In this document: positions 1-64,000 of the stretch, in pieces
Position numbering within the stretch: the first letter of the stretch is position 1
Layout: each line of letters opens with the position of its first letter
Assembly (NCBI GenBank): GCA_026418295.1
Contig: JAOABP010000001.1
Location: 248,001 to 312,000 of the forward strand
From: Caldifarciminota bacterium
GTDB taxonomy: Bacteria > Hydrothermota > Tepidihabitantia > Tepidihabitantales > Tepidihabitantaceae
DNA length: 64,000 nt
Reading direction: 5' to 3'
Program-made: the position numbers and the translations under genes
Notes under the pieces: generated by a model
The model's database searches: none
The model's input: the letters and a program-made list of their open reading frames with translations, nothing else
Told to the model about the DNA's origin: nothing

Positions 1-1945
1 GATTGTTCCGGTAATCATAGGTGGCATCGCCCACCAGCAGCACATATCCGGGCCGCTTTTCCTGCAGAAACCGCTTGACCGCCCGGGGTTCACGGAGTCC
101 GAAATTGAACTCATCATAAATGTCCTCCAGCACCACCACCTCAGCCCGTCCATTTACGATTCCCGGCACTCTGCCATTCCGGTAACGGGCAAGCTCGCTC
201 GCAGCGGGCAGAAACTCCCGGGGTGTGATAATGTAATAATCAGCCGGCAGTCCTGCCCAGAGCCTGCCGGGCTGCTTCAATTCAAGCCGTTTAACCCGGC
301 GCAGCTGCTGCGGTGCGGCAATAGCGAAAACGGTTCTTTTCCGGATCTGGTAGCAGAACTGGGCGGTATCGCCATGCAACTCAAAATCCAGGACCGCCCG
401 CGGATTGTCCGGATCAGTGACATCCAGAATCAGCGGTCGCGCCGGGACATCAATGATCCGGAACCGGAATCTGCCCGTATCATCAACATAAAAACTGAGC
501 GGCCCGGTTGCCAGCGAGAGCCGGCGCCGGTACCTGATCTGCAGATAATCAAGGTGCACCCTCTTTTCTCCGTTTCCGCTCAGTCGCAGTTCCAGAATGT
601 TCGTCCGGAAATCAGTAGGCAGTAAGGAGTCAACGACAAAGTCATACGGTGCGGGATAGGGTGACTGAGCAAACTGGAATCTGGAAACCAGGCGGTTGTT
701 GAACAGCACCTCAATCTCGTTCTGAGCGGTCTCGTTATACAGTCTGCCCCGGATGCGTTCAATCTGCACCGGATATTTCAAATCCAGCCTGCAGGTAAAC
801 GAGGTGCTGGTCCGGCCTGCAGGTTTGTCCAGTGTCGCCCAGATCCACAAAAGCCCGGCACGCGCCGGACAGTCGGCATCAACCTCCTGATGCAGCACAT
901 CCCGTTCCTGCCAGCGGACCGGCGTGCCGGCGGTATCAGGCCCGAAACCACCGGGAATGTGCCGGCCTGAACCAGCACCCCAGGTGAGCCAGTATACATT
1001 TTCGCCGGTGTAAAGATTATGAACATGGGTGGAACAGTCACTCATCCAGTAGTCGGCACCAAGCGCATAGAAAATCAGGGTGTCACCGGGATCAAACCGG
1101 CCGTCTTCGGTCCCGGTGATCATCAGCGCAACCGGATTGAAGGTATCAGGATAATTTCCGGTATGGGGATTACGGCGCACAGTCCACAATCCGACAGTTC
1201 GGGGGTCAAGTCCACTTAAACCGACTCCGGCCTGTGTCAGTTCCTGTCCGGTGATCCGGTAAATACCGGTGGAATCGACCACCACCTTGAGCCAGAAAGG
1301 AAAATAGGCAAAGGGGTTCTGCCCCTGTGATCCGAAATCAATCTTCCAGTTTTTCGCCACCGCGCCATTTGCCAGCAGTCGCACTATTGCCTCATCCAGC
1401 GGATCGGACCTGGGATTGTTAACTGCGGGCTGCTCAAACTCCAGCTCCGCTTCAATCCGGTCAAACCAGACCAGTTGCCGGCGGCCCGCATCATACTGCA
1501 CCGGATTAAATCTCAAAGTGACAAACCGGACCGACCGCAAAACCTGTGGTGAATCAATCTCAACCGGACTGGAAGGGAAAATACCAGACCGCAGCCGGTC
1601 CTGAAGTTCCGGCTGGTTATCATCGTCAAAGGGAATAAAATTAACCACCGGCAGCGCCACATCCGGCACTGTTCCGCCCCGGTGTATCCGGAAATTCAAC
1701 CGCACATTCCCTTGCTGGGCAATACCCAGCCGGACAACCCGTGAGGGCAGGTCATATTTGCCGAACCCGGCAACCGGCTCAGCATCATCAAATTCAACCT
1801 GTGTCCGACCGCAGACCGATGTAACCTTGACCGGTCCGGGATAATAACTGACCACCACCCCTCGACTGTCAGAACGAATTATTTCCACTCTGCCGAAGAC
1901 GAACCCGGCAGAAACTAATAACAGCAGGAAAAGCCTTAATCCCAT
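1..1945 (-). CDS. C25 family (gingipain/PorU-like) peptidase, 3' end outside window
   Basis: An open frame runs from ATG at 1945 off the left edge (about 648 residues visible). It begins with a hydrophobic signal peptide (MGLRLFLLLLVSAGFVFG). A long beta-rich N-terminal region follows, and from about residue 570 the sequence matches the start of the gingipain/PorU catalytic domain (YYIITPREFL, then VVVLEDIYDEFNFG, then PGYVLLVGDATYDYRN). In this family the catalytic His and Cys lie further on, so they fall outside the window and activity cannot be judged. Family members are secreted cysteine proteases; PorU is the T9SS sortase that removes sorting domains, and several secreted proteins here carry such domains. 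It could instead be a secreted gingipain-like protease rather than the sortase itself. It has its own promoter, with the -10 only 9 nt before ATG and no Shine-Dalgarno. Confidence 0.8.
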   Translation of the reverse strand, partial: MGLRLFLLLLVSAGFVFGRVEIIRSDSRGVVVSYYPGPVKVTSVCGRTQVEFDDAEPVAGFGKYDLPSRVVRLGIAQQGNVRLNFRIHRGGTVPDVALPVVNFIPFDDDNQPELQDRLRSGIFPSSPVEIDSPQVLRSVRFVTLRFNPVQYDAGRRQLVWFDRIEAELEFEQPAVNNPRSDPLDEAIVRLLANGAVAKNWKIDFGSQGQNPFAYFPFWLKVVVDSTGIYRITGQELTQAGVGLSGLDPRTVGLWTVRRNPHTGNYPDTFNPVALMITGTEDGRFDPGDTLIFYALGADYWMSDCSTHVHNLYTGENVYWLTWGAGSGRHIPGGFGPDTAGTPVRWQERDVLHQEVDADCPARAGLLWIWATLDKPAGRTSTSFTCRLDLKYPVQIERIRGRLYNETAQNEIEVLFNNRLVSRFQFAQSPYPAPYDFVVDSLLPTDFRTNILELRLSGNGEKRVHLDYLQIRYRRRLSLATGPLSFYVDDTGRFRFRIIDVPARPLILDVTDPDNPRAVLDFELHGDTAQFCYQIRKRTVFAIAAPQQLRRVKRLELKQPGRLWAGLPADYYIITPREFLPAASELARYRNGRVPGIVNGRAEVVVLEDIYDEFNFGLREPRAVKRFLQEKRPGYVLLVGDATYDYRNN

Positions 1946-1954
1946 TATGCTGTT

Positions 1955-1982
1955 AGCTTACCGCATCGGACTATTCAGTCAA
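1955..1982 (-). promoter_or_regulatory. Promoter for the C25 peptidase gene
   Basis: TTGACT (1982-1977), 16-nt spacer, TAAGCT (1960-1955). The start ATG at 1945 is 9 nt downstream, leaving a predicted 5' leader of only a few nucleotides. Confidence 0.5.
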
Positions 1983-1988
1983 GAATAC

Positions 1989-3194
1989 TTACCGGCGCTC
2001 GTAACTGATGACCCGGAGTGACACCGGCAGCGGTGGAACCGAAAACAGCATCTGGATGGTGCGCAAAATATCCGGACCGTCTGAATCAGAAAAGTGCAGT
2101 CTGGTGGCAACGGCTCCGGCATCAAGCGGTTCCGCAATTTCAGTGACACCGAGCACCCGCTGATCTGCCAGCAGGATATATGACGAGCTGTCCTGAAAGG
2201 CAAATCGGCCGGTAACTGTCAGTTTTGGCTGCAGGGGAATTGAAGTGTCCACTTCTGCCTGCAGCTGGCTGTTATCACCCAGTCGCTCTAAGAGTTCCAC
2301 CCGGCGCGCCGCATCAATACCAGCCTGAACCACTCTCCCGCCTGCGCTTTCCCCCGGCTTCACCCATCTTCCCCGCCACAACTCCACCTGTCCCCGGCAG
2401 GTCAGCAGTTCCACCGCTGTCCGTGAAAGAACCTGATCCAGAACAAGTTCAAGATTCCCCTTTTCCCAGTTCTGCCGGCAGCCAATTTCCATTAGGCGGA
2501 GCCGATGCTGGAGTCGGGCAGACACCAGCCGGCGCTCGTTGATCCTGAGGCGCCGCTCCGGTGCCAGTTCCAGCCGGAGGACCGGAACAAATGGAATTTC
2601 CACCCTGACCTTACGGTCAAATCCGGAAAACCTTGCCTCCCATTCCGCCCGGCGCTCCGGATCCCCAACATATACCCGCACCGGCAGTCCGGAGTGAATA
2701 TCAACATCCAGTATTCCGGAGAGGTTCTTCTGGCGCAGCGGATCAATCAGGCTCATATTCGGCTGAAACTGAAACCGGTATCTGCCGGCAAATTCACCGC
2801 GATAACTGAGCTGAACATCTGCCAGCAGCTGCTCAAGCTGATCCAGAATCTTTGACTCCAGGCCCCGGGGCTGAATCTGCCAGCCGGAATCGGTCCAGAA
2901 GAACTGAACATCGCCATTTGCCCGCATCCGGATCGCGTTTTTTTGTCCCCCCCGAATCCAGAATCCATCCCAGGCTTCCCGGTCCGGTCTCTGCCAGACA
3001 CCCCGCGAGTGAGCGCTCAGCAGCACCGGCGCATCGGTATGATAAGCAACATTGAAGGCAAATGACTTTCTTCCGGCAAGCCGGCGGTAAACCCGGTTAT
3101 CAATCTCATCAGGCAGAACCCTTGTCTTTCTGATTATCGGAACACAGCCCGCCGGGATCAGCAGGAAAAATATCAGCACTCGGTAATTTCTCAT
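1989..3194 (-). CDS. Putative outer-envelope lipoprotein, function unknown
   Basis: The protein starts MRNYRVLIFFLLIPAGC, a lipoprotein signal with lipobox IPAGC, followed by about 385 residues with alternating beta-type sequence. I chose ATG at 3194 rather than the in-frame start at 3239 because it puts the signal peptide at the N-terminus and lies just 22 nt after the stop of the upstream gene. The last ~25 residues (IQMLFSVPPLPVSLRVISY) faintly resemble the end of the SecD periplasmic domain, but the match is too short to name it. It sits between the HExxH/Omp85 fusion and the C25 peptidase, so an envelope role is likely by context only. I do not recognise a family. Confidence 0.7.
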   Translation of the reverse strand: MRNYRVLIFFLLIPAGCVPIIRKTRVLPDEIDNRVYRRLAGRKSFAFNVAYHTDAPVLLSAHSRGVWQRPDREAWDGFWIRGGQKNAIRMRANGDVQFFWTDSGWQIQPRGLESKILDQLEQLLADVQLSYRGEFAGRYRFQFQPNMSLIDPLRQKNLSGILDVDIHSGLPVRVYVGDPERRAEWEARFSGFDRKVRVEIPFVPVLRLELAPERRLRINERRLVSARLQHRLRLMEIGCRQNWEKGNLELVLDQVLSRTAVELLTCRGQVELWRGRWVKPGESAGGRVVQAGIDAARRVELLERLGDNSQLQAEVDTSIPLQPKLTVTGRFAFQDSSSYILLADQRVLGVTEIAEPLDAGAVATRLHFSDSDGPDILRTIQMLFSVPPLPVSLRVISYERR

Positions 3195-3201
3195 GCGCTT
3201 C

Positions 3202-3229
3202 AGTATAATTTTGAGTTTAAAAATCGTAA
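3202..3229 (-). promoter_or_regulatory. Weak possible promoter for the 1989-3194 lipoprotein gene
   Basis: TTACGA (3229-3224), 16-nt spacer, TATACT (3207-3202), then 7 nt to ATG at 3194. The -35 is poor but the -10 and its spacing match the leaderless pattern seen elsewhere in the window. It overlaps the end of the upstream gene. Confidence 0.3.
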
Positions 3230-6060
3230 CCCAGTTCAAAAATCAGCTTCCAGTCCCGGTTATTCGTTACTGAAAGTGGTTTGGCGAAATCAAGCTTGAT
3301 GTTGAAAAAGGTGAAGGGAATCCGGATTCCTGCTCCCACACCCAGCTTCAGGTCCTCAAGTCTGCCCTCCTGCCAGATGCGCATGCCCTGCCGGAATATC
3401 AGTCCGCCATCAAGAAACATGACCCCTCTGATGCCTTTGATGTCTACCGGCAGCGGAAATGCCAGTTTCAGCCGGTCGATGAACGGGTAACGGAGCTCCA
3501 GATTGAAAAGGCCGACCCCGGGTCCCTCATCCGCATAAAACTCACCCCAGTTGTATCCCCGGACATTTTCGCCCCCAAGGTAATACCCCGATACCTCTCC
3601 CAGGTTTACCGCACCCAGCAGTCTGCTGGCGAAAACAAACCGCCTGCCCAGCCGCAGATAGTTTCTCAAATCACCATAAATCATCTCGAACTGGTCGCTG
3701 GAAAGAAAGGAGGAGCCGGCTTCAAGCCGCACCCGTGTCCCGCGCACCGGTCCCATGTAATCAGGCCAGAAGGTATTGTCAAATACCCAGGCACCGCTGG
3801 CATAGAAAAGATTCCTGCCCAAGCGCCCAGCCGGATACCAGCCACCCTCCCATAACCAGACAGTATAGTCGCGATACATCCCGGTCATTCCCAGCTCCAG
3901 CCGGGTAAACTTGTCAAAAGGATAGCTGGCGATCACCTGCCCGCCCCGGTCAACCTGCTGGACAAGCGCTGACTGGGGAACATAATAGGGAATGTCAAAC
4001 AGCTGAAACACCGCAAACCCGTAATCAATCCGGTAAGGCAGCAGCCAGTACCACAGAACCGCATTGGAATTAAGGATATCACCGTAGAGATCGGTGTAGA
4101 GACCGAAGCGATGGTTGCCCATGATGTCGCTGAATTCCAGATAAACCGTGCCGGAAAACCCTTCAACCCCGGAAGAATATGAGGCGGCACCTGCCACATA
4201 ATCCAGCCCGAGACTGAAACCCACCGGTTTCACCTTGTCGAAATCCAGCCCGCTCCGGCTGAATGTCACTGTATCGGTCCGGACTGCAGTAATCATCGTA
4301 TCAACCGGTATCTTTTCCAGTGGATCAAGGATCACAGCCACATCCCAGCCGGCATTGTTGAAATAGGCAAATGCCAGTTTCCGGCTGCCGGCATCAAGAC
4401 TTAAACAGGAAACATCACCAAGAAAATCGGTTTTCCGGACCACCCTTTTTTCCTTCAGCGAGTAAACGCAGATGTTCTGTGCTGAGGAATCCGCAGCAAC
4501 CCAGAAGAGATACTCGCCCGAACCGGTCCAGATCGGATAGCCGTAGAATCCGCGACTGGCGGTCAGCTGCTGCAGTCCGTCTGTTTCATCACGAAGCCAG
4601 ACGCCGTACTGACCCGGAACCCATTCGTTTCCAGGTTCCGGCCGGTCAGAAACAAAGACAATGGAATCACCGGACGGCGAGAATGCCGGATCCTTGTCCT
4701 CGTAGATGTCATAGGTGAGCCGCTTTGTCTCCCGGGTTTGAACGTCAATCAAATAGATATCACTGAACCCGTTTTTCAAACCGACAAAAACAAGCCTTCT
4801 GCCATCCGGGGAAAATTTCGGAGTGTAAATACCATCCAGTTCCGGATAGAACCGGCGCTGAACTCTGCCGGTGGCTGCATCCACAAGGGCAATATTGTCC
4901 CGCCCCGCACTTCTGGTAACCACCGCCAGCACCCTTTCATCTGGCGACCAGGCAATCCCGGGCCTGAGCCGTGATAACCCCTCAAAACCACCTGAGCGTT
5001 CCCCACGGACCAGCCGTCTGATTACCTCCCCATTAAGCGCCGACATCAGACAAATATCAACATACTCCGAACGGTCGGTTACAAAAGCAATATTTATGCC
5101 TGATGGCGATATTGCCGGTGCGGTATTATACACCGAACCGTCCTTGGTATGATCAGTCATCCGTTGAGCAATCCGGTCAAAATTTGCCAGTCTGGTCACC
5201 TGAGGCCAGTATTTCATTCGCAGACTCTGCTCCCACTCCGCACCAAATTTTGCCTGTGACATCCCGAAGACCGCATTGAAGGTGGCATCCAGATTCCGCC
5301 GGGCAGCAAGTGTATTCATAAACTCATAAACCTTTTCTGTGCCGTAACGGTCAGCTATGTACTGAAACAGTGCCTCACCTTCACGATAGGCAAGATAGCC
5401 ATAATTGTCATTCAGCTCCGTAAGCGAGAGCAGCCGGTTATTAATAACCAGATCCCGCATGAAAATTTCCGATTGAACATTGACCCAGCCGCTAACGAAT
5501 TCAGCAAACCCTTCCATGACCCAGAGCGGTACCTGAAATTCTCCCACCGCTCCCAGCAACGCTGCCAGCCGGGACCGGTAGAACATCTGAAACTCAAAAA
5601 TATGCACGAGCTCATGACCGATTACATGATAAAGCTCCTGATACGAACCGTTAAATGGCACAACGATCCGGTTCTTAATCAGCTCGGAAAATCCGCCAAC
5701 ACCCTCCTCCAGGAGATCCGTAATCACATTAGTTTCCGAAAAATGGCTGGGTGAAAGGTAAATAATCAGTGGCACCTTTGACTCCAGCTGCCGGTTCAGC
5801 GCCCGGCTGACCTGCCGGTAATAACGCTCAGCAGCATCAGCAGCGAATTCCGCCACCGCCTCTCCGCCTGGATAAAACAGTATCTTGAAATGTTCGGTTT
5901 CAAAGGAACTGAACCGGTAATCACGGGTCTGCACTTTGTTCTTGCCAAAATAGTCATACTGAGCCTGGACACCCGGGACGGTAAGAAAAATCAAAAAAAA
6001 TAACGGTGCAACCAGACAGGCAGATATGCTTGGGAACACCCGGCCGGGTCTTATTGCCAT
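3217..6060 (-). CDS. HExxH metallopeptidase-like / TolB propeller / Omp85 barrel fusion protein
   Basis: This 947-residue protein has a signal peptide (hydrophobic residues about 15-30). Next comes a gluzincin-type domain with HELVH at about residues 150-154 and a downstream W-V-M-E-G-F-A-E Glu pair (about 184-188), as in peptidase MA-like proteins. A run of WD40-like TolB/PD40 propeller blades follows (repeated SPDG/SPSG-type turns such as AWSPDERVLAVV and KFSPDGRRLVFVG, about 310-590). The C-terminal ~300 residues look like a BamA/Omp85-type barrel (GGENVRGYNWGEFYADEGPG, terminal phenylalanine). The fusion should place a propeller and zinc-binding domain at the outer membrane. Whether the peptidase is active, and whether it inserts or cleaves proteins, is unknown. 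ATG at 6060 is preceded by an in-frame TTG at 6063; neither has a clear Shine-Dalgarno. Confidence 0.85.
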   Translation of the reverse strand: MAIRPGRVFPSISACLVAPLFFLIFLTVPGVQAQYDYFGKNKVQTRDYRFSSFETEHFKILFYPGGEAVAEFAADAAERYYRQVSRALNRQLESKVPLIIYLSPSHFSETNVITDLLEEGVGGFSELIKNRIVVPFNGSYQELYHVIGHELVHIFEFQMFYRSRLAALLGAVGEFQVPLWVMEGFAEFVSGWVNVQSEIFMRDLVINNRLLSLTELNDNYGYLAYREGEALFQYIADRYGTEKVYEFMNTLAARRNLDATFNAVFGMSQAKFGAEWEQSLRMKYWPQVTRLANFDRIAQRMTDHTKDGSVYNTAPAISPSGINIAFVTDRSEYVDICLMSALNGEVIRRLVRGERSGGFEGLSRLRPGIAWSPDERVLAVVTRSAGRDNIALVDAATGRVQRRFYPELDGIYTPKFSPDGRRLVFVGLKNGFSDIYLIDVQTRETKRLTYDIYEDKDPAFSPSGDSIVFVSDRPEPGNEWVPGQYGVWLRDETDGLQQLTASRGFYGYPIWTGSGEYLFWVAADSSAQNICVYSLKEKRVVRKTDFLGDVSCLSLDAGSRKLAFAYFNNAGWDVAVILDPLEKIPVDTMITAVRTDTVTFSRSGLDFDKVKPVGFSLGLDYVAGAASYSSGVEGFSGTVYLEFSDIMGNHRFGLYTDLYGDILNSNAVLWYWLLPYRIDYGFAVFQLFDIPYYVPQSALVQQVDRGGQVIASYPFDKFTRLELGMTGMYRDYTVWLWEGGWYPAGRLGRNLFYASGAWVFDNTFWPDYMGPVRGTRVRLEAGSSFLSSDQFEMIYGDLRNYLRLGRRFVFASRLLGAVNLGEVSGYYLGGENVRGYNWGEFYADEGPGVGLFNLELRYPFIDRLKLAFPLPVDIKGIRGVMFLDGGLIFRQGMRIWQEGRLEDLKLGVGAGIRIPFTFFNIKLDFAKPLSVTNNRDWKLIFELGYDF

Positions 6061-6093
6061 CAAAGTTTAGACACGAAAAGCCGGCATATCCTG

Positions 6094-6999
6094 CTATTTT
6101 CTGCTGTCGGTGAACAGAAACAGCCGGTCAGCTGCCTTGTAACCGTACGCCATATCCGGTGAGGTATACCCGTAGCCAATTCCGCCGCGGGCATCAATCG
6201 CAATCGCGCCGCAAAGCACCTTCTTTCTCTTGGCTTCAGAAAGTGCCAGCGTCACTGCGGTCTGCGCCGGCAGGGTCTTCATCCGTTCCCCGATGTCCCG
6301 TGCCAGGAGCATTCTCAGTATTTCTTCTCCGTGCCCGGTGCAGGAAACACCACCCGCCGGTGAGGCAAAGACACCTGCCCCGGGAATACCGGAATCACCA
6401 ACTCTGCCGGTCATCCTCCCTGCAATTCCGCCGCTGGAAGTGGCAGCAACAATGTTACCATTCCGGTCGATCGCCACCGCTCCGACTGTCCCTGACTTTT
6501 GCTCAGTAATTCCGAGCCGCTGATTAAGCCGGGGGAAAAATTTGGACCCGTTCTGGCGCAGCTCCATCAGCCGCCGCTTTGCCTTTTCCGTCACCGGGTT
6601 GTAATCTTCAAACCCCATACTCCGGGCAAACCGGATTGCCCCGTCACCGGCAAGAATCAGATGGTCGGTTTCGGTCATTACCTTCTCAGCGACCAGAACC
6701 GGATTTTTAACATTCCGGATGCAGATCACCCCGCCGAACCTACCGTGCTGCGTCATTATTCCCGCATCCATCTCAGCAACTTCATCAATTGTCAGACTGG
6801 AACCGGTTCCCGCGTTGAAAACCGGGTTGTCCTCAAGCATTACCACCGCTCTCAGGACCGCCTCCAGTGCCGGCGCCCCCTGACGCAGCAGCCGGTATCC
6901 CTCTTCAATTGCCTCGCTCAGACCGCGGGCATAATCTTCTTTTTCGGTAATCGTTCCTGCGCCGCCGTGACAGATAATCGCTACGGTCCGGTTATCCAT
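6094..6999 (-). CDS. iaaA: Isoaspartyl peptidase / type 2 asparaginase (Ntn hydrolase)
   Basis: The 301-residue protein begins with the family signature near the N-terminus (IICHGGAGTI) and carries the self-cleavage and nucleophile region SGTVGAVAIDRNGN, in which the Thr of GTVGAVA becomes the N-terminal nucleophile after autoproteolysis. A glycine-rich GGIAGRMTGRVGDSPIPG-like segment (here ...GDSGIPGAG) follows, as expected for substrate binding. Family members hydrolyse isoaspartyl dipeptides and L-asparagine. The gene lies 9 nt after mutM in the same direction. Together with pcm elsewhere in the window, it gives the organism two routes for handling isoaspartate damage. Confidence 0.93.
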   Translation of the reverse strand: MDNRTVAIICHGGAGTITEKEDYARGLSEAIEEGYRLLRQGAPALEAVLRAVVMLEDNPVFNAGTGSSLTIDEVAEMDAGIMTQHGRFGGVICIRNVKNPVLVAEKVMTETDHLILAGDGAIRFARSMGFEDYNPVTEKAKRRLMELRQNGSKFFPRLNQRLGITEQKSGTVGAVAIDRNGNIVAATSSGGIAGRMTGRVGDSGIPGAGVFASPAGGVSCTGHGEEILRMLLARDIGERMKTLPAQTAVTLALSEAKRKKVLCGAIAIDARGGIGYGYTSPDMAYGYKAADRLFLFTDSRK

Positions 7000-7008
7000 T
7001 ACTCCTCT

Positions 7009-7839
7009 CTATCTCTGACACTCCGGACAGTAGTAACTGCTCCGGTTGCCGATCTTGATCCGCCGGATCTCGGTCCCGCAGACCGAACAGACTTCCCCTT
7101 CGCGACCGAATATCTGCAGTAACTCGCCAAACCTTCCCCGGCTGCCATCTGGAAGCAGATAACGCTCATCCGACATTGTTGTCCCCAGATACCTGATACC
7201 TGCCTTGATCACCTTCCGCAGCGCCTGGGTCAGTTTTACCACCTCCTGTCGGCTGAGACTGCTTGCCGGACGCATGGGCGAAATTCCTGCCCGAAACAGA
7301 GCCTCATCCGAATAAATGTTTCCTACGCCCGCACACACCCGCTGGTCCATGATAACGCTTTTAATCCTTGTCCTCCGACCGGCAAGTTGACGCTGGAGAT
7401 AATCGGCACTGAATTCCCGGGAGATCGGTTCCTTCCCAAGCCGGCTCAGCCCTTTGAGCACACCGCTCACCTCTTCAGGTGCAACCAGGTAAACCCGACC
7501 CAGAACCCTGGGCTCGATAAAAACCAGTGACCGGCCATCACTGAACCTGAACCGTATCCGCTCGAACCGTTGCGGGGTACCATTATTAAGCACCCGCAGG
7601 TGACCGCTCAGCCGAAGATGAACCACCAGCAGTCTTTCATCCGACAGATAAAAAACAAGATATTTGCCCCGCCGGCTTACGCCGGTAATCCGCCTGCCGA
7701 GGACACCAACCCGAAACTTGGGAACTGTTGGATAACCGACGATATCAGGACGGCGTATCACCACACCGACAATTTCTCTACCTTCAACCTCCGGCGTAAG
7801 CCGGCGCCGGACCGTTTCCACTTCAGGCAGTTCCGGCAT
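7009..7839 (-). CDS. mutM: Formamidopyrimidine-DNA glycosylase
   Basis: MutM removes oxidised purines such as 8-oxoguanine and cuts the resulting abasic site. The N-terminus MPELPEVETVRRRL is diagnostic: Pro2 is the Schiff-base nucleophile after Met removal and Glu3 is catalytic. The C-terminus has the four-Cys zinc finger (CSVCG at about 253, CPECQR at the end). The central helix-two-turn-helix segment (RVCAGVGNIYSDEALFRAGI) is intact. At 276 residues the length is normal. It lies between ctpA and iaaA in one minus-strand run. Confidence 0.96.
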   Translation of the reverse strand: MPELPEVETVRRRLTPEVEGREIVGVVIRRPDIVGYPTVPKFRVGVLGRRITGVSRRGKYLVFYLSDERLLVVHLRLSGHLRVLNNGTPQRFERIRFRFSDGRSLVFIEPRVLGRVYLVAPEEVSGVLKGLSRLGKEPISREFSADYLQRQLAGRRTRIKSVIMDQRVCAGVGNIYSDEALFRAGISPMRPASSLSRQEVVKLTQALRKVIKAGIRYLGTTMSDERYLLPDGSRGRFGELLQIFGREGEVCSVCGTEIRRIKIGNRSSYYCPECQR

Positions 7840-7874
7840 CTGCTGACCGTGTCCTAATCAGAGGACATTTCTAT

Positions 7875-9407
7875 CTATCGCAGCCGGCGCAGAATCTCTT
7901 CGGTAGTAGCAGCCGGTTTCAACACTTCAATCGCCTTTTTCACTTCCGGGTCCCGACGCAGCCGCATCTGATACTCGCCATGCATACCGTCAATCTTCCC
8001 GCCCATTTCAATCTCAATCATCTGGGCGATCACCTGCCTCGAGGAGTCAAAAGCCGCTTCAGAAAATTCAAAATTCTTCTTTTTGCGCAGATACTGCTTG
8101 AACTCCTCAAGAATCCGCTCATCGGCAACAAAATCCATCGTCAGATCCGGATGAGAATTCGCATATTCGGTCGCGAAGTCAAAGTAGGAGCCGGTAGGCA
8201 CCCGGGCTGCCAGCCCGGCAATCTTTTCAGGGGGAACATAAATGTCCGGGGCGATTCCGCCCTCACCATATAGCGGCCGCTTCAGCCTGCCCAGTGTCCG
8301 GTAATTTCTGGGCACTGTCTGCGCCTCCACCTTCAGCACAACTGTGCTTGTCTCCTGCTGCCGGTTAATGCACCGGCCGCTTGGAGTATACCAGAAAGCA
8401 GTAGTAATTTTCATCCCGGTCTCGGGTCCCAGAGGATGAATTGTCTGCACCGATCCCTTGCCGAAAGTGGTATCGCCGATAATGACCGCCCGCTCCCAGT
8501 CCTGAAGCGCACCCGCAACGATCTCGGCAGCCGACGCACTGCCGCGGTTCACCAGCACTGCCATTGGATATTCTCCATACCGGTCTTCGGTTTCAGCGAC
8601 AAAATCCTGATTTGCCTGAGGCACCCGCCCCTTGGTCCGGACGATCAGCTTCCCCGGACCGAGAAAGAGATCTGCGACCTCCTTGCCTTCCTGCAGCAGT
8701 CCACCTCCGTTATACCGCAGGTCAAAGATCAGTTTCTTTGCACCCAGCCCGAAGAGCGAATCCAGTGCCCGCCGCACCTCGCCCGAGGCAACGCGCGACA
8801 TATCCGCCAGCCGGATGTAACCAATACCTTCAGCAATCATCCCTGAATAGGGCACCGCCTTGATATTGATAATCGCCCGGGTCAGCTCAAACTCAATTGG
8901 CGCTTCAACCCCGGGCCGGGACACCTTGATTTTAACTTTCGTACCCGGCTCACCGCGCAGCAGCTTCACTGCATCTTCAGTTGTAAACCCCTTGGTTGAT
9001 CTGCCGTCAATCTCCACGATCCGGTCACCAGCCCGCACCCCGGCTCTGGCAGCAGGCGTTCCTTCAATCGGTGCAATTACCGTCAGCTGCTGCTCCACCA
9101 TGCCAATGTGAATACCGATTCCCCCGAACTGCGCCTCAGTCTTGATCTTCAGCTCCTTGAAGTCGGATTCGTCCAGATATTCAGAATACGGATCCAGGGC
9201 ATTCAGCATTCCCCTGATCGCCTCCCGCACCAGTTTATCGCTGTCAACCGGCTCAACATAGGTATTCAGAATAATCCCAACCACCCGCGAAAACACCTGC
9301 AGACTTTCCGCCAGTGATGCCCCCCGCTGCGCCCAGAGCCTGCCCACCAGACCACCGATCACAGCGGCGGCAATGACAATTCCAACAATTGCTGCTCGTT
9401 TTCTCAT
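7875..9407 (-). CDS. ctpA: S41 family carboxy-terminal processing protease
   Basis: This is a 510-residue periplasmic serine protease. An N-terminal membrane or signal segment (MRKRAAIVGIVIAAAVIGG) is followed by a PDZ domain (about residues 90-180, with GIGIHIGMVEQQLTVIAP) and the S41 catalytic domain. That domain has GSASAAE (nucleophile Ser about 292) and TTFGKGSVQ (Lys about 317), 25 residues apart as in the Ser-Lys dyad. I chose ATG at 9407 because it overlaps the tmk stop in an ATGA, has GGGAG about 10 nt upstream, and gives a proper signal segment. A longer in-frame start at 9506 would lie inside tmk. Confidence 0.93.
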   Translation of the reverse strand: MRKRAAIVGIVIAAAVIGGLVGRLWAQRGASLAESLQVFSRVVGIILNTYVEPVDSDKLVREAIRGMLNALDPYSEYLDESDFKELKIKTEAQFGGIGIHIGMVEQQLTVIAPIEGTPAARAGVRAGDRIVEIDGRSTKGFTTEDAVKLLRGEPGTKVKIKVSRPGVEAPIEFELTRAIINIKAVPYSGMIAEGIGYIRLADMSRVASGEVRRALDSLFGLGAKKLIFDLRYNGGGLLQEGKEVADLFLGPGKLIVRTKGRVPQANQDFVAETEDRYGEYPMAVLVNRGSASAAEIVAGALQDWERAVIIGDTTFGKGSVQTIHPLGPETGMKITTAFWYTPSGRCINRQQETSTVVLKVEAQTVPRNYRTLGRLKRPLYGEGGIAPDIYVPPEKIAGLAARVPTGSYFDFATEYANSHPDLTMDFVADERILEEFKQYLRKKKNFEFSEAAFDSSRQVIAQMIEIEMGGKIDGMHGEYQMRLRRDPEVKKAIEVLKPAATTEEILRRLR

Positions 9408-10042
9408 TTTTTTATAACTCCCTTTCTGATTAAAAAATCCTCGACCAGCTCGCGGATTCTCAATGCCACCTGATCCTCCGGCTGGTCGCCATTTACCAGC
9501 TTGCACCGGCCCGCTGCCCGCCGCGCCAGCTTCAGATAGCCAGTACGCACCCGCTCATGAAACTCTATCAGCTCCTGTTCCAGCCGGTCAGGACTGCCGC
9601 CCGCCTTGCGCTGCTGTCCTACCGCCACCGGCAGATCGATCACAATTGTCAAATCGGGTCTGAGTCCGGCAGTTGCCAGCTTGTTCAGCCGTGAAACCAG
9701 CTTCTCACCCAGCTCCCGTCCATAACCCTGATAGGCGACTGAGGAATCAGCATAACGGTCGAGCACTACAATACTACCGCTTTTCAATGCCGGCAGAATC
9801 TTTTCCCGGGTGTGCTGATTCCGGCTGGCGAGATAGAGAAAAAGCTCAGTCAGACGGTGCATTCCCTTTGACTCCGGGTCAAGAAGAATCTCCCGAATCC
9901 GCTCGCCGATCTGTGTCCCCCCGGGCTCCCGGGAAAAAACCACCGGAAATTCGTATCCCTTCAGATATTCTACCAGTCTCAGCGCCTGCGTGGTCTTACC
10001 CGAACCCTCAACACCCTCAAAGGTAATCAGTAACCCCCGCAC
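9404..10042 (-). CDS. tmk: Thymidylate kinase
   Basis: Tmk phosphorylates dTMP to dTDP in dTTP synthesis. The P-loop FEGVEGSGKTTQ lies at residues 8-19, the DR(Y/F) motif is present (DRYADSSVAYQGYGRELG), and the 212-residue length is normal. The stop overlaps the ctpA start (ATGA), implying translational coupling. It lies 46 nt downstream of the inositol-phosphate synthase gene and is probably on the same transcript. Confidence 0.96.
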   Translation of the reverse strand: MRGLLITFEGVEGSGKTTQALRLVEYLKGYEFPVVFSREPGGTQIGERIREILLDPESKGMHRLTELFLYLASRNQHTREKILPALKSGSIVVLDRYADSSVAYQGYGRELGEKLVSRLNKLATAGLRPDLTIVIDLPVAVGQQRKAGGSPDRLEQELIEFHERVRTGYLKLARRAAGRCKLVNGDQPEDQVALRIRELVEDFLIRKGVIKK

Positions 10043-10088
10043 CTCATGCCTGCCTGCTGCTCAGAAACAGCCCCTTTTCCGCCCGGGA

Positions 10089-11183
10089 TCAGCCAGATTT
10101 ACCAGCCTTCTTTCCGTAGCGCCGGATAAACGCCTCGGTTTTCTCCCGGCAGACATCGTCCGGAAACTGAACCGGTGGCGTCTTCATAAAATAACTTGAA
10201 GGTTCAATGATACTTCCAGACAGACCGTTATCCATCGCCAGCTTGGCACACCGGATGGCATCAATTACCACACCCGCAGAATTGGGCGAATCCCAGACCT
10301 CAAGTTTCAGTTCGATATTCAGCGGCACATTGCCAAAGGTCTGACCTTCCATCCGCAGATAACACCACTTCCGGTCCTCAAGCCAGGGGACATAATCTGA
10401 GGGTCCCACGTGGATATTTTCGGCGCCGATGTCGTACTTCAGAAGCGAAGTTACCGCACCGGTCTTGGATATCTTCTTGGAATGCAGCCGTTCCCGCTCC
10501 AGCATGTTAAGAAAGTCGGTATTGCCACCGACATTCAGCTGCATCGTCTTGAGCAGCTTCACACCCCGGTCATTGAAGAGCGAAACCAGCGTCCGGTGAA
10601 CGATTGTTGCCCCCACCTGCGACTTGATATCATCACCGATCACCGGCAGCCCGGCCGCCTTGAAACGGCGGTGCCAGTATTTCTGCGAGGCAATAAAAAC
10701 CGGAATACAGTTGACAAAGGCACAGCCCGCCTTCAGTACCTGCTCCACATACCACTTGGTCGCCTCCTCGCTGCCAACCGGCAGATAGTTTACCACGACA
10801 TCTACCCTGTTCTCCTTGAGCTCTTTGACGATATCAGCGGTCGGACCCGGCGCCTTCTCAATAATCTGAGACAGATAGTAACCCAGGCCATCATGAGTCA
10901 TCCCTCTTATTACCTTCACCCCGGTTTTAGGGACATCGGTAAACTTGTAGGTATTATTCGGATAGGTGAAAATCGCCTGGGCAAGATCCTTACCCACCTT
11001 CCGTTTGTCAATATCAATTGCCACCGCAAATTCGATGTCCCGGATATGATACCCGCCCAGATTCACATGCATGATTCCCGGAATCATCTCATCTTCCCGG
11101 GCATTCCGGTAATAATGGACACCCTGCACCAGACTGCTGGCACAGTTGCCAACGCCGATAATACCAACTCTGACCTTAGCCAT
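10089..11183 (-). CDS. Myo-inositol-1-phosphate synthase
   Basis: The 364-residue protein matches the short archaeal/bacterial type of inositol-3-phosphate synthase, which converts glucose 6-phosphate to inositol phosphate with NAD. The N-terminal Rossmann motif is [18 protein letters not shown]. Typical segments follow: [23 protein letters not shown], and a Lys-rich active-site region near [12 protein letters not shown] and [12 protein letters not shown] strong AGGAGG precedes ATG at 11183, and a consensus promoter lies upstream. Products could serve inositol phospholipids or compatible solutes such as di-inositol phosphate; nothing in the window decides which. Confidence 0.93.
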
Positions 11184-11213
11184 TCATCCTCCTGTGATTA
11201 TTCATCAGAATAA

Positions 11214-11241
11214 AAAATAGACATTTTCCTCAGATTGTCAA
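11214..11241 (-). promoter_or_regulatory. Promoter for the inositol-phosphate synthase operon
   Basis: TTGACA (11241-11236), 16-nt spacer, TATTTT (11219-11214), about 30 nt upstream of ATG at 11183. Unlike many genes here, this one keeps a leader with a strong AGGAGG. Confidence 0.6.
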
Positions 11242-11888
11242 ACAGTCCAGACCCCGCCCAGAAACGGGTTGATGAGGAGCGCCCGGCCAAAGGTACCACA
11301 AGGACCATGCCCCGGATAGAGCATCATCTCCTGACGCAGAATCCGCTGGAGCCGAGCAAGGGACTCCCGCATTGCCCGTTCCGAACCGCCTGGGAAATCC
11401 ACTCTGCCCACCGAGTCCAAAAAGAGAGTATCGCCGGTAAATGCATAGTTATCACCGATAAGACAGATGCTCCCGGGTGTATGCCCGGGTGTATGTAATA
11501 CCTGCAGCCGCTCACTTCCGATCTCAATTTCGTCGCCTTCGCGGAGCAGCTTTGCCGGCGCCGGTGAACTCACAACCATTTCCATCAGCGTTGAAAGATT
11601 CATGTCCGGAACCGTGAGCATCGGCGCATCCAGTTCGTGAACCAGGATTTTCGCCGGATACCCAGCGGTTACTTCGCCATTTGCAGCAATATGATCGATA
11701 TGGCCATGGGTGTTGATCACAAACTTCAGTGTTCCTTCCATCTCCCCCACTCGACGCACAATCTCCGCACCGTCACCGCCGGGATCGATCACCGCCAGCT
11801 CAGTACCGGATTTCAGTATGTAACAGTTAGTCTGAAGCGGTCCAACCTCCAGCCGTTCAATGACCGGTGCTGTCTTCTGTTCCATCAT
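11238..11888 (-). CDS. MBL-fold metallo-hydrolase (glyoxalase II-like)
   Basis: A metallo-beta-lactamase-fold hydrolase of about 216 residues. Metal ligands are visible in order: THGHIDHIAA (HxHxDH), the His of GHTPGSICL, the Asp of FTGDTLF, and the His of YPGHGPCGTFG. The sequence is closest to the YcbL/hydroxyacylglutathione-hydrolase-like group, but the substrate is unknown. The start is ATG at 11888, whose ATGA overlaps the ogt stop; ATG at 11885 is also possible. It is cotranscribed with ogt. Confidence 0.88.
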   Translation of the reverse strand: MMEQKTAPVIERLEVGPLQTNCYILKSGTELAVIDPGGDGAEIVRRVGEMEGTLKFVINTHGHIDHIAANGEVTAGYPAKILVHELDAPMLTVPDMNLSTLMEMVVSSPAPAKLLREGDEIEIGSERLQVLHTPGHTPGSICLIGDNYAFTGDTLFLDSVGRVDFPGGSERAMRESLARLQRILRQEMMLYPGHGPCGTFGRALLINPFLGGVWTV

Positions 11889-12418
11889 CTTCCCCGACAA
11901 ACTTGATTCCGGGATTTGAGCAGCCGGGCATTGACCCCCCGGCCCTCAATCTGCCACCCTTCCAGCTCGAGCAGCCGCCGCTTCAATCCGGTGCCACCGG
12001 TAAACCCTCCCAGCCGGCCATCCGCTCCAACCACGCGGTGACAGGGAAAGAAAATGGCAAACCGGTTATACGCCATCACCTGCCCCACTGCCCGGGCGGC
12101 ACCTGGATAACCTGCCGCCTGTGCCAGTGCCCCGTAGGTTTTCACCTCTCCAAACCGGATTTGGGCGCAGACCGCCAGTATTCTGCGGGCAAACCGGCTC
12201 AGACCTGCAAGATCAAACTTCAAATCCAACCCATTCAATCCATAATACCACACCTGATGCAGGAGATCTGCCATCCACGGGTCAGACCGTCCTTGCACCG
12301 GTCCCCCCAGCACAACCTGCCTGATCAGCTTGCGGTCATGCTGCACCCGAACCCAGCCGAAATCCAGCAGCACCTCAGTCCAACCGGCACCAGCCGGTGT
12401 AACCGTCGTATCGGTCAT
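11885..12418 (-). CDS. ogt: Methylated-DNA--protein-cysteine methyltransferase
   Basis: This suicide DNA-repair protein transfers an alkyl group from O6-alkylguanine to its own cysteine. The active-site motif FFPCHRVVGADGRLGGF is intact. The helix-turn-helix-like region YGALAQAAGYPGAARAVGQVM precedes it. I chose ATG at 12418 (about 177 residues) over an in-frame upstream start at 12487, because the predicted promoter lies between the two. No clear Shine-Dalgarno is seen. Confidence 0.93.
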   Translation of the reverse strand: MTDTTVTPAGAGWTEVLLDFGWVRVQHDRKLIRQVVLGGPVQGRSDPWMADLLHQVWYYGLNGLDLKFDLAGLSRFARRILAVCAQIRFGEVKTYGALAQAAGYPGAARAVGQVMAYNRFAIFFPCHRVVGADGRLGGFTGGTGLKRRLLELEGWQIEGRGVNARLLKSRNQVCRGR

Positions 12419-12795
12419 TGTATCAATTCGACGCTTCAATCCGTTAATGATAAGTGAAAGCACTCCAAAGTCAAGGACACCTAACACCCGTTCAGGCTAA
12501 AAGTTCCATGGCTAATTTCCCCACCCCACCGGCTCAATCAGATTGCCCAACATCACCGGCGTCATCAGCAACACCAGACTCACCCGATACACCTGAACAG
12601 CACCATGGTAATCCCCGGGCAGAACCCAAAATAACTCTCTGCTGATAACCCGTTAATAGCCTTGAGGCTAACTGATTAATCTCCAGGATAAATCTGTGTA
12701 AATTACGCACACCCCCATTCCTGAACCACCCGTCTGTACGGCACTGATAAATGAACAGACTTTGAGAAATGTCGGAAATCACAGTAAAGTTTTAT
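12419..12795. other. Non-coding stretch between ogt and the RRM gene promoter
   Basis: The ogt promoter occupies the left end. The rest (about 12,480-12,795) holds only short open frames of biased composition, for which I find no family resemblance or start signals. One short hairpin-capable motif (AGCC-TTGA-GGCT near 12,659) is visible. I see nothing else I can support. Confidence 0.5.
12447..12474 (-). promoter_or_regulatory. Promoter for ogt
   Basis: TTGACT (12474-12469), 16-nt spacer, TATCAT (12452-12447). The predicted RNA start is about 22 nt before ATG at 12418. Confidence 0.5.
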
Positions 12796-12823
12796 TTGAC
12801 AGGCCGGAATTGGCTATTATAAT
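12796..12823 (+). promoter_or_regulatory. Consensus sigma70-type promoter for the RRM gene
   Basis: TTGACA (12796-12801), 16-nt spacer, TATAAT (12818-12823): both hexamers are perfect. The predicted start at about 12830 coincides with the first base of a perfect 8-bp hairpin in the leader. Confidence 0.75.
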
Positions 12824-12829
12824 TAGTGG

Positions 12830-12998
12830 TCGGCTGATTACGGGTTGTCAGCCGATACAATAAGTAGATGTAACCCGGGAAAAGAAGCTTGGAACCGTTC
12901 CGGGTGCTGGTGTCCGGCATTGGCACCTGAGACTTACACTGGTCCGTGCGAACCCACCTGTTGAACGATTCTTGAGCAAAACAAAAAGGAGTAAAGAT
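12830..12998 (+). promoter_or_regulatory. Long structured 5' leader of the RRM gene
   Basis: The leader is about 169 nt. Helix 1 pairs TCGGCTGA (12830-12837) with TCAGCCGA (12848-12855), a perfect 8 bp with a 10-nt loop. Helix 2 pairs ACCCGGGAA (12873-12881) with TTCCGGGT (12898-12905), with one bulged G. Helix 3 pairs GGTGC (12903-12907) with GCACC (12923-12927). Helices 2 and 3 share bases 12903-12905, so they compete. The Shine-Dalgarno AAAGGAG ends the leader. Cold or self-regulation is plausible for an RRM gene but unproven. Confidence 0.5.
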
Positions 12999-13343
12999 AT
13001 GACAAGGCGCTTGTTCGTGGGCAATCTGCCCTTCAGCGCAACCGAATCCCAGCTGCGTGACCTTTTTGGTCAGCATGGCGAGGTGGTCTCGGTAAACATC
13101 GTAACCGACCGTTTCACCAATCGTCCCCGTGGGTTCGCCTTCGTGGAGATGGCTACGGATGAAGCCGCTCAGGCGGCAATTCAGGGTCTGAACGGCTATA
13201 ACCTGGATGACCGGGCACTGAATGTCAACGAAGCCCGGGAAAGAACCGAGAGTCGTGGCAGCTTCGGTGCCAACCGCCCCTCCCGCGGTCCCCGCAAGGG
13301 TGGACGCAACAGTGGCGGTTTCTCTTCGGGTCGACGCTGGTAA
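12999..13343 (+). CDS. RRM-domain RNA-binding protein with Gly/Arg/Ser-rich tail
   Basis: A 114-residue single-RRM protein of the type found in cyanobacteria and scattered other bacteria, often cold-induced in cyanobacteria. RNP2 (LFVGNLPF) starts near residue 4 and RNP1 (RGFAFVEM) near residue 43. After about residue 80 comes a basic, glycine-rich tail (RPSRGPRKGGRNSGGFSSGR). I chose ATG at 12999 because AAAGGAG lies 7 nt upstream; an in-frame start at 12972 would add nine residues before the RRM. It is monocistronic between a perfect promoter and a strong terminator, with an unusually long structured leader, so it is probably highly expressed. Confidence 0.93.
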   Translation: MTRRLFVGNLPFSATESQLRDLFGQHGEVVSVNIVTDRFTNRPRGFAFVEMATDEAAQAAIQGLNGYNLDDRALNVNEARERTESRGSFGANRPSRGPRKGGRNSGGFSSGRRW

Positions 13344-13361
13344 AGAAGTAAAATCCTGACG

Positions 13362-13394
13362 CAAGCGGGCTCCTCGTGAGCCCGCTTGACTTTT
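13362..13394 (+). terminator. Rho-independent terminator after the RRM gene
   Basis: An 11-bp GC-rich stem, CAAGCGGGCTC (13362-13372) with GAGCCCGCTTG (13378-13388), has a 5-nt loop and is followed by ACTTTTAT. Its last bases overlap the -35 of the tldD promoter. Confidence 0.85.
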
Positions 13395-13412
13395 ATCCGG
13401 AGTTTCTATACT
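13386..13412 (+). promoter_or_regulatory. Promoter for tldD-pmbA, overlapping the preceding terminator
   Basis: TTGACT (13386-13391), 15-nt spacer, TATACT (13407-13412), then 6 nt to ATG at 13419. The -35 uses the foot of the RRM-gene terminator stem and its T-rich tail. The transcript should be leaderless. Confidence 0.5.
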
Positions 13413-13418
13413 TGAGTT

Positions 13419-14921
13419 ATGCTACCTGAAATTGAAAACGAAACCCGCGTGAAAACCGTTCTCAATCAGGCGCTCCGTTATGCCCGCCAGCGCGTTGACT
13501 ATGCCGATATTCTGTATGAAAAAATCCTGCGCATCGAACTGCAACAACTGCCCGACCGTCTGTTACAGAAACCGTTCAATGCCAAAGCCCGGGTCCAGCT
13601 CCGCCTGCTCCATCAGGGGAAGAAAGTCGAAATCAAAGTCGGCACGCTCAGCCCCGAATCGCTCAAATCGGCAATTGACAGTGGCATTACCCTGCTCAAT
13701 ATCACTCCCGCACCGCCTCATCCAGTCCGGCTCGCACCGATTCCCAATCCCGGCCGGGTGCGCTACGGCACCGCTGCGCCACGTCTTTTTCCCGCCGTCC
13801 GGATATTCAACACCCTGATCACCGGTATCAACCGCGTTGCCCGCCAGCTTGAACAGAAAAACCCGGGAATGGAAATCAAACCTGAATTCTGGTTTTTCAC
13901 TCAGCGGGAGGAGAAGGCGATCGCTGACACTGAAGGGGTGTTCAAGACACAGGTGATGCCCCGAACCTTTCTCCAGCTTGTCACCCGGGTCAAAGGACCG
14001 GACGGCACGCTGACCCAGACTCGGGCCCGGCTTGGCAATCCTCTGCCCTTCTCTTTTCTCATCGCCCGCAGCTCAAAGGGCTACCGGCTGACTCCAGCGG
14101 CAATCCGTCACATCCGGAGCTGGATGGAAAAAACCGTCGCCCTTCAGCATGCGGTAACACTGAGTGCTGAGGAAATTCAGTCGCTGACCCATTTCATCCT
14201 CCATTACACCACCATCGGGGTGTTCGTTCATGAGGCGCTGGGACATAACTTTGAGGCTGATATAGTCAAGGCAGGTACTTCGGGTATCATTGATGAAAAT
14301 GGTGTACCCCGGGGCGTAGTTGCCGCTGAGATTGTCAATATTATGGACGGACCGCTGCCCGATAAGCCGGAAGAAGGCTTTGGCACCGAATTCATTGATG
14401 ACGAAGGAGTAGAGGTTCAGACCAAGCTGCTGGCTGAACGGGGTGCAGTCCGGGGAATGATTCACAATCGCGAAACCGCTGCCTATTTCAATACCGCACC
14501 GAATGGCGGGGGATTCAGCGAACTGGGCGATGTACGGATACCCCGCATGTCCAACACCTTTATTCAGCCGGCAACAAAAGAAAGCTGGTTCCGCCGGCTT
14601 GATCAGTTGATTGCCGATGTGCCGAAAGGCATTATTCTTGAAGGCACGGCGGGAGGGGCAGTCTCCAAGGACGGCATGTCCTCCTCAGTGCTCATCGGTT
14701 ATCTGATCGAAGATGGCAGAATTACCAGAACGGTTAAGCCGGCAAACTTCGCTGCCCGCACCCTCCATGCCCTGCGTTATGTTGAAGGATTTGCCGGTCC
14801 GGTAAAAATATCCGATGTGGGATTCTGTGGCAAGGGTCAGACCAAATTCGTCGGCGACGGCGGACCGGAGTGGACGAAAATCCGCAATAATGAATTCATC
14901 AACCTTTCAATTCAGGGGTGA
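13419..14921 (+). CDS. tldD: TldD family metalloprotease
   Basis: This 500-residue protein is the catalytic half of the TldD/TldE (PmbA) heterodimeric zinc protease, known in E. coli to degrade unfolded peptides and mature microcin B17. The metal-binding motif HEALGHNFEAD (HExxxH) lies at about residue 271. A typical C-terminus is present (VGFCGKGQTKFVGDGG). The partner gene follows after 3 nt. No Shine-Dalgarno precedes ATG; the -10 box ends 6 nt upstream, so translation probably starts on a leaderless mRNA. Confidence 0.93.
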   Translation: MLPEIENETRVKTVLNQALRYARQRVDYADILYEKILRIELQQLPDRLLQKPFNAKARVQLRLLHQGKKVEIKVGTLSPESLKSAIDSGITLLNITPAPPHPVRLAPIPNPGRVRYGTAAPRLFPAVRIFNTLITGINRVARQLEQKNPGMEIKPEFWFFTQREEKAIADTEGVFKTQVMPRTFLQLVTRVKGPDGTLTQTRARLGNPLPFSFLIARSSKGYRLTPAAIRHIRSWMEKTVALQHAVTLSAEEIQSLTHFILHYTTIGVFVHEALGHNFEADIVKAGTSGIIDENGVPRGVVAAEIVNIMDGPLPDKPEEGFGTEFIDDEGVEVQTKLLAERGAVRGMIHNRETAAYFNTAPNGGGFSELGDVRIPRMSNTFIQPATKESWFRRLDQLIADVPKGIILEGTAGGAVSKDGMSSSVLIGYLIEDGRITRTVKPANFAARTLHALRYVEGFAGPVKISDVGFCGKGQTKFVGDGGPEWTKIRNNEFINLSIQG

Positions 14922-14924
14922 AAC

Positions 14925-16259
14925 ATGCTGGAACAGTTTGTTCTGCAGGTTCAAAAGGTTGCCCGGCGTACCGGTCTGGATGATTTTGAACTCCTGCTTA
15001 CGCTCAGCACGTCCATCGACGTCCGGATTGAAAACCGGGAGATCACCATTCAGCTGAAAAGGGATATCTTTTCCGGTTCGCTGCGGGTCCTCAAAAGGAG
15101 CCGACTCGGCTTTATCCCCTTCACCGAACCCAGTTCGGCGCTGCTGGAACTGGGGATCCGCAGCGCCCTCAGCCAGACACAACCTGCACCGTTTAACTCT
15201 TTCGCAGTGATCGACGGCCAAACTCCCTCCACCGTGGCATTCGACCGGGAAGTGGTAAAACTGCTGAACGCGCCTGCCAAAATTAAAGACCTCGCCCGGA
15301 ATCTGATGCAGCGTGCCTGGGAGACAGGTAGAGTGGAAACACTGGAAGGCATGTTGCACCTCAGCCAGGAAACCCGGCTGTTTACAACCATGCACACCTC
15401 CCGACCGGTTATCGCCGAACGCACCGCTTTCTCTGCCTTTGCAGAAGTTAACACCCGGGATTTTGACTTTGTCGCCGGCAGAAAACTGCCCGAACTCATG
15501 CAGGTAACCCAGCTGGCAGAATCGGTTGCCCGCAACCTGCCCGCAACCGAATCTGATCCCGAAACGGAAAGGCTCAAAGGAAAAAAGATACCAGTGATTC
15601 TGGACCCGGTATTCACCGAAGAAATGCTCCGGCGCCTGGTAGCAGAACACCTCTATGCCTCAACTGTTCAGGAAGGGATGTCCCGGTACCAGCTTGAGAC
15701 CCAAGTCATGTCGCCGCTCATTACCTTAAGCGATGATGCCACCATGCCCTTCGGCGAAAGCACCTTCCCGGTCGACGACGAAGGTACGCCTGCCCGCAGA
15801 AATCTGATTGTTAAAGACGGCATTCTGAAGCAGTTTCTCTATGACCGGACTGCTGCCGTCCGGGAAAATCGGGAGTCCACCGGTAACGGCCGGCACCGGC
15901 CGGTGTTGATTGAGGAGGAACATGAGGCACCGGTCCGCTGCACAATCAATGACATCCTGATCGAACCGGGAACAACTCCGCTTAAAGAGATGATCCGGCA
16001 GATTGAACACGGCCTTTTGGTCAAAGTGCTACTCGGGTTTCACACCGCCAACCGCACCACCGGCGACTTTGCCAACACCCTCTATTTCGGTCGGATTATC
16101 CGGCACGGTGAACTCACTGATCTGCCCGCTGCCGGACGCTGGTCAGTGAGCGGCAATGCCCTTGAGCTCATGCGCAAAATAACACTGGTAAGTAAAGAAA
16201 CGAAAACAACCGGTTCTGCAGTACTCCCCTGGCTTCTGTCCGAACTAACTGTCGGCTAA
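14925..16259 (+). CDS. pmbA: PmbA/TldE family protein, partner of TldD
   Basis: A 444-residue homologue of TldD without the HExxxH motif, as expected for the non-catalytic subunit. The N-terminal region (SIDVRIENREITIQLKRD) and the central and C-terminal beta-rich regions follow the family layout (DEGTPARRNLIVKDGILKQF; NRTTGDFANTLYFGRIIRHG). It begins 3 nt after tldD with a weak GGGG upstream, so coupling is likely. Its stop overlaps the stop of the convergent cvpA-like gene by 4 nt. Confidence 0.9.
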   Translation: MLEQFVLQVQKVARRTGLDDFELLLTLSTSIDVRIENREITIQLKRDIFSGSLRVLKRSRLGFIPFTEPSSALLELGIRSALSQTQPAPFNSFAVIDGQTPSTVAFDREVVKLLNAPAKIKDLARNLMQRAWETGRVETLEGMLHLSQETRLFTTMHTSRPVIAERTAFSAFAEVNTRDFDFVAGRKLPELMQVTQLAESVARNLPATESDPETERLKGKKIPVILDPVFTEEMLRRLVAEHLYASTVQEGMSRYQLETQVMSPLITLSDDATMPFGESTFPVDDEGTPARRNLIVKDGILKQFLYDRTAAVRENRESTGNGRHRPVLIEEEHEAPVRCTINDILIEPGTTPLKEMIRQIEHGLLVKVLLGFHTANRTTGDFANTLYFGRIIRHGELTDLPAAGRWSVSGNALELMRKITLVSKETKTTGSAVLPWLLSELTVG

Positions 16260-16747
16260 ATATTATTATAGCGAGCGATTCTCAGAATTCCCAGTAACTC
16301 CCGGAACGCACCGAAGTAAAGCACCTGACTTGCCATCCAGGAACGATGCATTGCCGCCACCAGCTCCGGATTGCGCTCAAGAAAAAGTAGCATCATCGTC
16401 CGCATGGTCGCATGACCGAATACAAAGCCACCGGCAATTCCCAGCGCCAGCCCGAAGAGGTAATCAAACCCGCCAAGACTGAATCCCAGCCCCTGGTTGA
16501 GCAGAGTTGCAACGAGCAGTGCCAAGACCGTAAAAACTGCAAAAAGAACTACCAGAGCGAGCGGGGGCGTAATATTGAGCCGCTGGCTCACCGGCATAAA
16601 GAACCGGACCGCCCCTACCAGCGCGAGAATGAGCATGACTGTTTCATAAAACACCTGAGAGAAATCCCTGGTGGCACGCAGAAACTGAACCGCACCGGCT
16701 GAAGCCACTACTCCAATTGCCACAATATCAATCCAGTTGAACTTCAT
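16256..16747 (-). CDS. CvpA-like integral membrane protein
   Basis: The 163-residue protein has four hydrophobic segments (about 7-25, 35-52, 60-85, 88-115). It resembles the CvpA/colicin V production family in its N-terminus (FNWIDIVAIGVVASAGAVQF) and glycine-rich third and fourth segments. The cellular role of the family is poorly defined. GGATCAGGAT lies just upstream of ATG at 16747. Confidence 0.65.
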   Translation of the reverse strand: MKFNWIDIVAIGVVASAGAVQFLRATRDFSQVFYETVMLILALVGAVRFFMPVSQRLNITPPLALVVLFAVFTVLALLVATLLNQGLGFSLGGFDYLFGLALGIAGGFVFGHATMRTMMLLFLERNPELVAAMHRSWMASQVLYFGAFRELLGILRIARYNNI

Positions 16748-16897
16748 ATCCTGATCCCTCCTCCGCTTCCATCACAGATAATAATTTTGCCCATACCGGA
16801 ACGGACTGTCAAATCAATACTCCGGTCCCTCGCTTCCAGCATCTGGACAATAATGGGGCAGAACGCAAACCCCATTAGCCTGACCGTGCAAGCAGGC

Positions 16898-17143
16898 TCA
16901 CTCTTGTAGCGGACGTTTGAAAAAAAGCACCGCTTTGGTAATAATACCGCTGTGGTCCGAACCGCTGACCGTCGCCACCAGCTCCCAGCCTTCCCGGCCT
17001 AGATCATTTACATATGCCTCCACCCCTTCCATCGTATCTCGTGCCTTCTTTTCGCCCGGAACCTGGACACCCCAGCGCGCCATCTTCAGCACCGGGCTCA
17101 TATGGATGTCAATCTGTAGAAACTTGTATTCCCATTTTGCCAT
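16898..17143 (-). CDS. Small DUF4177-like protein
   Basis: An 81-residue protein with the DUF4177 pattern: N-terminal KWEYKFLQID, central LGREGWELVATVSGS and C-terminal AVLFFKRPL. The family has no known function. A strong AAAGGAG precedes ATG at 17143, and a promoter with TAGGAT lies upstream. It is divergent from the Minf_1886-like gene. Confidence 0.8.
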   Translation of the reverse strand: MAKWEYKFLQIDIHMSPVLKMARWGVQVPGEKKARDTMEGVEAYVNDLGREGWELVATVSGSDHSGIITKAVLFFKRPLQE

Positions 17144-17170
17144 TTTAACTCCTTTTGTTCTTTACGCTTA

Positions 17171-17198
17171 ATCCTACCTTCAAAGTAATTTCAGTCAA
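17171..17198 (-). promoter_or_regulatory. Promoter for the DUF4177-like gene
   Basis: TTGACT (17198-17193), 16-nt spacer, TAGGAT (17176-17171), 27 nt upstream of ATG at 17143. Confidence 0.45.
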
Positions 17199-17211
17199 GA
17201 TTCTACCCTGC

Positions 17212-17239
17212 TTGCCCTCTCTGCGACGAGAGTTAAAAT
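17212..17239 (+). promoter_or_regulatory. Possible promoter for the Minf_1886-like gene
   Basis: TTGCCC (17212-17217), 16-nt spacer, TAAAAT (17234-17239), with ATG 8 nt downstream at 17248. The -35 is weak. Confidence 0.35.
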
Positions 17240-17247
17240 TAAACCTG

Positions 17248-17610
17248 ATGGTACTCCTTTATGAACTGCTGCAGGCTGATCCCCGGTACACCGTAGACGC
17301 CTATCTTCTGCTCGGCAACGGGCTGCACCACGTCTATCAACAAACCGGTAGGAAAACGAACATCACCGCCATTCAGCTGCTGAATGCCATCAGCACTATC
17401 GCAACTGAACGCTACGGACTGCTGGCAGAGACGGTGCTCGCCAGCTGGGGTATCATCACACCTGCCGATATTCATCAACTGGTCATTCGACTTATTCACG
17501 CCGGACTGCTGCCAGCGGATACAGTTAGCTTTAACGAGGAACTTCCCGCCGGGTTCAATTTTAACTCCATGCTGGACATCAGTAATTCTCTGCCCCCAAA
17601 AACGGAGTAA
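17248..17610 (+). CDS. Minf_1886 family protein
   Basis: About 120 residues. The features of this uncharacterised family are visible: YTVDAYLLLGNGLHHVY, TAIQLLNAISTIATERYGL, VLASWGIITPADIHQLVIRL, and a C-terminal acidic/Phe patch (EELPAGFNF). The family is common next to rpmF or other translation genes in deep-branching bacteria (general knowledge, from memory). I chose ATG at 17248 over 17155 because family similarity begins at LLYELLQADPRY and the -10-like TAAAAT sits 8 nt before it. No Shine-Dalgarno. Confidence 0.72.
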   Translation: MVLLYELLQADPRYTVDAYLLLGNGLHHVYQQTGRKTNITAIQLLNAISTIATERYGLLAETVLASWGIITPADIHQLVIRLIHAGLLPADTVSFNEELPAGFNFNSMLDISNSLPPKTE

Positions 17611-17621
17611 CGGGCTTATCC

Positions 17622-17649
17622 TTGACTCATAATTGTATATCAGTAATAT
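17622..17649 (+). promoter_or_regulatory. Promoter for rpmF-plsX operon
   Basis: TTGACT (17622-17627), 16-nt spacer, TAATAT (17644-17649); a TATAAT overlaps at 17647-17652. It is followed by an AT-rich leader with GGAGG before rpmF. Confidence 0.6.
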
Positions 17650-17682
17650 AATCAAAAATAAATTTTTAATTGGAGGATATCA

Positions 17683-17868
17683 ATGCCACTACCGAAGCGA
17701 AGACATTCACGGCAGCGTGGCCGCAAGCGTCGTACTCACTGGAAACTGACGCCGCCGACGCTTGTTGATTGTCCGCACTGCCACGAACCGAAAATGCCCC
17801 ATCGGGTCTGTCCGCACTGCGGCTACTATGCGGGCAAACCGGTATTAACCATTGAAGAAAAGAAGTAA
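17683..17868 (+). CDS. rpmF: 50S ribosomal protein L32
   Basis: A 61-residue basic ribosomal protein with the L32 N-terminus (MPLPKRRHSRQRGRKRRTHW) and a four-cysteine zinc ribbon (CPHC ... CPHCGYY). GGAGG lies 7 nt before ATG. plsX begins on the very next base after the stop, the widely conserved rpmF-plsX arrangement. Confidence 0.97.
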   Translation: MPLPKRRHSRQRGRKRRTHWKLTPPTLVDCPHCHEPKMPHRVCPHCGYYAGKPVLTIEEKK

Positions 17869-18867
17869 GTGAAAATTGCACTCGATGCCATGGGCTCGGA
17901 CAACGCACCGCGTGCCGAGCTGGCTGCGGTGCAGCTTGCCCTTGAGGAACTGCCAGACTGCAGTCTAGTGATCGTTGGCCGGCAGGAAATTCTGGAATCA
18001 GACCGCGCCGATTACCGGCACGGTGAACGTGTGGAGTTTGTGCCGGCAGCCGAGGTAGTCGGAATGCATGAACCAGCACCGGAGGCAGTAAAACGGAAAC
18101 AGAATTCATCAATCGGTGTCTGCATGGATCTGCACCGGCAGGGAAAGGTGGATGCGGTGGTAAGTGCCGGCAACACCGGTGCGGTCATGGCATTCGCACT
18201 GACACGACTGGGGGCAGTTCCCGGTGTCCACCGTCCGACCTTGGCGGTCCTTTTTCCCAGAATCAACGGCAGCACCCTCGTGCTCGATGTCGGTGCCAAT
18301 GTTGACACCAAGCCGAATCAGCTCCTCCAGTTTGCCATTATGGGTGCCACCGCTGCCGCCTTTTTCTTCCGTAAAGCCAATCCTTCAGTCGGTCTGCTCA
18401 ATATCGGGCAGGAAGACACTAAGGGTAACGAACTGACAACTGCCGCCTACCGTCTGCTCAAGGAAAGCGAACTCAACTTCATCGGCAATGTTGAAGGCAA
18501 CGAAATTCTGACCGGCAAGGCAGATGTCGTTGTCTGCGACGGATTCGTGGGCAATGTACTGCTGAAGTATGGGGAGGGTCTGGGCGAAATTCTCCGCCAG
18601 CTCCTTGAACAGTATTACGAGTCGGAATCCAAATACCGGTTGCGCCGCTGGTTTTCCCGTCCGGTCCTAGAGGAGTTCATCAGCCGGATGGATTATCAGG
18701 AATACGGAGGCGCACTGATGCTCGGTGTTCAGGGGAACGTTGTGGTTGCCCATGGCCGGTCAACACCCCAAGCACTGAAAAATGCCATCCGCACCGCCTA
18801 CTCGGCGGTCCGTGACAATCTGTCCCAACACATCGCCCAGGCATTTGCTAATCAGAACTCCGGCTGA
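17869..18867 (+). CDS. plsX: Phosphate acyltransferase PlsX
   Basis: PlsX converts acyl-ACP to acyl-phosphate at the start of phospholipid synthesis. The 332-residue sequence begins at a GTG abutting the rpmF stop (MKIALDAMGSDNAPRAE). It contains VVSAGNTGAVMAFA, LDVGANVDTKPNQL, NIGQEDTKGNE and VCDGFVGNVLLK, all typical. The stop overlaps the next ATG by one base (TGATG), implying coupling to the downstream lipoprotein gene. Confidence 0.97.
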   Translation: MKIALDAMGSDNAPRAELAAVQLALEELPDCSLVIVGRQEILESDRADYRHGERVEFVPAAEVVGMHEPAPEAVKRKQNSSIGVCMDLHRQGKVDAVVSAGNTGAVMAFALTRLGAVPGVHRPTLAVLFPRINGSTLVLDVGANVDTKPNQLLQFAIMGATAAAFFFRKANPSVGLLNIGQEDTKGNELTTAAYRLLKESELNFIGNVEGNEILTGKADVVVCDGFVGNVLLKYGEGLGEILRQLLEQYYESESKYRLRRWFSRPVLEEFISRMDYQEYGGALMLGVQGNVVVAHGRSTPQALKNAIRTAYSAVRDNLSQHIAQAFANQNSG

Positions 18868-19970
18868 TGAAATTTTTCTTTCCGCTCACTCTGCTGCTTG
18901 TTGCCTGTAACACACTGCCAGTCGGCTTTGACCAGCTGACCACCCTGCCGGAAAGCGGCATGCTGGAACTGCTGCCGGATTCATTCGACTGTTACAGCCG
19001 GCATGTTCCGCTCGGTTATGCCGACTGGCTGCTTTTGGGCAGAGACGAACAGTATGAATCCCGGGTTCTGCTCAAATTCCCGCTTAAAGACAGCGCACTC
19101 GACTCAGTCACTGGCGTACGTCTGATTCTTCATCCCATTGACAGCACTCCGGTTACATTCGTCTGTCGCGCCTGTTCAACAGAGTGGAGTACCGGTGCGG
19201 TAACCTGGCTCCTGGCTGACTCTGCCACCCGCTGGCTTACTCCGGGGGGGGACATCTGGGAATTTGCTCTGGGCACCGCCACACTCACCCGAGAGTCGAC
19301 AGTCGTGGAATTGGACCGCAGCCGGCTGACACTGCTGGTACAGAAATCATCAGGAATAATGCTTCTCCCAACCGATACCGGATTCGCAGCGATCACAAAT
19401 ATGACCGACACCAAAGCCGGACCCAAACTGGTCTTTCACTATGCCGATGGCAAGGAAAGGGTCTATTACGCCACCGGCGACGCCCACATCGTTGACACCC
19501 TCAGCATCCGCAGCCAAGTGACCGATTTGTTGATCGGCGCCAGTTTTGCCTTCCGCACCTATCTGAAATTCCGGCTGGACACCCTGCCGCCTGAGGTAAC
19601 AATTCTCCGGGCGCAACTGTCATTTACACCGCGGACCATTTATCGCCGGTCCGACACGCTGAAACTCGCCGTTCACCGCCTGACCGAATCCTATCAGCTG
19701 CGCAACCGTTATGCCGGCTACGAAGAAAACGCCGCTGCCACTACCGCCTACATTCCGGTTGAACAGGATACCATGGTCAGCTTCGACATTACTCGGCTGG
19801 TTCAGAACTGGGTATCACACCCGGATTCCTTTCTCAATCACGGTCTGCTGATCACCGCCGAACCGGAATGGCAGCGACCGTTTCGGGTAAAACTCTCCCG
19901 CTCCGGCAATACCGCTCCCAAATTGAAAATTAAGTATATTCTTCCCCCTCCGGACCGATTCTCAAGATGA
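18867..19970 (+). CDS. DNRLRE-type lipoprotein
   Basis: A 367-residue protein with lipoprotein signal MKFFFPLTLLLVAC. Two similar beta-rich modules follow (about 40-190 and 200-360), each with the DNRLRE pattern: repeated 'LLKFPL'/'YLKFRLDTLPPEVTILRAQL' strands and a late VSFDITRLVQNW. Such domains are carbohydrate-binding-like modules in surface proteins. Exact function is unknown. It is joined to plsX and to the following barrel gene by short overlaps, which suggests a shared envelope transcript rather than a lipid-synthesis role. Confidence 0.7.
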   Translation: MKFFFPLTLLLVACNTLPVGFDQLTTLPESGMLELLPDSFDCYSRHVPLGYADWLLLGRDEQYESRVLLKFPLKDSALDSVTGVRLILHPIDSTPVTFVCRACSTEWSTGAVTWLLADSATRWLTPGGDIWEFALGTATLTRESTVVELDRSRLTLLVQKSSGIMLLPTDTGFAAITNMTDTKAGPKLVFHYADGKERVYYATGDAHIVDTLSIRSQVTDLLIGASFAFRTYLKFRLDTLPPEVTILRAQLSFTPRTIYRRSDTLKLAVHRLTESYQLRNRYAGYEENAAATTAYIPVEQDTMVSFDITRLVQNWVSHPDSFLNHGLLITAEPEWQRPFRVKLSRSGNTAPKLKIKYILPPPDRFSR

Positions 19971-21097
19971 AATCCATTGCACTACTGCTTCTGATATTTA
20001 CCGCGCTTACCGCCCAGTCATTCTTCAACCCTAACGGTCTGGGGGAAGTGGCACTGCCGGCAGATGCCCGATTTATTGCACTTGGCAACCCCTCTGCCCT
20101 CACTCCGGGGAATCCCGGTAATTACCTAGATCTCATTCAAACCCGCATCAAACTGTCACTGGCCGGCACCGGACTCACTGCCCGTCAGCATTCCTACCAG
20201 CGTGCACTGGGAACGGTACGACCAACTGGCGTATATGCTGCGGTACCGCTCCCTACTCACACCCGGCTTCTCCTAAGTATTGACAGCCGGTTCAATCAGG
20301 ACTTTGATGTCTGGTCCGAATCGCTCGCCGATACCGCCACCCGCTTTCACATTGTCAGCCGGGGCGGAATCCACAGTTTCAATCTCGGCGTTTCCCAACC
20401 ACTGTTTAACCGGCTCTGCCTCGGTGCCCAATTCCAGCAGCTGATCGGCGGCTCACGGGAAAACTGGCATTACTGGGCTGAGGGCATAGTGGCTACGGAC
20501 ACAATTGAAATTGATTACTTGGCGCGCACTTTCCGGCTGGGAGCTACCGCTAGGCTCGCCCGCCTCACCCTTACCGGTTTTTATGACCTGCCGTTCCAAC
20601 TCACCGCCACCAGGTTCAAACATCTCCACGGGGTCGCCAGCGACGCACTTCGCAACTACCAGATCCATCTGCCTGCCACTTTAAACTTCGGGCTTTCTGC
20701 CGGACCGTTCTATAAAACCCAAATCAGCACTGGTTTTGAACTCCGCAACTGGACAAGTGCCACCATTGATGACCTGCCTGCCGGTTATCAGAATGTATGG
20801 CGGGCTTCAATAGGCATTGAGTATGAACAGTTTCCCGGCTATCCATTCCGCCTCGGCTACTCTACAGGCAGATGGTATTGTAGCACGGTTGCCGGCGGTC
20901 GGATCTCGGAGTCCGCTGTTCACTTCGGGACCGGGTTACTGCTGCCTAAATTCGGCACACTGGATATTGCCGGTGAGGTAATATTCCGCAAAGGGGAAAC
21001 CCCGGCCGGATTCATCAGCGAAACCGCCGGACGTCTCCATCTTACCATTGCCTATGAGGAATTATGGAAAAAACGCACCCGGCACTGGGGATATTGA
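19967..21097 (+). CDS. Outer membrane beta-barrel protein, PorV/UPF0164-like
   Basis: A 376-residue protein with a cleavable signal (MKSIALLLLIFTALTAQ). The N-terminus (ALPADARFIALGNPSALTPG) resembles PorV/PorQ and related barrels, in which a conserved 'aRaiaLGga' segment follows the signal. Many alternating strands follow. PorV and PorQ are T9SS outer-membrane components, so this is a candidate link to the secreted proteins here, but the similarity is short and a general transport barrel is equally possible. ATG overlaps the previous stop (ATGA). Confidence 0.65.
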   Translation: MKSIALLLLIFTALTAQSFFNPNGLGEVALPADARFIALGNPSALTPGNPGNYLDLIQTRIKLSLAGTGLTARQHSYQRALGTVRPTGVYAAVPLPTHTRLLLSIDSRFNQDFDVWSESLADTATRFHIVSRGGIHSFNLGVSQPLFNRLCLGAQFQQLIGGSRENWHYWAEGIVATDTIEIDYLARTFRLGATARLARLTLTGFYDLPFQLTATRFKHLHGVASDALRNYQIHLPATLNFGLSAGPFYKTQISTGFELRNWTSATIDDLPAGYQNVWRASIGIEYEQFPGYPFRLGYSTGRWYCSTVAGGRISESAVHFGTGLLLPKFGTLDIAGEVIFRKGETPAGFISETAGRLHLTIAYEELWKKRTRHWGY

Positions 21098-21118
21098 AAC
21101 ATTAAAAGGAGGTATACT

Positions 21119-21733
21119 GTGTCAAAACTCTTAACAGTTTCATTGATGATTGCTGTTCTTTTCGTAGGGTGTGGCGCCCCCAAAAAACCAGGTCCGGCAC
21201 CAGCTGACACCACCGGCACCGCCACTCCGGAACCACCGGGTCTGCTTAAGGATACGCTGATCTCAACCAACCTCCCGGAAAAGCTGTTTATTACCATTCT
21301 GGTCAAGGACTTCGGTAAAATTAAGGTGGAAATGTATACCAAAGATGCGCCGCTGAATGTCACTAATGTTGCCAATCTGGCGATCAAAGGATTCTACAAC
21401 GGACTCACGTTCCACCGGATTGAACCCGGTTTTGTGGTTCAGGGAGGCGATCCCAAAGGTGACGGCACCGGCGGTCCGGGTTACACCGTCCCTGCTGAAA
21501 TCAAACGCAAACATGAAAAGGGATCAATGGCGATGGCCCGGCTGCCGGATCAGGTAAACCCCAACCTCGAATCATCGGGCAGCCAGTTTTACTTCTGTCT
21601 CCAGCCGCTTCCCCAGCTGGATGGTAAATACACCGTGATCGGCAAGATCGTGGAAGGCATGGAGGTACTGGAGAAGATCGGTCAGGTGCGGCCACCGGTG
21701 GTAATGGAACGGGTCTTTGTTACCACCGAGTAA
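21119..21733 (+). CDS. Cyclophilin-type peptidyl-prolyl isomerase lipoprotein
   Basis: A 204-residue secreted lipoprotein with lipobox LFVGC. It has a Pro/Thr-rich linker to about residue 50 and then a cyclophilin domain: NVTNVANLAIKGFYNGLTFHRI, FVVQGGDPKGDGTGGPGY, SSGSQFYFCLQPLPQLDG. The catalytic-site FHR...QGGDP and the SQF segment are intact. GTG at 21119 is preceded by a strong AGGAGG. Its 3' end overlaps the convergent mtnA by 52 nt. Confidence 0.93.
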   Translation: MSKLLTVSLMIAVLFVGCGAPKKPGPAPADTTGTATPEPPGLLKDTLISTNLPEKLFITILVKDFGKIKVEMYTKDAPLNVTNVANLAIKGFYNGLTFHRIEPGFVVQGGDPKGDGTGGPGYTVPAEIKRKHEKGSMAMARLPDQVNPNLESSGSQFYFCLQPLPQLDGKYTVIGKIVEGMEVLEKIGQVRPPVVMERVFVTTE

Positions 21734-22767
21734 AGCAGACGGGCAAGACGGTTCCGGTAAGGCGGACGGACAACCCCTTTTTCAGTAATAAATCCGGCGA
21801 TATAACGTGCCGGCGTAACATCAAACGCCGGATTGTAAACTGTTATTCCAGCCGGCGCCAGCCGGCAGGGACCGATTCTGGCAATTTCATCACCACTGCG
21901 GATTTCAATCGGAATCTCCTTGCCGTTTCTGATCTTAAGGTCAAATGTGGATGACGGAGCTGCCACATAAAACGGTTTGCTGGCAGTCTTAGCTAGTAAC
22001 GCCAGCATCTTCGTCCCGATTTTATTTGCGGTATCGCCGTTTGCTGCAATCCGGTCTGCTCCAACTATTACGAGGTCGCAATGCTCAATCACGCTGGCGC
22101 TGGCACTGTCAACGATAAGCCGGAAATTGATACCTGCCCGCTTCAGCTCCCAGGCGGTCAGCCGGGCACCTTGGAGCAGCGGCCGGGTTTCACAGACATA
22201 CACCAGCGGATTTTTCCCCTCCTGATACGCCTGATAGATCACCCCCAGTGCCGTTCCCAACCCGGGCCCAGCGAGCATCCCGGTATTGCAGATTGTCAGG
22301 ACGGTTCCGTTTTCCGGCACAAGTTTGGCACCGTAACGGGCAATTGCCCTGGACCGGCGGCACTCATCCGCCTCAATCGCCTTTGCCTCCTTAAGCACCC
22401 GACGCCGCAACACTGCTGGCGAAACACCCTTTGTGTGCGCAACAACTTCCATTATTCTGCTCACCGCCCAGCCAAGATTGACCGCAGTGGGACGTGCCAC
22501 CATCAGCATTTCAGCGGCTTTTGTCAACCCGGCAATCAGTTCCTGGTCACCTGACCGCTCTGCCACCACAGCCATCCCGTATGCCGCCGCAACTCCGATC
22601 CATGGTGCCCCGCGTATCTGCAACTCTCTAATTGCCTCGACAACCGCCGGAACGCTGCTCAGCTTACGGTAAATCACCCTTAATGGCAGAAACCGCTGAT
22701 CGATAATCCGCAGACACCCCTGGTGATATACCAGCACATCAGGAATTACCAGTCCTTTTCTTTTCAT
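21682..22767 (-). CDS. mtnA: Methylthioribose-1-phosphate isomerase
   Basis: MtnA isomerises 5-methylthioribose 1-phosphate to the ribulose form in methionine salvage. Motifs are intact in order: LQIRGAPWIGVAAAYGM, ICNTGMLAGPGLGTALG (catalytic Cys), VYVCETRPLLQGARLTAWEL, VIVGADRIAANGDTANKIGT (catalytic Asp), APSSTFD, NPAFDVTPARYI. It is the last gene of the tRNA-Pro/hpt/ade operon. The protein is longer at its C-terminus than needed, and the overlap with the cyclophilin gene falls in that tail. Its start overlaps the methyltransferase stop. Confidence 0.94.
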   Translation of the reverse strand: MKRKGLVIPDVLVYHQGCLRIIDQRFLPLRVIYRKLSSVPAVVEAIRELQIRGAPWIGVAAAYGMAVVAERSGDQELIAGLTKAAEMLMVARPTAVNLGWAVSRIMEVVAHTKGVSPAVLRRRVLKEAKAIEADECRRSRAIARYGAKLVPENGTVLTICNTGMLAGPGLGTALGVIYQAYQEGKNPLVYVCETRPLLQGARLTAWELKRAGINFRLIVDSASASVIEHCDLVIVGADRIAANGDTANKIGTKMLALLAKTASKPFYVAAPSSTFDLKIRNGKEIPIEIRSGDEIARIGPCRLAPAGITVYNPAFDVTPARYIAGFITEKGVVRPPYRNRLARLLYSVVTKTRSITTGGRT

Positions 22768-23720
22768 TTTCTTAGCACTGCTATTAGACTGAATGAAAGC
22801 TGATGATCACCGGTATCAGTGCCGGTCAACTGGAAATCATCAAGCAGCCGGGTGATGTCACATTTCTGCCCGCCACCGGTCAATCGCCAGAAGATCCGGC
22901 TTAACCAGCTCAACACCCTTCTCTGGTAGCGGTGAAAATGAACTTGATGTGAACTCAACCGCTCAACCAGTCCGGCAAACCGGTTGAGAAGGTAACCACC
23001 CCGTCTTTCAGCCCGAACCGCTGCCCGGACGATCCCGGGCGCAACTATCTGATAAAGCTCGAAACTGCGGAACGGATTATTCTGCAGGCCGCTGAGAAAC
23101 CGGAACAAAGTAGAATACCGGTATTCAATTTTATGGGGATAATAACCAGAATGGTCACGCGGGAAGGCAGAACGATCCGGAGTGGAAATAACCACCAGAC
23201 TGGCAGGTTTCAGCCCTGCTCCCAGCCGGTGGAGAAGCTCTCTGGTTTCCCAACAGTTCAGATGTTCAATCAATTCCAGCATCAGCACCGCATCAAACTC
23301 CTTGAGTGCCGATGCGGAAATGTCATTGACATCAAGACAGTCAAACACAAGATTCGGAGTCGAATACTGCTGCCGGGCATACTCAATCAGATACCGCGAA
23401 TAGTCTGTCGCCATCAGACTCCATTCCGCCGGCATGATCCGGGCCAGTCCATAGGAAAGTACGCCGGTGCCACAGCCCAGCTCCAGGAGTCGCAAACTTC
23501 GGTTTTCCTGTTTCAGAATTGTCAGTGCCGCAGCATAATTGGCACAGTGATGCAGTCGCAGCCGCCAGTCATGCTGTTGCTCAATACCCCCACCTTCCAC
23601 ATTGACATACTGCTTCGGAGGTCTAATTCCCTGCAGTACCTGCCACAAACGCTCAACATTATGACGTAATTGAACGCTCAACTGTGAGCCGGAATAATTT
23701 TCGAATCTATTACCCGCCAA
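22764..23720 (-). CDS. Class I SAM-dependent methyltransferase
   Basis: A 318-residue protein with motif I LLELGCGTGVLSYGL near residue 100, motif II DAVLMLELIEHLNC and motif III-like SLVVISTPDR. The N-terminal 90 residues and the basic C-terminus resemble no family I recognise, so the substrate is unknown. It lies between the ABC exporter and mtnA, with a 4-nt overlap to mtnA. It could act on a small molecule or on a lipid or glycan carried by the exporter. Confidence 0.8.
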   Translation of the reverse strand: MAGNRFENYSGSQLSVQLRHNVERLWQVLQGIRPPKQYVNVEGGGIEQQHDWRLRLHHCANYAAALTILKQENRSLRLLELGCGTGVLSYGLARIMPAEWSLMATDYSRYLIEYARQQYSTPNLVFDCLDVNDISASALKEFDAVLMLELIEHLNCWETRELLHRLGAGLKPASLVVISTPDRSAFPRDHSGYYPHKIEYRYSTLFRFLSGLQNNPFRSFELYQIVAPGIVRAAVRAERRGGYLLNRFAGLVERLSSHQVHFHRYQRRVLSWLSRIFWRLTGGGQKCDITRLLDDFQLTGTDTGDHQLSFSLIAVLRK

Positions 23721-23735
23721 TCCGCCCCTCTGCCT

Positions 23736-24488
23736 TCAGTATTCCCCGCGATTGAAGAAATAGACTGCCGCCATTGTTGTCAGAATGCTGAAACCTGTCA
23801 GAAATGCAAGATTAAACCCGGGAGAATAGAAGGAAAATCCGAGCACCAGTCGGCGGATCATATCCACACCATAGGTCAGCGGGTTGATACGAACCAGCAG
23901 CGCCAGCCACCAGGGCAAACCCTCAAGCGGATAAAGGGCACCGCTGAGAAACCACAGTGGCATGATAATGAAATTCATGATTGTGCCGAACCCCTGAAAC
24001 GAGGTCATCCGGGCGGCAATCACGATCCCGATCCCGGTCAGGGCAAAGGACATCACCGCCATCACCAGAATCAGCGGCAGAATGTTCACCAGCGCCAGCT
24101 TCACCCGGACGAGCGGCGCCAGCAGCAGAATGATACACCCCTGAATCAGTGAAAGGGTCGTACCTGCAAGTCCCTTACCAATGACAATTGATGTCCGCGG
24201 GACTGGTGCCACCAGAATCTCCTTCAGAAATCCGAACTCCCGGTCCCAGATGATGGAGATTGCTGACTGAATCGATGTGAAGATACTGGTCATTGCAATA
24301 ATTCCCGGGAAGATGAACTGAGTATAATTGACAGTGCCGACCTCCCGGTAACCGCCGCGTAAACCGAGACCGAGAATAAAAAGCCACAGCACCGGCCTGG
24401 TGAGCGACCCATAAAGCTGACTCTTTTCCCGGAAGTAGCGGAGCACATCGCGCCGCCACACCATATGGATACAGGCAGAATCAATCAT
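23736..24488 (-). CDS. ABC-2 type exporter permease
   Basis: A 250-residue membrane protein with six hydrophobic segments and the ABC2_membrane/DrrB pattern (LTRPVLWLFILGLGLRGG, NYTQFIFPGIIAMTSIF, WDREFGFLKEILVAPVPR, IIMPLWFLSGALYPLEGLP). It pairs with the ATPase gene 8 nt upstream. Substrate unknown; the family includes drug, lipid and polysaccharide exporters. Confidence 0.92.
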   Translation of the reverse strand: MIDSACIHMVWRRDVLRYFREKSQLYGSLTRPVLWLFILGLGLRGGYREVGTVNYTQFIFPGIIAMTSIFTSIQSAISIIWDREFGFLKEILVAPVPRTSIVIGKGLAGTTLSLIQGCIILLLAPLVRVKLALVNILPLILVMAVMSFALTGIGIVIAARMTSFQGFGTIMNFIIMPLWFLSGALYPLEGLPWWLALLVRINPLTYGVDMIRRLVLGFSFYSPGFNLAFLTGFSILTTMAAVYFFNRGEY

Positions 24489-24496
24489 AACGGCTG

Positions 24497-25477
24497 CTAA
24501 CGCCAGACACGCCCCATCCGCTGAAGCCTGCTCTTCAATTTCTCCCGCTCGCTCGCCTCCTCATCCCGGATCTCCCGGCCGGTCAGGGCGAGAAAAACAT
24601 CATCCAGCGTTGGCGGCCGCACCATTACTGAAAGTATGGGCACGCCCAGTTCCCGGACCAGTCTGGGTACAAACTGCGCCCCATCTGCCACCTGAAACCT
24701 TAAATTTTCCCGATCGAGCGCAGGTTCAACTCCGTAACGCCTCCTGATTTCAGCCGCTGCCCGAAGGTTGTCAGCGGTCATCAGCACCACCTGATCTCCC
24801 TGCAACCGGGCTTTCAGCTCTGTCGGCGTGCCCAGAGCAATTATCCGGCCATAATCAATGATCGCAATCCGGTCACAGTATTCCGCCTCATCCATGTAGT
24901 GAGTAGTCAGAAACAGTGTCATCCGGTTTTCTGCCCGCAATGCCAGCAGCCTTTCCCAGATCCGGTTCCGGGTCTGAGGATCAAGCCCGAGTGTCGGCTC
25001 GTCCAGAAAAAGCACCTGGGGTGTATGCAGCAGAGCCCGGGCGATCTCCAACCGGCGTTTCATACCGCCTGAAAAATTCCGGACCAGATCGTCGCCACGG
25101 GAACTGAGTTCCATCCATTCCAGTGCGCGCGCAATCCGGATTTTAGCCTCCTCTTTCGGAACCTTGTAAATCATAGCGTGAAACCTTAGATTCTCCCGGG
25201 CGGTCAGTCGATCATCAAGTGACGGTTCCTGAAATATGATTCCGATCGCCTTCCGCACCTGATTGGGCTCGCGGATGATATCCCAGCCTGCTACCCGTGC
25301 CGTTCCCGCACTTGGACGCGTAAGGGTGCAGAGCATCCGGACCGTAGTGGTCTTGCCGGCACCGTTCGGACCCAGAAATCCGAAGATTTCTCCCTCATTG
25401 ACCGCAAAGGAAACATGGTCAACTGCAACCAGTCCGCGAAAACTCTTGCTCAGCTGATCAACTTCAATTGTCGCCAC
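24497..25477 (-). CDS. ABC exporter ATP-binding protein (DrrA-like)
   Basis: A 326-residue ATPase with Walker A (GPNGAGKTTTVRML), Q-loop (GIIFQEPSLDDRLTA), signature (FSGGMKRRLEIARAL), Walker B (VLFLDEPTLGLDP) and H-loop (FLTTHYMDEAEYCD). Residues from about 225 form the DUF4162-type C-terminal domain found in daunorubicin-resistance-like exporters (PILSVMVRPPTLDDVFLALTG). The start is GTG at 25477, 8 nt after the aldehyde dehydrogenase stop. Confidence 0.94.
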   Translation of the reverse strand: MATIEVDQLSKSFRGLVAVDHVSFAVNEGEIFGFLGPNGAGKTTTVRMLCTLTRPSAGTARVAGWDIIREPNQVRKAIGIIFQEPSLDDRLTARENLRFHAMIYKVPKEEAKIRIARALEWMELSSRGDDLVRNFSGGMKRRLEIARALLHTPQVLFLDEPTLGLDPQTRNRIWERLLALRAENRMTLFLTTHYMDEAEYCDRIAIIDYGRIIALGTPTELKARLQGDQVVLMTADNLRAAAEIRRRYGVEPALDRENLRFQVADGAQFVPRLVRELGVPILSVMVRPPTLDDVFLALTGREIRDEEASEREKLKSRLQRMGRVWR

Positions 25478-25485
25478 CGGTCCGG

Positions 25486-26982
25486 TTAATCCTTTGCAGT
25501 ATCAATCTGCGCCTTCTGCAGAGCTCCGGAATAATCAATATATACTGTCTTCAACTCGGAAAAGATTTCATAGGCGGTCCAGCCACCTTCCCGGTGTCCG
25601 TTGCCTGTCTCCTTGACTCCACCAAATGGCAGATGGCATTCTGCACCAATCGTCGGGGCATTCACATATGTAATTCCTGCTTCAATCCGTTCAATCGCCT
25701 TCATTGCCAGATTGACATCCCGGGTATAGATTGAAGATGACAAACCATAAGAGGTGTTGTTAAGGACATCAATCGCTTCATCAAAATTACGCACCCTGAT
25801 AACTGAAAGCACCGGTCCGAATATCTCCTCCCGGGCGATGCGCATATTCGGGGTGACTTCGGCGAAGATAGTCGGGGGATAAAAATAGCCCCGGCTGTAA
25901 TCACCACTGGTGAGGGGTGCACCACCGCACACCAGCCGTGCTCCCTCACTCTTTCCGATCTCCACATACCGGTGGACCGTCTGCCGCTGCCCCTCGCTCA
26001 CTAGCGGTCCCATCTCTACCGACTCATCCAGACCGTTGCCAACCTTCAACTGTTTTGCCCTTTCCACCACCATCTCCAGAAAACGGTCATAGATTTCATC
26101 CTCAAGAATCAGCCGGGAAGTAGCGGTGCAGCGCTGCCCGGCCGTCCCGAAGGCACCCCAGATTACCCCTTCCAGCGCCAGATTCAGATCCGCATCCTTC
26201 AGCACAATCTGGGCATTCTTGCCCCCAAGCTCCAGTGAACACCGTTTCAGCTGTCTGCCGCAGACCTCGGCAATCCGTTTGCCGATCACTGATGACCCGG
26301 TAAATGAAATCCCGCAGATATCCGGATGATTGAGCAATGCCTCACCAACCACTGACCCTTCTCCATACACCACATTCACCACCCCGGCGGGCACACCGGC
26401 TTCAGTCAGTGCCAAAACAAACTCATGAACCGACGCTGGTGTCAGAGTTGCCGGCTTGATGACCGCAGTGTTACCGCAGATCAGGGCAGGAAACAGCTTC
26501 CAGGAGGGAATCGCCATCGGAAAGTTCCAGGGACAGATCATCCCCCACACCCCCATCGGCTGCCGGGTAACAAAGGCTGCCTTGTTGGGCAGTTCGCTGG
26601 GCACTACCTTGCCCCACAGCCGCCGGCTCTCACCCGCAGCGTAAAGCCCAGTGTCAATCGCCTCCTGCACATCACCCCTGGTCTCTTTCAAAACCTTACC
26701 CATCTCTCTTGTCATCAGCCGGGCAAGCTCCTCCTTGCGTCGGATGAGAATCTCGGTGGCACGCCGGATAATCTCGCCCCGCTGCGGCGCCGGGACCGCC
26801 CGCCATTTGGGATAAGCCGCCTTTGCCGCCGCAACTGCATCATTCACATCCTCCGGTCCGGAAACGGGAAAAGTTCCGATCAGATCCGAGGTGTCCGCCG
26901 GGTTACGGTTCTCATAGCTTTTACCAGTTCGGGCAGGCACATATCTGCCATTGATAAAGTTCAAATACTCCTTTGCTGCCAT
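25486..26982 (-). CDS. NAD(P)-dependent aldehyde dehydrogenase
   Basis: A 498-residue member of the ALDH superfamily, oxidising an aldehyde to its acid. The catalytic Glu lies in LELGGKNAQIVL and the catalytic Cys in GTAGQRCTATSRL. The cofactor-site region IICPWNFPMAIPSWK and the late EEIFGPVLSVIRV motif are intact. Substrate specificity cannot be read from the sequence. A strong AAAGGAGG precedes ATG at 26982, the only clear Shine-Dalgarno in the central part of this operon. That suggests higher or independent translation. Confidence 0.92.
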   Translation of the reverse strand: MAAKEYLNFINGRYVPARTGKSYENRNPADTSDLIGTFPVSGPEDVNDAVAAAKAAYPKWRAVPAPQRGEIIRRATEILIRRKEELARLMTREMGKVLKETRGDVQEAIDTGLYAAGESRRLWGKVVPSELPNKAAFVTRQPMGVWGMICPWNFPMAIPSWKLFPALICGNTAVIKPATLTPASVHEFVLALTEAGVPAGVVNVVYGEGSVVGEALLNHPDICGISFTGSSVIGKRIAEVCGRQLKRCSLELGGKNAQIVLKDADLNLALEGVIWGAFGTAGQRCTATSRLILEDEIYDRFLEMVVERAKQLKVGNGLDESVEMGPLVSEGQRQTVHRYVEIGKSEGARLVCGGAPLTSGDYSRGYFYPPTIFAEVTPNMRIAREEIFGPVLSVIRVRNFDEAIDVLNNTSYGLSSSIYTRDVNLAMKAIERIEAGITYVNAPTIGAECHLPFGGVKETGNGHREGGWTAYEIFSELKTVYIDYSGALQKAQIDTAKD

Positions 26983-26983
26983 T

Positions 26984-27475
26984 CTATCCTCCTTTTATTC
27001 TTAATCTTGTCAAAACATCTTCCACCGACGCCACTTTTTCCACCCCTTCAATCTCCCAAGTCTTCAACCCGATTACCCTCTTTCCCATCTTCAAAGCAAA
27101 ACCGATCTCCGAAAGTGTACCGTAGGACCCGCCGATTGCAATCAGGATATCAGCAGTCCTGATAATTATCAGATTGCGCGCCTCGCCGAAACCGGTAGCG
27201 ATCGGCAGTGCCACAAACTCATTTGCCTGCGACCGCTCGGAACCGGGCATGATGCCGATTGTCAACCCGCCCTGTTCCTGAGCGCCCTGACATACCGCCC
27301 GCATCACACCTCCCATACCGCCGCAGACCACGACCGCACCGACTGCTGCCAGTCCCCGCCCCAGCGCCCGCGCCTCTGCCGCCAGTTCGGCGTCACATTC
27401 GCCGGCACCAATCACCCCGACGAACAGCCTATTTCTCAGCGAATAAACTGATCGGCTGAAACCGGTTGACATCAA
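26984..27475 (-). CDS. TIGR00725/LOG-like Rossmann protein
   Basis: A 163-residue SLOG-fold protein. Visible motifs are FVGVIGAGECDAEL, VVVCGGMGGVMRAVCQGA, EARNLIIIRTADILIAIGG and YGTLSEIGFALKMGKRVIGL, matching the family that includes cytokinin riboside-5'-monophosphate phosphoribohydrolases (LOG). LOG enzymes release an adenine-type base and ribose 5-phosphate from a nucleoside monophosphate. The gene overlaps the end of the adenine deaminase gene by 47 nt, and hpt lies just beyond, so a role in purine base release is an attractive inference. Activity of the TIGR00725 branch is not established. Confidence 0.85.
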   Translation of the reverse strand: MMSTGFSRSVYSLRNRLFVGVIGAGECDAELAAEARALGRGLAAVGAVVVCGGMGGVMRAVCQGAQEQGGLTIGIMPGSERSQANEFVALPIATGFGEARNLIIIRTADILIAIGGSYGTLSEIGFALKMGKRVIGLKTWEIEGVEKVASVEDVLTRLRIKGG

Positions 27476-29186
27476 TCAGCCCCCGGTCGGTTATTTTCAG
27501 TTCGGGAATTACCGGCAGCGAAAGAAATGACAGGGTCATGAATGGATTGTCCAGCCGGCAGCCCCAGTTCCGTGCCTTTGCCAAAAGTACCTTCAACCGG
27601 GAAACAACCTCCTGGGCAGACCGGTCTGACATCAGACCGGCGATCGGCAGGGGCAGTTCTGCTGCCACTTTGCCGTCGGCAACCGCCACATAACCACCAC
27701 CCATCCTTACCAGTGCACGTGCTGCGACCAGCATATCCCGGTCATTGGTGCCGACAATAATCATATTGTGAGAATCATGCGCCACGGTGGTCCCGAGCGC
27801 ACCCTTCTTCAGACCAAAACCGGCAACCAGCCCTTTACCCATTCTGCCCGTCCCCCGGTGCCTTTCAATTACCACGATCTTCAGCAGATCCCGCTCCGGA
27901 TCTGCTGTCACCAGTCCGTTTCTGACCGGTGCCCGCTGGACATGATGTTCAGTTAAAATCTGTCCGGGCACAACCCGGATCACATTACACAGCTCCCCTT
28001 CAGCCTTGATTACAAAATCTCCCCGTGCAAGCCCCTTCACCCGCACGGTGTTCATCACCTTCCGGTCGCGGACCTCCGGCAGCCTCTCCAGTAATCGACC
28101 CTCCCGGGCAACCGGTCTGCCATTCTTTATCACCAGTTCCACATTCATATCGCTCAGACTTCCCAGCACTACCAGGTCTGCCCGCAATCCCGGTGCCACC
28201 GCACCCCGGTCATAAAGACGGAAATACTCTGCAGGATTGAGCGTCACCATCTGAATCGCCGCTGCCGGATGCATTCCGGTGCTGACCACCCGGCGCAATA
28301 CCGCATTCAGATGGCCCTCTTTGAGCAGATCCTGCGGGTCACGGTCATCGGACACAAGGCAGAACCGGCGCAGATTGAAATCATTCACCACCGGCAGAAT
28401 CGATGCCAAGTTCCGGGCAGCCGAACCTTCCCGGATAAATACCCTCATCCCTGCCCGCAACCTCTCCCGTACCTCCTGCACCCCGACCGATTCGTGGTCC
28501 GAGCCGATTCCCGCGCCGGCATATGCCTGCAGCAGAAGTCCGGTCAGCCCCGGACAGTGGCCATCGATCACCTTTTCCGCTATTCTTGCCACCACTAGCT
28601 TCGCCCGAACCTCAGGATCACCCCAGATTACACCCGGATAGTTCATCAACTCGGCAAGTCCGAGCACCTCCGGCATCTTAAGCAGCCGTTCAATCTCCCT
28701 GACCCCCAGCTTTGCTCCCGATGTCTCCATCCGCGTCGCCGGAACACAGGATGGCACCATGATATAGATGTCAACAGGAAGACCCCGGCTCGCCCGGATG
28801 ACATATTCAACACCGCTGACTCCCAGAACATTCGCCAGCTCATGAGGATCAGCAATTACCGTGGTTGTGCCATTAACTAGGCACAACCGGACAAACTCAG
28901 TCACCGATAATAACGAACTTTCAATATGGATATGCCCCTCAATAAAACCAGGTGCGACATAGCAACCCTGGATGTCAATCACACTGTCTGCCCGCTCGTA
29001 ACCTTCCCCCACACCGGCAATCATTCCGTTCTTGATGACTACATCTGCCCGGCGGACCTCACCGGTAAACACATCCACCACCTGACCACCGCGCAACAAA
29101 AGGTCTGCAGGTGCTTCGCCCCGGGCAACCGCAAGCAAATCCACTGACACTGGAGAGTTACGAGTTCTGCTTCTCTTCATCGTCAC
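27429..29186 (-). CDS. ade: Adenine deaminase
   Basis: A 585-residue amidohydrolase of the bacterial AdeC type, converting adenine to hypoxanthine and ammonia. The metal site GFIEGHIHIESSLLSVTEF is intact, followed by TTTVIADPHELANVLG and GHCPGLTG. The C-terminal adenine-deaminase domain has FGLKKGALGTTVAHDSHN. The GTG start at 29186 overlaps the hpt stop as GTGA; an in-frame ATG lies two codons on (29180). Confidence 0.95.
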   Translation of the reverse strand: MTMKRSRTRNSPVSVDLLAVARGEAPADLLLRGGQVVDVFTGEVRRADVVIKNGMIAGVGEGYERADSVIDIQGCYVAPGFIEGHIHIESSLLSVTEFVRLCLVNGTTTVIADPHELANVLGVSGVEYVIRASRGLPVDIYIMVPSCVPATRMETSGAKLGVREIERLLKMPEVLGLAELMNYPGVIWGDPEVRAKLVVARIAEKVIDGHCPGLTGLLLQAYAGAGIGSDHESVGVQEVRERLRAGMRVFIREGSAARNLASILPVVNDFNLRRFCLVSDDRDPQDLLKEGHLNAVLRRVVSTGMHPAAAIQMVTLNPAEYFRLYDRGAVAPGLRADLVVLGSLSDMNVELVIKNGRPVAREGRLLERLPEVRDRKVMNTVRVKGLARGDFVIKAEGELCNVIRVVPGQILTEHHVQRAPVRNGLVTADPERDLLKIVVIERHRGTGRMGKGLVAGFGLKKGALGTTVAHDSHNMIIVGTNDRDMLVAARALVRMGGGYVAVADGKVAAELPLPIAGLMSDRSAQEVVSRLKVLLAKARNWGCRLDNPFMTLSFLSLPVIPELKITDRGLIDVNRFQPISLFAEK

Positions 29187-29737
29187 TTACCCGGCACTTC
29201 AATATACCCGATATACGGCAGATTACGAAAGGCTTCAGCAAAATCTGCCCCGTAACCGACCACAAACTTATCCGGCACGGTAAACCCGAGATAGTCCGGC
29301 TTGATCTCCACCTGCCGGCGCGCCGGCTTGTCCATCAGCACACACAACTTCAGACTCTTCGGCTTGCGCAGCTCCAGATGCCTCATAATGTATCTTAATG
29401 TCAATCCCGAATCCAGAATATCCTCCACCACCAGCACATCCCTGCCTTCCAGCGGACATTTCAGGTCCATGACAATCTTTACAATCCCCGAACTCTTTGT
29501 GCTCGCCCCATAACTGGAAACGGTGAGGAAATCGATGTAAACCGGCACGGTCAGCTGCCGCACCAGATCCGCCAGAAAAATCCAGGAGCCCTTGAGAATA
29601 CCGACAACCAGCGGAGTCCTGCCCGCATAATCGGCAGAAATCTGCTCCGCCAGCTCCCGTACCCGCTTGGCGACTTCATCAGCAGAGATGAGAACCCTTA
29701 CCCGGGTCTGATCCAGTGCCGGTGTATTGTTGGCCAT
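29183..29737 (-). CDS. hpt: Hypoxanthine phosphoribosyltransferase
   Basis: Hpt makes IMP from hypoxanthine and PRPP. The PRPP-binding motif is VLVVEDILDSGLTLRYI, and the N-terminal LVVGILKGSWIFLADLVR and late DFAEAFRNLPYIG are typical. About 184 residues. The start may be ATG at 29737 or TTG at 29743. It begins only about 20 nt after tRNA-Pro in the same direction with no Shine-Dalgarno, so processing of the tRNA 3' end would leave a nearly leaderless mRNA. Confidence 0.94.
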   Translation of the reverse strand: MANNTPALDQTRVRVLISADEVAKRVRELAEQISADYAGRTPLVVGILKGSWIFLADLVRQLTVPVYIDFLTVSSYGASTKSSGIVKIVMDLKCPLEGRDVLVVEDILDSGLTLRYIMRHLELRKPKSLKLCVLMDKPARRQVEIKPDYLGFTVPDKFVVGYGADFAEAFRNLPYIGYIEVPGK

Positions 29738-29759
29738 TTCCAAGCGGTAAATTGAAAAT

Positions 29760-29833
29760 CGGGGCGACTGGATTTGAACCAGCGACCTCTTGGTCCCGAA
29801 CCAAGCGCGCTAAACCAGCTGCGCTACGCCCCG
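29760..29833 (-). tRNA. tRNA-Pro (anticodon CGG)
   Basis: A cloverleaf of 74 nt. A 7-bp acceptor (CGGGGCG with CGCCCCG) and D-arm GCGC/GCGC are present. The anticodon arm is CTTGG-TTCGGGA-CCAAG (anticodon CGG), and the T-arm has GTTCAAATC. No CCA is encoded. It is the first gene of the hpt/ade operon. Confidence 0.95.
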
Positions 29834-29846
29834 TCAATGACAATAT

Positions 29847-29874
29847 AAAATAAAAGAATTATTTCAGGAGTCAA
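29847..29874 (-). promoter_or_regulatory. Promoter for tRNA-Pro and the hpt-ade operon
   Basis: TTGACT (29874-29869), 16-nt spacer, TATTTT (29852-29847), 13 nt before the mature tRNA 5' end. The -35 lies within the last codons of pcm. Confidence 0.55.
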
Positions 29875-30520
29875 CAGAAGGCTTGCCCCGCACCAGTGGA
29901 ACAAACACCACGCTCATCAGCGACCGCTGCACCAGCCGTTGCCCGTGCTTCACCCCAAAAATCAGACTCTGTGCCCCTGACGGCCCCACCGGTGCCACCA
30001 GCCTACCCTGCTCCTTCAGCTGCTCGACGAGGGCATAAGGAATTGACTCTGCCGCAGCGGTAACGATAATCCGGTCATAGGGGGCGAACTCCTTCCAACC
30101 CTCATTCCCATCTCCTATCTTGAACCTGATGTTCCGGTAATCCAGCCGGTTCAGAATCTGCCGCGCCCGGATTGAAAGCTCCTCAATGATTTCCACAGTA
30201 TATACCATCCCCGCCAGTTCCGCCAGAAGGGCGGTCTGATAACCGGAACCGGTTCCAATCTCCAGTACCCGGTGCTGCCTCCCAACCTGCAATGCCTCGG
30301 TCATTACCGCCACAATATAGGGCTGGGAAATTGTCTGCCCCTGTCCGATCGGCAAGGGATGATCCTCATAAGCCTGATGCACAAAACCTTCAGGAACAAA
30401 AAGATGTCTCGGCACCTTCAGCATCGCCGTCAGCACCCGCTCGTTCCTGATGCCACGGGCAGCGATCTGCTCCTCAACCATCCGCTGGCGGCGCTGACTG
30501 AATTCATTTTTTGATTCCAC
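29864..30520 (-). CDS. pcm: Protein-L-isoaspartate O-methyltransferase
   Basis: Pcm repairs isoaspartyl residues in damaged proteins with SAM. The 218-residue sequence has the family N-terminus (RQRMVEEQIAARGI), VPRHLFVPEGFVHQAYEDHP, LPIGQGQTISQPYIVA and the SAM motif VLEIGTGSGYQTALLAE. The start is GTG at 30520, five nt after a TATATT -10 box, so the mRNA is probably leaderless. It is divergent from the candidate small RNA and the MPN-like gene. Confidence 0.95.
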   Translation of the reverse strand: MESKNEFSQRRQRMVEEQIAARGIRNERVLTAMLKVPRHLFVPEGFVHQAYEDHPLPIGQGQTISQPYIVAVMTEALQVGRQHRVLEIGTGSGYQTALLAELAGMVYTVEIIEELSIRARQILNRLDYRNIRFKIGDGNEGWKEFAPYDRIIVTAAAESIPYALVEQLKEQGRLVAPVGPSGAQSLIFGVKHGQRLVQRSLMSVVFVPLVRGKPSVDS

Positions 30521-30525
30521 AGGAA

Positions 30526-30553
30526 AATATAATCTTTTCCCGACTTAATTCAA
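30526..30553 (-). promoter_or_regulatory. Promoter for pcm (leaderless)
   Basis: TTGAAT (30553-30548), 16-nt spacer, TATATT (30531-30526), then 5 nt to GTG at 30520. No Shine-Dalgarno. Confidence 0.5.
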
Positions 30554-30588
30554 ATTAATTTACCCTGTGACAGCACCGGAAAAATTGC

Positions 30589-30616
30589 TTGACATGGAAA
30601 TCAACTGTTGTATTTA
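30589..30616 (+). promoter_or_regulatory. Promoter of the candidate small RNA
   Basis: TTGACA (30589-30594), 16-nt spacer, TATTTA (30611-30616). The predicted start near 30622-30623 is exactly where a 9-bp closing stem begins. Confidence 0.5.
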
Positions 30617-30621
30617 TTTTC

Positions 30622-30693
30622 TGCTGCTGGTCGGGCGATTGCCCTGGTTGGCGTATCAACCATCGTGGCATGGGCCCTCCAGCGGCATTTTTA
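30622..30693 (+). ncRNA. Candidate structured small RNA or leader element
   Basis: The element is about 70 nt. Its closing stem pairs 30622-30630 (TGCTGCTGG) with 30679-30687 (CCAGCGGCA): 9 bp with one G-U. Inside, GGGC-gatt-GCCC (30633-30644) and TGGTTG-gcgtat-CAACCA (30645-30662) form two hairpins; GGGCCC at 30672-30677 could pair alternatively with 30633-30636. A T-rich tract (TTTTTATT) follows the closing stem like a terminator. A promoter ends 5 nt upstream. The next gene (30736) has its own promoter, so this may be an independent sRNA or an attenuator. It matches no RNA family I know. Confidence 0.4.
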
Positions 30694-30700
30694 TTATGAT

Positions 30701-30728
30701 TTGACCTGCCGCGGGCAGGTGCTAAAAT
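30701..30728 (+). promoter_or_regulatory. Promoter with embedded palindrome for the MPN-like gene
   Basis: TTGACC (30701-30706), 16-nt spacer, TAAAAT (30723-30728), then 7 nt to ATG at 30736 (leaderless). A perfect inverted repeat ACCTGCC-gcg-GGCAGGT (30704-30720) fills the spacer and would fit an operator bound by a dimeric regulator. Confidence 0.55.
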
Positions 30729-30735
30729 AAAGTTA

Positions 30736-31311
30736 ATGTCAATTCATCCGCTCGTGCGCTTCCGGGCACCAATTCTGTTTGAAGAATCAGCGGTCCGCGA
30801 ACTGTGCAGTTTTGCCCGCCGGGGGTATGAAACTAAGTTCAAACGGGAAACATTCGGCTTTCTCTTCGGCACTATCAACCAAGAACATCGGCTGGTTGTC
30901 CGCCGGGCATGCTACTATCGGGGCGGAGAAAAGAGCCGGACCGGCATCACTTTCCGCGACTGGGCGATGATCCGGCGGGTGATCAGGCGGCGCCGGGAAC
31001 TCAGCTCCCGATTGCACCTCCGCTATCTGGGCAACTTCCACTCACATGTTGAAATCGCCGGCGAGGTGTTCAAGGGACTCTCCCCCGAAGACAGGGAATC
31101 ATTTCTCTACGACCCGATGGCGATCATTGAGACCATCGTCTTCATCTGGGCAGGACCTTCCAAACCCAACCGCAGTATCGCGGGCACAATTGTCGGATTT
31201 GAACCCCGGACCGGCTACAACTACCGGATTCGGGTGTATGCCAAACGGCGCAGCGGCATCCGCCAAGTTCGGGCTAAGGTCATTCCCTCCGGAGTGGTTG
31301 TGATATATTAA
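30736..31311 (+). CDS. MPN/JAMM (Mov34) domain-like protein
   Basis: A 191-residue protein. A JAMM-type metal site can be traced: Glu38 in KRETFGFLFG, His102-x-His104 in YLGNFHSHVE, then Ser116 and Asp119 in KGLSPEDRESF. The gap between the second His and Ser is 11 residues rather than the usual seven, so the assignment is probable but atypical. JAMM proteins are zinc isopeptidases or peptidases that act on ubiquitin-like or sulphur-carrier proteins; no such partner is visible here. The C-terminus is basic. It is expressed from a leaderless promoter with a palindrome between -35 and -10. Confidence 0.62.
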   Translation: MSIHPLVRFRAPILFEESAVRELCSFARRGYETKFKRETFGFLFGTINQEHRLVVRRACYYRGGEKSRTGITFRDWAMIRRVIRRRRELSSRLHLRYLGNFHSHVEIAGEVFKGLSPEDRESFLYDPMAIIETIVFIWAGPSKPNRSIAGTIVGFEPRTGYNYRIRVYAKRRSGIRQVRAKVIPSGVVVIY

Positions 31312-31342
31312 GAATCACCGATTTCCCAGCACCCTGCACATT

Positions 31343-31370
31343 TTGACAGCGGGATATCCTCCTCTAATAT
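31343..31370 (+). promoter_or_regulatory. Promoter for the secreted M14 peptidase (leaderless)
   Basis: TTGACA (31343-31348), 16-nt spacer, TAATAT (31365-31370), then 8 nt to GTG at 31379. It fixes the start: the longer in-frame TTG at 31343 is the -35 box itself. Confidence 0.6.
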
Positions 31371-31378
31371 TATATGCG

Positions 31379-33376
31379 GTGCGGACCTGGATTTTAATTT
31401 TTCTTTGTGCCTTTGTCACACCCCTTATCAGCACCCCTGAATCTCGGGATCTGATCCGGATTACCAATGCCACCAGAGATGACGTCCGGAATATTGAACA
31501 CTCCGGCGCCTGGGTAAATTATGTCAACCGGACCGGCGTTGTTGTCGAGGCAACCGTCAATCAGCAGCGGGCACTGGCTGAAAAAGGTTATAGAATTGAA
31601 ATCATAACGCCTGATATAACTGGAATTTATGAACGTAACTTTCAGGAAAGTGATGGTAGATATCTGACCTATGCCGAATACTGCGATACCATGGCGGTTA
31701 TTGCAACAACCAATCCGGCAATCTGCCGGCTCGAAACATTGGGTCTGAGTTACCGGGGCAATCTGCTGCTGATGATGAAAATTTCCGACAACCCCCAGAT
31801 TGATGAGCCGGAGCCTGCGGTTCATTTTGAAGGTGACATTCACGGCGATGAGAAAATCGGCTGGGCGATCACCTTTGAACTGCTAAAGTACCTAGTCCGC
31901 AACTACAGCACCGATACCATTGTCACCCGTCTGGTTGACAGCCGGGAAATCTACCTCCTGCCGATGTATAACCCGGACGGTTATATCAGTTCCAGCCGGT
32001 ATAATGGCAACAGCGTAGATCTGAACCGCAACTGGGGCTGGATGTGGGGGGATGAAATTTCTCAGGGGGCAAGCCCATTTTCAGAACCGGAGAACCAGGC
32101 GGTACTTGCTCATATATGGCGCAATCCTGCAGTTACCTTCGTCTCCTATCATGCCGGCACAACCTTCATCTCCCACCCCTGGAGCTACTGCTACTCCTAT
32201 CAGAACGCAATTCCCGAACTGAACCTGATCCAGTTTCTCTCTGCCCGCTACGACCACTGGACTCATTACACCTATGGCCAGGGTGCAGACTCAATGTATC
32301 TGATCAACGGTTCAACCAAGGACTTTGATTATGGCTATGGCATGATGGGCTGGTCAATTGAGGTTCATCTTCAGAAAACTCCGCCCGCCTCCGAGATTGA
32401 CCCGTGCTTCAACCTCAATCTGCCGGCAATGCTGGAGCTTATCCACTTGGCAGGCAAGGGAATCCACGGCATGGTGACCGATGTGCTCACCGGCACGCCG
32501 GTGCCCTGCCAGATTTGGGTCCGACCCGCAGACTGGCTCAGCTATAACAGCCCGACGGTGGGCGATTTCCACCGCTTCTATCTCCCCGGCACCTATACGC
32601 TGACATTCCGGGCACCGGGTTATCGTGACACCACGATTGAAAATGTCATTGTCCCGGCGACCGGTGACTCTGCAGTCTGGCTTGAAGTCCGGCTCACGCC
32701 TGATTCAACCGCACCGCTCTTTGCCTACCGTCATATCTACAACAGTTTTGTCAACCCATCCTCCAACCGCACCTATCCGGTCCGGGCGCTCGGTCCCCGG
32801 GACAGCACCGCCTTTTTGCTCGACAACGGCAAGACAATCTGTCTTGATATGGGGAAGCCGGTTTACAACCGTGAAGGCAGTGAACTGGTGATTTACCGCT
32901 CATCAGGAACCGCCAGTGCGCAGGTGCAGGGTGCCCAGAGCTGGCAGGGACTATGGGTTACGCTGGGCACAGCCAGTGCTCCCGAAACTTACCTTGACAT
33001 CGGTTCTGCCGGACTGGACAGTGTCCGCTTTCTCCGGCTCACCGCCTCCGGAACATTTTACCTCGATGCGGTTGAAGGTGTAAACACCTCCGGCATCACT
33101 ACCGATAAGCAAAGGCAGACAGACCATCAGCCGCCACTGCGGATTTTCCCCAACCCTGCCCGGACAACCGCCGTAGTTTACCTCAACCCGCCGACGCAGC
33201 AGCCAGCAACTTTGAAACTCACCGATCCTGCGGGCAGAACCGTTCAAACCTTTACCATTGCCGGACAGAGCCGGACCTTGAGCCTTAAAGGACCTGACGG
33301 CCGGCGCCTGAAACCCGGGGTCTACTTCCTCCGTCTGAACCGGCAGACACCGGTCCGGCTGGTAATTTCAGAATAG
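31379..33376 (+). CDS. Secreted M14 zinc carboxypeptidase with T9SS-type sorting domain
   Basis: About 665 residues from GTG at 31379. The order is signal peptide (RTWILIFLCAFVTPLIS), a propeptide-like region to about 90, and the M14 catalytic domain with HGDE ligands (His155, Glu158), SVDLNRNW, a third ligand in VSYHAGT and the catalytic Glu in WSIEVHL. A carboxypeptidase-regulatory-like beta domain (GIHGMVTDVLTGTPVPCQI), a further beta region and a C-terminal T9SS type A domain (LRIFPNPARTTA ... LKPGVYFLRLN) follow. The protein is likely exported across both membranes and has the sorting domain removed. It precedes an M16 peptidase pair, giving a proteolysis-focused cluster. Confidence 0.9.
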   Translation: MRTWILIFLCAFVTPLISTPESRDLIRITNATRDDVRNIEHSGAWVNYVNRTGVVVEATVNQQRALAEKGYRIEIITPDITGIYERNFQESDGRYLTYAEYCDTMAVIATTNPAICRLETLGLSYRGNLLLMMKISDNPQIDEPEPAVHFEGDIHGDEKIGWAITFELLKYLVRNYSTDTIVTRLVDSREIYLLPMYNPDGYISSSRYNGNSVDLNRNWGWMWGDEISQGASPFSEPENQAVLAHIWRNPAVTFVSYHAGTTFISHPWSYCYSYQNAIPELNLIQFLSARYDHWTHYTYGQGADSMYLINGSTKDFDYGYGMMGWSIEVHLQKTPPASEIDPCFNLNLPAMLELIHLAGKGIHGMVTDVLTGTPVPCQIWVRPADWLSYNSPTVGDFHRFYLPGTYTLTFRAPGYRDTTIENVIVPATGDSAVWLEVRLTPDSTAPLFAYRHIYNSFVNPSSNRTYPVRALGPRDSTAFLLDNGKTICLDMGKPVYNREGSELVIYRSSGTASAQVQGAQSWQGLWVTLGTASAPETYLDIGSAGLDSVRFLRLTASGTFYLDAVEGVNTSGITTDKQRQTDHQPPLRIFPNPARTTAVVYLNPPTQQPATLKLTDPAGRTVQTFTIAGQSRTLSLKGPDGRRLKPGVYFLRLNRQTPVRLVISE

Positions 33377-33380
33377 AATT

Positions 33381-34685
33381 ATGAACATCATTTTATCACT
33401 GCTTACCCTGCTTGCCAGCTTTGACCCGCTGGAATCCCGGGTGTTTGAGTTCCGGCTTAGAAACGGCCTGCAGGTCATCGGCTATATTGACACCTCCGCA
33501 CCGGTGGTCTCGGTCAATGTCTATTACCGGGTCGGCTCCTATGATGAACCGCCGGGACTGACCGGCATCTCCCACATGCTCGAGCATATGAGCTTCAAGC
33601 ACACCGACATCTATAAGCCGGGCGACTTTGACCGGATGCTGGACTCGGTCGGCGCCTTCAACAACGGCTTCACCTCGACCTATTATACCGGCTATTACGA
33701 AGATATCGCCAGGGAACACTGGGGGCTGGCGCTGAAACTGGAGGCTGCCCGGATGGGACGGTGTATCTTTCCGGACTCGGAGTTTGAAAGTGAACATCAG
33801 GTCGTTGCCGAGGAGCGCCGGCTTCAGGACAATCGTCCCAGCTCAGTCCTCTGGGAGAACTTTGAAGCCATCGCCTGGCTTGCCCATCCCCATCGCAACC
33901 CGACCATCGGCTGGCCTGATGATGTGGCAAACTTCACGGTAGAAAAGGTCCGGGCATGGTATCAGCATTACAACCCGGCAAATGCGGTGCTGGTGATCGC
34001 CGGTGACATCAGACCGGATGAGGTCAAAACAATGGCACAGAAGTATTTTGGCAGACTGAAGGGCAGACCGATCAATCGGTATGACTATTACTACTTTGAA
34101 CCCGAACCGGCAGGCGAACGCCGGATCATCATCCGCAAACGGGTATCGGTCCCGACCCTGCTCATCGGCTACCCAACACCGGGCATCCGGGACTCGCTCT
34201 ATTTTGTCGGTGATGTCACCGCCCGGATCCTCGGCTCAGGCAGAAACTCCCGGCTCTACCGGACCCTGGTCCTTGACTCCGGACTTGCCACCTCGGTTTC
34301 AGTCTGGAACTCGGTGGAAAAGGACCCCGGACTGATGTACTTCTGGATCAGTCCGAAATCGGAAACCCTGATTCCCCGGATTGAACACCTGATAACCCGC
34401 GAACTGGAAAGAATGAAGACCGAGCTTGTAACCGGACTGGAACTGCAGCGGGTCAAGAATCAGACAATCGCCGGCTCGATCTTTGAACGGGACGACATCT
34501 CCGGCATCGCCTATCTCATTGCCACCGCACAGATCACCACCGGCTCCTGGCGCTCATTTCTGGACTGGATGCAGCAGGTGGAAAAGACCACACCAGAGCA
34601 GATTCAGCAGTTCTGCCAGAAGTATTTTCAGGACCACCGCCGGATCGTCGGCATGCTCCTGCCTGAAAAAAGGGAGGCAAAATGA
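33381..34685 (+). CDS. M16 family zinc peptidase, catalytic subunit
   Basis: A 434-residue secreted peptidase. It has a short signal (MNIILSLLTLLASF) and the inverted zinc motif HMLEH (HxxEH, about residue 68), with the distal Glu in ESEHQVVAEERR about 75 residues on. The C-terminal M16 half is present (RILGSGRNSRLYRTLV). ATG lies 4 nt after the M14 stop with no Shine-Dalgarno. The following gene is an M16 homologue lacking the zinc motif, so the two probably form an active/inactive dimer as in other bacterial M16 pairs. Confidence 0.93.
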   Translation: MNIILSLLTLLASFDPLESRVFEFRLRNGLQVIGYIDTSAPVVSVNVYYRVGSYDEPPGLTGISHMLEHMSFKHTDIYKPGDFDRMLDSVGAFNNGFTSTYYTGYYEDIAREHWGLALKLEAARMGRCIFPDSEFESEHQVVAEERRLQDNRPSSVLWENFEAIAWLAHPHRNPTIGWPDDVANFTVEKVRAWYQHYNPANAVLVIAGDIRPDEVKTMAQKYFGRLKGRPINRYDYYYFEPEPAGERRIIIRKRVSVPTLLIGYPTPGIRDSLYFVGDVTARILGSGRNSRLYRTLVLDSGLATSVSVWNSVEKDPGLMYFWISPKSETLIPRIEHLITRELERMKTELVTGLELQRVKNQTIAGSIFERDDISGIAYLIATAQITTGSWRSFLDWMQQVEKTTPEQIQQFCQKYFQDHRRIVGMLLPEKREAK

Positions 34686-36031
34686 AACCGTCTCATCACC
34701 CGCCCCTGCTGTTGCTTTTGCTCGGAGTTGCCACCGCCGTTTCCCCGCTTTTCTCCCTGCCGGTAACGCGCGACTCACTGAACAACGGTCTGATAATCAT
34801 CACCTTTGAGGACCACCGCCTGCCGATCGTGGACCTAGCGCTGATCTGTCGTTCCGGTGCTGTGTTCGAACCGCTCCCGAAGGCGGGCACCGCCAGCCTC
34901 TGCGCTCAGATGCTTCTCCGCGGCACAAAAAACTTCACTGCCGACTCGCTCGCCGCTCTGCTTGACTTCCTTGGTGCCAGCTACTCGGCAGATGCCGACT
35001 TTGACCACAGCCTGGTTCAGTTCCGGCTCCTGTCCAAGGACCTTGGAACCGGACTGGACATCCTTGCCGATATCGTCCTCAACCCCGCATTTCCGGAACC
35101 GGAGTTCCGGCTCGTCCGGGAGGAACAGCTCACCGCTGCCCGCCGTGCTTGGGACAACCCGGGCTCACTGGTAACGCTGGAATTCGACCGCATGCTCTTC
35201 GGCGACCACCGCTACAGCCTGCCGGTGCGGGGCGATACCGGCACCATTCCCCAGATTACCCTTGCCGATCTGCACCAGTTCCACGCCACCCACTTCGTGC
35301 CCAACAACTGCTTCATTGTGGCGGTCGGCGACATCAGCCCTGGAGCGCTAAAAGAAGAAATTACCCGCCGGTTCGCCGGCTGGCAGCCCGGACCGGTGCC
35401 CGCGCCCGAACCGCCTGCACTCAAACCACCGGAAAAACTGCGGGTTAAACTGATCACCCGGCCGGACATGAACCAGACCTATATCCAGTTCGGCCATCTT
35501 GGCATCTCGGTCCGCGATCCGGATCTGATTCCGGTCCGGCTCATGTCCTACATCCTAGGAGGTCCGCCGCTTTCCTCCCGGCTCGGCTTGGCGGTCCGGG
35601 AATACGCCGGGCTTGCCTATGATGTCCGCTGCTGGTTTGACCGCCGGCTCCTGACCGGCGCCTTCCGGGCAACGGTCCAGACCTCAAAACCCCAGATTGC
35701 AATTGAGAAGATGTTTGCCGAAATTGACCGGATGGCACAGACCGGTGCCACCCCACGGGAACTGCAGAAAGCGAAAAACTACTTCACCGGCTCATTTCCG
35801 CTCACCTACTCTGCCAACTCCGGCAAGCTTGACCAGCTGATCAGCTTTGAACTCTACGGCTACGGCATGGACTGGTTCACCCGCTTCCCGGTACTGGTCC
35901 GCACCACCACGCTTGAACAGATTAACACCGCTGCCCGCAACCGACTCTTTCCGGGCAGATACCTGATGGTCATCCTAGGCAACATCACCCGCGACCAGCT
36001 CAACCTCCCCGATGCAGAGTGGATTGAATAA
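34682..36031 (+). CDS. M16 family peptidase homologue without the zinc motif
   Basis: A 449-residue protein with signal peptide (HHPPLLLLLLGVATAVSPLF) and the M16 fold. The HxxEH position reads TASLCAQML, so it lacks the zinc ligands. It keeps the C-terminal Arg/Tyr-bearing segment GGPPLSSRLGLAVREYAGLAY, used by the non-catalytic M16 subunit to hold substrate. ATGA overlap with the preceding active M16 gene supports a heterodimer. It ends convergent with the propeller gene, 40 nt away. Confidence 0.92.
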   Translation: MKPSHHPPLLLLLLGVATAVSPLFSLPVTRDSLNNGLIIITFEDHRLPIVDLALICRSGAVFEPLPKAGTASLCAQMLLRGTKNFTADSLAALLDFLGASYSADADFDHSLVQFRLLSKDLGTGLDILADIVLNPAFPEPEFRLVREEQLTAARRAWDNPGSLVTLEFDRMLFGDHRYSLPVRGDTGTIPQITLADLHQFHATHFVPNNCFIVAVGDISPGALKEEITRRFAGWQPGPVPAPEPPALKPPEKLRVKLITRPDMNQTYIQFGHLGISVRDPDLIPVRLMSYILGGPPLSSRLGLAVREYAGLAYDVRCWFDRRLLTGAFRATVQTSKPQIAIEKMFAEIDRMAQTGATPRELQKAKNYFTGSFPLTYSANSGKLDQLISFELYGYGMDWFTRFPVLVRTTTLEQINTAARNRLFPGRYLMVILGNITRDQLNLPDAEWIE

Positions 36032-36071
36032 CCGCTCCCAAGATCAATAAACTTCAGAAATTGATGCCGGG

Positions 36072-38648
36072 CTACCTGATTCTGACAACCTTTTTCATGT
36101 AACGGTCAGAACCCGTTTTCAGCACAACAAAATATACCCCGGCTGAGGTCTGATGCCCCTGAACATCGCTCCCGTCCCATTGAAGCCGCACTCTGCCCTC
36201 CCTGCCGGTTGCCGTCCGCAATTGCCGGAGCAGTCTGCCACCGGCATCAAATATGCTCAATTGCGCCTCCGAAGCTGCTGGCGCCTGCAGACTGACGAGC
36301 AACCGGTCCCTGATCACCGTCGGACAGTCAAGCCGTATCCGGCTTCGGGCTTCAGGCTGAGGGGATGTGACTCCCGGACCTTCGTCCCGGAGCACAAATA
36401 TCCGGCTGTCGCCGACCAGATAAATCCGGTTATCAACCGAATCCAGTTTCATCACCCGCCAAGCTTCCCCCAGTCCCCGCAACCGGAGGAAGCTGACAAC
36501 AGAATCGGTAACGCAGTCAACCTTTGCCACCCCCCAGATATAGTGGGCGTAAAAAACCGGTAGGTTGGGATGGCTGGGATAATTGTAATAATCATCGCTA
36601 ATGCCCCACCACTTCCACGCCGTATCCGGAATCGGAGTGCTCACCTCATCGACAACCGTGTCCTGAAAAACATCATAGACACCGATCAGATGCGCAAATG
36701 GATAATAAGGTCTAATCATAGCGCAAAGATAAAGTTTATTAGTGAAAAAGCGGTTTACAAGTCCAAAATCTGCGTAATAGTAATTCAGGTCGCTATACAC
36801 CTTCACGATCGAATCGGTGGTCACATCAATCTTGACCAGAAAGGGAGAATTGGGCAGTATGTTGGCAAAAACGACATACAACCCCCGGACCGCCGGCATC
36901 CTTATCGCCGGTGAGAGAATCCCCTGCCCGGCCGGGATACCACGGATGAGCTTCTGCAGTTCGTCAGTAGCAAGGTCCATCACCGCAATCCGGTTGTCCC
37001 AGTAACCCTGAACATAATATTTATTAACCTCGGGATAAAAAATGACAAAACTGGTGCCGACCAGTGGCAGGTCCAGCACCTTGATGACCGTATCCGCATC
37101 GGAATCAATGATCGACAGATAGCCGTTGGGATACTCGGTATGACTGCAGTAAATCCGGTTTTTGAAAAAGGTAAGCAATGTCGGCATGGGTCGAACCGGT
37201 ATGTCATAAGCTATCGCCCCCTGGTCGCAGTCAAAAACCCTGATGCGTCCCCCTTCCGGGTCCGGAATGTATAACCTTCTCTCATCCGGATGGGGATACA
37301 GCTTCACCTCATATTCACGTCGGGCGGGGCAGAGCGTAAATGCCTGAAGATAATTACCCGATTCTCCGTCAACCACCCAAAGCTGAAACGAATCCCGGAT
37401 TTCGGTCAAAAGATAAAACCGGCTCAGACGGCGGTTGTGAACTAAATCCCAGATCCGCTCCACACCGAGCATCCGCGTCCTGCGCACCTGCCAGCTGATC
37501 GGATCGTATGCCAAAAGGAGCGCCGTTCCTTCAGAAAAATAATACTTGCCGATAAGGATCTGCCCCCGCATCGGATCCCAGGTCAGAGCGGCATACCAGG
37601 GATTAACCCGGAATGTGGAATCGGCAAACACCAGAGAGTCGCCCCCACAGTCAATGCCGGCAAGCAGGTTGTCGCAGATAACAGCCAGCCGATCAAGTTC
37701 CGGGATGCAACAGAATTCAAGATACCCGCCTCTGCCGAGGAATATCTCCTTTATCAGGGTATCATGGTTGCAGTCAACTACTCCGATGCTACCAGCATTC
37801 ATCAGATATAGTTTACTGCCCGCGGAGTCGGTCGCAAACTGACCTCCCAGAAAGGGAATCCACCTGACGATCCGGTTCTGCTCACCGTCCACCACCGCCA
37901 CCTCATCATTCAGCCCGAAGTAGAGCTTGTTCCGGTGCGGATGCACCAGAACCCCCCGGTAAAACCGCCGCTGCAGACAGAAGGTATCGACAACGGTGTT
38001 GGTCCGGCTATCAAACACCGTGCACCAGGCAAAGGTATCCAGCACCGGATAAAGCTGGTAATGTCCTGTAATCACATAATAGCAGTTGTTATGGTGATTC
38101 CAGAAAACATAGTCGGGCGGACAGCTGTCAACGGTAGTAATGACGGCACGCACTGAGTCGGTCCGGCAGTCAATAACCCGCAGCCGGCAGGATTCGGCAG
38201 TGATAATAATGCACCCTTCGGAATCGTTATACGCCATAGACATAAAGTCGGTAACGGGATAACGGGCAGTTATGGAATCAGTAAGTGTGCTGACAATTGT
38301 CATGATTGGCAGACCGCTGTCCCGTCCTGCCACATACAACTTGTGATACCTAGGCACAAACAGTTGCTGTTGTTTGTCCGTCCCTATAATTGCCGGGTGT
38401 TCGCCGAGCGTCGGAATTTCACCACTGACCGTAAAACTGCCAAGGTCAAGCACCAGAGTCATGCCCTCAATGACGACATAGTAGAGCTTTGAACCGTCAA
38501 TCGCCAGATACCGTGCTCTACCACCGGTTGCCCCGCCACATACGGTATCGGCAACTGGAATCACCCGCTCAAGCGTAATCGCACCGGCAGTTGTAATCAG
38601 GGGTAGAACAACTGCCATAACGGTAACAATCAATTTTTTCAGCATCAT
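36072..38648 (-). CDS. Large secreted YVTN-type beta-propeller protein with C-terminal sorting domain
   Basis: An 858-residue protein. A signal peptide (LKKLIVTVMAVVLPLITTAGA) is followed by many ~45-residue beta-propeller repeats of the YVTN/YncE type (for example NKLYFGLNDEVAVVDGEQN, NRIVRWIP, GYLSIIDSDADTVIKVL). The C-terminus is a FlgD/T9SS-like domain (AQLSIFDAGGRLLRQL ... TSAGVYFVVLKTG ... VVRIR). The protein probably sits on the surface or is released; a binding partner is unknown. AAGGAGG precedes ATG. It is cotranscribed after the Kelch-like gene. Confidence 0.85.
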   Translation of the reverse strand: MMLKKLIVTVMAVVLPLITTAGAITLERVIPVADTVCGGATGGRARYLAIDGSKLYYVVIEGMTLVLDLGSFTVSGEIPTLGEHPAIIGTDKQQQLFVPRYHKLYVAGRDSGLPIMTIVSTLTDSITARYPVTDFMSMAYNDSEGCIIITAESCRLRVIDCRTDSVRAVITTVDSCPPDYVFWNHHNNCYYVITGHYQLYPVLDTFAWCTVFDSRTNTVVDTFCLQRRFYRGVLVHPHRNKLYFGLNDEVAVVDGEQNRIVRWIPFLGGQFATDSAGSKLYLMNAGSIGVVDCNHDTLIKEIFLGRGGYLEFCCIPELDRLAVICDNLLAGIDCGGDSLVFADSTFRVNPWYAALTWDPMRGQILIGKYYFSEGTALLLAYDPISWQVRRTRMLGVERIWDLVHNRRLSRFYLLTEIRDSFQLWVVDGESGNYLQAFTLCPARREYEVKLYPHPDERRLYIPDPEGGRIRVFDCDQGAIAYDIPVRPMPTLLTFFKNRIYCSHTEYPNGYLSIIDSDADTVIKVLDLPLVGTSFVIFYPEVNKYYVQGYWDNRIAVMDLATDELQKLIRGIPAGQGILSPAIRMPAVRGLYVVFANILPNSPFLVKIDVTTDSIVKVYSDLNYYYADFGLVNRFFTNKLYLCAMIRPYYPFAHLIGVYDVFQDTVVDEVSTPIPDTAWKWWGISDDYYNYPSHPNLPVFYAHYIWGVAKVDCVTDSVVSFLRLRGLGEAWRVMKLDSVDNRIYLVGDSRIFVLRDEGPGVTSPQPEARSRIRLDCPTVIRDRLLVSLQAPAASEAQLSIFDAGGRLLRQLRTATGREGRVRLQWDGSDVQGHQTSAGVYFVVLKTGSDRYMKKVVRIR

Positions 38649-38667
38649 CGCCGCCTCCTTTCCATTT

Positions 38668-39488
38668 TTACCTGACCGTGACCGTGCGGGTCAGGACCGT
38701 TTCAGGCGTGCGCACCTGCACAATATATACTCCGGGTACTGAACGCATCCCATGCCCATCGGTCAAATCCCAGGTCGCCGAATGGACACCTGCATTCAGC
38801 AGCCGGTCAAGCAGTGCGCACACCCGCCTGCCGGCAATATCGCAGATCGTCACTGCACATCTTCCGGGTTTCCGGTTGATAAACTCCAGCCTGACATTGT
38901 GCACCGCCGGCTCCGGATAAACTTTCAGGTCCGGGGCGGGGCATATCCCTTGTGGACAGTTCGCGCCAGCGCGGAATATCATTCGGCTGAATACCACCCG
39001 CACCGCCTGCAAGCGGTCCGTATTTGAAAATCCGGCGGAAAGTGTCCCCGGGTATCGCATACACCCAATACAGATTGTCAACGATGGCAAATGCTAACGA
39101 ACCGCCCTGACTGACCGGAAACGGGATATCCGGATACCGCAGCCAGCTGTTGTCTGAAATCCGGTAACGCCAGAACTGCTTCGTCCCCCCCAACGAGCAC
39201 ATAGATGTTGTCATTCAAATCCGAGGCAAGCGCTGCACCTGGACCAAAATTCACATCCCCGGGGAAATCAGCCGGTGAATCATCCCATCGGTCAAGATTA
39301 ATAAGATAACGATACAGCTTTTTGGTTCCGCCAAAGATGGCATAGAGGGTCTTGGGATTTTCAATTCCGAAAACCAGCGCTGAACCGGCATACTGCCACT
39401 GCGGCGTGTCCGCCCGTCTTTCCCAGCCGGCAGAACCGATCTCTGCCAGCACCAGTGTCAGGATAAAAAACCTTATCAACCTCGCCAT
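38668..39488 (-). pseudogene. Kelch-like secreted protein with sorting domain, two frameshifts as sequenced
   Basis: Read across three frames, this gives a ~272-residue protein. A signal peptide (RLIRFFILTLVLAEIGSA) is followed by Kelch-like repeats (NIYVLVGG then TKQFWRYRISDNSWLRYP) and a T9SS-type end (DLKVYPEPAVHNVRLEF ... SVPGVYIVQVRTPE). The first break is at C7 (39185-39191): six bases would restore the frame between VLVGG and TKQFW. The second is near 38932-38990, where one base too many, perhaps in the GGGG runs at 38932-38940, separates the Kelch part from the sorting domain. Total length 821 nt is two more than a multiple of three. Either a decaying gene or sequencing errors; a perfect promoter and AGGAGG precede it, favouring errors. 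Confidence 0.75.
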
Positions 39489-39533
39489 CGTAACCTCCTT
39501 TCTTAAAAATGGAGGCGGCGATGATGCGCATAT

Positions 39534-39561
39534 ATTATAAGAACCGGGCAGTTTTTGTCAA
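39534..39561 (-). promoter_or_regulatory. Consensus promoter for the Kelch/propeller operon
   Basis: TTGACA (39561-39556), 16-nt spacer, TATAAT (39539-39534): both hexamers perfect. It is followed by a leader with AAAGGAGG before ATG at 39488. Confidence 0.75.
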
Positions 39562-39649
39562 AAGGATAATCGATTATTTGTGCATTTTAATGCATAAATA
39601 TTAAGTATAACAATCGTTTTATATCTCATTAACCACCAGATACTTACCT

Positions 39650-39763
39650 ATGAAAGACAAAAACCGACAGCCGGCATGGGGTTCACCCCGGGCAATTGCC
39701 CAGCTGGTAGTGTGGGTTAAACAGTGGGCAGATTTCCCTTATGGAGTATTGAGAAAATCTTGA
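39650..39763 (+). CDS. Possible 37-residue small protein
   Basis: An open frame starting MKDKNRQPAWGSPRAIAQLV and continuing through a Trp-rich amphipathic stretch (VWVKQWADFPYGVL) to a basic end. GATACT lies 5 nt before ATG, resembling the leaderless pattern, but no good -35 is seen. I know no homologue. It could be chance. Confidence 0.2.
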   Translation: MKDKNRQPAWGSPRAIAQLVVWVKQWADFPYGVLRKS

Positions 39764-39811
39764 TTCCGCTCCGCTTTGACTGCCAACGGACAGGCAGGTC
39801 TGTAAACAGAG

Positions 39812-39841
39812 ACCGGCTCCGGTCGGTCTGCCGGAGCCGGT
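39812..39841 (-). terminator. Hairpin after the substrate-binding protein gene
   Basis: A perfect 11-bp stem, ACCGGCTCCGG (39812-39822) with CCGGAGCCGGT (39831-39841), has an 8-nt loop and lies 30 nt past the minus-strand stop at 39871. The T-tract on the minus side is weak (TCTCTGTTT), so termination strength is uncertain. Confidence 0.55.
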
Positions 39842-39870
39842 TCGGTTGCTGGTAACAGTCTGCCTTTTAC

Positions 39871-41010
39871 TTACGGGGCAAACGAGGTCACAAACCGTTG
39901 ACCGGTCTCGGTGTACTGGATGATCGTCGCCAGTTTGATCGGGTTGCCGAACTCGTCAAAGGTGATCGTGCCCGAGACACAGGGGTAGTCCCGGATCTTG
40001 CTCAGCGCCTCCCGAATCTCATCCGGCTTGGCATTGGGCGCATTCTTGAGTGCGGCGATCAGCAGAAGCCCCGCATCATACCCGAGAGTGGCAAAGGCAT
40101 CCGGCTTCTGGCCGTAGCGCGCCTGATACTTGTTCACCCAGTTCTGAACCTCAGGCCTGGGATCATCAGCCGAGTAGTGGTTGACAAAGTAGCTGCCCGC
40201 CACCTCCTTGCCCGCAATCTCCAGCATCGCCGGTGAATCCCAGCCATCACCGCCGAGGAAGCGAGTGACCAGCCCGAGCTGATATGCCTGCTTGACGATC
40301 AGACCGACCTTGTTGTAGTAGTCAGGGAGAAACACGAGGTCCGGCTTCTGCTGTTTGATTTTGGTCAAAAGAGCCGAGAAGTCGACATCATCCTTCTGAT
40401 AGGACTCATAGGCCACCACCTTTCCGCCCGCCGCCTCAAAGAAGCGCTTGAAGTAGTCCGCAAGCCCGCGGGAGTAATCATTGCCGACATCGAACATTAT
40501 GGCAGCGGTCTTGGCCTTGAGACTGTCAATTGCAAACCGTGCCGCCACCACCCCCTGGAAGGAGTCGGTGAAGCAGGCACGGAAGATGAACTCCTTGTGC
40601 CTGCCGTCATCGGTAACCGTTACCTTAGGATTGGTCGAAGTGGGGGTGATCATCGGAATCCGCGCCACCTGGCACTTGTCCGCCAGCGGCAAGGAGCACT
40701 TGGTGGACACCGAACCGATGATCGCCACGACACCGTCCAGCTCAATCAGCTTGCCACCGGCATTTGCCGCCTCAGTCGGGTCGTTCTTATCATCAGAAAT
40801 AAACAGCTTGATCTGTTTGCCGTTGACACCGCCGGCACGGTTTGCCTCCTCAATTGCGAGCATGATGCCGTTGACTGTTGATTCGCCGAAGGTCTTGACA
40901 TCACCGGTGAGCGGAGCGACCACGCCCACCTTGATCACATTGCCCGGACCGCAGGAAAGAATCGCCAGTCCGAGCCCGAGAGTTAAAATCAGGACTGTCA
41001 GATTACGCAT
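39871..41010 (-). CDS. Branched-chain amino acid-type ABC transporter substrate-binding lipoprotein
   Basis: A 379-residue periplasmic-binding protein of the LivJ/receptor-family-ligand-binding type, with lipoprotein signal (LGLGLAILSC). The family opening VIKVGVVAPLTGDVKTFGES and the segment GVVAIIGSVSTKCSLPLAD are clear. The ligand is probably an amino acid or similar small molecule. No permease or ATPase genes are beside it, so it is either an orphan partner or serves components elsewhere. GGAGGAG precedes ATG. It is the last gene of the ptsH-to-tgt run, followed by a hairpin. Confidence 0.9.
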   Translation of the reverse strand: MRNLTVLILTLGLGLAILSCGPGNVIKVGVVAPLTGDVKTFGESTVNGIMLAIEEANRAGGVNGKQIKLFISDDKNDPTEAANAGGKLIELDGVVAIIGSVSTKCSLPLADKCQVARIPMITPTSTNPKVTVTDDGRHKEFIFRACFTDSFQGVVAARFAIDSLKAKTAAIMFDVGNDYSRGLADYFKRFFEAAGGKVVAYESYQKDDVDFSALLTKIKQQKPDLVFLPDYYNKVGLIVKQAYQLGLVTRFLGGDGWDSPAMLEIAGKEVAGSYFVNHYSADDPRPEVQNWVNKYQARYGQKPDAFATLGYDAGLLLIAALKNAPNAKPDEIREALSKIRDYPCVSGTITFDEFGNPIKLATIIQYTETGQRFVTSFAP

Positions 41011-41028
41011 TGACTCCTCCTTTTCTGA

Positions 41029-43157
<2,129 letters not shown>

Positions 43158-43168
43158 ACCCGCTCCTG

Positions 43169-44206
43169 TTATCGCTTCTGCGCCAGCACCAGCTTTAACC
43201 GGTCGATTTTCGGAATCACCATCGGATCAACATTACGGCGCCGTGCCAGTTCGATACTGAGCAAATCGCCCCGCACCACCTGCGAAAACAGCCGGGCACA
43301 GCCAGACCTTCCGGCAGATTCCAGCTGGACATTTTCCACAATTGTGCCGCGAATCAGTTTCAGCATCTGGCCCAACCGGACCAGCGTCCGGGAATGGCTT
43401 GTCGGATCAACCAGTGCGATCACCGCCACCTTTCCATCAAGAAAAAGGGGCGAACCAAAGCCCATGATCTCATTATGACTCGCCTCCGGTAATGTTCCCC
43501 AGTGTGCCAGCATCTTGGCATTTTCATTCAGCTGACATTGCAGGCGGTAGGCAGCAGTATCCAACAGCCGACTGGTTGAATAAACAATAATGAACCGGTC
43601 TGCAATTTTCCGGCTTAACCGCACTGCCCAGCGGTGCCATGCGGACAGATTTCTTCTCACCAGTCTGCCGGTTTCTCTGATGTCAGGCAGGAAACTGCGG
43701 CACCGGCCAAGACGGTTCAGCACCACCAGAATTGCCACGCTCATCAGCCCGATCGCACACCGCGGCGGCATTCCGCCAGGAATCAGAATCAGGGGCACTC
43801 CACCCTGTTGCGCCTTTTCCGCCAGCTTGCCCCCGCTCGTGACTACCACAACTTTAGCCCGCTGTTTTATTGCCGCATCATATACAGCCAGTGTTTCTTC
43901 AGTATTCCCGGAATAACTTATTGTCAGAATCAAAGTTTGTTCGGAGATACCGGCAGGCAGGGAATAATCGCGCACGACCGTAAGCCACCGCCCGCCCTCC
44001 GCTTCCAGAATGCTCCGGACAATATCAGCACCCATCGCCGAACCACCCATTGCCCCGACGATAACCTGGTCAATGACAGATTCGGATGGCAGCGGTGCAC
44101 TGCTGGCAATTTCCCACGCTGTACTCAGCTGCTCCGGCAGCCCCCAGATAAGTTCCTTCATTCGCTGATAGCCAGTGTTATTCACCACCCGCCCCCTTGA
44201 CCGCAT
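43169..44206 (-). CDS. Bifunctional phosphoglucose/phosphomannose isomerase
   Basis: A 345-residue SIS-domain isomerase of the archaeal/deep-bacterial type, interconverting fructose 6-phosphate with glucose and mannose 6-phosphates. Motifs are VGAMGGSAMGADIV, LILTISYSGNTEET (phosphate binding) and PLILIPGGMPPRCAIG. Several starts are possible: ATG 44206, GTG 44188 or 44185 (after a G-rich GGGGGCGGG), or ATG 44161. The longer ones overlap ptsI. Confidence 0.9.
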   Translation of the reverse strand: MRSRGRVVNNTGYQRMKELIWGLPEQLSTAWEIASSAPLPSESVIDQVIVGAMGGSAMGADIVRSILEAEGGRWLTVVRDYSLPAGISEQTLILTISYSGNTEETLAVYDAAIKQRAKVVVVTSGGKLAEKAQQGGVPLILIPGGMPPRCAIGLMSVAILVVLNRLGRCRSFLPDIRETGRLVRRNLSAWHRWAVRLSRKIADRFIIVYSTSRLLDTAAYRLQCQLNENAKMLAHWGTLPEASHNEIMGFGSPLFLDGKVAVIALVDPTSHSRTLVRLGQMLKLIRGTIVENVQLESAGRSGCARLFSQVVRGDLLSIELARRRNVDPMVIPKIDRLKLVLAQKR

Positions 44207-45959
44207 GGAGAGAACGTGCCAGTTTCGTAAACCGGTGATGCACTTCCCGCTCCAGCAGTCGTTCCACCTCCAGCGCGGTTGAAAGTTTCAACGCCTGATG
44301 TGCCACCTCGGCAGCAACGCCGGTATCAATTGACCGGATCACCTGTTTGGTCTCAGGAAGCAGTCCGGGCACAACCGAAATTTCGTCCACTCCCATACCC
44401 AGCAGCAGAACCACGCCCATGGGATCGGCACCGAACTCCCCGCACATGCCAACCCAGATACCCTGTTCGTGCGCAGCATCAATTGTATTCTTAATCAGAC
44501 GCAGAACCGCCGGATGAAAATGGTCAAACAGTCTTGCTACCCGTTCATTCCCACGGTCTACCGCCAGCGTATACTGAGTTAAATCGTTTGAACCGATTGA
44601 GAGAAACCTGCTTTCCCGGGCAAACTGCTGGGCAAGAATTGCTGCCGAGGGCGTCTCAACCATCACCCCGACTTCAACATTTTCATCAAACGGCTTCCCT
44701 TCCTTCCTCAATTCCTTCTTTGCCTCCTCAAGTACCAGTTTTGCCCGGCGCAATTCCTCAATTGTTGCTACCATGGGAAACATTATTTTGACATTACCGG
44801 CAGCGGATGCCCGGAGAATTGCCCGCAGCTGATTTTTGAACAGCGCAATATCGTCCAGACAGAAACGGATCGCCCGCCAGCCCAGAAACGGATTTGCCTC
44901 AGTATAACCGGGAATCACCTTGTCCCCGCCCAGATCAAAAGTCCTGATAATTACTGGAAAGGGTCTGAACAGCTCTGCCACATCCCGGTAAATCTCAAAC
45001 TGCTCTTCCTCAGTAGGGGGACGACGTCGCGCCAGAAAGAGATATTCGGTCCGAAAAAGCCCAATTCCCCTCGCCCCGTTGTCTTTGGCCTGCCGAGCCT
45101 CTATCAGAAATTCCACATTGGCAGACAGATCAATCATTTTGCCATCAAGCGTTACCGGCGCCTCCTCAACCAGTGCCTTCAATGATGCCCGGCGCCGCTG
45201 TTCCCGCTTGATCTCTGCCTCATAGGTTTTCAGTCGGTTTGCGCTTGGATTGAGAATCGCCAACCCCCGGTACCCGTCCACAAGAATCTCATCCCCCTCC
45301 TGAATCATCTTCAGGATTGCATCCGCTCCGAATACCGCCGGAATTTCCTTAGCCTTTGCCATAATGGCGGTGTGAGAGGTCTTACCGCCTGCCTCCAGCA
45401 CTATACCCGCCACCTTTGCCGGATCCAGCAGTGCAGCATCGGATGGGGGCAACTGATGTGCCACCAGCACCGACCCCGGTTTTACCCCGAAAATTGAAGG
45501 AAGATTGTCACCCAGCAGCACGCTCAGCACCCGTGCCGAAACATCCGCCATATCCGCGAACCGTTCGCGAAAAAACGGCACTTGAGCAGCCCTACCGCTC
45601 ACTGTCAACCCCTTCAGAGTTTGACTGTAAGCAAATTCGGCGTTGCGCAGCTGCTCCCGAATGTATCGCTCGGTCTCATTCAATACTTCCTCATCAGTCA
45701 GAAGCGCCAGCTGAACATCAATAAATTCGGCAAAATCTTTCCCCATCTCCCGCCCCACCTGCTGATGGAGCTCCCGGAGTTCCGCTTCAACATTCCGGAC
45801 TGCCCGACGAAAACGTTCCACTTCCGAATCAATATCATCAGGTTTGAGCACCCGCTCGCTGATTACCGGCAGATAAGGCTGATAAACAAACACCGGGCCG
45901 CGGGCAAACCCGGAGGAAACCGGAATGCCGTGAAAAATCTTCTCTTTCTTAATGCTCAT
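44178..45959 (-). CDS. ptsI: PTS enzyme I (phosphoenolpyruvate-protein phosphotransferase)
   Basis: A 593-residue enzyme that transfers phosphate from PEP to HPr. The phosphorylated His196 lies in EAGGKTSHTAIMAKA, PEP-binding residues in GIGLFRTEYLFLARR, and the catalytic Cys in GMCGEFGADP. The start overlaps the ptsH end by 11 nt, so the two are coupled. No sugar-specific EII genes are in the window; the pair may serve regulation or EII genes elsewhere. Confidence 0.95.
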   Translation of the reverse strand: MSIKKEKIFHGIPVSSGFARGPVFVYQPYLPVISERVLKPDDIDSEVERFRRAVRNVEAELRELHQQVGREMGKDFAEFIDVQLALLTDEEVLNETERYIREQLRNAEFAYSQTLKGLTVSGRAAQVPFFRERFADMADVSARVLSVLLGDNLPSIFGVKPGSVLVAHQLPPSDAALLDPAKVAGIVLEAGGKTSHTAIMAKAKEIPAVFGADAILKMIQEGDEILVDGYRGLAILNPSANRLKTYEAEIKREQRRRASLKALVEEAPVTLDGKMIDLSANVEFLIEARQAKDNGARGIGLFRTEYLFLARRRPPTEEEQFEIYRDVAELFRPFPVIIRTFDLGGDKVIPGYTEANPFLGWRAIRFCLDDIALFKNQLRAILRASAAGNVKIMFPMVATIEELRRAKLVLEEAKKELRKEGKPFDENVEVGVMVETPSAAILAQQFARESRFLSIGSNDLTQYTLAVDRGNERVARLFDHFHPAVLRLIKNTIDAAHEQGIWVGMCGEFGADPMGVVLLLGMGVDEISVVPGLLPETKQVIRSIDTGVAAEVAHQALKLSTALEVERLLEREVHHRFTKLARSLHAVKGAGGE

Positions 45960-46209
45960 CGCCGGTCAGTTTCTCCTTGAGCACTACAAACGCCTCCGCC
46001 TCATCTTCGCCACTGACCTCTAGAATTACCGTGCTGCCCTTTTCCGCTGCCAGTGTCAGAATTGCCAGAATACTCTTGCCATTAACCCAGATACCGTCCT
46101 TTGCCAGCCGGACCCGGGACTTGAAACGTTCAGCCAGCTTTACAAACTCCGCTGCAGGCCGGGCATGGAGCCCGACTGGACCTCCAATAATAACTTCCTC
46201 TCTGATCAT
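45949..46209 (-). CDS. ptsH: PTS phosphocarrier protein HPr
   Basis: An 86-residue HPr with the active-site His15 (GLHARPAAEF) and a regulatory-type Ser46 (NGKSILAILTLA). Both positions match the family exactly, so Ser phosphorylation by an HPr kinase is possible, though no kinase gene is visible. The promoter -10 is 12 nt before ATG and no Shine-Dalgarno is seen. Confidence 0.95.
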   Translation of the reverse strand: MIREEVIIGGPVGLHARPAAEFVKLAERFKSRVRLAKDGIWVNGKSILAILTLAAEKGSTVILEVSGEDEAEAFVVLKEKLTGDEH

Positions 46210-46221
46210 CGGCGGTGGCTA

Positions 46222-46249
46222 AATATATCCCTTTTCACTCCACGGTCAA
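46222..46249 (-). promoter_or_regulatory. Promoter for ptsH-ptsI operon
   Basis: TTGACC (46249-46244), 16-nt spacer, TATATT (46227-46222), then 12 nt to ATG at 46209; the expected leader is about 5 nt. Confidence 0.55.
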
Positions 46250-46265
46250 ATTTTTTCTCCGCACT

Positions 46266-46730
46266 TTATATCCGTACTCTGCGTACCTTTATTTTTGCTT
46301 CTCGGAGGAGCTTCCGGGCTAAATCATCCGGGTAGTCATTGGCAATTACAAACTCCCTTATGCCGGCATTGATCAGCATCTTTGCGCAAGTAATACAGGG
46401 CGCATGTGTGCAGTACAGAGTTGCACCGGAGACCTGTATGCCGAAACTGGCAGCCTGAACCAGCGTATTCTGCTCCGCGTGTATTCCGCGGCAGATTTCA
46501 ATCCGCTCTCCGGCTGGAATGTGCAACCTCTTCCGCAGGCAGCCTGCCTGTTCACAATGGACAAGACCATGCGGTGCTCCATTATATCCGGTGCAGAGAA
46601 TTCTCTTCTCCCGGACCAGAACCGCTCCGACCTTTCGGCGCAGACAGGTAGAACGCTGGGCAACCAGCTGAGCAATCCCGATAAAATACTCATCCCAGCT
46701 CTGACGCCGTGCGCTTTTTGCCTGTCTCAT
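46266..46730 (-). CDS. dCMP/cytidine deaminase family protein
   Basis: A 154-residue zinc deaminase, probably dCMP deaminase (ComEB-like), supplying dUMP for dTMP synthesis. The zinc and catalytic motif IHAEQNTLVQAA (HAE) and the second motif CTHAPCITCAKML (PCxxC) are intact. The N-terminus SWDEYFIGIAQLVAQRSTC is typical of dCMP deaminases. It lies 5 nt after the M14 peptidase gene stop. Confidence 0.93.
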   Translation of the reverse strand: MRQAKSARRQSWDEYFIGIAQLVAQRSTCLRRKVGAVLVREKRILCTGYNGAPHGLVHCEQAGCLRKRLHIPAGERIEICRGIHAEQNTLVQAASFGIQVSGATLYCTHAPCITCAKMLINAGIREFVIANDYPDDLARKLLREAKIKVRRVRI

Positions 46731-46735
46731 TACGC

Positions 46736-49700
46736 TTAACGCACCACGCAGATTTTAACACTTGCCCAACCAGTATCGGTCACCAGTTTCAACCAGTAAA
46801 CCCCGGGGCTCAGTTGTGTCCCATTCTGATCAACAAGACGCAGAGTCAGCCAGTCTACCCCTGATTGCAAATTTCCCGAACCGACTCGGCGCACCAGCCG
46901 TCCGCACCGGTCATAGATCAGTAGAGCAGATGCTCCGGACACCGGAAAATTCAGCCGGAGATTGACCGCCCTCCTGACCGGATTGGTCTGAACTGTTATT
47001 TTCGGCATCGAGATGCTATTCACTCCCTCCGCTGCATTAATTCCAGTTCGCCACTCAGTGGAAAAACGGAGTGCATGCCCCGGAATCCAGGGCGAAGCCG
47101 CACGGTGATATGCACCGTTGTATAACGCCTGAATAAATTTGGTCTTCGTATGATCCTGAATCCCGACCGTTGCCGAACTGCCGGGGCGATTGGCGGTCAG
47201 ATATTGAATGACGAACTTGGAGTTACCATCTTCTCCTGCGAGTGTCGTGTCATAGAGAATGATCTCAAATTTATCCCATTCACTGCTGCTGATGTAGTGG
47301 ACCGAATCCCATTCAATGATAAACCGGTGGTTAGCGACATCATGGTAATACCAGACGCTGTCACCGTATCTTGGATCCAAGTCATCCCAGTTGGCGGCGA
47401 TTAATGGAGGCATATTGGAATTCGGCAGCGCGGTATTGGTATAATCAGTTCTGCTTGTCGTCCCCGGTGCAATCCAGCCGTTGGAGCAGATTGAAATCTG
47501 GTTATAGGACTGGCCGTAGAAAACGAAAGGACCGAATGCGGGTGGCAGACTGATCTGCCTTGTCTCGTCGTCGCCGAGTTGTAACCTCGTGCCGATGCCG
47601 TAGATTTCAATCCATTCAAACTCCGGATGCTCCGCATAAGTTGTATCCACCTCATCATAGGCATAATAAAGGGTCGGCTCGGAATTGTCCGGAATCGGAT
47701 CGGTAACCCGCAGTTCGCCTACCGTCAGAGTCAGCAGGAGACTGTCGTGATAATTACTGCCATGAAGGTAAAGTCGCAGTCGGATGCTGTGTTCTCTGGG
47801 AGTCTGAGGTGATGCCCGCACTGTAAACCGGTCGGAAAAGTTACTCCGTATCGAATCCGCAGGGATATTGCCAAAATATCCATTTGAATCAGTGATTGAG
47901 ACATATATATCATCAGTTCTTAAAATCCCGGCGATATCACTGGCGGTAATTCTACCGGCATTTCGCAGTGCAAAAATTAGCCCGGCACTCTCACCGGGAT
48001 CCAGTCTCCCATCATTGTTACCTCCAGGCGGCGAATCAACAATTGTCTGTGACTGATAAACCAGCGCCGGAGCGTTTACTATCGTTCCCTCGATTGCGTC
48101 CAGATCATAGCTCTGGCCACCATCATTCAACCGCACATAACTGGCAAACGGAACGCCAGCGCTCGTCAGATCACAGGCGATGTTTCCGTTACCGAAAGCA
48201 CAGAAACTCCAGGGCCCATTCCAATCGGAAGAAACATAAATTGAGCAGGGTTTAGTGGTGGTGGAATAAACCGTAAAATCCGTCCCGGGGCCGTTAATAA
48301 TCGGTGCGCTCAGTTCAATTACTGCCATACCCCGATTGGTCAGAGTGAGAGCGCGAGTATCCTGTCTACCAAGTGCAAACAGACCCATCGTATTACCCGC
48401 CTGGGTCGGATCCTTGCAGATCCAAGTAGTAACTTTGTAACCAGTAATCGGTGTGGTCGTATCCGGAGACAGACTGACATTAATTACCACAAAGGTATCA
48501 CTCATCACACTTATTCCGCTGACCGTCTTCGGCTGATAACCGTCAGCTAGCACCCGCAGCGAATAGGTTCCGGGCAGCACATATTTAAAGAACCAGCCAC
48601 AGGTATCGGTATAAACCATCCAGTTGGCCGGGTCAGAAATTACAATTGCCCTTTTAACCGGCAGACCGGTAACCGAATCGGTAATACACCCTCGGATTCC
48701 ATAACCACCACGAATCATCCACTGTTTACTTGCGGTCCAGTTAGCCCGGCAGATCGTATCAATCTGATTTTGCGGCGGCGGCTGTCCGGATGCCACCTCA
48801 GCAGCAAATCCGAGTGCCCCTTCGGCACCATAATAAAAATCGGTGGAGGTTCCCTGGCATTCGTAAAGTCCGCGGGAAATCTGATATGCGGGATAACCAG
48901 TAATACTTCCATACTGCTGGCACCACTGGGCATGAGCAGCGCTGTCATAAGTCGCAATCCGTGAATAACTCCAGGGCCACATCACCGAAGTTGCGCCACT
49001 GTGATAGGTCATGGTCATGACAAACGGGTGACGGGTAAAAAAGTTCCGCAACCCGCGAATTTCCGGCTGACTCCAAGGAACATTGGCACCCGACTCCTGA
49101 TTCCAAGCATAACCATAATCCCGGTTCAGATCAATGCCGTTGGAATTCCCCCGGGTCCGGTTAATCAACCCTTCGGGATTAACACAAGGAATGATCCATA
49201 TCTCTCTGGTATTCACCAGATAGGTAATCAGTGGATCACTCCCATAGTTGTCGGTGAGCTGCCGGGTAATATACCAGCAGATTTCCGTGCCGATATTCTC
49301 ATTACCATGGGTGGTTCCATCCCATTCCAGTCGGGGACGATGATTCTCCACCGTCGGGTTCTGGGTTATTTTAAGCGCAATTACATATTTACCGGTTGGC
49401 GAAACGGCGATTGTCTCCAGCTGACAGATATTGGGATAGGTTGTGGCAATAAGGGCAAACGTATCCATAATCTCTTGATACGAGTGATAGCGACCGAAAT
49501 CCTCTCCCGAACACTGTTCTGCTGCCTCCTTTTGCATATCTGGTACCAGCACATCCAAGCGATAACCGATACTCTTCAGCCTCTCATAGGTTTGCTCGCT
49601 CACCGCTCCAACGAAGTAATCATCAGTAACTTCATAGAATTCCAGCACTCCACGGGCAATTGCCGGCAGCTGGACCTTGGAACAGTGAACACGAACCTTC

Positions 49701-49768
49701 ATTTCCCGTTCCTGTGCCCAAACAAGCAGACAACCGGTAGTCAACAATAAAGGCATTAACCTCTTCAT
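46736..49768 (-). CDS. Large secreted M14 zinc carboxypeptidase with sorting domain
   Basis: A 1010-residue protein. It has a signal (RLMPLLLTTGCLLVWA), a prodomain to about 95 and an M14 domain with HGNE ligands (His154, Glu157), GIDLNRDYGYAW, a third ligand in MTYHSGATS and the catalytic Glu in GFAAEVASG. A regulatory-like beta domain (GIRGCITDSVTGLPV), further beta regions and a nidogen-like/beta segment with FVFYGQSYNQISICSNGWI follow. The T9SS-type end is LSPGVYWLKLVTD ... CVVR. It shares domain order with the M14 gene at 31379-33376, so the two look like paralogues. AAAGGAG precedes ATG at 49768. Confidence 0.9.
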   Translation of the reverse strand: MKRLMPLLLTTGCLLVWAQEREMKVRVHCSKVQLPAIARGVLEFYEVTDDYFVGAVSEQTYERLKSIGYRLDVLVPDMQKEAAEQCSGEDFGRYHSYQEIMDTFALIATTYPNICQLETIAVSPTGKYVIALKITQNPTVENHRPRLEWDGTTHGNENIGTEICWYITRQLTDNYGSDPLITYLVNTREIWIIPCVNPEGLINRTRGNSNGIDLNRDYGYAWNQESGANVPWSQPEIRGLRNFFTRHPFVMTMTYHSGATSVMWPWSYSRIATYDSAAHAQWCQQYGSITGYPAYQISRGLYECQGTSTDFYYGAEGALGFAAEVASGQPPPQNQIDTICRANWTASKQWMIRGGYGIRGCITDSVTGLPVKRAIVISDPANWMVYTDTCGWFFKYVLPGTYSLRVLADGYQPKTVSGISVMSDTFVVINVSLSPDTTTPITGYKVTTWICKDPTQAGNTMGLFALGRQDTRALTLTNRGMAVIELSAPIINGPGTDFTVYSTTTKPCSIYVSSDWNGPWSFCAFGNGNIACDLTSAGVPFASYVRLNDGGQSYDLDAIEGTIVNAPALVYQSQTIVDSPPGGNNDGRLDPGESAGLIFALRNAGRITASDIAGILRTDDIYVSITDSNGYFGNIPADSIRSNFSDRFTVRASPQTPREHSIRLRLYLHGSNYHDSLLLTLTVGELRVTDPIPDNSEPTLYYAYDEVDTTYAEHPEFEWIEIYGIGTRLQLGDDETRQISLPPAFGPFVFYGQSYNQISICSNGWIAPGTTSRTDYTNTALPNSNMPPLIAANWDDLDPRYGDSVWYYHDVANHRFIIEWDSVHYISSSEWDKFEIILYDTTLAGEDGNSKFVIQYLTANRPGSSATVGIQDHTKTKFIQALYNGAYHRAASPWIPGHALRFSTEWRTGINAAEGVNSISMPKITVQTNPVRRAVNLRLNFPVSGASALLIYDRCGRLVRRVGSGNLQSGVDWLTLRLVDQNGTQLSPGVYWLKLVTDTGWASVKICVVR

Positions 49769-49790
49769 TTACAACTCCTTTTCTGGTTTT

Positions 49791-50441
49791 TCAACGTGTT
49801 TGACCGCTTTGAACCAACACAGTCTCAGGTGCAGACCACTCAGATAAATACCCTTTCTTGTCCTTTGCCCGGCAGCGGACCTCAAACTCCCCTTCCATCG
49901 TAAAAACATGTCTTTTTGCAACTATCGTTCCGGGCAGGACATAATCACTCCACACGTCAACTGTATCACTCCAGCAGAATTGAATCGCCACCAGTTCATT
50001 CAGAGGGTGGAGTGCTGATGAGTAAAATGTTACATTGTCCCCGACAACAACTGTATCCGGACCTGCCGGTTTTCTCGGCACTGAAGGCACATACCATCGG
50101 ACTGTCACATTCAGGCTCTCTGACCAGCCGGATTCATGCTGACGATCGCGTGCCTTCGCCCGGAGAAAGAAACTCCCGGTATCGGCAAATGAAAACTGTC
50201 TTACAATCTCCACACCCTGAGGAAACCACTCGGTCCAGCCGGAGCTGCTCTGATTATTCCACTCGAACAGGTAGGCAACTGAATCTCCTTCCCGGTCAAC
50301 TGAAATCACAGAAAAAACCAATGTATCATTCGGCCTCCCCCGCTGCGGTCCGAAGATGATCGGCACTGAAGGCGGTTGGTTATGGCAGCCCAACATTAAA
50401 ACAAATAAAACAGAATGAACAATCAAGTTCCGATAACTCAT
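49791..50441 (-). CDS. Lipoprotein with two PKD/Ig-like domains
   Basis: A 216-residue protein with lipobox VLMLGC. Two similar beta-sandwich modules follow (about 24-110 and 113-210), each with PKD-like features (GDSVAYLFEWNNQSSSGW; ELVAIQFCWSDTVDVWSD) and matching ends (ESGWSESLNVTV; LSEWSAPETVLV). Such modules mediate surface adhesion or spacing; the specific role is unknown. The -10 is 12 nt before ATG. The M14 peptidase gene follows 22 nt on. Confidence 0.75.
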   Translation of the reverse strand: MSYRNLIVHSVLFVLMLGCHNQPPSVPIIFGPQRGRPNDTLVFSVISVDREGDSVAYLFEWNNQSSSGWTEWFPQGVEIVRQFSFADTGSFFLRAKARDRQHESGWSESLNVTVRWYVPSVPRKPAGPDTVVVGDNVTFYSSALHPLNELVAIQFCWSDTVDVWSDYVLPGTIVAKRHVFTMEGEFEVRCRAKDKKGYLSEWSAPETVLVQSGQTR

Positions 50442-50453
50442 ACAATTTTAAAA

Positions 50454-50481
50454 ATAATAAGCTTAATCTGATTCAAGTCAA
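50454..50481 (-). promoter_or_regulatory. Promoter for the PKD-like lipoprotein/M14 operon
   Basis: TTGACT (50481-50476), 16-nt spacer, TATTAT (50459-50454), 12 nt before ATG at 50441 with no Shine-Dalgarno. Confidence 0.55.
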
Positions 50482-50520
50482 CCGGAAGTTCAACATTTCT
50501 GGGAATACCGCCAAGTTTCC

Positions 50521-50548
50521 TTGACTTTTTGATAATGTTACTTAAAAT
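50521..50548 (+). promoter_or_regulatory. Promoter for tRNA-Leu and tig-clpP-clpX
   Basis: TTGACT (50521-50526), 16-nt spacer, TAAAAT (50543-50548), 20 nt before the tRNA. It is divergent from the lipoprotein promoter. Confidence 0.6.
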
Positions 50549-50568
50549 CAAAAAAATGTTGATTTCAG

Positions 50569-50651
50569 GCGAGGATGGCGGAACTTGGCAGACGCGCCAG
50601 ACTTAGGATCTGGTCCCGAAAGGGATGGGGGTTCAATTCCCCCTCCTCGCA
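50569..50651 (+). tRNA. tRNA-Leu (anticodon TAG)
   Basis: An 83-nt class II tRNA. It has a 7-bp acceptor (GCGAGGA with TCCTCGC), discriminator A, and anticodon arm CCAGA-CTTAGGA-TCTGG (anticodon TAG). A variable arm TCCCGAAAGGGA and T-arm GTTCAATTC are present. No CCA is encoded. tig begins 23 nt downstream. Confidence 0.96.
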
Positions 50652-50674
50652 TCAATAAAATCAAAGGAGCATAT

Positions 50675-51907
50675 TTGGAAATCAGAGTAAAATCGCCCCA
50701 AGAGTGGTTGCGAGAAGTAGAAATTGAATTTGAACCGGAACTCTTGAAATCCAAGATGGAATCTTTGCTTGAAGAATACAGAAATAAAGCAAAAATACCG
50801 GGATTCCGGCCCGGAAGGGTCCCCAAACACATCCTCGAACGGCGCTTAGGAAACGCACTCGAGTCGGCTGCTGCTGAAGAACTGGTGGAACAGGCATTAA
50901 CAGAAGCGATGGAAAAAAGAGGCATTAAACCCGCTTCCCAACCAAAAATCGAGGATCTTGAAATTACCCCGGATAAATCCATCCGGGTGAAGGCGGTAAT
51001 TGAAATTATCCCGGAATTTGAGCTTGATGATTACACCGCACTTACTCTCGAACGCCGACAGCCAGTGGGCTTTGATGATGAGTTTGACAAAAGACTTGCC
51101 ACCCTGCGGAACCGGTGTGCGGTATTCCAGCCGGTCCAACGCCCCGCCCAGCCGGGCGACTATGTAGTTGTGGATTACACCCTACGAGAAGGAGACAAGA
51201 TCGTTGCCGGACCAAAATCAAATGTGACCCTGGAAGTAGGAGCAGAAGGAAATCACCCAGATATCAATAAAGCACTCACTGGGGTTTCCGTGGGGGACGA
51301 ACGGTCAGCGGACATTACATTTCCTGCCGATCATCCCGATAAAAATCTTGCTGGAAGGACCATTACCTATCATCTGAAAGTTCGGAGGGTCCGGGAAAAA
51401 ATTCTTCCCGAAGTGACCGATGAGTTTGCCCAGGACCTCGGTTATGAAAATCTGGATGCCCTGCGCCAGGCGATCAACGATGAAATTCTGGCTGACCGTG
51501 AAGAACAGATGAAATCAGAACTCCATGGCCAGATTATTGATCAACTAACATCTCGTTACCAGTTCGAACCGCCTGCATCCTGGGTCCAGGCGCATCTCGA
51601 CCGGCTCCTTCGCGAGTTCAACCTGCCGGACACACCGGAGGTCCGGGAGAAACTGAAACCGGCAGCGCTGAAATCTGCCCGGTTTGACTGTATTGTGCTG
51701 CGCATCGCTCAGAAGGAAAATCTTGTTGTCACCGACGAAGAAATCGAATCTCGAATTCAGGCCCTAGCCCAGACAACCGGACGCAAGCCGGAGGAAATTG
51801 CTCCATATCTAGACAACTCCTCATACCGCTTTCAAACACTGCAAGATAAAGTTCTGCAACTGATTCTTGATCGAGCATCAGTCAAGAGTCAAACAAATGA
51901 ACGGTAA
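50675..51907 (+). CDS. tig: Trigger factor chaperone
   Basis: A ribosome-associated chaperone and prolyl isomerase of about 410 residues. The N-terminal ribosome-binding signature [20 protein letters not shown] is intact. The FKBP-like domain ([19 protein letters not shown]) and the helical C-terminal domain follow. I chose TTG at 50675 because AAAGGAG lies 6 nt upstream and the protein then starts with the expected strand ([19 protein letters not shown]); the open frame extends back through the tRNA, which cannot be coding. Confidence 0.94.
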
Positions 51908-51938
51908 AATCAAAAATCAGGAACTAGGGGAGGCTCCC

Positions 51939-52523
51939 GTGTTAATTCCGATGGTAATTGAACAGACCGGCCGGGGAGAACGCGCATATGATATTTACTC
52001 CCGGCTTCTTAAGGAAAGAATTATTTTTCTCGGACAGCCGGTTGACGATACCGTTGCCAATCTGGTTGTTGCCCAGCTGCTCTATCTGGAAGCAGAGGAT
52101 CCGGAAAAGGATATCTACCTCTACATCAATTCCCCTGGCGGCGTAGTATCTGCCGGGCTGGCGATTTACGATACCATGCAGTATATCCGCCCCAAGGTTT
52201 CGACTATCTGTGTTGGAGAGGCGGCATCAATCGCTGCGTTGTTGCTGGCGGCTGGTGAAAAAGGCAAGAGATTTGCACTCCCCCGTTCCCGAATGATGAT
52301 CCACCAGCCGGCAGCATATGGATTAAGCGGGCAGGCTACAGATATCGAAATTCACGCCCGTGAACTCGTCCGGGCAAAGGAACTCTTGGCGGAAATTCTC
52401 GCCAAACACACCGGTCAGCCGGTGGAAAAAATACTCAAGGACACAGACCGCAATTATTTCATGTCGGCACAGGAAGCCAAGCAGTACGGTCTGATCGACG
52501 AAGTAATAGAAAAGCGCAAATGA
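51939..52523 (+). CDS. clpP: ATP-dependent Clp protease proteolytic subunit
   Basis: A 194-residue serine protease. The N-terminus [20 protein letters not shown] matches the family start exactly when GTG at 51939 is used, and AGGGGAGG lies 5 nt upstream. Earlier in-frame starts (51867, 51897) would add non-conserved residues and overlap tig. The catalytic Ser lies in [14 protein letters not shown], His in MMIHQPA, and Asp in [10 protein letters not shown]. Coupled to clpX, whose ATG overlaps its stop (ATGA). Confidence 0.96.
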
Positions 52524-53765
52524 GTTCCCGCCACTCTCAGCCCAGACCCAGACCGCAGAACATATGCTCGTTTTGTGGTACTCCGGAAACCACCAGCCAC
52601 CGGCTGGTTCGTGGTCGTAATGGCCTAATCTGCCGGCAATGTACCCGGCTGGCTTATTCCCTTTTTGAGGAACAGAGGCGGACCGTGGAATATCTGCGGG
52701 AAATTCCCCCCCGAGATCAAGAAATTTCTCGACGAATACGTCATTGGTCAGGAGTATGCTAAAAAAGTAATCTCGGTAGCCGTTTACAACCACTACCAAC
52801 GGATCACAGCTCCCCGGACCGCACCACAGCTGGATAAAAGCAATATTCTGCTCATCGGTCCTACTGGTGTCGGCAAAACACTGATTGCGGAAACGCTTGC
52901 CCGGTTTCTCAAAGTTCCTTTTGCAATCGCCGATGCCACACCGTTAACTGAAGCCGGCTATGTTGGAGAAGACGTTGAAAATATCCTGCTTAGACTACTT
53001 CAAGCGGCCGACGGTAACATTCAACTGGCTGAGATCGGCATCGTTTACATTGACGAAATCGACAAGATCGGACGCAAATCCGAATCCCCTTCAATCACCA
53101 GAGATGTCTCTGGTGAAGGAGTCCAGCAGGCTCTTTTAAAAATACTGGAAGGCACTGTCGCCAATGTACCTCCCCAAGGAGGCAGAAAGCACCCGGGGCA
53201 GCAGTTTCTGCAGGTTAATACCAGAAATATTCTGTTCATCTGCGGCGGAACATTTGAAGGACTCGACAAGATAATTGAACGCCGGATTTGTTCTGGGACC
53301 ATTGGCTTTGCCGCCAATATCACCCGAACACATCCCGAAAATGAAGATGAACTGCTACGTTGCGTCCAACCTGATGATTTAATCAAGTATGGCATGATTC
53401 CCGAATTCGTTGGCCGACTGCCGGTCATTGCGCCCCTTCACAGCCTGTCGCAATCTGCTTTAATTGACATCCTTACTCAGCCTAAAAATGCTCTGCTTAA
53501 GCAGTATGCCTATTATTTTGAACGGGAAGGAGTCAAACTCACCTTTACTCCCGAGGCGTTAGCTGCAGTTGCCGAACGGGCATTGCAATTGCGAACTGGT
53601 GCCCGCGGCCTGCGTGCGGTACTGGAAGAAACAATGCTGGAAATCATGTTTGAACTACCTACACGACATAACATCATTGAGTGCATTATCACCCCGGAAG
53701 TGATCAGAAAGGAAAAACCGCCCGTTTATATTCACGGGCGGCGGACCGTGCGCCGAACGCATTAA
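52520..53765 (+). CDS. clpX: ClpX unfoldase, frameshifted as sequenced
   Basis: ClpX unfolds substrates and feeds ClpP. Here it is split over two frames. The first (52520 on) encodes the four-Cys zinc-binding domain (CSFCG ... CRQC). The second begins [19 protein letters not shown] and continues with Walker A ([18 protein letters not shown]), Walker B ([13 protein letters not shown]) and the ClpX sensor regions. The break is in C7 at 52706-52712; six Cs would join REIPP directly to EIKKFL, and the total length (1246 nt) is one base over a multiple of three. The result would be a normal 414-residue ClpX. An indel error in a homopolymer is the simplest explanation. The 3' end carries a minus-strand terminator. 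Confidence 0.93.
53713..53741 (-). terminator. Terminator of the oxygen-defence operon, inside the 3' end of clpX
   Basis: Stem CCGCCCGT (53718-53725) with ACGGGCGG (53734-53741), 8-nt loop. On the minus strand it is followed by five Ts (complement of 53713-53717), a standard intrinsic terminator, 33 nt past the stop of the rubredoxin-flavin reductase gene. It lies within clpX codons. Confidence 0.8.
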
Positions 53766-53773
53766 TTCTTTAT

Positions 53774-54496
53774 CTATTCCTCAGGCTCAAACTGATCTTT
53801 AGTTGCTCCGCACACTGGACACACCCACTCAGCTGGCAGATTTTCGAACGGTGTTCCGGCAGGAATTCCGTTCTCTGGATCACCAACAGAAGGATCATAC
53901 ACATACCCGCAGACCGAACAGACATACCGTCTCATTTTTATACTCCCTTCGTTTTTCTTTACCTTCGTCTGCGCCTTGTTTTCCTCCCGGTAGGTCGGTG
54001 CACCCTTTCCGGTTTTCCCCTTCTTGACCAGATGATAATAAGAGTAGGTTAGCGGCTCTGCCTCGCGGATAACGCGAGCAGCCACCACCTCAGCAACGAA
54101 CAGGTCATGGGTAACACAATCAATTCGTTCCCGTACCCTCGCCTCAATCTGAGCGACGGTATAATCAGTCAGCATTGGTGCACCAGTAATCCCCAATTCG
54201 TAATTTACCCCTGCGAACTTGTCGAACTCCCGGCCGGAACGGAACCCGAACCGGCCGATAAACTCCAGTGGTGTATCCTGTGTGAGCACTGAAATCGCCA
54301 GCACCCCGCTTTTGCGGATGAATTCGTTGGTGAGCGAATTCTTGTTGATCGTTACCGAAACAAGCGTAGGGTTCAGTGCTACCTGAACTACGGTGTTAAC
54401 TACTAATCCGTTAATCCTGTCACCGTTACGACTTGCGACAACATACAAGCCGTAGGTAAACTTGTCTAATGCCCGCTGATCAACCTGTTCCTTCAT
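53774..54496 (-). CDS. Flavin reductase-rubredoxin fusion (high-molecular-weight rubredoxin)
   Basis: A 240-residue protein. Residues 1-160 are a FMN-binding flavin reductase-like domain ([33 protein letters not shown]). Then come a Lys-rich linker (about 160-187) and a rubredoxin with two CxxC pairs ([29 protein letters not shown]). In Moorella the same fusion (Hrb) passes electrons from NAD(P)H to the flavodiiron protein. The gene starts right at the flavodiiron gene stop, so that role is strongly suggested here. Confidence 0.92.
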
Positions 54497-55701
54497 TATT
54501 CCTCCACTCTTTCTTTGACCAATTCGGCCATACGCCTACCAAACTCCCAGCACCGAGCAAGCGCATCCTGGTCCGGTACATACTTCACCCGCAGCGGTAC
54601 TTCGGGCAGTTCTATCCCCATTGACTTCAGTTCCGTACTGATCATCTCAGTTGCCTCACCACTCCAGCCGTAAGACCCGAATGCGGCTCCAATTTTGTTT
54701 TTCGGCTTCAATCCCTTCATGTAAGTCAAAAAATCGGCAACCGTGGGAAACATTCCGTTGTTTAATGTTGGTGAACCAACAATCACCGCACCGGCATCCA
54801 GCACTTCGGTCATAACATCGCTCCGATCGGTAGCGCGTAGACGCATAACCTTCACTGACAAACCGGCTTCAGCAACCCCGTCAGCGATTGCCCGTGCCAT
54901 CAGATCGGTACTCTGCCACATCGTATCGTAAACAATCACCACCTTTAGCTGCGGCAGTTGACGTGCCCACTCCTGGTACCAGCCAATAATTTTGTCGTTA
55001 TCATTGCTGCGCCAGACGGGCCCATGATCCGGTGCAATGATTTCAGGCCGGATATCCAGTACGCTTAGCCTTTCAGCAAGCTTTAACACCAGCGGTGAGT
55101 AGGGCAATAAGATATTGGCATAGTATTTCGCCGCTTCCCATTTCAATACCGGTTCCTCAATCTGATCTGCGAAACGCTCGCCGCTTGCCAGATGCATTCC
55201 GAAGCCATCCTGTGAGAAGAGCAGGTTCCGCTCACCCAGATAGGTTATCATACTATCGGGCCAGTGCAACATCCGGGTTTCGAAGAACTTTAGTTTCATA
55301 TTTCCAAGACTCAGCTCATCACCGTCCTTTAGGGCAGTAATTTCAGTTTTCAAGTGATAATGCTCACTCAGTGCTTTCACACCCATCACCGAAGCAAACA
55401 CTCTCTCCGGCTTCAGTTCCGTAATGACTTGGGGAAGAGCCCCAGAATGATCCATCTCCGCGTGGTTGGATATTATATAACTTATTTCACCAGGGTCGAT
55501 TACCGAAGCAATCCTTGTCAGCATTTCCTGCTTAAACGGCGCCTTCACCGTATCAATCAATGTAACCCGATCTGCCAGAATCAGATAAGCGTTGTAGGTC
55601 GTGCCTTTCTCGGTAGAATAACCGTGAAAGTCCCGGATATTCCAGTCAACTGCTCCCACCCAGTAAACATCGTCGGTCAGCTTTACCGCTTTAAATTCCA
55701 T
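54496..55701 (-). CDS. fprA: Flavodiiron protein (A-type flavoprotein, O2/NO reductase)
   Basis: A 401-residue cytoplasmic enzyme reducing O2 to water (or NO to N2O). The N-terminal metallo-beta-lactamase-like domain has the diiron ligands [13 protein letters not shown], and APDHGPVWR carries a late His. The flavodoxin-like C-terminal domain ([33 protein letters not shown]) binds FMN. Its redox partner is the adjacent rubredoxin-flavin reductase. Confidence 0.94.
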
Positions 55702-55722
55702 TTTTAGCCTCTCCCAGCTGAC

Positions 55723-56268
55723 TCAACCCGCAATTCCGGTTCCCTGAGCGTATAGATTAGCAAGTTCCGGCGGCAGAACAAAGGTTCGCTGTCCGAGCTC
55801 CCGATCTATCATAAGCAAACCTCTGCCGTCCCCTCCAATAAGCCTCAACTGCTGAGCTACTGTCAGCGTACTCTCCTCCTCTTCCACCTGTTCATCAACA
55901 AACCATTGTAACAATGAATTTGAAGCATAATCACCTTCACTCTGCGCCAGTTTTACCAGTTCATGAATCTTGCCTGTAATGAACTTTTCATGCTCGTAAG
56001 CCGCCTCAAATGCCTTTAGGGGTGAATCCCACTTATGGGCAAGGATATTCAATGGCTGTAATCGGACCTCACCGCCACGCTCAATGATATGCTTGTAGAA
56101 GCGCATCGCATGCGTCAGCTCCTCTTGCACCTGTGCCCGCATCCATCGTCCCATGCCTGGAAAACCTCCATTGTCAAAATAAGCGGCCATCGCAAGATAC
56201 AGATATGCTGACTCCAGTTCATGCCGGATTTGTTCGTTAAAGGCATCCTCTATCCGCTTCGGAATCAT
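55723..56268 (-). CDS. ftnA: Ferritin
   Basis: A ~181-residue bacterial ferritin storing iron and limiting Fenton chemistry. Ferroxidase residues are in QIRHELESAYLYLAMA (Glu), QEELTHAMRFYKHI (ExxH) and WFVDEQVEEEES. I chose ATG at 56268 (MIPKRIEDAFNEQI) because AAAGGAG lies upstream; a longer in-frame start at 56286 would overlap the desulfoferrodoxin gene. It lies immediately after that gene. Confidence 0.93.
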   Translation of the reverse strand: MIPKRIEDAFNEQIRHELESAYLYLAMAAYFDNGGFPGMGRWMRAQVQEELTHAMRFYKHIIERGGEVRLQPLNILAHKWDSPLKAFEAAYEHEKFITGKIHELVKLAQSEGDYASNSLLQWFVDEQVEEEESTLTVAQQLRLIGGDGRGLLMIDRELGQRTFVLPPELANLYAQGTGIAG

Positions 56269-56270
56269 TT

Positions 56271-56648
56271 TCAAACTCCTTTCCACAGGCCGTGAATATT
56301 ACAGTACTCCCGAGCATAGACGCTCTTTGCCTGGACCGAAAACTGCGCCTCCGGTGCCTGACCAGGGGCAAGGAACTGTCGGTAGGCCCGCTCATCGGCT
56401 ACTAGTTCAATCCACTCGATGTAATGCTTCTCCTCCATCGGATGCGGGGCACTGCCTACCTTTACCAAGTACCCATCCGTAGTCTTCTCAACCACCGGCA
56501 CATGCTTCTCCTTTGAGGCATCAGTTGTGTTTTCCATTAAAAGTTTCATCGGCTGGCCACAGCAAACCAACTGGCCAGTGCCGGGGTGAAGCACCTCGAC
56601 AATATTACCGCAGACTTCACACTTGTAAATTTGCAGTTTTTGGGTCAT
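56271..56648 (-). CDS. dfx: Desulfoferrodoxin (superoxide reductase)
   Basis: A ~125-residue 2Fe-type superoxide reductase that reduces superoxide to peroxide without making O2. An N-terminal desulforedoxin domain ([16 protein letters not shown] ... LVCCGQPM) has four Cys. The catalytic SOR domain carries the His/Glu sites ([24 protein letters not shown]) and the C-terminal Cys/His pair ([11 protein letters not shown]). ATG at 56648 follows GGAGG by 5 nt. Confidence 0.95.
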
Positions 56649-56659
56649 CTTTTCCTCCA

Positions 56660-56971
56660 TTATTTCATTAAACGGCTGTCCACCCCGGTAAAACCGCACT
56701 CCGGGATGTAACAGCTGACATCAACAAACTGACATGCCTGATGGCACGAAGGACACACATCTGGCGGCTGCATTGCCTGAAGCACATAATGACAGTTAGT
56801 ACAGCTCCAGTAGGGTGTCCCCATACCCGGCATCTGTTCTGTTTCAATATCTTCAGACTTTCCGGCCTGCATCGGCTGATTGCAACAGACCAGTGTCCCG
56901 CCACCGCGGTGCAAAAGTGTGAGAATCTGACCACACTGACGGCAGCTGTAGATCTGTTCTTTATTTTTCAA
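56660..56971 (-). CDS. Small two-iron protein: desulforedoxin domain plus rubredoxin-like domain
   Basis: A 103-residue protein. Residues 1-40 are a desulforedoxin-type Fe(Cys)4 site (SCRQCGQIL ... [10 protein letters not shown]), closely matching the N-terminus of the neighbouring desulfoferrodoxin. Residues 55-80 form a second Cys4 site ([10 protein letters not shown] ... DVCPSCHQA), as in rubrerythrin tails. There is no catalytic SOR domain. The arrangement suggests an electron carrier for the peroxidase or superoxide reductase. I do not know a named family for this pair. Confidence 0.8.
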
Positions 56972-56972
56972 A

Positions 56973-57494
56973 TCAACCTCCTTTCAAACTCCTGATTGCT
57001 GCCAGCACCAGACCATAGTCCGGTTCCCTGCCCGCTTCAGCGACAAGCTGCTGATAACGCAGGATTCCATCACGATCAACGATAAAAACCGCCCGAGCCA
57101 GTAATCGGTATTCCTTAATCAAAATTCCATAAGCGGCCCCAAATGATGCTTCACGATAATCTGAGGCAGTAAGCACCCGGCTGACTCCGGCAGCTCCGCA
57201 CCATCGTTTCTGGGCGAAAGGCAGATCCATACTTACAGCCAGTATCACGACATCATCTCCCAGCCCCTCTGCCTCTGTGTTGAATCGTCTTGTTTCCAGA
57301 TCACATATCGGCGTGTCCAGTGATGGTAAACTTAGTATTATCAGATTCTTGCCGCGGAAATCGTCGAGTCGAACCGGTTGCAAGTCGTTGCCGGTCAACT
57401 CAAAATCCGGTGCCCTGTCGCCGATCTTTAGTTCTTGGCCGATAAGTGTTACTGGTTTCCCGCCGAAAGTAACAAGTCCAGTACGCTCTAACAT
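56973..57494 (-). CDS. tpx: Thiol peroxidase (peroxiredoxin)
   Basis: A 173-residue Tpx that reduces peroxides. The peroxidatic Cys lies in LSLPSLDTPICDLETRRF, and the resolving-Cys region is AQKRWCGAAGV. The N-terminus LVTFGGKPVTLIG and the late ARAVFIVDRDGILRYQQL are typical. Its start overlaps the rubrerythrin stop. Confidence 0.94.
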   Translation of the reverse strand: MLERTGLVTFGGKPVTLIGQELKIGDRAPDFELTGNDLQPVRLDDFRGKNLIILSLPSLDTPICDLETRRFNTEAEGLGDDVVILAVSMDLPFAQKRWCGAAGVSRVLTASDYREASFGAAYGILIKEYRLLARAVFIVDRDGILRYQQLVAEAGREPDYGLVLAAIRSLKGG

Positions 57495-58066
57495 TACCAG
57501 TTCTCCCCCAAAATTTCAAAGTATGCCTGGGGATGGGCACAGGAAGGGCAGATCTCCGGTGCCTCAGTACCCTCGTGCAGGTAACCACAGTTGATGCACC
57601 GCCATACTACCGGTTTTTCACGACGGAAAACTCTGCCCATCTCGATATTTTCCTTCAATGCCTGATACCGTCTCTCATGCTGTTTCTCAGCAACTGCGAT
57701 CGCCCGGAAGATAGCGGCGATGTTCGGGAAACCCTCCTCCTCCGCAATCTGCGCAAATTCCGGGTACATCTGAGACCATTCATAATGCTCACCATCCGCC
57801 GCAGCTTTGAGGTTTTCTATCGTCGTACCGATTACGCCAGCAGGAAACTCTGCTTTGATCTCGACCATTCCCCCTTCCAGAAGCTTAAACAGCCTTTTAG
57901 CGTGCTCCTTCTCTTGGTTAGCAGTCTCCTCAAATATTTGAGCGATCTGAATATAACCCTCATCTCGAGCTTTGCTGGCATAATATGTGTAACGATTTCT
58001 TGCCTGAGATTCACCAGCGAATGCGGTAAGAATGTTTTTTTCGGTTCTACTGCCTTTTAGCTGCAT
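57494..58066 (-). CDS. rbr: Rubrerythrin
   Basis: A 190-residue diiron peroxidase of anaerobes. The ferritin-like domain carries paired ligands ([36 protein letters not shown]). A C-terminal rubredoxin domain ([20 protein letters not shown]) feeds electrons. A strong AAAGGAGG precedes ATG at 58066. It is the first gene of the seven-gene defence cluster, 60 nt after mlaD. No clear consensus promoter is seen there, so read-through from mla or a non-standard promoter is possible. Confidence 0.96.
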
Positions 58067-58126
58067 TATTCCTCCTTTTTATTATTTAGACTTGCCAATG
58101 TAAAATTACGTTTCCTAACAAATTAA

Positions 58127-58870
58127 TTACTTAAAAAGTCGCAGCCGGAAATACCGCTCCGGACGGTTGCGAATATCATTCATCAACCCCCTCAGCTCCT
58201 GACTGGTTCTCAACAATTCCTCATAAAGCTCGGGAGAAGTCAGAAGTTTGCGGGCGGTTGACTCCCGGTTCAGAAGCAGAGTCAAGCTGTCTACGAGTCC
58301 TGCCAGCCGTTCGATGTTACGGCTTGTGACGGAAAACCCGGAATCCAGTCTGCCCAGCCTCAAGTTGACTAGTTCCATTATTTCCAAGCGTGTCTGTCTC
58401 AACTCAGCACTGAGGGAATCAGGATTTACCAGACTCATCAACCGATCCAACTTTAAAAAAGTAGATTCAAGATCTAACACCTCATTTGTTCCGTAAAAAA
58501 TAGTCGTATCCTCAGCCGGCTTGCCGATTCCGGGACTGATTGCCAAATAACGATCGCTCCCAAGATAACTGAGCGAGCGAATGGCAAAACGGGCATCCTT
58601 GCACAACCGGACATCCTCTGCTAGTGCCACGCGAACTCTAACCCGATCTTCCCCTGTTAATTCGGTTGCCAGTATCTTACCTTTGGTAACACCCAGGACA
58701 TCAACCCGATCTCCAGGCTTTAAACCGGATATTTCGTTGAAATAAACTGTTATCTGCCGCTTATAGTTGACTCCCAACTTACCGGAAAACCAGAAGTAAC
58801 CGAAAATTGCTACTCCAATACCCATAACCGCAAAGATGCTTACCAGAAAATCGCGCACCTGCCTATTCAT
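58127..58870 (-). CDS. mlaD: MlaD-like MCE-domain lipid transport protein
   Basis: A 247-residue protein with one N-terminal transmembrane helix (VSIFAVMGIGVAIFGYFW) and an MCE domain (about 35-120: YFNEISGLKPGDRVDVLGVTKGKI; LSYLGSDRYLAISPG). A helical tail follows. The protein forms the periplasmic lipid-carrying ring in Mla-type transporters. Overlaps the ATPase gene by 8 nt. Confidence 0.92.
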   Translation of the reverse strand: MNRQVRDFLVSIFAVMGIGVAIFGYFWFSGKLGVNYKRQITVYFNEISGLKPGDRVDVLGVTKGKILATELTGEDRVRVRVALAEDVRLCKDARFAIRSLSYLGSDRYLAISPGIGKPAEDTTIFYGTNEVLDLESTFLKLDRLMSLVNPDSLSAELRQTRLEIMELVNLRLGRLDSGFSVTSRNIERLAGLVDSLTLLLNRESTARKLLTSPELYEELLRTSQELRGLMNDIRNRPERYFRLRLFK

Positions 58871-59549
58871 AATCCTCCTTTTTTACCTCCCGCTCCGCAA
58901 GATGCACTACGCCCTCGCGGATTAAATAAATCCGGTCTGCCAGCTGCTGAGCAAAATCGAGATCATGAGTAACCGCAACTACAGTTCCCCCTTCTGCCCG
59001 GAACGACCTCACAATATTAATTACCCGTTCCCGGGAAACCGGATCTAGTCCTCCAGTAGGCTCATCTAAAAACAGGTATCGGGGCTCAGTAATCAGCGCA
59101 CGAGCGAGTGCTACAAGTTTTATCATTCCTCCAGAAAGTTCCCGAATCCGTAGATGAACGCTACCCGGCAATCCAACTTGGGCCAGTATGTTCTGCACAC
59201 GTTCCTTTAACTCGATTGTCGGAATGCAATTACGCTCTCGCAACGGCAGAGCGACATTCTCCCCAACATTCATCCCATCAAACAATGCCCCATGCTGGAA
59301 AAGAAAACCTGTCCCCCGGATGATTTCCTGATTATTACCTAATATGCCGTATTTTAGTGCCCGTCCATCATAGCTCACCTCGCCTGCATCAGGAACAATA
59401 AGGCCGGCAGTTATTTTCAACAGCACCGTTTTGCCAGCACCAGACCGTCCAAGCACACAGCAACAGCTGGCATCCGGCACTTCCATACTTACATCACGGA
59501 GGACCGGCTCTCCACGAATCATTTTATATATCTTCTTCAACCTGATCAT
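58863..59549 (-). CDS. mlaF: MlaF-like ABC transporter ATP-binding protein
   Basis: A 228-residue ATPase with Walker A (GRSGAGKTVLLKITAG), signature (ELSGGMIKLVALARAL, with the GGM typical of this family), Walker B (YLFLDEPTGGLDP) and H-loop (VAVTHDLDFA). It powers lipid movement by the MlaE permease. Its ATG overlaps the mlaE stop. Confidence 0.94.
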   Translation of the reverse strand: MIRLKKIYKMIRGEPVLRDVSMEVPDASCCCVLGRSGAGKTVLLKITAGLIVPDAGEVSYDGRALKYGILGNNQEIIRGTGFLFQHGALFDGMNVGENVALPLRERNCIPTIELKERVQNILAQVGLPGSVHLRIRELSGGMIKLVALARALITEPRYLFLDEPTGGLDPVSRERVINIVRSFRAEGGTVVAVTHDLDFAQQLADRIYLIREGVVHLAEREVKKEDYE

Positions 59550-60283
59550 CGGGAAAACAGCATTGCTGCCATTACAAAATCTGAAATGAGAATTAACACC
59601 GCAGCAGTTACTACTGCATTTGTTGTTGCCCGGCCTAAGTCCTGTGCCCCCCCCTGAACTCGAAAACCGAAAAAACAGCCGCTTGTTCCAATCAGCAATC
59701 CGAACAATCCCGCCTTCAACAACCCGCCAACAAAATCATGGACATTAACAAAATGAGTTATGCCGTAGATAAAAGCCTCTTGTGAAATTCCCAGTACTCC
59801 TGCCGCAACTATTGCTGTAAAACTTGCCCCCACCTCCATCAATGCCACGAGAACCGGCAGACTGCAGGTAGTAGCGAGGATCCGCGGCAGACACAGATAA
59901 TGATACGGATCAATGGCCATCGTCCGCAAAGCATCAATCTGCTCAGAAATCTGCATGCTTCCTAGTTCTGCCGCCATCGCTGATGCTGAACGGCTAGCAA
60001 CGATAAATGCGGCAAAAACCGGACCCAGTTCGATCAATAGCATCCTCCCAACACCCATTCCGACAAAATAATTCGGTACCATCCCCTGCAACTGGTATCC
60101 GGTCTGGACGACAGTTGTCAAACCCACAAAAATACTGGCGAAAACCACTATTGGTGTTGCCTGGACCCCATGGTAGTAAATTTGTTCACTCAGCCGAGGC
60201 AATATCCGGCGCCATTCAGCCCCGGCACCGAAACTCCTCAGAAGTAACCAGACAAACTCTGCTGAAGCCACCAGCATCCTCAT
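59546..60283 (-). CDS. mlaE: MlaE-like ABC transporter permease
   Basis: A 245-residue membrane protein of the MlaE/DUF140 family, with the conserved ELGPVFAAFIVASRSASAMAAELGSM and VVQTGYQL segments and about five hydrophobic helices. It forms the lipid-extracting channel with MlaF and MlaD. MlaA, MlaB and MlaC genes are not in the window. ATG lies 5 nt after a TATGAT box, so the mRNA should be leaderless. Confidence 0.94.
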   Translation of the reverse strand: MRMLVASAEFVWLLLRSFGAGAEWRRILPRLSEQIYYHGVQATPIVVFASIFVGLTTVVQTGYQLQGMVPNYFVGMGVGRMLLIELGPVFAAFIVASRSASAMAAELGSMQISEQIDALRTMAIDPYHYLCLPRILATTCSLPVLVALMEVGASFTAIVAAGVLGISQEAFIYGITHFVNVHDFVGGLLKAGLFGLLIGTSGCFFGFRVQGGAQDLGRATTNAVVTAAVLILISDFVMAAMLFSR

Positions 60284-60288
60284 AGAAA

Positions 60289-60316
60289 ATCATAATTCGC
60301 ACTCCATTCCAGTCAA
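60289..60316 (-). promoter_or_regulatory. Promoter for mlaE-mlaF-mlaD (leaderless)
   Basis: TTGACT (60316-60311), 16-nt spacer, TATGAT (60294-60289), then 5 nt to ATG at 60283. No Shine-Dalgarno. Confidence 0.65.
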
Positions 60317-60434
60317 ATATCTCCCCCTTAAAAACGGACAACAAAGTATCAGCGGTTATAGGACTTTATCACAACAGCATTGAATCAATTAAACTTAGAG
60401 CAACAATATAGAATACTTCTAATTACCGGACCGG

Positions 60435-62060
60435 TTATAAATCCTGACGTCGGGTGCGCCACCGTTTGATCACCTGCTCCAGATTCAAACTGTCAACTCC
60501 GTTCTGCCACCACCTGGCGAACTGAATATCACCGGTACCAGGTTGGGGATCGGGCAGATCCACCATCATTCGTGTCGGCATTGCTACTGAATCACCTAAT
60601 ATCAAAGCCTCACCAGTCCGCAATGCGGGCAGCATATTTAAGAGACCGGCAAGCGAATCCGGGACGAGCCGCCTGACATAATCCTGATCCGCAGGGTTAG
60701 TCAGTCGCATGGTAATAAATGTATTGCACTGGGATAATACGGTTTCTGACAATTCCTTTGGCCGTTGGCTCACTAAAATCAATCCAATGCCATACTTTCT
60801 TCCCTCCTTAGCAAGCCGTTCCACGGCGCTGCGAGCAGCAGTAAATCGTCCGTCTGCATGGTTCGGCACATAGTTGTGCGCTTCCTCCAGAACTAGCAGA
60901 ATTGGACACCGTTCCCGCTGAGGATTCCACAGATTAAATTCAAATGCAATTCGCGTAATCACTGCTACCACTACGCCAACCGCATCCGAAGGCAAACCGC
61001 TCAAATCAATTACTGTCATCCGGTGCGGGGCATCAATTGACAAGTAATCACGCAGCAAATCGGAAAATTTCGGACTCGCGTCATACACCCTGGGCTTGAA
61101 CATAAAATGATAACGCGGATCTGAAAGCCGGCTATCCATCCGAATGAGAAATTTGTCAAACACACCGTAAAGCGGTCCCTCCTCCTGCTCCCCTAAACCA
61201 TTATACACCATCTGAATATTCCAATCGCGCAGCATCGCTATCAGTTCATCGAGCTCATAGTAGACCGGCGAATCGGCAGTAATCTGTTCCCCCAGTCCTA
61301 GGCGTTCCCGCGTATCCCATGCCTGACGCGCCCGCAAAAGTGAATCCCGGATTACTGTAATCTGATTCTTGGCGGTCGGCTCATTCATATCCACGGTCAA
61401 GTCAACAAACTCTTCGAAGTTCAGCACCCAGTAAGGCAGGTCGATATTATTCGCATTGATCAGATTTACCCCTTCGGGGAATGCCCGCGCATACTCTCCA
61501 TGCAGATCCAGCACGACGATGTGCGGATTGGGATACTTTCTTATTGTCTGCTGAAGTATGCTTACAACCGTGTACGACTTCCCGCTACCTGTTGTACCCA
61601 GTACCGCAATATGACCTCCGAAAAACCGATTCACCTGCACATAAACCCGCTGGTCCCGGGCACTAGTTGGCCTGCCGAAAGAAAAGCCAAATTCACTGAA
61701 TTCGGAAAAAATCTTGTTCAGCTCCCGGCTGGAAACCATCTGCACTGTCTGGCCGACATTGGGATAGACAGCCACACCACGGAAAAACCGCTCATCATGT
61801 TCTAGGGTACCCAAGAGAATACACTCCGCTACTTTTCTGCCGGCACCGGATGAAACTGCATTACTTGTCTCCATCCGAACGCTCGTAACTGTACCGATTA
61901 TCTGAAAATCCCTGAAGGGAATTTTTACATAGGAACCAGGCTGTCCAGGATAATAGTCCTCCCCCAAAGGCTTAGTGGTATCGGCTCTGAGTTCCACCAA
62001 CGCCCGTTCACCGCTAACTTCAATAATATACCCAATGTCAAACTCACGGGTTTTTTCCAT
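60435..62060 (-). CDS. HerA-like DUF87 ATPase
   Basis: A 541-residue hexameric-type DNA translocase ATPase. An N-terminal HAS-barrel-like beta region (about 1-130) leads to Walker A (LGTTGSGKSYTVVSIL, about 155-170), PHIVVLDLHGEYARAF and Walker B (CPILLVLEEAHNYVPN), with the arginine-finger region LVSQRPKELSETVLSQCNTF. In archaea HerA works with the NurA nuclease in end resection. No nurA-like gene is next to it here, so the partner is unknown. GGAGGG precedes ATG. Confidence 0.9.
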   Translation of the reverse strand: MEKTREFDIGYIIEVSGERALVELRADTTKPLGEDYYPGQPGSYVKIPFRDFQIIGTVTSVRMETSNAVSSGAGRKVAECILLGTLEHDERFFRGVAVYPNVGQTVQMVSSRELNKIFSEFSEFGFSFGRPTSARDQRVYVQVNRFFGGHIAVLGTTGSGKSYTVVSILQQTIRKYPNPHIVVLDLHGEYARAFPEGVNLINANNIDLPYWVLNFEEFVDLTVDMNEPTAKNQITVIRDSLLRARQAWDTRERLGLGEQITADSPVYYELDELIAMLRDWNIQMVYNGLGEQEEGPLYGVFDKFLIRMDSRLSDPRYHFMFKPRVYDASPKFSDLLRDYLSIDAPHRMTVIDLSGLPSDAVGVVVAVITRIAFEFNLWNPQRERCPILLVLEEAHNYVPNHADGRFTAARSAVERLAKEGRKYGIGLILVSQRPKELSETVLSQCNTFITMRLTNPADQDYVRRLVPDSLAGLLNMLPALRTGEALILGDSVAMPTRMMVDLPDPQPGTGDIQFARWWQNGVDSLNLEQVIKRWRTRRQDL

Positions 62061-62109
62061 TATTCCCTCCTTTCCCCAGATTGTTTTAACACCCGGATTC
62101 CCACATTTC

Positions 62110-62142
62110 GGCAGGATGTATGTCCGTCATACGATTCCTGCC
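62110..62142 (-). promoter_or_regulatory. Hairpin in the 5' leader of the HerA-like gene
   Basis: GGCAGGA (62110-62116) pairs with TCCTGCC (62136-62142), and GTATG (62118-62122) with CATAC (62128-62132), enclosing a 5-nt loop. It lies between the promoter and ATG at 62060. Function unknown; no T-tract follows. Confidence 0.4.
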
Positions 62143-62166
62143 CGCATGAAACTAGCACTATATTTT

Positions 62167-62194
62167 AATATACATCTTCTAAACTAAAATGCAA
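62167..62194 (-). promoter_or_regulatory. Promoter for the HerA-like gene
   Basis: TTGCAT (62194-62189), 16-nt spacer, TATATT (62172-62167), about 100 nt upstream of ATG at 62060. Confidence 0.45.
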
Positions 62195-62271
62195 GGACAG
62201 AACTGTATTAATCTACTCTGTTAGCCATACAACCCCGGACAGACGGAACCTTCGATCAGCCTTGGGTTGTT

Positions 62272-62730
62272 TTATTTCTTAGTATGGCTGAGATTTATGG
62301 CAGTTTTTCCTGCGTCACTGCTTAAGATGATAAATACCGCCTCCTTCTCATCACTGCTGATGAATGCCAGCGTGATGGCATCAGGTGTTTCGCTCACCAT
62401 AGACTGCTTCCAGCCCGCAAGCGCACTCTTGTAAAACTCCACTATCTTTGACTTGGGATCTGAAGACTCCAGCATATAATTAATACCCTTTCCTTCCTCG
62501 GTAGTAACCTCCCACTTTCCCTTTACCACGGCATTCGGATAACGGAGATTTGCCGGTAACGAAGAGATATCAACCGTCCCGACGTCCACCTTCGCTCTAC
62601 CTCCACTTGCTGCCTCAATCATTTTCTCTGCCGCCTTCTCTCCCGCCTTGGCTCCGCACCGAGTACATCCTGTATCAAAGATCAACGCTGCCCCTGCCAG
62701 CAGCACGATTAGAACCATCAGACAACGCAT
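62272..62730 (-). CDS. Small lipoprotein, function unknown
   Basis: A ~152-residue protein with signal MRCLMVLIVLLAGAALIFDT followed by lipobox Cys. The mature part has a beta-alpha pattern (MLESSDPKSKIVEFYKSALAGWKQ) seen in small periplasmic proteins of unknown role. I chose ATG at 62730 because AAAGGAGG precedes it and the promoter lies between it and the far upstream in-frame ATG at 62859. Confidence 0.72.
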   Translation of the reverse strand: MRCLMVLIVLLAGAALIFDTGCTRCGAKAGEKAAEKMIEAASGGRAKVDVGTVDISSLPANLRYPNAVVKGKWEVTTEEGKGINYMLESSDPKSKIVEFYKSALAGWKQSMVSETPDAITLAFISSDEKEAVFIILSSDAGKTAINLSHTKK

Positions 62731-62749
62731 ATTGTGCCTCCTTTCGTTG

Positions 62750-62777
62750 AGTTTAGATCCATTACCGTCACTGTCAA
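62750..62777 (-). promoter_or_regulatory. Promoter for the small lipoprotein gene
   Basis: TTGACA (62777-62772), 16-nt spacer, TAAACT (62755-62750), about 20 nt before ATG at 62730. Confidence 0.6.
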
Positions 62778-63072
62778 GCAGAAGTTTTGTTTGAAATACT
62801 CTAACTGTTAGACACATTTCAACAATCCTCAAGAAATCAGAAAAAGAGTCCTCAACCATACTTGTATTTTATCATTATCACGGCATCAGCTGACATTTAA
62901 CTAATTTCCTGCTTGCAACCTCTTACCCCCGCTACACTACACCCCTGAAACTGCACGCAGTATGAATACCAGATCACACAATCACATTTAGTATCACACT
63001 TACTGATACTTGTGTCAAAACGTAGCTGAACACGGATTCTCAATCGACCGCGATTTTTTTGACAAAAAATAA
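62778..63072. other. Non-coding stretch between the lipoprotein gene and tRNA-Ala
   Basis: AT-rich. It contains only short frames with no start signals or family resemblance. Beyond the promoters at its two ends I see no structure I can support. Confidence 0.5.
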
Positions 63073-63100
63073 TTGACCTGTACAATGCCAGTACTATAAT
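63073..63100 (+). promoter_or_regulatory. Promoter for tRNA-Ala
   Basis: TTGACC (63073-63078), 16-nt spacer, TATAAT (63095-63100), 8 nt before the tRNA. A further TTGACA precedes it at 63058-63063. Confidence 0.65.
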
Positions 63101-63108
63101 TTTTTCTT

Positions 63109-63181
63109 GGGGCTGTAGCTCAGTTGGGAGAGCACCTGCTTTGCAAGCAGGGGGTCGCCCGTTCGAATCGGGTCAGCTCCA
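63109..63181 (+). tRNA. tRNA-Ala (anticodon TGC)
   Basis: A 73-nt tRNA. It has acceptor GGGGCTG with CAGCTCC plus discriminator A, D-arm GCTC/GAGC, anticodon arm CTGCTTTGCAAGCAG (anticodon TGC) and T-arm GTTCGAATC. No CCA is encoded. It ends 7 nt before the stop of the convergent acyl-CoA synthetase gene. Confidence 0.97.
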
Positions 63182-63188
63182 CTACACC

Positions 63189-64000
63189 CTAACGCAATAA
63201 AATCCGAGCGTCAATCGCTGCCGCTCCCTCTCCTTCATAATATACGAGCATGGGATTAATATCAATCTCATCAAAATCAGGAAAATCGGTTACAAGCTGT
63301 GAGAGTCGCAATATACATTCCTTGATAATTTTCTTGTCCCGTGCTGGCTGACCACGGAAAGGCTCAAGTAGCTTATGTGCTCGAATCCCACTGATCATCG
63401 ACTCCGCAGACAGATCGTTTACTGGTGCCACCCGGAACATTACATCCTTAAGCACCTCAACCATAATTCCGCCAAGTCCGAACATCAGCAGCGGTCCGAA
63501 GTGTGGATCGCGCTTCATCCCGATAATTGTCTCCAGACCGCCGGCTTTTGCCATCTGCTGCACCATCACGCCCCACAACTCTGCATCCGGTTTTCTCGAC
63601 TTAACCTGTTCGAGCATCGACTGATAAGCCTGACGCAACTCGGTCTCATTCTTAAGGTTCACTCGTACACCGCCAAAATCGGTCTTGTGCAGAATATCAG
63701 GTGAAACAATCTTGATCACAACTGGATACCCGATCTTATCCGCAGCTGCAACCGCTTCCTCCTCATTTTTTGCCACTTCAAATTTCACCACTGGCAGACC
63801 GTAAGCACTAAGAATTTCATGACACTCCGGCTCAGATAAATAAACCCTCGGTCGCTTCCGGGCCAGGGTGATAAGTTCCCTTACCCGCTTCTGGTTCACA
63901 TCCGTATAGACAACTACTTCTCCCGGTGGCCGGCGGCTCATTCGGGAAAACTCCGCCATTGTCGCCATTGCCCGTGCCGCATTCTCGGGAAACTGGAAAT
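63189..64000 (-). CDS. ADP-forming acyl-CoA (acetate-CoA) synthetase, C-terminal ATP-grasp part, 5' end outside window
   Basis: The open frame continues past the right edge; about 270 C-terminal residues are visible. The ATP-grasp (beta) domain is clear: LSEPECHEILSAYGLPVV, YPVVIKIVSPDILHKTDFGG and GLGGIMVEVLKDVMFRVAP. Before it, residues FQFPENAARAMATMAEF match the end of the CoA-binding alpha part. So the gene is probably an alpha-beta fusion rather than a lone beta subunit, and the ATG at 63968 is internal. ACS-ADP enzymes make ATP from acyl-CoA in fermenting anaerobes and archaea, consistent with the oxygen-defence genes. Confidence 0.9.
   Translation of the reverse strand, partial: FQFPENAARAMATMAEFSRMSRRPPGEVVVYTDVNQKRVRELITLARKRPRVYLSEPECHEILSAYGLPVVKFEVAKNEEEAVAAADKIGYPVVIKIVSPDILHKTDFGGVRVNLKNETELRQAYQSMLEQVKSRKPDAELWGVMVQQMAKAGGLETIIGMKRDPHFGPLLMFGLGGIMVEVLKDVMFRVAPVNDLSAESMISGIRAHKLLEPFRGQPARDKKIIKECILRLSQLVTDFPDFDEIDINPMLVYYEGEGAAAIDARILLR

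Follow-up and report, generated by a model that had tools for sequence, protein, structure and literature searches.

The window, by which we mean the whole 64,000-nt stretch of DNA that was analysed, carries a predicted small RNA gene on its forward strand, between pcm and a gene for a JAB/MPN-like protein. The body of the RNA lies at 30622–30687 (+), with a predicted 5′ end at about 30622–30623, and was delimited as a single rod-like hairpin on the basis of its folding z-score, its invariant helices and its covariance-model homologues (six genomes in all, the genome of the window, G000, included). On the minus strand, pcm is adjoined by genes for adenine deaminase and hypoxanthine phosphoribosyltransferase and by tRNA-Pro(CGG) (27429–29833), and the order deaminase-hpt-pcm is retained in two of the relatives compared (G003 and G009). 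The JAB/MPN-like gene, which stands outside the RNA unit, occupies 30736–31311 (+) with its ATG at 30736; it was assigned by a Prok-JAB match with an E-value of 0.0013, which is below the curated cut-off, and the protein is conserved in much of the family (50–95% identity).

The promoter of the small RNA consists of a TTGACA -35 box (30589–30594, +) and, after a spacer of 16 nt, the hexamer TATTTA (30611–30616), which forms part of the -10 region TATTTATTT (30611–30619, +). These are the elements named in a preliminary description of this DNA made from the sequence alone, and the comparison with relatives bore them out: CTTGAC and TATNTATTT are invariant in all six genomes, and the spacing from TTGAC(A/T) to TATNTA is 16–17 nt in each of them, the relocated copy of G013 included. 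As would be expected of a stand-alone RNA gene, the -35 and -10 elements are thus conserved along with the RNA itself. TATTTA is a weak -10 sequence, with three of the six consensus bases, and was not called by the promoter scanner. Directly before the -35 box lies an A/T-rich segment (30579–30588, +) that could act as an UP element, with A/T runs at the matching place in the alignments of all six homologues. The pattern CTTGAC-N-TATTTATTT has one other exact instance in G000 and in G001, in both cases ahead of a protein gene with an apparently leaderless mRNA, its GTG being 6 nt downstream of TATTTA. By this spacing, the 5′ end of the small RNA would fall at 30622–30623, at the base of its stem. 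The same match also led us to reject a promoter-based regulon, as the gene behind the only other exact occurrence of the promoter is an ordinary protein gene, apparently leaderless, and no similar RNA is present there.

At the other end, a TTTTT tract (30688–30692, +) follows directly behind the closing stem, where the preliminary description had placed a T-rich end, and a T-rich tract is kept in 6/6 genomes while the flank beyond it diverges. At the level of sequence, this combination of a stable hairpin and a T-rich tract, found in every one of the six, is the predicted intrinsic terminator of the small RNA.

The segment 30618–30700 folds with a minimum free energy of −39.1 kcal/mol, compared with a mean of −25.3 kcal/mol for shuffled versions (z = −4.40; 0 of 200 shuffles as stable). 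Sampling both strands of the window at every third position gave 1275 terminator-like 66-mers, those with five or more T among the next 8 bases, and the RNA 66-mer, at −38.3 kcal/mol, was the most stable of them. The next most stable were found at 35428 to ~35355 (−; −36.3 kcal/mol) and at 39799–39872 (+; −35.8 kcal/mol). Read from its base, the predicted rod begins with a closing stem of 9 bp, formed by TGCTGCTGG (30622–30630, +) and CCAGCGGCA (30679–30687, +) and including one U-G pair, continues through a UC/U internal loop into a second helix made of GGGC (30633–30636, +) and GCCC (30674–30677, +), and then passes a 4x4 or 3x3 internal loop and a (U)GCC/GGC(A) helix before it ends in an apical GGUUG/CAACC hairpin. 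The latter corresponds to TGGTTG...CAACC(A) in the DNA (30646–30661, +), which encloses a variable loop and whose GGTTG/CAACC pairing is kept in all six genomes. The 9-bp stem that had been proposed from the letters was therefore recovered in the fold, as was its start at the predicted transcription start, since position 30622 lies about 6–7 nt past the promoter. The claim that this stem encloses two hairpins stood only in part: TGGTTG/CAACCA is indeed the apical hairpin, whereas GGGC/GCCC lies within the closing stem, below the apex, and forms no second hairpin, so that the helices are stacked and the molecule is better described as one rod interrupted by internal loops.

Families of this kind are ordinarily discovered through comparative searches for candidate structured RNAs. 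A DNA search of relatives returned one high-scoring copy of the element in each of five genomes (G001, G002, G003, G009, and G013), which brings the species with the RNA to six, namely that of the window, two further ones from its genus and three from a sister genus, and these are all the species of the two genera that were compared; the whole comparison hence rests on six sequences, of which five are distinct, from two genera of one family. The covariance model built for the RNA (R1) recovered the same six genomes at 91–98 bits, and no convincing further homologue was obtained with it in searches that covered the class (65 genomes), the phylum (147) and, with laxer filters, the family (18). 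The best extra match (G011, 25.4 bits) lies inside a frame resembling a methyltransferase gene and keeps the closing stem only, and the others, for instance in G063, G003 (C1:37878) and G014, score no better than chance. The exact core pattern was also searched over the GTDB r220 contigs, where it occurred on the G013 contig (CAKZPX010000071.1, from a MAG of an uncultured bacterium) and on two others; these two are unrelated, with chance scores under the model, and one of them apparently falls in a dehydrogenase-like gene. Neither the viral contigs, searched with the core pattern, nor the remainder of the window genome yielded a copy.

The RNA is on average 0.88 identical between the two genera, the promoter 0.69, the tail 0.66, and the flanks 0.47–0.50. 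Four-fold sites of the adjacent JAB/MPN-like gene are identical at 0.33–0.55 (between the genera and against G002), which indicates that neutral sites are near saturation. Within the RNA, the closing, second and GCC/GGC helices show no substitution at any of their 32 positions in the six genomes, and the differences are confined to the apical part and the internal loops. Because none of the 16 outer and middle pairs varies, none shows a compensatory change, and covariation of these helices yields no signal in either direction; the only two-sided change, C-G vs. U-A, is in one apical pair and is weak evidence. The search for relatives that had been proposed along with the preliminary description was consequently answered in two ways: the segment, its promoter and its tail are conserved in five relatives, but the closing stem, being invariant, offers no compensatory changes, and a two-sided change is seen in one apical pair only. 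The case for the predicted RNA structure is instead made by the folding energy, the invariant complementarity, the location of the changes outside the main helices, and a hairpin followed by a T-tract in one orientation.

In line with the preliminary description, the element matches no known RNA family: no Rfam 15 family reached its gathering score at the locus, none appeared up to an E-value of 5 in 30560–30740, and the copy of G013 gave chance-level Rfam matches only. Two structured RNAs can be set aside individually. Like 6S RNA (RF00013), the element is rod-like with internal bulges, but it measures 66 nt instead of ~170–190 nt, has no RF00013 match at its locus, and in G000, G001, and G002 coexists with 6S genes located elsewhere. 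With the bacterial small SRP RNA (RF00169) it shares a hairpin shape, a length below 100 nt and conserved internal loops; the domain IV motif is absent from it, however, and each of the six genomes has its RF00169 gene at another locus. A small peptide was also rejected, as two genomes have an element of 66 nt and the other four one of 65 nt, stops occur in most frames, and no reading frame is conserved across this 1-nt difference. A literature search on small RNAs of the lineage, made under its presumed phylum name, found nothing. The best reading is that the element represents a new, lineage-specific family of self-terminating structured small RNAs, of a familiar kind and present, within the data searched, in two genera of an uncultured lineage. 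As to 6S RNA itself, matches above the cut-off were obtained in the genus of the window (G000:C8:137128–137295, L074, and L075), while the three genomes of the sister genus gave none at E ≤ 1, where this RNA may have diverged or been lost.

Taken as a whole, the evidence is best explained, with a modest balance of probability in its favour, by an independent, stable non-coding RNA of ~70 nt that terminates its own synthesis, acts in trans, and is recognised by a protein more probably than it works by base-pairing. The housekeeping RNA polymerase would start where the closing stem begins (~30622–30623), copy one rod-like hairpin, and stop at the T-tract directly behind it, so that the entire RNA would serve as its own intrinsic terminator. 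With a blunt 5′ end and a U-tailed 3′ end, the product would probably be long-lived and may act in trans, a protein reading its folded shape and the RNA serving as a scaffold or decoy. The hairpin loop is the usual place of a base-pairing seed, and here it is the loop that varies, while the paired strands and most positions of the internal loops stay constant, which favours protein recognition over a seed. Recognition of the structured RNA by a protein is nevertheless advanced as a tentative mode of action, and somewhat more tentative still is the specific picture of a lineage-specific family of protein-bound rods that act as a miniature global regulator or scaffold, with both strands of the helices conserved base by base.

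The alternative that survives best is a base-pairing regulatory small RNA, a free-standing transcript that opens and pairs either through CCUCC with Shine-Dalgarno sequences or through its loop with mRNAs. Most stand-alone bacterial small RNAs of this size with terminator tails act by base-pairing, which makes this the common mode on general grounds, and the present element resembles them in being an intergenic gene with a sigma-70-type promoter, a short structured product and a terminator hairpin with a U tail. It also contains an invariant C-rich GCCCUCC, whose anti-Shine-Dalgarno-like CCUCC could become available for base-pairing were the rod to open, and these genomes do have ribosome-binding sites of the AAGGAGG type, as observed downstream of the 6S genes. 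On the other hand, the predicted fold leaves just one bulged U of CCUCC unpaired, the apical loop differs between the genera, and nearly the whole RNA is one rod doubling as terminator, with no evident single-stranded seed. It further departs from typical stand-alone small RNAs in that Hfq and ProQ were not detected with Pfam models in any of the six genomes that encode it (G000, G001, G002, G003, G009, and G013, each at least 90% complete), so that any chaperone would be another protein. On these points we consider base-pairing unlikely, though less so than the other alternatives.

A structured 5′ UTR of the JAB/MPN-like gene, i.e., a cis-acting leader or attenuator that terminates transcription unless a signal is met, was suggested by the position of the RNA directly upstream of that gene in five of the six genomes (G000, G001, G002, G003, and G009). 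On the other side the neighbour differs in G002, where a gene for a repeat-type secreted protein replaces pcm. Against a leader stands the gene's own promoter shortly after the hairpin: the separate downstream promoter that had been claimed is present as TTGACC-16-TAAAAT (30701–30728, +), with equivalent sites in G002, G003, and G009, and the mRNA of the gene is apparently leaderless. Nor do the folds point to an alternative antiterminator pairing. The decisive observation comes from G013, in which promoter, rod and T-tract stand together as a complete unit with a SIMPL-domain gene on one side and a class V aminotransferase gene on the other, and in which the JAB-like gene has a leaderless-type promoter of its own, at a site equivalent to that of the window, and no copy of the RNA upstream. 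Where the aminotransferase gene occurs in the other genomes (four of them), no copy of the RNA precedes it. The RNA has therefore moved together with its signals, and intact, a finding that speaks against a role as leader or attenuator of the JAB-like gene and largely refutes this possibility: association with the gene is not constant, co-transcription with it is contradicted by the separate promoter, and conservation of the element is independent of its neighbour. Accordingly, we regard a cis-acting leader as very unlikely and are highly confident that the RNA is encoded by an independent gene. The preliminary view of a self-contained element of ~70 nt is in this way placed on firmer ground than it originally had, as the copy of G013 stands alone at another locus.

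A constraint at the DNA level (a protein-binding inverted repeat, a recombination site or the end of a mobile element that merely resembles an RNA) was likewise considered, because the helix arms are invariant in sequence beyond what pairing alone would demand and the element has changed location once, in G013. The invariant helices could equally be compatible with such a constraint. However, there is a single copy per genome, conservation of the promoter and T-tract is limited to one orientation, asymmetric features (internal loops, U-G pair) are retained, and neither repeats nor a transposase adjoin the element, all of which renders this explanation improbable as well. A plain intrinsic terminator or a chance intergenic hairpin is the least probable reading: although a hairpin is followed by a T-tract, 66 nt at 88% identity amid saturated surroundings would be unexpected for a terminator, pcm is divergent upstream in the window and leaves nothing to terminate except the transcript of the element's own promoter, and a chance origin is refuted by the fold z-score, the homologues, the identity contrast and the four-fold sites.

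The independent small RNA thus favoured would add a well-supported new family in a part of the bacterial tree whose small RNAs are hardly charted, and its invariant helices, together with the lack of detectable Hfq and ProQ, make it a concrete object for finding the protein that reads structured small RNAs there. As a separate observation, leaderless-looking mRNAs, with a sigma-70-like -10 element ending 6–8 nt before ATG or GTG, were encountered at 30701–30740 of the window (the JAB-like gene) and at L105:1501–1545 (the gene G000:C10:69053).
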